Below, piece after piece: positions 1 to 11,408 of a stretch of 11,408 bases of DNA. The translations under genes and the position numbers were made by a program. The notes under the pieces were generated by a model. The model was not told the origin of the DNA. It did no database searches and was given only the letters and a program-made list of their open reading frames with translations. The stretch covers positions 1 through 11,408 of the forward strand of contig CAMPJI010000072.1 in NCBI GenBank assembly GCA_946886865.1, read 5' to 3'. The DNA comes from an uncultured Lysobacterales bacterium. GTDB lineage: Bacteria; Pseudomonadota; Gammaproteobacteria; Xanthomonadales; Xanthomonadaceae. Position 1 is the stretch's first letter. Every line of letters begins with the position of its first letter.

Positions 1-1
1 C

Positions 2-1099
2 TCGACCGGCGTCCCCAAGGGCGTCGTGTACCGCCACCGCCATTTCGTCGCGCAGGTCGACATGCTGCGCGAGGCGTTCGGCATCCAGCCCGGCGGCGTC
101 GACCTGCCGACCTTCCCGCCGTTCGCACTGTTCGACCCGGCGCTGGGCGTGACCTCGGTGATCCCGGACATGGACCCGACGCGCCCCGCGCGCGCCGACC
201 CCCGCAAGCTGCACGACGCCATCGCCCGTTTCGGTGTCGACCAGCTGTTCGGTTCGCCCGCGCTGATGGCGGTGCTCGCCGCGCACGGAGAACCGCTGCC
301 GACGCTGCGCCGCGTGACCTCAGCCGGCGCCCCGGTGCCGGCCGACGTGGTGGCGCGCATGCGTGAACTGCTGCCGGCGGATGCGTCCTTCTGGACGCCC
401 TACGGCGCCACCGAATGCCTGCCGGTCGCCGTCATCGAAGCGCGCGAACTGCAGGCCACGCGCAGCGCGACCGAAGCCGGCGCCGGCACCTGTGTCGGTC
501 GCGTCGTGGCGCCGAACGTGGTGCGGATCATCGCGATCACCGACGACGCGCTGCCGACGTGGGCCGACACGCGCGAGGTCCCCGCCGGCCAGGTTGGCGA
601 GATCACCGTCGCCGGCCCGACCGCGACCGACACCTACTTCAACCGCGACGCGCAGACGCGGCTGGCGAAGATCGTCGAGCCGCTGCCCGATGGCACGCAG
701 CGCGTCGTGCACCGCATGGGGGACGTCGGATACGTCGATGCCGAAGGGCGGCTGTGGTTCTGCGGTCGCAAAGCGCACCGCGTCGAGACTGCCGCGGGCC
801 CGCTGTACACCGAGCAGGTCGAACCCGTCTTCAACGTGCATCCGCAGGTGCGCCGCACCGCGCTGGTCGGCACGGGTGCACGCGGCGCGCAGGTGCCGGT
901 GCTGTGCGTGGAGCTCGCGGCCGGTGCGTCGCGCAGGGACTGGCCGCGCATCGAAAGCGGGTTGCGCGCGCTGGGCCGCGGCCACGTCCACACCGCCGGC
1001 ATCGACACCTTCCTGTGCCACCCCGGGTTCCCCGTCGACATCCGCCACAACGCGAAGATCGGTCGGGAGAAGCTTGCAGCCTGGGCAGCCCGGCGATGA
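2..1099 (+). CDS. oleC: OleC, olefin beta-lactone synthetase (AMP-forming ligase family), 5' end missing
   Basis: The C-terminal 365 residues of an adenylate-forming enzyme; the reading frame is open from base 2, so the gene starts upstream of the window. The fragment opens inside the ATP-binding P-loop (STGVPKG, fragment residues 1-7). It continues with the YGATE motif (134-138), the GD...GRLWFCGRK hinge region (about 240-258) and ends with HNAKIGREKL, whose Lys (about 352) is the usual A10 catalytic lysine. OleC proteins are about 550 residues, so roughly one third is absent. In the ole pathway OleC uses ATP to close a 2-alkyl-3-hydroxy acid into a beta-lactone, which OleB then decarboxylates to a long-chain cis-olefin. 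The HNAKIGREK ending and the following oleD gene separate it from ordinary acyl-CoA ligases. The in-frame GTG at 26 is internal, not a start. oleA and oleB are expected upstream but cannot be seen. Confidence 0.9.
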   Translation, partial: STGVPKGVVYRHRHFVAQVDMLREAFGIQPGGVDLPTFPPFALFDPALGVTSVIPDMDPTRPARADPRKLHDAIARFGVDQLFGSPALMAVLAAHGEPLPTLRRVTSAGAPVPADVVARMRELLPADASFWTPYGATECLPVAVIEARELQATRSATEAGAGTCVGRVVAPNVVRIIAITDDALPTWADTREVPAGQVGEITVAGPTATDTYFNRDAQTRLAKIVEPLPDGTQRVVHRMGDVGYVDAEGRLWFCGRKAHRVETAAGPLYTEQVEPVFNVHPQVRRTALVGTGARGAQVPVLCVELAAGASRRDWPRIESGLRALGRGHVHTAGIDTFLCHPGFPVDIRHNAKIGREKLAAWAARR

Positions 1100-1112
1100 G
1101 CACCGCATCCTT

Positions 1113-1191
1113 TGTAGGAGCGGCTTCAGCCGCGATCGGTCGCCACCGTCGCCCTGCCGCCTCCACGATCGCGGCTGAAGCCGCTCCTACA
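1113..1191. repeat. Head-to-head pair of GTAG-type REP hairpins (BIME-like)
   Basis: Arms 1114-1138 and 1166-1190 are perfect 25-bp inverted copies, extended to 26 bp by T1113-A1191, around a 27-nt spacer. Each arm starts with GTAG when read inward and holds its own hairpin, GCGGCT-TC-AGCCGC (1120-1133 in the left arm). A GTAG head plus short palindrome is the style of REP elements of Xanthomonadaceae such as the SMAG repeats of Stenotrophomonas (established knowledge); membership here is inferred from form. It fills most of the oleC-oleD gap and could fold as one long hairpin in the mRNA. No U-tract follows, so it is not an obvious terminator. Confidence 0.85.
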
Positions 1192-1220
1192 GGCACCCCG
1201 CGCGGCATGGAGCGTTCCAT

Positions 1221-2219
1221 ATGAAAATCCTCGTCACCGGCGGCGGCGGCTTCCTCGGGCAGGCGCTGTGCCGTGGGCTGGTCGAACGCGGCCACGACGT
1301 CGCCAGCTTCAACCGGGGGCACTACGCGGAGCTGGACACCATCGGTGTGGTCCAGCATCGCGGCGACCTCGCCGATGCCGCGGCTGTGCACGCCGCCGCG
1401 GCCGGGTGCGAGGCGGTGTTCCACAACGCCGCCAAGGCCGGCGCGTGGGGGCCGTATGAGGACTACCACCGCGCCAACGTGGTCGGCACGCGCAACGTGA
1501 TTGCCGCCTGCCGCGCGCACGGCATCGCGCGGCTGGCCTACACGTCGACCCCCAGCGTCACCCACCGCGCCACGCATCCGGTCGAAGGTGGCACCGCCGA
1601 CACCGTGCCCTACGGCGAGGGCTTCAAGGCGCCGTACGCCACGACCAAGGCGATCGCCGAGCGCGAGGTGCTGGCGGCGAACGACGCGACGCTCGCCACC
1701 GTGGCGCTGCGCCCGCGGCTGATCTGGGGCCCGGGCGACAACCAGCTGCTGCCGCGGCTGGTGCAGCGTGCGCGCGCCGGGCGCCTGCGGCTGGTGGGCG
1801 ACGGCAGCAACCGCGTCGACACGACGTATATCGACAACGCCGCGCAGGCGCACTTCGATGCGTTCGAGCACCTCGCGCCCGGCGCGGCGTGCGCCGGCCG
1901 CGCGTACTTCATCAGCAACGGCGAGCCGCTGACGATGCGCGAGACGCTCAACCGGCTGCTGGCCGCGGTGGGCGCGCCGACGGTCGACAGGCACGTGCCG
2001 TTCCCGCTGGCCTACGCGATCGGCGCGACCTGCGAAGCGGCATGGACGCTGTTGCCGCTGCGGGGCGAGCCGCCGCTGACGCGGTTCCTGGCCGAGCAGC
2101 TGGTGACGCCGCACTGGTACGACATGGCGCCGGCGACGCGTGATTTCGGCTACGTGCCGCGGGTGTCGTTCGACGAGGGGCTGGCGCGGTTGCGCGCGTC
2201 GTGGGACGCAGGGCACTGA
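1221..2219 (+). CDS. oleD: OleD, 2-alkyl-3-oxoalkanoate reductase (extended SDR)
   Basis: A 332-residue NAD(P)H-dependent short-chain dehydrogenase of the extended type. It begins with the Rossmann motif TGGGGFLG (residues 6-13). It then has the YTSTPSV strand with the catalytic Ser/Thr (107-113), the YxxxK pair Y139/K143 in APYATTK, and the RLIWGPGD segment (166-173). In olefin synthesis OleD reduces the 2-alkyl-3-keto acid made by OleA to the 2-alkyl-3-hydroxy acid used by OleC. Start ATG 1221 is supported by GGAG at 1209-1212 with an 8-nt spacer and by the [13 protein letters not shown] beginning typical of the family. It lies 121 bp behind oleC on the same strand, probably in one transcript across the REP pair. 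Motifs alone would allow another SDR, but the TSTPSV segment and the oleC neighbour make OleD the clear call. Confidence 0.9.
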
Positions 2220-2237
2220 CGCGGCCGCAGCGCCATG

Positions 2238-2274
2238 ACGGAGCCCGCAACGCGCCCCGCTAGAATGCGGCCCA
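2238..2274 (+). promoter_or_regulatory. Putative promoter of ubiJ-ubiB, possibly leaderless
   Basis: TAGAAT at 2261-2266 matches the -10 consensus at five of six positions. Transcription normally begins about 7 bases after a -10 box, which falls on or next to the A of ATG 2274, so the ubiJ message may have no 5' leader. No good -35 box is visible 16-18 bases upstream, and there is no Shine-Dalgarno before ATG 2274. This is a position-based inference. Confidence 0.5.
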
Positions 2275-2921
2275 TGACCCACACCCCCCCGCCGACACCG
2301 CTGGCCGCGCTCAAGCCGCTGGCCGGCCGCGCGCTGCAGGCTGCGCTCAACCGCGCGCTGGCGCTGGACCCGGATACCCGCGACAGCCTGCGCGCGCTCG
2401 ACGGCCGCACCGTCGCGCTGCGGCTGGCGTCGCCGCCGCTGGCGCTGCAGGTGCGCGTGGCCGGCGACCGGCTCGAAGTCGGGCCGGTGCCGGACGCGCA
2501 GGAACCCGACCTCTCGGTGCGCAGCACCCTCGGCGGCCTGCTGTCGCAGCTGCCGTTCCTGCGGGACGACAGGTCCGCGCCGGTGGGCCAGCTGCGCATC
2601 GAGGGCGATGCCGACCTTGCCCGCCGCCTGCAGCGCATGGCCGAGCGCTTCGACCCGGACTGGCAGCAGCCGTTCGTGGCGGTGATGGGTGAGGTGATCG
2701 GCGTGCAGGTGGCGCAGGCCGTGGCCGGTGCGCTGCGGCATGCGCGCAGCGCCGGCTCGGCGTTCGCGACCAGCGCGGCCGAGTACGTCACCGAGGAGTC
2801 GCGCGACGTGGTCGGTCGCGCCGAGCTCAACGCCTTCCACGACGACGTCGACGCCGTGCGCGACGACGTGGAGCGGCTCGCCGCGCGCGTGTCGCGCTTG
2901 GGCGGCGGAGCGCCGCGATGA
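2274..2921 (+). CDS. ubiJ: UbiJ, SCP2-domain ubiquinone biosynthesis accessory factor
   Basis: A 215-residue protein. Residues about 15-125 fit the SCP2 sterol-carrier-like lipid-binding fold, with alternating strands such as [18 protein letters not shown] followed by the [14 protein letters not shown] segment. The C-terminal part has the UbiJ-specific EYVTEE motif (170-175) and an amphipathic coiled-coil-like helix, [19 protein letters not shown] (188-206). UbiJ is a non-catalytic member of the soluble Ubi complex and is thought to hold hydrophobic quinone intermediates for the hydroxylases and methylases. Start ATG 2274 is preferred to in-frame ATGs at 2235 and 2265 because a -10-like TAGAAT sits directly before it. 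The stop overlaps the ubiB start by 4 bases (ATGA), implying translational coupling. Many proteobacteria have ubiE in front; here oleD occupies that place. Confidence 0.88.
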
Positions 2922-4591
2922 AGTCGGCGCTGCGTGCCTGGCGCATCGGCCGCGTGCTGCTGCGCTACCGCCTGGACGCGCTGGCCGACGACACCCCCGC
3001 CGAGCGCTGGCTGAAACTGGCGCGGCCGTTCGTGCCGCGGGCCTCGCGCGAGATCGAGGCGATGCCGCGTGGCGCGCGGCTGCGCATGGCGCTGCAGGAG
3101 CTGGGGCCGATCTTCGTCAAGTTCGGACAGATCCTCTCGACCCGCCGCGACCTGGTGCCGCCGGACGTCGCCGAAGAGCTCACGTTGCTGCAGGACCGCG
3201 TCGCGCCGTTCGACGGCGACGCCGCGCGCGCCATCGTCGAGCAGGCGCTGGACCGGCCGGTCGCGGAGGCGTTCGAACACTTCGACACCGCCCCGCTGGC
3301 CTCGGCCTCGATCGCCCAGGTGCACGCCGCCGTGCTGCCGGCCACCGCCACCGCGCCGGCGCGCGAGGTGGTGGTCAAGGTGCTGCGTCCCGGCATCCGC
3401 CGCCAGATCGCCGCCGATGTCGCGCTGCTCAAGACGATGGCCGGCGTGGTCGAGCGCACCCACCCCAACGCCGACAAGATCCGCCCGCGTGAGATCGTCG
3501 CCGAGATCGAGCACACCCTGGCCGCGGAACTGGACCTGCAGCGCGAGGGCGCCAATGCCAGCGTGCTGCGGCGCTTCTGGCAGTACAGCGACGATCTGTA
3601 CGTGCCGGAGGTGGTGTGGAGCCACACCGGCGAGCGCGTACTGACCCTCGAGCGCGTGCGTGGCATCCCGTCCGACGACATCGCCGCGCTGGACGCGGCC
3701 GGCATCGACCGCCGCGCGCTGGCCGCCAAGGGCGTGCGGGTGTTCTACACGCAGGTGTTCCGCGACAACTTCTTCCACGCCGATGCGCACGCCGGCAACA
3801 TCTGGGTCGACAGCGACCCGGCGCGCCGCGACAACCCGCGCTTCATCGCGCTGGACTTCGGGATCATGGGCCAGCTGTCGGACGAGGACCAGTACTACCT
3901 CGCCGAGAACTTCATGGCGATCTTCAACCGCGACTACCGTCGCATCGCCGAGCTGCACGTGCAGGCCGGCTGGATGCCCTCGCACATCCGCATCGATGAA
4001 CTCGAAGCTGCCGCGCGCTCGGTGTGCGAGCCGTACTTCACCCGCCCGTTGAGCGAGATCTCGCTGGCCGAGGTGCTGGTGAAGCTGTTCAAGGTCGCCC
4101 AGCGCCATGAACTGACCCTGCAGCCGCAGCTGATCCTTCTGCAGAAGACGCTGCTCAACATCGAGGGCGTGGGCCGCCTGCTGGATCCCAAGCTGGACAT
4201 CTGGGCGGTGGCGCGCCCGGTGCTGCAGCGCATTCTGGTGGAGCGCTACAGCCCGCAGAGGCTGGCCGCGGAATTCCGCAAGCGCCTGCCGGAGTTCGTC
4301 ACCCGCGCGCCGGAGATGCCGCGCCTGCTGCACGCGTGGCTCAGCCAGCAGGTCGAAGGCCGGCACGAACTGCGCATGCGCTCGGACGACCTGGCGCAAC
4401 TGACGCGCTCGGTGCGCGAGGCACAGAAGCGCACCGTCGCCGCGATCCTGGGCACCGGCCTGCTGATCGTCGCCGCCGTGCTGTACGGGCTGGAGGCGGG
4501 CGGGCCGTCGCTGTGGTCGATCCCGGCGTCGGCGTGGATCGCCGGCCTGGGCGGGCTCTGGGCGCTGCTGGCGGCGTGGCCGCGGCGGTAG
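2918..4591 (+). CDS. ubiB: UbiB, atypical kinase/ATPase of ubiquinone biosynthesis
   Basis: A 557-residue ABC1/ADCK/UbiB-family protein, the usual length for UbiB. Family marks in order are the KxGQ motif (KFGQ, 68-71), the Ala-rich nucleotide loop [11 protein letters not shown] (126-136), the ATP-site lysine VVVK (K154), the ExD motif (E204/D206), the catalytic-loop region HADAHAGN (287-294) and DFG (D313). Two hydrophobic segments near residues 507-524 and 535-553 anchor it in the inner membrane. UbiB is required for coenzyme Q synthesis and is believed to act as an ATPase that helps move Q precursors out of the membrane, rather than as a protein kinase or hydroxylase as once suggested. ATG 2918 overlaps the ubiJ stop. 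HADAHAGN has Ala where E. coli UbiB has Pro (HADMHPGN as recalled), probably a lineage difference. Confidence 0.95.
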
Positions 4592-4619
4592 TTTCTTCTG
4601 GCTCGCCGGGAGCGCTCTC

Positions 4620-4661
4620 ACTCCCTCCCCTGCCTGCAGGGGAGGGTTGGGGAGGGGTGCT
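4620..4661 (+). repeat. Palindromic CTCCCCTGC/GCAGGGGAG repeat, left copy
   Basis: The copy consists of a perfect 11-bp hairpin (CCCTCCCCTGC 4623-4633, 2-nt centre, GCAGGGGAGGG 4636-4646), then a G-rich tail TTGGGGAGGGGTGCT (4647-4661). Its reverse complement matches 5057-5100 at all 40 positions outside the hairpin centre. It lies 28 bases after the ubiB stop, so it could also affect the 3' end of the ubi mRNA. No T-run follows the hairpin. Confidence 0.9.
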
Positions 4662-4709
4662 TTGAACCCGCGAACCCCATGGAGCAATGCCGCATGGAGC
4701 GCGACATCG

Positions 4710-5054
4710 ATGCAACGGATCTGGCACCACGCCCGCGACCTTCGAACCAACGCCACCGACGCCGAACGGCGACTGTGGCGGCACCTGAAGGGTCGCCAGC
4801 TATGCGGCCTGAAGTTTCGCCGCCAGTTCGCGATCGCAGGCTTCGTCGCCGACTTCGCATGCGTCGAGATCAATCTGGTGGTCGAACTCGATGGCGGACA
4901 GCACAGTGAGCGCGCGGCGGAAGACGCATCGCGCACGAAGCGCATCGAAGCGAATGGTTACCGTGTGCTGCGTTTCTGGAACGACGATGTGCTGACGAGG
5001 ACGGATGCAGTGCTGGACGAAATCCACCGACATGTCGAAGAGATGACCGCTTGA
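4710..5054 (+). CDS. DUF559 protein, Vsr-like endonuclease-fold protein of unknown role
   Basis: A 114-residue protein that matches the DUF559 pattern: an N-terminal helix with HARDLRTNATDAERRLWRHL, then LKFRRQFAIAGFVADF. The likely active-site segment is D48...E59-L-D61-GGQH65, followed by YRVLRFWNDDVL (84-95) near the end. DUF559 is related in fold to very-short-patch-repair (Vsr) endonucleases, but its biological function is not established, and nuclease activity is inferred from the conserved Asp/Glu/His set. Start ATG 4710 gives the usual family N-terminus; GGAG at 4695-4698 is 11 bases upstream, a long spacer. Nearby cytosine methylase genes, the expected partners of a true Vsr, are absent. 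Base composition is lower in GC than the flanking genes, and the gene is enclosed by inverted palindromic repeats. Both suggest arrival by transfer. Confidence 0.82.
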   Translation: MQRIWHHARDLRTNATDAERRLWRHLKGRQLCGLKFRRQFAIAGFVADFACVEINLVVELDGGQHSERAAEDASRTKRIEANGYRVLRFWNDDVLTRTDAVLDEIHRHVEEMTA

Positions 5055-5842
5055 ACAGCACCCCTCCCCAACCCTCCCCTGCGGTCGCAGGGGAGGGAGT
5101 AGATGCGTCGCTGCTCGCACTCGGCGTGCTCTATCGCGACGACCGGCTGGCCGTGGTCAACAAGCCCGCCGGGCTGATGGTCCACGACAGCGCACTTGCA
5201 CGTGGCGAGACGGACTTCGCGGCCGACCGGCTGCGCGAGCAGTTCGGCCGGCCCATCTTCCTGGTGCACCGGTTGGACCGTGCGACCAGCGGCTGCCTGC
5301 TGCTGGCGTTCGACCGCGACACGGCCTCGGCGCTGGGCAAGGTGCTGATGTCGCGCGAGGTCGAGAAGGACTACTGGGCGGTGTGCCGTGGCTGGCCGGA
5401 GGCGGCGTTCACCATCGACCACGACCTCGACGGCGGTCCGGGCAAGCCGCTGAAGAAACCGGCGGTGACGCGGTTCGAGCGACGGGCGTCGGTGGAGCTG
5501 GCGTTGCCATCGACCGGCTTCGAGACCTCGCGTTACGCGTGGCTGTCGGCGCACCCGGAGACCGGGCGCTTCCGCCAGATCCGCCGCCACCTCAAGCACG
5601 CCAGCCACCACCTGATCGGTGACACCAGCCACGGCGACGGCCGCCACAACCGCACGTTCCGGATGATGGGCATCCACCGCATGCTGCTGCACGCGCGGCG
5701 GCTGGCGTTCGCGCATCCCGTGCATGGCGGGGCGGTCGAAGCCGTTGCGCCGGTGGACGCGCCGTTCCAGCGCGCACTCGACCTGTTCGGTGCGCCCGGC
5801 GCACCGGCTGCACCAATGGAAACGGCCGACGCCCCGCGCTGA
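5051..5842 (+). CDS. truC: TruC-like RluA-family tRNA pseudouridine synthase
   Basis: The core is an RluA-family pseudouridine synthase resembling E. coli TruC, which isomerises U65 in tRNA. Visible marks are VNKPAGLMVHDS (about 36-47), the catalytic motif HRLDRATSG (73-81, nucleophile D76), TGRFRQIRRHLKHASHHLIGD and the C-terminal RMLLHARRLAFAHP. The start is uncertain. TTG 5051 gives 263 residues, has AGAG at 5039-5042 with an 8-nt spacer and overlaps the DUF559 stop, but then about 15 N-terminal residues (STPPQPSPAVAGEG...) come from the palindromic repeat. GTG 5126 would begin VLYRDDRL, close to the E. coli N-terminus, but has no clear ribosome site. No in-frame ATG lies between. It is convergent with the DUF2059 gene, 27 bp away. 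Another RluA-type specificity is possible. Confidence 0.82.
   Translation: MNSTPPQPSPAVAGEGVDASLLALGVLYRDDRLAVVNKPAGLMVHDSALARGETDFAADRLREQFGRPIFLVHRLDRATSGCLLLAFDRDTASALGKVLMSREVEKDYWAVCRGWPEAAFTIDHDLDGGPGKPLKKPAVTRFERRASVELALPSTGFETSRYAWLSAHPETGRFRQIRRHLKHASHHLIGDTSHGDGRHNRTFRMMGIHRMLLHARRLAFAHPVHGGAVEAVAPVDAPFQRALDLFGAPGAPAAPMETADAPR
5057..5100 (-). repeat. Palindromic CTCCCCTGC/GCAGGGGAG repeat, right copy (inverted)
   Basis: The reverse-complement partner of the repeat at 4620-4661. Its parts are an inward-facing AGCACCCCTCCCCAA segment (5057-5071), an 11-bp hairpin arm 5072-5082, a GGTC loop 5083-5086 and an 11-bp arm 5087-5097. It starts 2 bases after the DUF559 stop and lies inside the open frame leading into truC, where it encodes a Pro/Gly-rich run. 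In a transcript spanning the cassette the two copies could pair over about 40 bp. Confidence 0.9.
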
Positions 5843-5869
5843 GCGGGACGCCGGCCGCCTGGAGCTGCG

Positions 5870-6427
5870 TTACTCGGCGTCGTCGGTGCCGTCGGCGTCC
5901 TCGGTCGCGGCGCTGTTCGCAGCCGCGGCCTTGGCCGCCTGCACCTCGATCTCCTGCTGCATCTGCTGCATCGCCGGCGCCATCAGCTGCTGGGTGGCGA
6001 CCATCGTGTTCTGCATCAGCTGCGGCATCTTGTCGAGCAGGGTCTGGCCGGCGTCGCTGCGGTAGAACTCGATGAGCGCGGCCACGTCCTGGTCGTCGAA
6101 CGACCGGGCGTAGATGTCGCGGTACACCGGCTGCACCTTGTCCCATGCCAGCGTGGTGCGCAGGTTGCTCATCATCCGGTCGAGCATCGCCTGGATCTCG
6201 GCCTTTTCTTCGGCGGTCAGGTCCTTGCCGGCGGCGGCCTGCGCAACGGCCTGCTGCTGCATCGCCTCCACCTGCGGCCACATCGCGTCGAGCGTCTGCT
6301 CGACACGCATGACGTTCATCAGCTCGTCGACCTGGACGTCGCTCGGCGGCGCGGCAAACGCGAGCGGGGCGGCAAGGGCCAGCGCGGCCGCGCAGGCCAG
6401 CGAACGGGCGGCAATCTTCAGACGCAT
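5870..6427 (-). CDS. Secreted DUF2059 protein
   Basis: A 185-residue protein with a clear Sec signal peptide: MRLKIAAR, a hydrophobic Ala/Leu core, and a likely cleavage after AFA near residues 25-26. The mature part starts with VDELMNVMRVEQTLDAMWPQ. It contains the DUF2059-type helical segment around LAWDKVQPVYRDIYARSFDDQDVAALIEFYRSDAGQTLLDKMP and ends in a Gln/Met-rich helix followed by an acidic Ala-rich tail. DUF2059 proteins are exported, helical and of unknown function; the EFYRSDAGQ pattern is the most recognisable part. ATG 6427 is supported by AAGGAG (complement of 6435-6440), 7 nt upstream. The frame stays open further upstream but lacks family sequence there. It is transcribed away from arfB. 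No catalytic residues are apparent. Confidence 0.85.
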   Translation of the reverse strand: MRLKIAARSLACAAALALAAPLAFAAPPSDVQVDELMNVMRVEQTLDAMWPQVEAMQQQAVAQAAAGKDLTAEEKAEIQAMLDRMMSNLRTTLAWDKVQPVYRDIYARSFDDQDVAALIEFYRSDAGQTLLDKMPQLMQNTMVATQQLMAPAMQQMQQEIEVQAAKAAAANSAATEDADGTDDAE

Positions 6428-6551
6428 GGTGCAACTCCTTCCTGGATTGAGGCCCGCATCCTCGCGGCCGCCCGGATCGGCGTCAACGTCCGGTGGCCGA
6501 CCGCGCCGGCGGCAGGCCCTACAATCCGGGGCTGCGTCCATCCCCCGCCGT
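6428..6551. promoter_or_regulatory. Divergent control region between the DUF2059 gene and arfB
   Basis: On the plus strand TACAAT (6520-6525) is a good -10 box, placing the arfB transcript start near 6532 with a leader of about 20 bases and no Shine-Dalgarno; the -35 candidate (CCGACC, 6497-6502) is weak. On the minus strand TTGACG (complement of 6481-6486) with GAGGAT (complement of 6458-6463) 17 bases on is a possible promoter for the DUF2059 gene. Both are consensus-based guesses. Confidence 0.4.
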
Positions 6552-6980
6552 ATGCCAGAGCCGATGCCGTCGCCGCGCCCGCCGTCCATCCCCGAGTCCG
6601 AACTGGTCGAACGGTTCGTGCGCGCGACCGGGCCCGGGGGGCAGAACGTCAACAAGGTGGCCACCGCGGTGGAGCTGCGCTTCGACGTCGCCGCGTCGCC
6701 TTCGCTGAGCGAGCCGGTGCGCGCGCGCCTGCTGGCCAAGCGCGACCGCCGCATGACCGGCGAAGGCGTGCTGGTGATCAACGCCCAGCGATTCCGCACC
6801 CAGGACCGCAACCGCCAGGACGCGCGCGAGCGCCTGGCCGCCTTCATCGCCACAGGCCTGATGGCGCCCAAGAAGCGTGTCGCCACCCGGCCTACGCGTG
6901 GCTCGGTCGAGCGGCGCCTGGGCGCCAAGCGCGAGCGCAGCACGGTCAAGCGCGGCCGCAGCGCCAAGGCGTGGGACTGA
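6552..6980 (+). CDS. arfB: ArfB, ribosome-rescue peptidyl-tRNA hydrolase
   Basis: A 142-residue class-I release-factor-like protein. The catalytic GGQ loop is in TGPGGQNVNKVAT, with GGQ at residues 29-31, close to its place in E. coli ArfB (YaeJ, about 140 aa). It is followed by LRFDV, the RRMTGEGVLVI segment and a strongly basic tail (KKRVATRPTRGSVERRLGAKRERSTVKRGRS). In ArfB this kind of tail enters the empty mRNA channel of stalled ribosomes so that GGQ can hydrolyse the peptidyl-tRNA. The short length and the basic tail in place of a codon-recognition domain distinguish it from RF1, RF2 and PrfH. ATG 6552 is chosen; ATG 6564 is a possible second start. The much longer open frame upstream lies over the antisense DUF2059 gene and is not coding. 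The stop overlaps the next gene (TGATG). Confidence 0.92.
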   Translation: MPEPMPSPRPPSIPESELVERFVRATGPGGQNVNKVATAVELRFDVAASPSLSEPVRARLLAKRDRRMTGEGVLVINAQRFRTQDRNRQDARERLAAFIATGLMAPKKRVATRPTRGSVERRLGAKRERSTVKRGRSAKAWD

Positions 6981-7612
6981 TGGCGGAGCCGGTCGACGCG
7001 CCGCGGCATCCACCCGGTGGCCCCCGGGTGCTGCCGTTGCCACCGCAGGCGCCGCGCGTGCCGCCCAACGCCTTCAGCCGCTGGCTGGGGCGGACCGTGC
7101 TGCGCCTGGGCGGCTGGCGCATGGTCGGCGCCTTCCCCGACCTGCCGAAGGTGGTGCTGATCGGCGCGCCGCACTCGACCAACTGGGACGGCATCTGGGG
7201 CTTCGCGGCCAAGATGGCGCTGGGGCTGGACATCAAGATCCTCGGCAAGGATTCGCTGTTCCGGGTGCCGGTGCTGGGCGCGCTGCTGCGGCGTTTCGGC
7301 GTGATCCCGGTGGACCGCAGCGCCGCGCACGGCGTGGTGGAGCAGGCCGCGGAGATGATCATGGCCGCCGACCGGCTGTGGTTCGGGCTGGCGCCGGAGG
7401 GCACGCGCCGCCTGGTGGAGCGCTGGAAGCCGGGGTTCTGGAAGATCGCCCGCGCCGCCGGGGTGCCGGTGCTGCCGGCGTACTTCCACTACCCCGACAA
7501 GGTCATCGGCATCGGCCCGCCGTTCGAGCTGACCGACGACATGGACGCCGACCTCGCGCGCATCCGCGACTGGTACCGGCCCTGGCAGGGCAAGTACCAC
7601 GGCACGCCCTGA
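6980..7612 (+). CDS. PlsC-type lysophospholipid acyltransferase
   Basis: A 210-residue member of the glycerol-phosphate acyltransferase (PlsC/AGPAT) superfamily. Motif I is the HX4D catalytic box HSTNWD (H65-D70). Motif II is GVIPVDR (107-113), motif III APEGTR (138-143) and motif IV VPVLPAYF (162-169). Such enzymes move an acyl chain from acyl-ACP or acyl-CoA to a lysophospholipid or another hydroxyl acceptor; the acceptor here cannot be read from sequence. The first 30 residues are Pro-rich (PPGGPRVLPLPPQAPRVPP) and no clear transmembrane helix is present, unlike longer PlsC proteins, so membrane contact may be peripheral. ATG 6980 shares a base with the arfB stop (TGATG), so translation is probably coupled; an in-frame GTG at 6971 is less likely. 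It may belong to envelope-lipid remodelling rather than to arfB function. Confidence 0.87.
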   Translation: MAEPVDAPRHPPGGPRVLPLPPQAPRVPPNAFSRWLGRTVLRLGGWRMVGAFPDLPKVVLIGAPHSTNWDGIWGFAAKMALGLDIKILGKDSLFRVPVLGALLRRFGVIPVDRSAAHGVVEQAAEMIMAADRLWFGLAPEGTRRLVERWKPGFWKIARAAGVPVLPAYFHYPDKVIGIGPPFELTDDMDADLARIRDWYRPWQGKYHGTP

Positions 7613-7663
7613 TCGGGCATGGCCCGGCGGGTTCTGCCGCGGAGGGTCAGCCCCCGCGACTCC

Positions 7664-7743
7664 GTAGGACGGGTGGAGCGCAGCGATACCCGTCGCTTCA
7701 ACAATTGCCGGGGTTGATCGGTATCGCGTCGCTCGACCCATCC
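7664..7743. repeat. GTAG-headed palindromic intergenic repeat with degenerate inverted partner
   Basis: The left unit (7664-7694) starts GTAGGAC and folds on itself: GACGGGT (7668-7674) pairs with ACCCGTC (7688-7694) around a 13-nt loop. A second unit in inverted orientation (7716-7743) matches the left arm 7667-7694 at 22 of 28 positions; the spacer is 21 nt. The form resembles the GTAGG...GGGT...AGCG...ACCC repeats often scattered in Xanthomonadaceae genomes (recalled, not searched). It lies just upstream of the sigma-54 promoter. Confidence 0.7.
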
Positions 7744-7804
7744 GGCGGGTGCGTACGACCGGCCATCCGCCTACCCGCACCGCCCGTCCTTGGCGCGACC
7801 GGGT

Positions 7805-7820
7805 TGGCATGTTTTTTGCG
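7805..7820 (+). promoter_or_regulatory. Sigma-54 (RpoN) promoter candidate for the glycosyltransferase
   Basis: TTGGCATG-TTTT-TTGC fits the -24/-12 consensus TTGGCACG-N4-TTGC with a single mismatch. The invariant GG (7806-7807) and GC (7818-7819) are separated by exactly 10 bases as required. The T-run is striking in DNA this GC-rich. Transcription would start near 7831 and give a leader of about 175 bases before ATG 8006. Sigma-54 promoters need an enhancer-binding protein; its site was not identified. Confidence 0.6.
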
Positions 7821-7842
7821 CCTCAGTTCCCACTTCGACGGT

Positions 7843-7858
7843 GCCCGCTTCGGCGGGC
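7843..7858 (+). other. cUUCGg-capped hairpin in the glycosyltransferase leader
   Basis: GCCCGC (7843-7848) and GCGGGC (7853-7858) enclose TTCG, giving the very stable C(UUCG)G tetraloop in RNA. No U-tract follows, so it does not look like an intrinsic terminator. It lies about 12 bases after the predicted sigma-54 start and could protect the 5' end of that transcript; this role is inference. Confidence 0.45.
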
Positions 7859-8005
7859 CCGACGCCCGGGATGGAGCCCAGCGCGGCAAAGGGGGACCAG
7901 TGCAGGCAGTCGCGGCCATGACCGCAGACATCGGCGCGACCGCGCACGGGCGCCATGCCCGGTGCGCCGGTCGATCCCGCCCCGCCACGACAGGAGCCGC
8001 GCGCC

Positions 8006-9403
8006 ATGGGCACGCCGTCGCTCTTCGCGCTTAATCCCAACGCGCTGCTGAGCGCGTTCGGCTTCTGGCGCGGGCCGGACCCGACCGTGCCGACCCCGGC
8101 CGAGCGCTGGCAGGACGCCAGCGTCGACGTGGTGATCCATGCCGACCGCCACCAGCACAGCATCGCCTACTGCCTGGCCGCGCTGCAGCGGCAGACCCTG
8201 CGTCCGCGCCAGGTGCTGCTGATCGACGACGGCGGCGCCGGCCGCGACCACACCGTGCAGATCGCCCGCGAGTTTTCCCGCGCCAATGCCATGCCGCTGG
8301 TGGTGGTGGAGCGGATGTGGTCGATCGGCCGCGCGCCCACGCTCAAGCGCCAGGCGCGCGAGCTGGACTGCGACGTGCTGTTCGCGCTCGACGGCGAAAC
8401 CGTGCTCGAGTCGCCCGACTACATCGAGCGCTGCGTGCGCGAGCTCTACCAGGGGGCCGGCATCGCCAGCGCCACGGGGACCATCTGGCCGATGCGCGAG
8501 GGCGACCGCCGGACGTGGGCGGCGATGCCGGAGTTCCGCCGCTGGGTCGGCCGTGACGAATACCGCGACCCGCTGCTGCGCGAGGACCCGGTGCACCGTC
8601 TGCTGTGGTGGGCCGGCAATGCCTACCGCGAGACCGTCGCCGGGTTCCAGCAGCGCTTCCTCAACCGCGGGCTGATGGCGCTGCTGGGCGGCGTCGCGCA
8701 CCCGCCCGGCTGTGCGGTGGCCTACCGGCGCCGCTACCTCAAGGACGTGTTCGACCGCTACGAGCCGGTGTTCGGCGACGACCTCACTGGCCTGCCGGAC
8801 CTGTTCATCGGTTTCGCGCTCAACAACGTCGGCTACCGCAACGTGCAGCTGGCCGAGGTGCAGGTGCGCGCGGTCTACGGCGATGTCCTGCAGGTGCCGG
8901 CGCACTCGCGGCACGACACGCTGGCGTTCCTGCAGGCCTGCCACGACTTCGACAGCCTGATGCGCACGCCGCTGCGCTGGCCGCGCCAGTGGTGGGAGCG
9001 CTGGCGCCGGCGCGGGCAGCGCCGCTCGCCGGACTGGCGCGAGCTGCGCCGCGTCGCCGAGGCCTACCGCCAGCCGTTCGGCGAGCGGCTCACGCGCCAG
9101 CACGGCCGCCCGATCGGCTGGGCGCTGTTCTTCGCCGCGGTGGAGAAGGTGGTGTTCCCGATCGGCCTGCTCGCGCTGGCGGCGACGGGGCAATGGGTCG
9201 TGCTGGCCGCGGTGGTGGCGGCCGAATGCGTGGCCGCATGGGGCGTGTTGCTGGCGGTGACGCCGCGCGGCCGCCTGGCGATGCTGGGCAAGGCGGTGCT
9301 GTTCACGCCGATGCGCTACGCCCTGATGATGCAGGAGCTGGGCACGGTGCTCGGGTTCTTCCTGCGACGCTCGCTGCGCACCCGGCGGCGGCTGCGGCGC
9401 TAG
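8006..9403 (+). CDS. Membrane-anchored GT2-like glycosyltransferase
   Basis: A 465-residue protein with a GT-A type N-terminal domain: VDVVIHADRHQHSIAYCLAAL (about 40-60), then QTLRPRQVLLIDDGG (63-77), the usual nucleotide-sugar strand of family 2 glycosyltransferases. LFALDGET (125-132) stands at the DxD metal site, CAVAYRRRYL (236-245) and FGDDLTG (256-262) at the acceptor and catalytic-base region. Hydrophobic segments at about 371-391, 397-417 and 437-454 suggest a C-terminal membrane anchor, and the protein ends in a highly basic tail. No QxxRW is evident, so it may not be a processive synthase. Donor and acceptor are unknown; a cell-surface glycan or glycolipid is the reasonable guess. 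Start ATG 8006 has AGGAG (7992-7996) 9 nt upstream; in-frame ATG 7955 lacks one. It is preceded by a sigma-54-like promoter and converges on the LysR gene 12 bp away. Confidence 0.8.
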   Translation: MGTPSLFALNPNALLSAFGFWRGPDPTVPTPAERWQDASVDVVIHADRHQHSIAYCLAALQRQTLRPRQVLLIDDGGAGRDHTVQIAREFSRANAMPLVVVERMWSIGRAPTLKRQARELDCDVLFALDGETVLESPDYIERCVRELYQGAGIASATGTIWPMREGDRRTWAAMPEFRRWVGRDEYRDPLLREDPVHRLLWWAGNAYRETVAGFQQRFLNRGLMALLGGVAHPPGCAVAYRRRYLKDVFDRYEPVFGDDLTGLPDLFIGFALNNVGYRNVQLAEVQVRAVYGDVLQVPAHSRHDTLAFLQACHDFDSLMRTPLRWPRQWWERWRRRGQRRSPDWRELRRVAEAYRQPFGERLTRQHGRPIGWALFFAAVEKVVFPIGLLALAATGQWVVLAAVVAAECVAAWGVLLAVTPRGRLAMLGKAVLFTPMRYALMMQELGTVLGFFLRRSLRTRRRLRR

Positions 9404-9415
9404 CCGGCCACGGGG

Positions 9416-10390
9416 TCAGCGCTGCGACGGGCCGGTGTCGTCGTAACCGCCGCGCTCGAACAGCGCCGGCTGGATCAGCTCGCTGAAGGCCCGTGCCTGC
9501 GGGCTCAGGTACTTGCCCTTGCGCACCACCACGCCGTAGCTGCGGGGCGGGAAGTAATCGGCCAGCGACCGTGCCGCCAGACGCGCGCGGTCGGCCTCGG
9601 TCAGGCAGATGGCGGTCACGATGCTGATGCCCAGTCCCATCGCCACGTACTGCTTGATCACCTCCCAGCCGCCGACTTCCAGCGCCACCGTGTACGGCAC
9701 CCGGTTGCGCTGGAACACCAGGTCCACCAGCCGGTAGGTGGTCAGCCGCTGCGGCGGCAGGATCAGACCGTACGGCGACAGGTCGGCCAGCGTGAGGTCC
9801 GGTTTGGACGCCAGCGGATGGTCGGGCGGCGTGATCAGCATCGGATCGAACCGGTACACCGGCGCGTAGTCGAGGTCCGCCGGCACGTCGAGCATCGAGC
9901 CCACCGCCAGGTCGACCGCGTCCGAGCGCAGCAGGTCCAGGCCGCCGGCGCCGGTGACGTTGTGCAGGCTCAGCCGCACCTCCGGGTGCGCGGCGCGGAA
10001 CGCCTCCACGATGCGCGGCAGCAGGTAGAGGATGGTGGAGCTGCCGGCGGCGACGTTGAGCTCGCCCGCGTCCAGGCCGCGCAGGCGCTCGTCGAACGCG
10101 CCCTCCAGTCCGTCGAAGCCCTCCACCAGCGGGCGCGCCAGCTCGTACAGCGCCTCGCCTTCCGGGGTCAGTACCAGGCGCCGGCCGCTGCGTTCCAGCA
10201 GGCGCTGGCCCATCTCGCGCTCCAGTGCCTGCAACTGCAGCGTCACCGCCGGCTGGCTGAGGAACAGCGCCTCCGCCGCGCGCGACACCGACCCCAGGCG
10301 GGCCGTCTGGCAGAAGGCACGCAGGGGCTTGAGGCGGTCACCCTTGTAGGCGAAACGGTGGCTGGCAGGCACGGCCGGCAAGGCTTCCAT
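9416..10390 (-). CDS. LysR-family transcriptional regulator
   Basis: A 324-residue LysR regulator. The N-terminal winged HTH is clear: RLKPLRAFCQTARLGSVSRA (19-38), then AEALFLSQPAVTLQLQALERE with the usual SQPAVT recognition region (45-50), and GQRLLERSGRRLVLTPEGE. The effector domain starts with LNVAAGSSTILYLLP and ends near LSPQARAFSELIQ, the periplasmic-binding-protein-like part of LysR proteins. VAMGLGISIVTAICL is the conserved late segment. Start ATG 10390 is chosen because sequence further upstream in frame is not LysR-like; no Shine-Dalgarno is obvious before it. It is divergent from aceB, with 99 bp between, so by the usual LysR logic it probably controls aceB and itself. Its co-inducer is unknown; a glyoxylate-shunt metabolite is a guess. 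Confidence 0.9.
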   Translation of the reverse strand: MEALPAVPASHRFAYKGDRLKPLRAFCQTARLGSVSRAAEALFLSQPAVTLQLQALEREMGQRLLERSGRRLVLTPEGEALYELARPLVEGFDGLEGAFDERLRGLDAGELNVAAGSSTILYLLPRIVEAFRAAHPEVRLSLHNVTGAGGLDLLRSDAVDLAVGSMLDVPADLDYAPVYRFDPMLITPPDHPLASKPDLTLADLSPYGLILPPQRLTTYRLVDLVFQRNRVPYTVALEVGGWEVIKQYVAMGLGISIVTAICLTEADRARLAARSLADYFPPRSYGVVVRKGKYLSPQARAFSELIQPALFERGGYDDTGPSQR

Positions 10391-10489
10391 GTGGGTATAA
10401 GAAGAACAAATACCACGTATTGATAACTCTCGTTTGTCAAATACCAGACGCCGCCGCATGGTCGTGGCCCGCCCCAAAGGAGCCATCGC
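10391..10489. promoter_or_regulatory. LysR-aceB divergent control region with direct repeats
   Basis: The LysR-proximal half is an AT-rich island in very GC-rich DNA. A 9-bp word CAAATACCA occurs at 10407-10415 and again at 10438-10446, 31 bp apart or about three helical turns. AATAC-CAC-GTATT (10409-10421) is a dyad overlapping the first copy, and TTTG-T-CAAA (10433-10441) a dyad overlapping the second. TTGATA (10420-10425) and TTGTCA (10434-10439) are possible aceB -35 boxes, and TTGACA (complement of 10435-10440) a perfect -35 for the LysR gene; matching -10 boxes are poor, as with activated promoters. AAAGGAG (10476-10482) is the aceB ribosome site. Confidence 0.55.
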
Positions 10490-11408
10490 ATGTCGGCTGT
10501 CCTGCAGAACCTCCCGTCCATCGATTCCGAAGCGACCGTCCCCGCCGGGCTGGCAGTGTCGGCCCGCGAGTCCGGGCAGGAGCGCCTGCTGACGCCGGGG
10601 GCGTTGTCGTTCCTGGCCGGGCTGCACCGCGCGTTCGAGGCCGTCCGCCAGGACCGGCTGGCCGCGCGGCGCGAGCGCCAGGCCGCCTTCGACGCCGGCG
10701 CGCTGCCGGACTTCCGGCCGGACACCGCCGCGATCCGCAGCGGCGACTGGCAGGTCGGTCCGATCCCGCCGGCGCTGCTGGACCGCCGGGTGGAGATCAC
10801 CGGTCCGGTCGACCCGAAGATGGTCATCAACGCGCTCAACTCCGGCGCGCAGTGCTACATGGCCGACTTCGAGGACAGCACCAGCCCCACCTGGCGCAAC
10901 CTGCTGACCGGCCAGCACGCGCTGCGCCGCGCGGTCGCCGGCACGCTGGACTGGATGGCCCCGGACGGCGGCCGCCACTACACGCTCCGCCCGCAGGACG
11001 AGCAGGCGGTGCTGATCGTGCGCCCCCGCGGCTGGCACCTGGACGAGAAGCACGTGGCCGTGGACGGCGCGCCGATGTCGGCCAGCCTGTTCGACGCCGG
11101 GTTGTTCCTGTTCCACAGCGCCCGTTCGCTGGCCGCGCGCGGCCGCGGGCCGTACCTCTACCTGCCCAAGCTCGAGTGCATGGAGGAGGCCGCGCTGTGG
11201 AACGCCGCGCTGGCCCACGCCGAGCGCGCGCTGGGCCTGCCGGCCGACAGCATCAAGGTAACCGTGCTGATCGAGACGCTGCCGGCGGCGTTCGAGATGG
11301 ACGAAATCCTGCACGCGCTGCGCGGGCGCATCGTCGGGCTCAACTGCGGGCGGTGGGACTACATCTTCAGCGCGATCAAGACGCTGCGCGCGCACCGCGG
11401 CCGGGTGC
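10490..11408 (+). CDS. aceB: Malate synthase A, 3' end missing
   Basis: The first 306 residues of malate synthase A, which condenses glyoxylate and acetyl-CoA to malate in the glyoxylate shunt. Seen are PKMVINALNSGAQCYMADFE (109-128), the catalytic-Arg segment VRPRGWHL (177-184), KVTVLIETLPAAFEMDEIL (256-274) with the Mg-binding Glu near 262, and the family signature GLNCGRWDYIFS (283-294). The full protein is about 530-540 residues, so the C-terminal part with the catalytic Asp lies beyond the window. ATG 10490 is supported by AAAGGAG with a 7-nt spacer. The length and absence of an inserted domain fit isoform A rather than G. The divergent LysR gene is its likely regulator. aceA (isocitrate lyase) often follows in related bacteria but would lie outside the window. 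Confidence 0.95.
   Translation, partial: MSAVLQNLPSIDSEATVPAGLAVSARESGQERLLTPGALSFLAGLHRAFEAVRQDRLAARRERQAAFDAGALPDFRPDTAAIRSGDWQVGPIPPALLDRRVEITGPVDPKMVINALNSGAQCYMADFEDSTSPTWRNLLTGQHALRRAVAGTLDWMAPDGGRHYTLRPQDEQAVLIVRPRGWHLDEKHVAVDGAPMSASLFDAGLFLFHSARSLAARGRGPYLYLPKLECMEEAALWNAALAHAERALGLPADSIKVTVLIETLPAAFEMDEILHALRGRIVGLNCGRWDYIFSAIKTLRAHRGRV

Follow-up and report, generated by a model that had tools for sequence, protein, structure and literature searches.

The window, the whole stretch of 11,408 nt analysed here (GC 0.72), probably represents an occupied copy of a two-part system, in which a DUF559 gene and triplex-motif repeats with tails directed at it would form a partnership resembling that of REP/RAYT. 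Bracketing of DUF559 genes by such repeats is general among the sampled Pseudomonadota, and their proximity, orientation and co-occurrence make it very likely that the repeat has its dedicated partner enzyme in DUF559. This link itself is strong, and movement of the repeat by DUF559 is what we infer. BoxC/PIT/TM repeats were spotted in E. coli in the 1990s, with origin and spread unexplained since, according to the available text of a 2015 survey (PMC4666352). With a compact, conserved nuclease linked to these repeats across many genomes, their spread becomes open to testing, both through ycjD of E. coli K-12 and in vitro, and DUF559, a widespread family of "unknown function", gains a concrete candidate substrate.

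The DUF559 gene and its two triplex-motif repeats

The window's closest DUF559 and ubiB relatives among the matches listed belong to Lysobacter. As proposed in an earlier, sequence-only reading, a single DUF559 gene of lower GC (0.62, compared with 0.71 for ubiB and truC) lies between two inverted copies of one repeat and is the only ORF between them (Table 1). Its GC3 is likewise 0.73, compared with 0.95 for ubiB and 0.88 for truC. Read on the same strand, the two copies have 14 + 26 = 40 positions in common, and their sole difference is the hairpin loop, CT on the left and GACC on the right. An inverted-repeat scan returned a 26-nt perfect inverted match between them, and their predicted hairpin folding energies are -27.5 and -25.6 kcal/mol (z -1.9 and -3.8).

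Table 1. Coordinates of the DUF559 gene, its flanking repeats and the host genes in the window
Feature	Position	Strand	Basis or remark
ABC1/UbiB family kinase gene, left host gene	2918-4591	+	Pfam profile
Left triplex-motif repeat	4620-4661	+	sequence comparison
Left repeat, arm	4623-4633		
Left repeat, loop	4634-4635		
Left repeat, purine arm	4636-4646		
Left repeat, linker TT	4647-4648		
Left repeat, tail GGGGAGGGG	4649-4657		points to DUF559 gene
DUF559 (PF04480) gene, PD-(D/E)XK / Vsr-like, 113 aa	4713-5054	+	Pfam match
RNA pseudouridine synthase gene (truC/rluA type), right host gene	5051-5842	+	RNA pseudouridylate synthase profile
Right triplex-motif repeat, inverted copy	5057-5100	-	sequence comparison
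Right repeat, tail	5061-5069		
Right repeat, linker	5070-5071		
Right repeat, arms	5072-5082 and 5087-5097		
Right repeat, loop	5083-5086		

The same reading had treated the repeat as a plain hairpin and the unit as a possible undescribed mini-element, a view that has to be revised on both points, as the repeat is really a hairpin with a mirror tail and belongs to the BoxC/PIT/TM triplex motifs (PMC4666352). Its arms can pair in Watson-Crick fashion, and the tail mirrors the purine arm, with T permitted opposite A. The left tail is a mirror image of the purine core GGGGAGGG with an added G, so that the repeat follows the triplex rule (G on G, A or T on A) in the form GGGGAGGG / TT / G+GGGAGGGG, and the right tail is likewise directed at the DUF559 gene. 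BoxC, PIT element and TM denote one motif with 23 copies in E. coli MG1655, laid out as pyrimidine arm, loop, purine arm, short loop and purine third strand; it folds into a stable triplex in vitro, for which no support was obtained in vivo, its copy number differs greatly between close strains, five inverted pairs are known, and it has been tied to genomic instability (PMC4666352). The TMECO pattern as printed there, CCCTCNCCC N3-6 GGGNGAGGG N3 GGGNGAGGG, is not matched by the window repeat, whose arms CCCTCCCCTGC / GCAGGGGAGGG represent a variant class (GGGGAGGG) outside it. Judged by its sequence, the window repeat is a variant of this known intrastrand-triplex motif. Copies like those of E. 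coli flank many DUF559 genes, and a GAGAGGG..GGGTGAGG repeat type is present at DUF559 loci of relatives.

The mirror relation was assessed on units from 207 non-redundant DUF559 loci. Among 301 inward-read hairpins with asymmetric arms, the tail agreed better with a mirror of the arm in 150 and with a direct repeat in 33 (118 ties); counted per distinct arm sequence, the figures are 39 vs 7 with 8 ties. The mirror score was 0.896 for the hairpins' own tails vs 0.802 for shuffled tails, with 0.818 as the top of 2000 shuffles. Purine-motif intrastrand triplexes pair by this same mirror rule, and arm, opposite arm and tail co-vary, as far as aligned letters can tell, in the way that such a triplex demands. 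Linker types on the two sides of the gene agreed in 14 of 43 loci, with 0.36 as the expected fraction, and carried no signal. At several loci, including L202, L153 and L178, a second hairpin is seen by eye to separate the purine arm from the third strand, and the two still mirror each other.

The open frame of the synthase begins with TTG at 5051, the putative start codon, overlaps the DUF559 stop codon and passes through the right repeat. Both in the window (5051-5110) and in L258, this frame begins at the stop codon of DUF559, and its start reads through the repeat as MNSTPPQPSPAVAGEG.. and MNASPLPNPPLHSQGRE.., respectively, and the predicted frames indicate that the repeat is turned into in-frame coding sequence at the synthase start.

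Repeats at DUF559 genes of other genomes

In set A, comprising the best 80 of 502 DUF559 relatives and taken from genome contigs, inverted repeats surround the DUF559 gene in 66 of 79 relatives vs 2 of 237 random segments from the same loci (L072 left out). A phylum sample was added because less dependence on similarity to the window was wanted; 249 genomes were searched with the Pfam profile, and 92 loci standing high in the match list were taken, weak DUF559 matches therefore being under-sampled. All loci were scored alike: within 230 bp of the gene there had to be a perfect hairpin, 8 pairs or longer and G-rich in its purine arm, followed within 50 nt by a tail matching the mirror of the arm at 0.85 or better (T allowed for A). 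A gene-facing tail was found at 71 of 91 DUF559 genes in the phylum sample (upper part of the match list, one duplicate removed), on both sides in 42; at 62 of 76 genes in set A, on both sides in 44; and at 17 of 23 genes in a Lysobacterales sample, on both sides in 4. The last comprises 23 of the 29 loci L112-L140, after removal of duplicate, short and fragmentary ones. The same inward tails occurred at none of 28 Vsr genes of the phylum sample, none of 26 ubiB genes, 10 of 400 random segments and 3 of 182 locus edges. Loci with short flanks were left out of these counts (76 of 80 used in set A, 28 of 30 for Vsr and 26 of 30 for ubiB). The enrichment of the repeat at DUF559 genes is strong, and the general bracketing that had been considered from the window is borne out.

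DUF559 loci favour the inward orientation without following it strictly. Outward tails were found on some side at 39 of 91 genes and on both sides at 3 in the phylum sample, and at 23 and 9 of 76 genes, respectively, in set A; tails matching the mirror at 0.9 or better followed 271 of 382 inward-read vs 90 of 358 outward-read hairpins of DUF559 loci. Exceptions in the phylum sample include 20 of 91 DUF559 genes where no mirror-tail unit faces inward, and at 8 of 91 there is no purine hairpin at all. Beyond Pseudomonadota, the sequences of relatives in assemblies labelled as other phyla contain the bracketing as well: similar flanks occur in those labelled Desulfoferrobacter (L013), Nitrospirales (L070) and Omnitrophica (L054), and one labelled Acidobacteria (L072) has such a flank on the upstream side. 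Inspection by eye of plasmid loci revealed both-sided repeats in three cyanobacterial cases, inward in L335 and mixed in L333 and L334, outward repeats on both sides in cyanobacterial L337 and in Deinococcus L338 and L339, a repeat on one side in cyanobacterial L336, and a full, outward unit upstream of the gene in Azospirillum (L340). The unit as a whole seems seldom to have been duplicated recently: of 49 within-genome pairs, a single one reaches 80% or more, in a comparison where some loci were read on the wrong strand.

The flanking hairpins might instead insulate the nuclease gene as terminators or translational brakes, the spread of the repeat being unrelated. The predicted folding of both window repeats and their short spacing to the gene agree with such a role, but Vsr and ubiB genes show no such repeats, a third-strand tail held to the mirror rule would be needless for a terminator, and earlier work cited in PMC4666352 reported the motif to be without promoter or terminator activity, which leaves this explanation very improbable.

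The partnership reading is also supported by co-variation between repeat and enzyme. On a DUF559 tree, flanking repeats switch class 43 times over 152 rows vs 68.4 times when shuffled (lowest of 300 shuffles, 63), and 15 vs 23.4 times (lowest 19) in a Lysobacterales subset of 49 rows, a test that removes host relatedness only partly. The tree covers 201 of 207 rows, those with stops or fewer than 85 aa being left out, and is weakly resolved, with 106 columns. Comparison of the repeat class with that of the nearest within-genome homologue was neutral (8 of 16). It seems from these alignments that repeat class tends to follow the DUF559 tree.

At the ubiB-truC junction, whose state in relatives had been named earlier as a point to check, unoccupied copies lack both the gene and the repeat. 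Among 30 Lysobacterales ubiB loci, only L258 (L. niastensis) carries DUF559 and both repeats at the window's junction. In six others (L265, L268, L270, L272, L278 and L286), the synthase directly follows ubiB without DUF559, the two host genes abutting in L268, for example; in nine, 0.5-0.8 kb separates ubiB from the synthase, and in fourteen no synthase match falls within the stretch covered. No motif or purine-arm hairpin was found at the junction in the 29 ubiB loci without DUF559, and the sole purine hairpin within 1.5 kb downstream among them lies past the synthase in L268. The exact insertion boundary cannot be fixed because the empty junctions are too diverged. Other palindromes occupy the ubiB-truC junction in L272 and L286. 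Neither of the two outcomes given in the sequence-only reading as contrary to its proposal was encountered, the repeat being enriched at DUF559 genes and empty junctions being present in relatives.

Scattered copies and their co-occurrence with DUF559

Scattered copies were counted with a strict motif, a single pattern of 18 nt by which several variant classes go undetected. In Lysobacterales, this motif is present in 19 of 27 genomes with DUF559 (E <1e-20) vs 4 of 74 others (Fisher 8e-11), with 813 vs 32 copies; in the phylum sample, it is present in 41 of 62 genomes with DUF559 (E <1e-10) vs 24 of 187 others (Fisher 3e-15), with 1287 vs 276 copies. DUF559 had itself led to the genome at the centre of both samples. 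The association holds for genomes below 4 Mb (17/30 vs 13/128) and above 4 Mb (24/32 vs 11/59). Vsr, used as a control, gave 20 of 54 genomes with vs 45 of 195 without it (odds ratio 2.0, p 0.05), an effect that shrinks within DUF559 strata (15/21 vs 26/41 and 5/33 vs 19/154), and the Y1 (IS200/RAYT-type) transposase control showed no link (39/143 vs 26/106, p 0.66). These motif counts show that scattered copies abound in the genomes that have DUF559. Such an association could in principle be a host-ecology artefact, DUF559 and the repeat being common in the same kinds of genome and coming together by chance or shared transfer; both are patchy, and E. coli counts vary with lineage. Since the proximity controls speak against it, this idea is largely refuted and barely credible: both-sided bracketing cannot stem from genome-level co-occurrence, and in the same genomes the link is weak or absent for the two control enzymes, Vsr and Y1 transposase.

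The strict motif also occurs in 24 of 187 phylum-sample genomes with weak or no DUF559 matches, at up to 88 copies. Three of these cases (G255, G313 and G171) hold 40-88 copies without a strong DUF559 match, which may be relics after enzyme loss or belong with a different partner. MTES_1575 was considered as a hidden partner in nine repeat-bearing genomes without DUF559 and appeared unconvincing, being found in 3 of 9, each time within a frame of 1863-2404 aa. Counts for a reversed-motif control were near zero except in G032, G042, G098, G171 and G304. G032 and G042 (also L122 and L124) contain DUF559 and lack the strict motif; these two genomes have 100 and 53 reversed-pattern matches, perhaps a separate variant repeat family.

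The arrangement of scattered copies was followed from 40 seeds hand-picked from the first-listed places of the strict-motif scans. Single copies accounted for 25 of them, and 15 had a neighbour within 400 bp; of these pairs, 6 face in, 7 face out (two of the 7 overlap and are perhaps one unit) and 2 have both copies on the same strand only. A REPIN-like pairing of scattered copies was accordingly rejected, the copies being mostly single with inward and outward pairs about equal.

YcjD is the DUF559 protein of E. coli K-12. An intact motif lies about 170 bp past the 3' end of ycjD with its tail pointing away from the gene, a degenerate motif overlaps the 3' end, and none was seen by eye upstream. 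The gene was found in 3365 of 5426 complete E. coli genomes. In 59 chromosomes spread over 5422 matching records (one plasmid row of 60 dropped), motif-like places numbered 13-30 (median 21) in 37 rows with ycjD, after subtraction of the ycjD place, and 2-23 (median 6.5) in 22 rows without it (Mann-Whitney 3e-8); these places are blastn matches (E up to 10) to a query of motif plus ycjD, not strict motif counts. As E. coli strains are not independent of lineage, the count supports the link and cannot separate the enzyme from lineage. The three opened strains without ycjD carry a TetR/RND operon at the ycjD site, so that E. coli ycjD was set aside as a clean empty site; occupancy by ycjD or by this operon differs by phylogroup (PMC12817139). 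In the fabI-sapF region, ycjD and the RND efflux operon hold the same place in different E. coli lineages. A filled/empty pair of E. coli for a single repeat was also discarded as a clean site, as the intergenic region is rewritten and its boundary unclean, and no movement of the repeat was seen in any of the comparisons.

The putative nuclease and the spread of the repeat

The window protein is a member of PF04480 (135.2 bits vs a curated cut-off of 20.6; E 1e-39); it scores 105.8 bits with the YcjD model NF007294, below the 218-bit cut-off of that model. Besides DUF559, the only Pfam match at E 0.001 is MTES_1575, below cut-off, on which ground a classical transposase was dismissed; the Vsr profile PF03852 gives no match at this threshold. 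A defence system was also rejected, PADLOC matches being weak only (best E 1.3e-4, to Hhe). Across mobile elements, DUF559 relatives (tblastn E 1e-5) occur in 2 of 50,697 phage records and 43 of 72,556 plasmid records. In 59 DUF559 sequences, 16 columns are invariant, including E18, D47, E58, D60, G61, G62, Q63 and H64. The AF2 model of the window protein (pLDDT 89.6) has as its top fold match 3hrl, a putative endonuclease of Neisseria (E 1e-8), which by sequence, too, is nearest among solved structures (E 2.6e-26), followed by the catalytic domain of the homing endonuclease I-Bth0305I (3r3p, E 3e-4) and, more weakly, by PvuRts1I (E 0.0096) and Vsr (1vsr, E 0.012). YcjD has been assigned to the PD-(D/E)XK superfamily near Vsr (PMC1189080), and DUF559/YcjD is known as a putative Vsr-like nuclease (PMC1189080, PMC12907096). 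Based on the invariant residues, the nuclease fold matches and the family placement, the catalytic residues of the putative nuclease are probably intact. The window protein appears to be an ordinary member of the DUF559/YcjD family, with a solved relative in 3hrl and conserved residues; unlike in descriptions of that family in the literature searched, a repeat partner is proposed for it here. Its likeness to Vsr is one of predicted fold only.

The mechanism regarded as most likely for the repeats is propagation via nuclease-induced repair, to which we assign roughly even chances, with maintenance and homing as its main rivals. DUF559 would recognise the repeat, perhaps in a folded, single-stranded form on the template of the lagging strand, a step that is plausible and somewhat doubtful. 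It would then cut beside the repeat, and repair of the break would spread or keep copies, a proposal that stands about in the balance; the models for such spread are the action of RAYT on REPs and that of homing endonucleases via break repair. The gene with its two end repeats would represent the autonomous unit, and the remaining copies, numbering tens to hundreds, would be non-autonomous. The adherence of the tail to the mirror rule makes recognition of a triplex attractive, but the protein might also read the same repeat sequence as a duplex. To our knowledge, no enzyme has an intrastrand DNA triplex as its natural substrate. That DUF559 is the propagation enzyme of BoxC/PIT repeats, a PD-(D/E)XK nuclease reading a DNA triple helix as its signal, is put forward tentatively; with similar reserve, it could be viewed as a second, independent solution to the spreading of REP-type repeats.

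Homing offers another account, in which a free-standing homing-type DUF559 endonuclease inserts at triplex repeats that spread otherwise. The second-best solved fold, the GC and GC3 of the gene, unlike those of its neighbours, and the occurrence of one to few DUF559 genes alongside up to 289 strict motifs per genome are compatible with such a parasite. However, repeats are more abundant where DUF559 is present, both between genomes and within E. coli, the inward bias is found at DUF559 loci and not in scattered pairs, and junctions without DUF559 are also without the repeat. Homing is considered unlikely; the likeness to I-Bth0305I is to its catalytic-domain fold in a predicted model only, and, in contrast to that enzyme, the window gene is bracketed by a dispersed repeat. 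Maintenance or repair, the other rival, would have DUF559 process triplex-stalled replication or mismatches at the repeats in a Vsr-like manner, with repeat-rich genomes keeping the enzyme and the repeats multiplying by other means. Vsr is among the fold matches, the motif is the one linked to genomic instability (PMC4666352), and when Caulobacter cells are deprived of a cytosine methyltransferase, their DNA-damage response is reported to need VsrA, a DUF559 protein (PMC12907096). Neither the inward-facing repeats around the enzyme's own gene nor the tendency of repeat type to track the enzyme's tree is explained in this way, and maintenance appears an improbable account.

Compared with known systems, propagation by DUF559 is closest to REP/RAYT, a likeness of layout and dedicated enzyme-repeat link that had been suggested for the window and that bracketing, co-occurrence and co-variation support. 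Shared traits of the window system include a small nuclease gene flanked by inverted hairpin repeats that bear a tag on one side, numerous scattered copies, and a repeat type that tends to follow the enzyme. In contrast to REP/RAYT, the enzyme is the PD-(D/E)XK-like DUF559 and not an HUH (Y1) transposase, the tag is a purine third strand and not GTAG (or CGTC), and the triplex repeat does not co-occur with Y1_Tnp. GTAG is found just outside the right window copy (5099-5102) and is absent at the left copy, and therefore is not part of the window repeat. As HUH enzyme and GTAG tag both fail, the system would work like a REPtron without being one. With BoxC/PIT/TM of E. coli it has in common the build of arm, loop, purine arm, short loop and third strand, one E. 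coli copy adjoining ycjD; the gene association and mobility function proposed here set it apart from that motif as reported, neither being given alongside it in the available text of the 2015 survey (PMC4666352). The literature searched, with most subscription journals outside the search, contained no paper treating DUF559 or ycjD together with a triplex and no repeat partner of the DUF559/YcjD family.

A second, different palindrome is present elsewhere in the window (1113-1191), comprising a 26-nt perfect inverted repeat, TGTAGGAGCGGCTTCAGCCGCGATCG, with copies 27 nt apart, a folding z of -8.6 and a GTAG adjoining the hairpin, which looks to us like an ordinary RAYT-type REP pair. A sequence resembling this palindrome is present at the ubiB-truC junction of L286.
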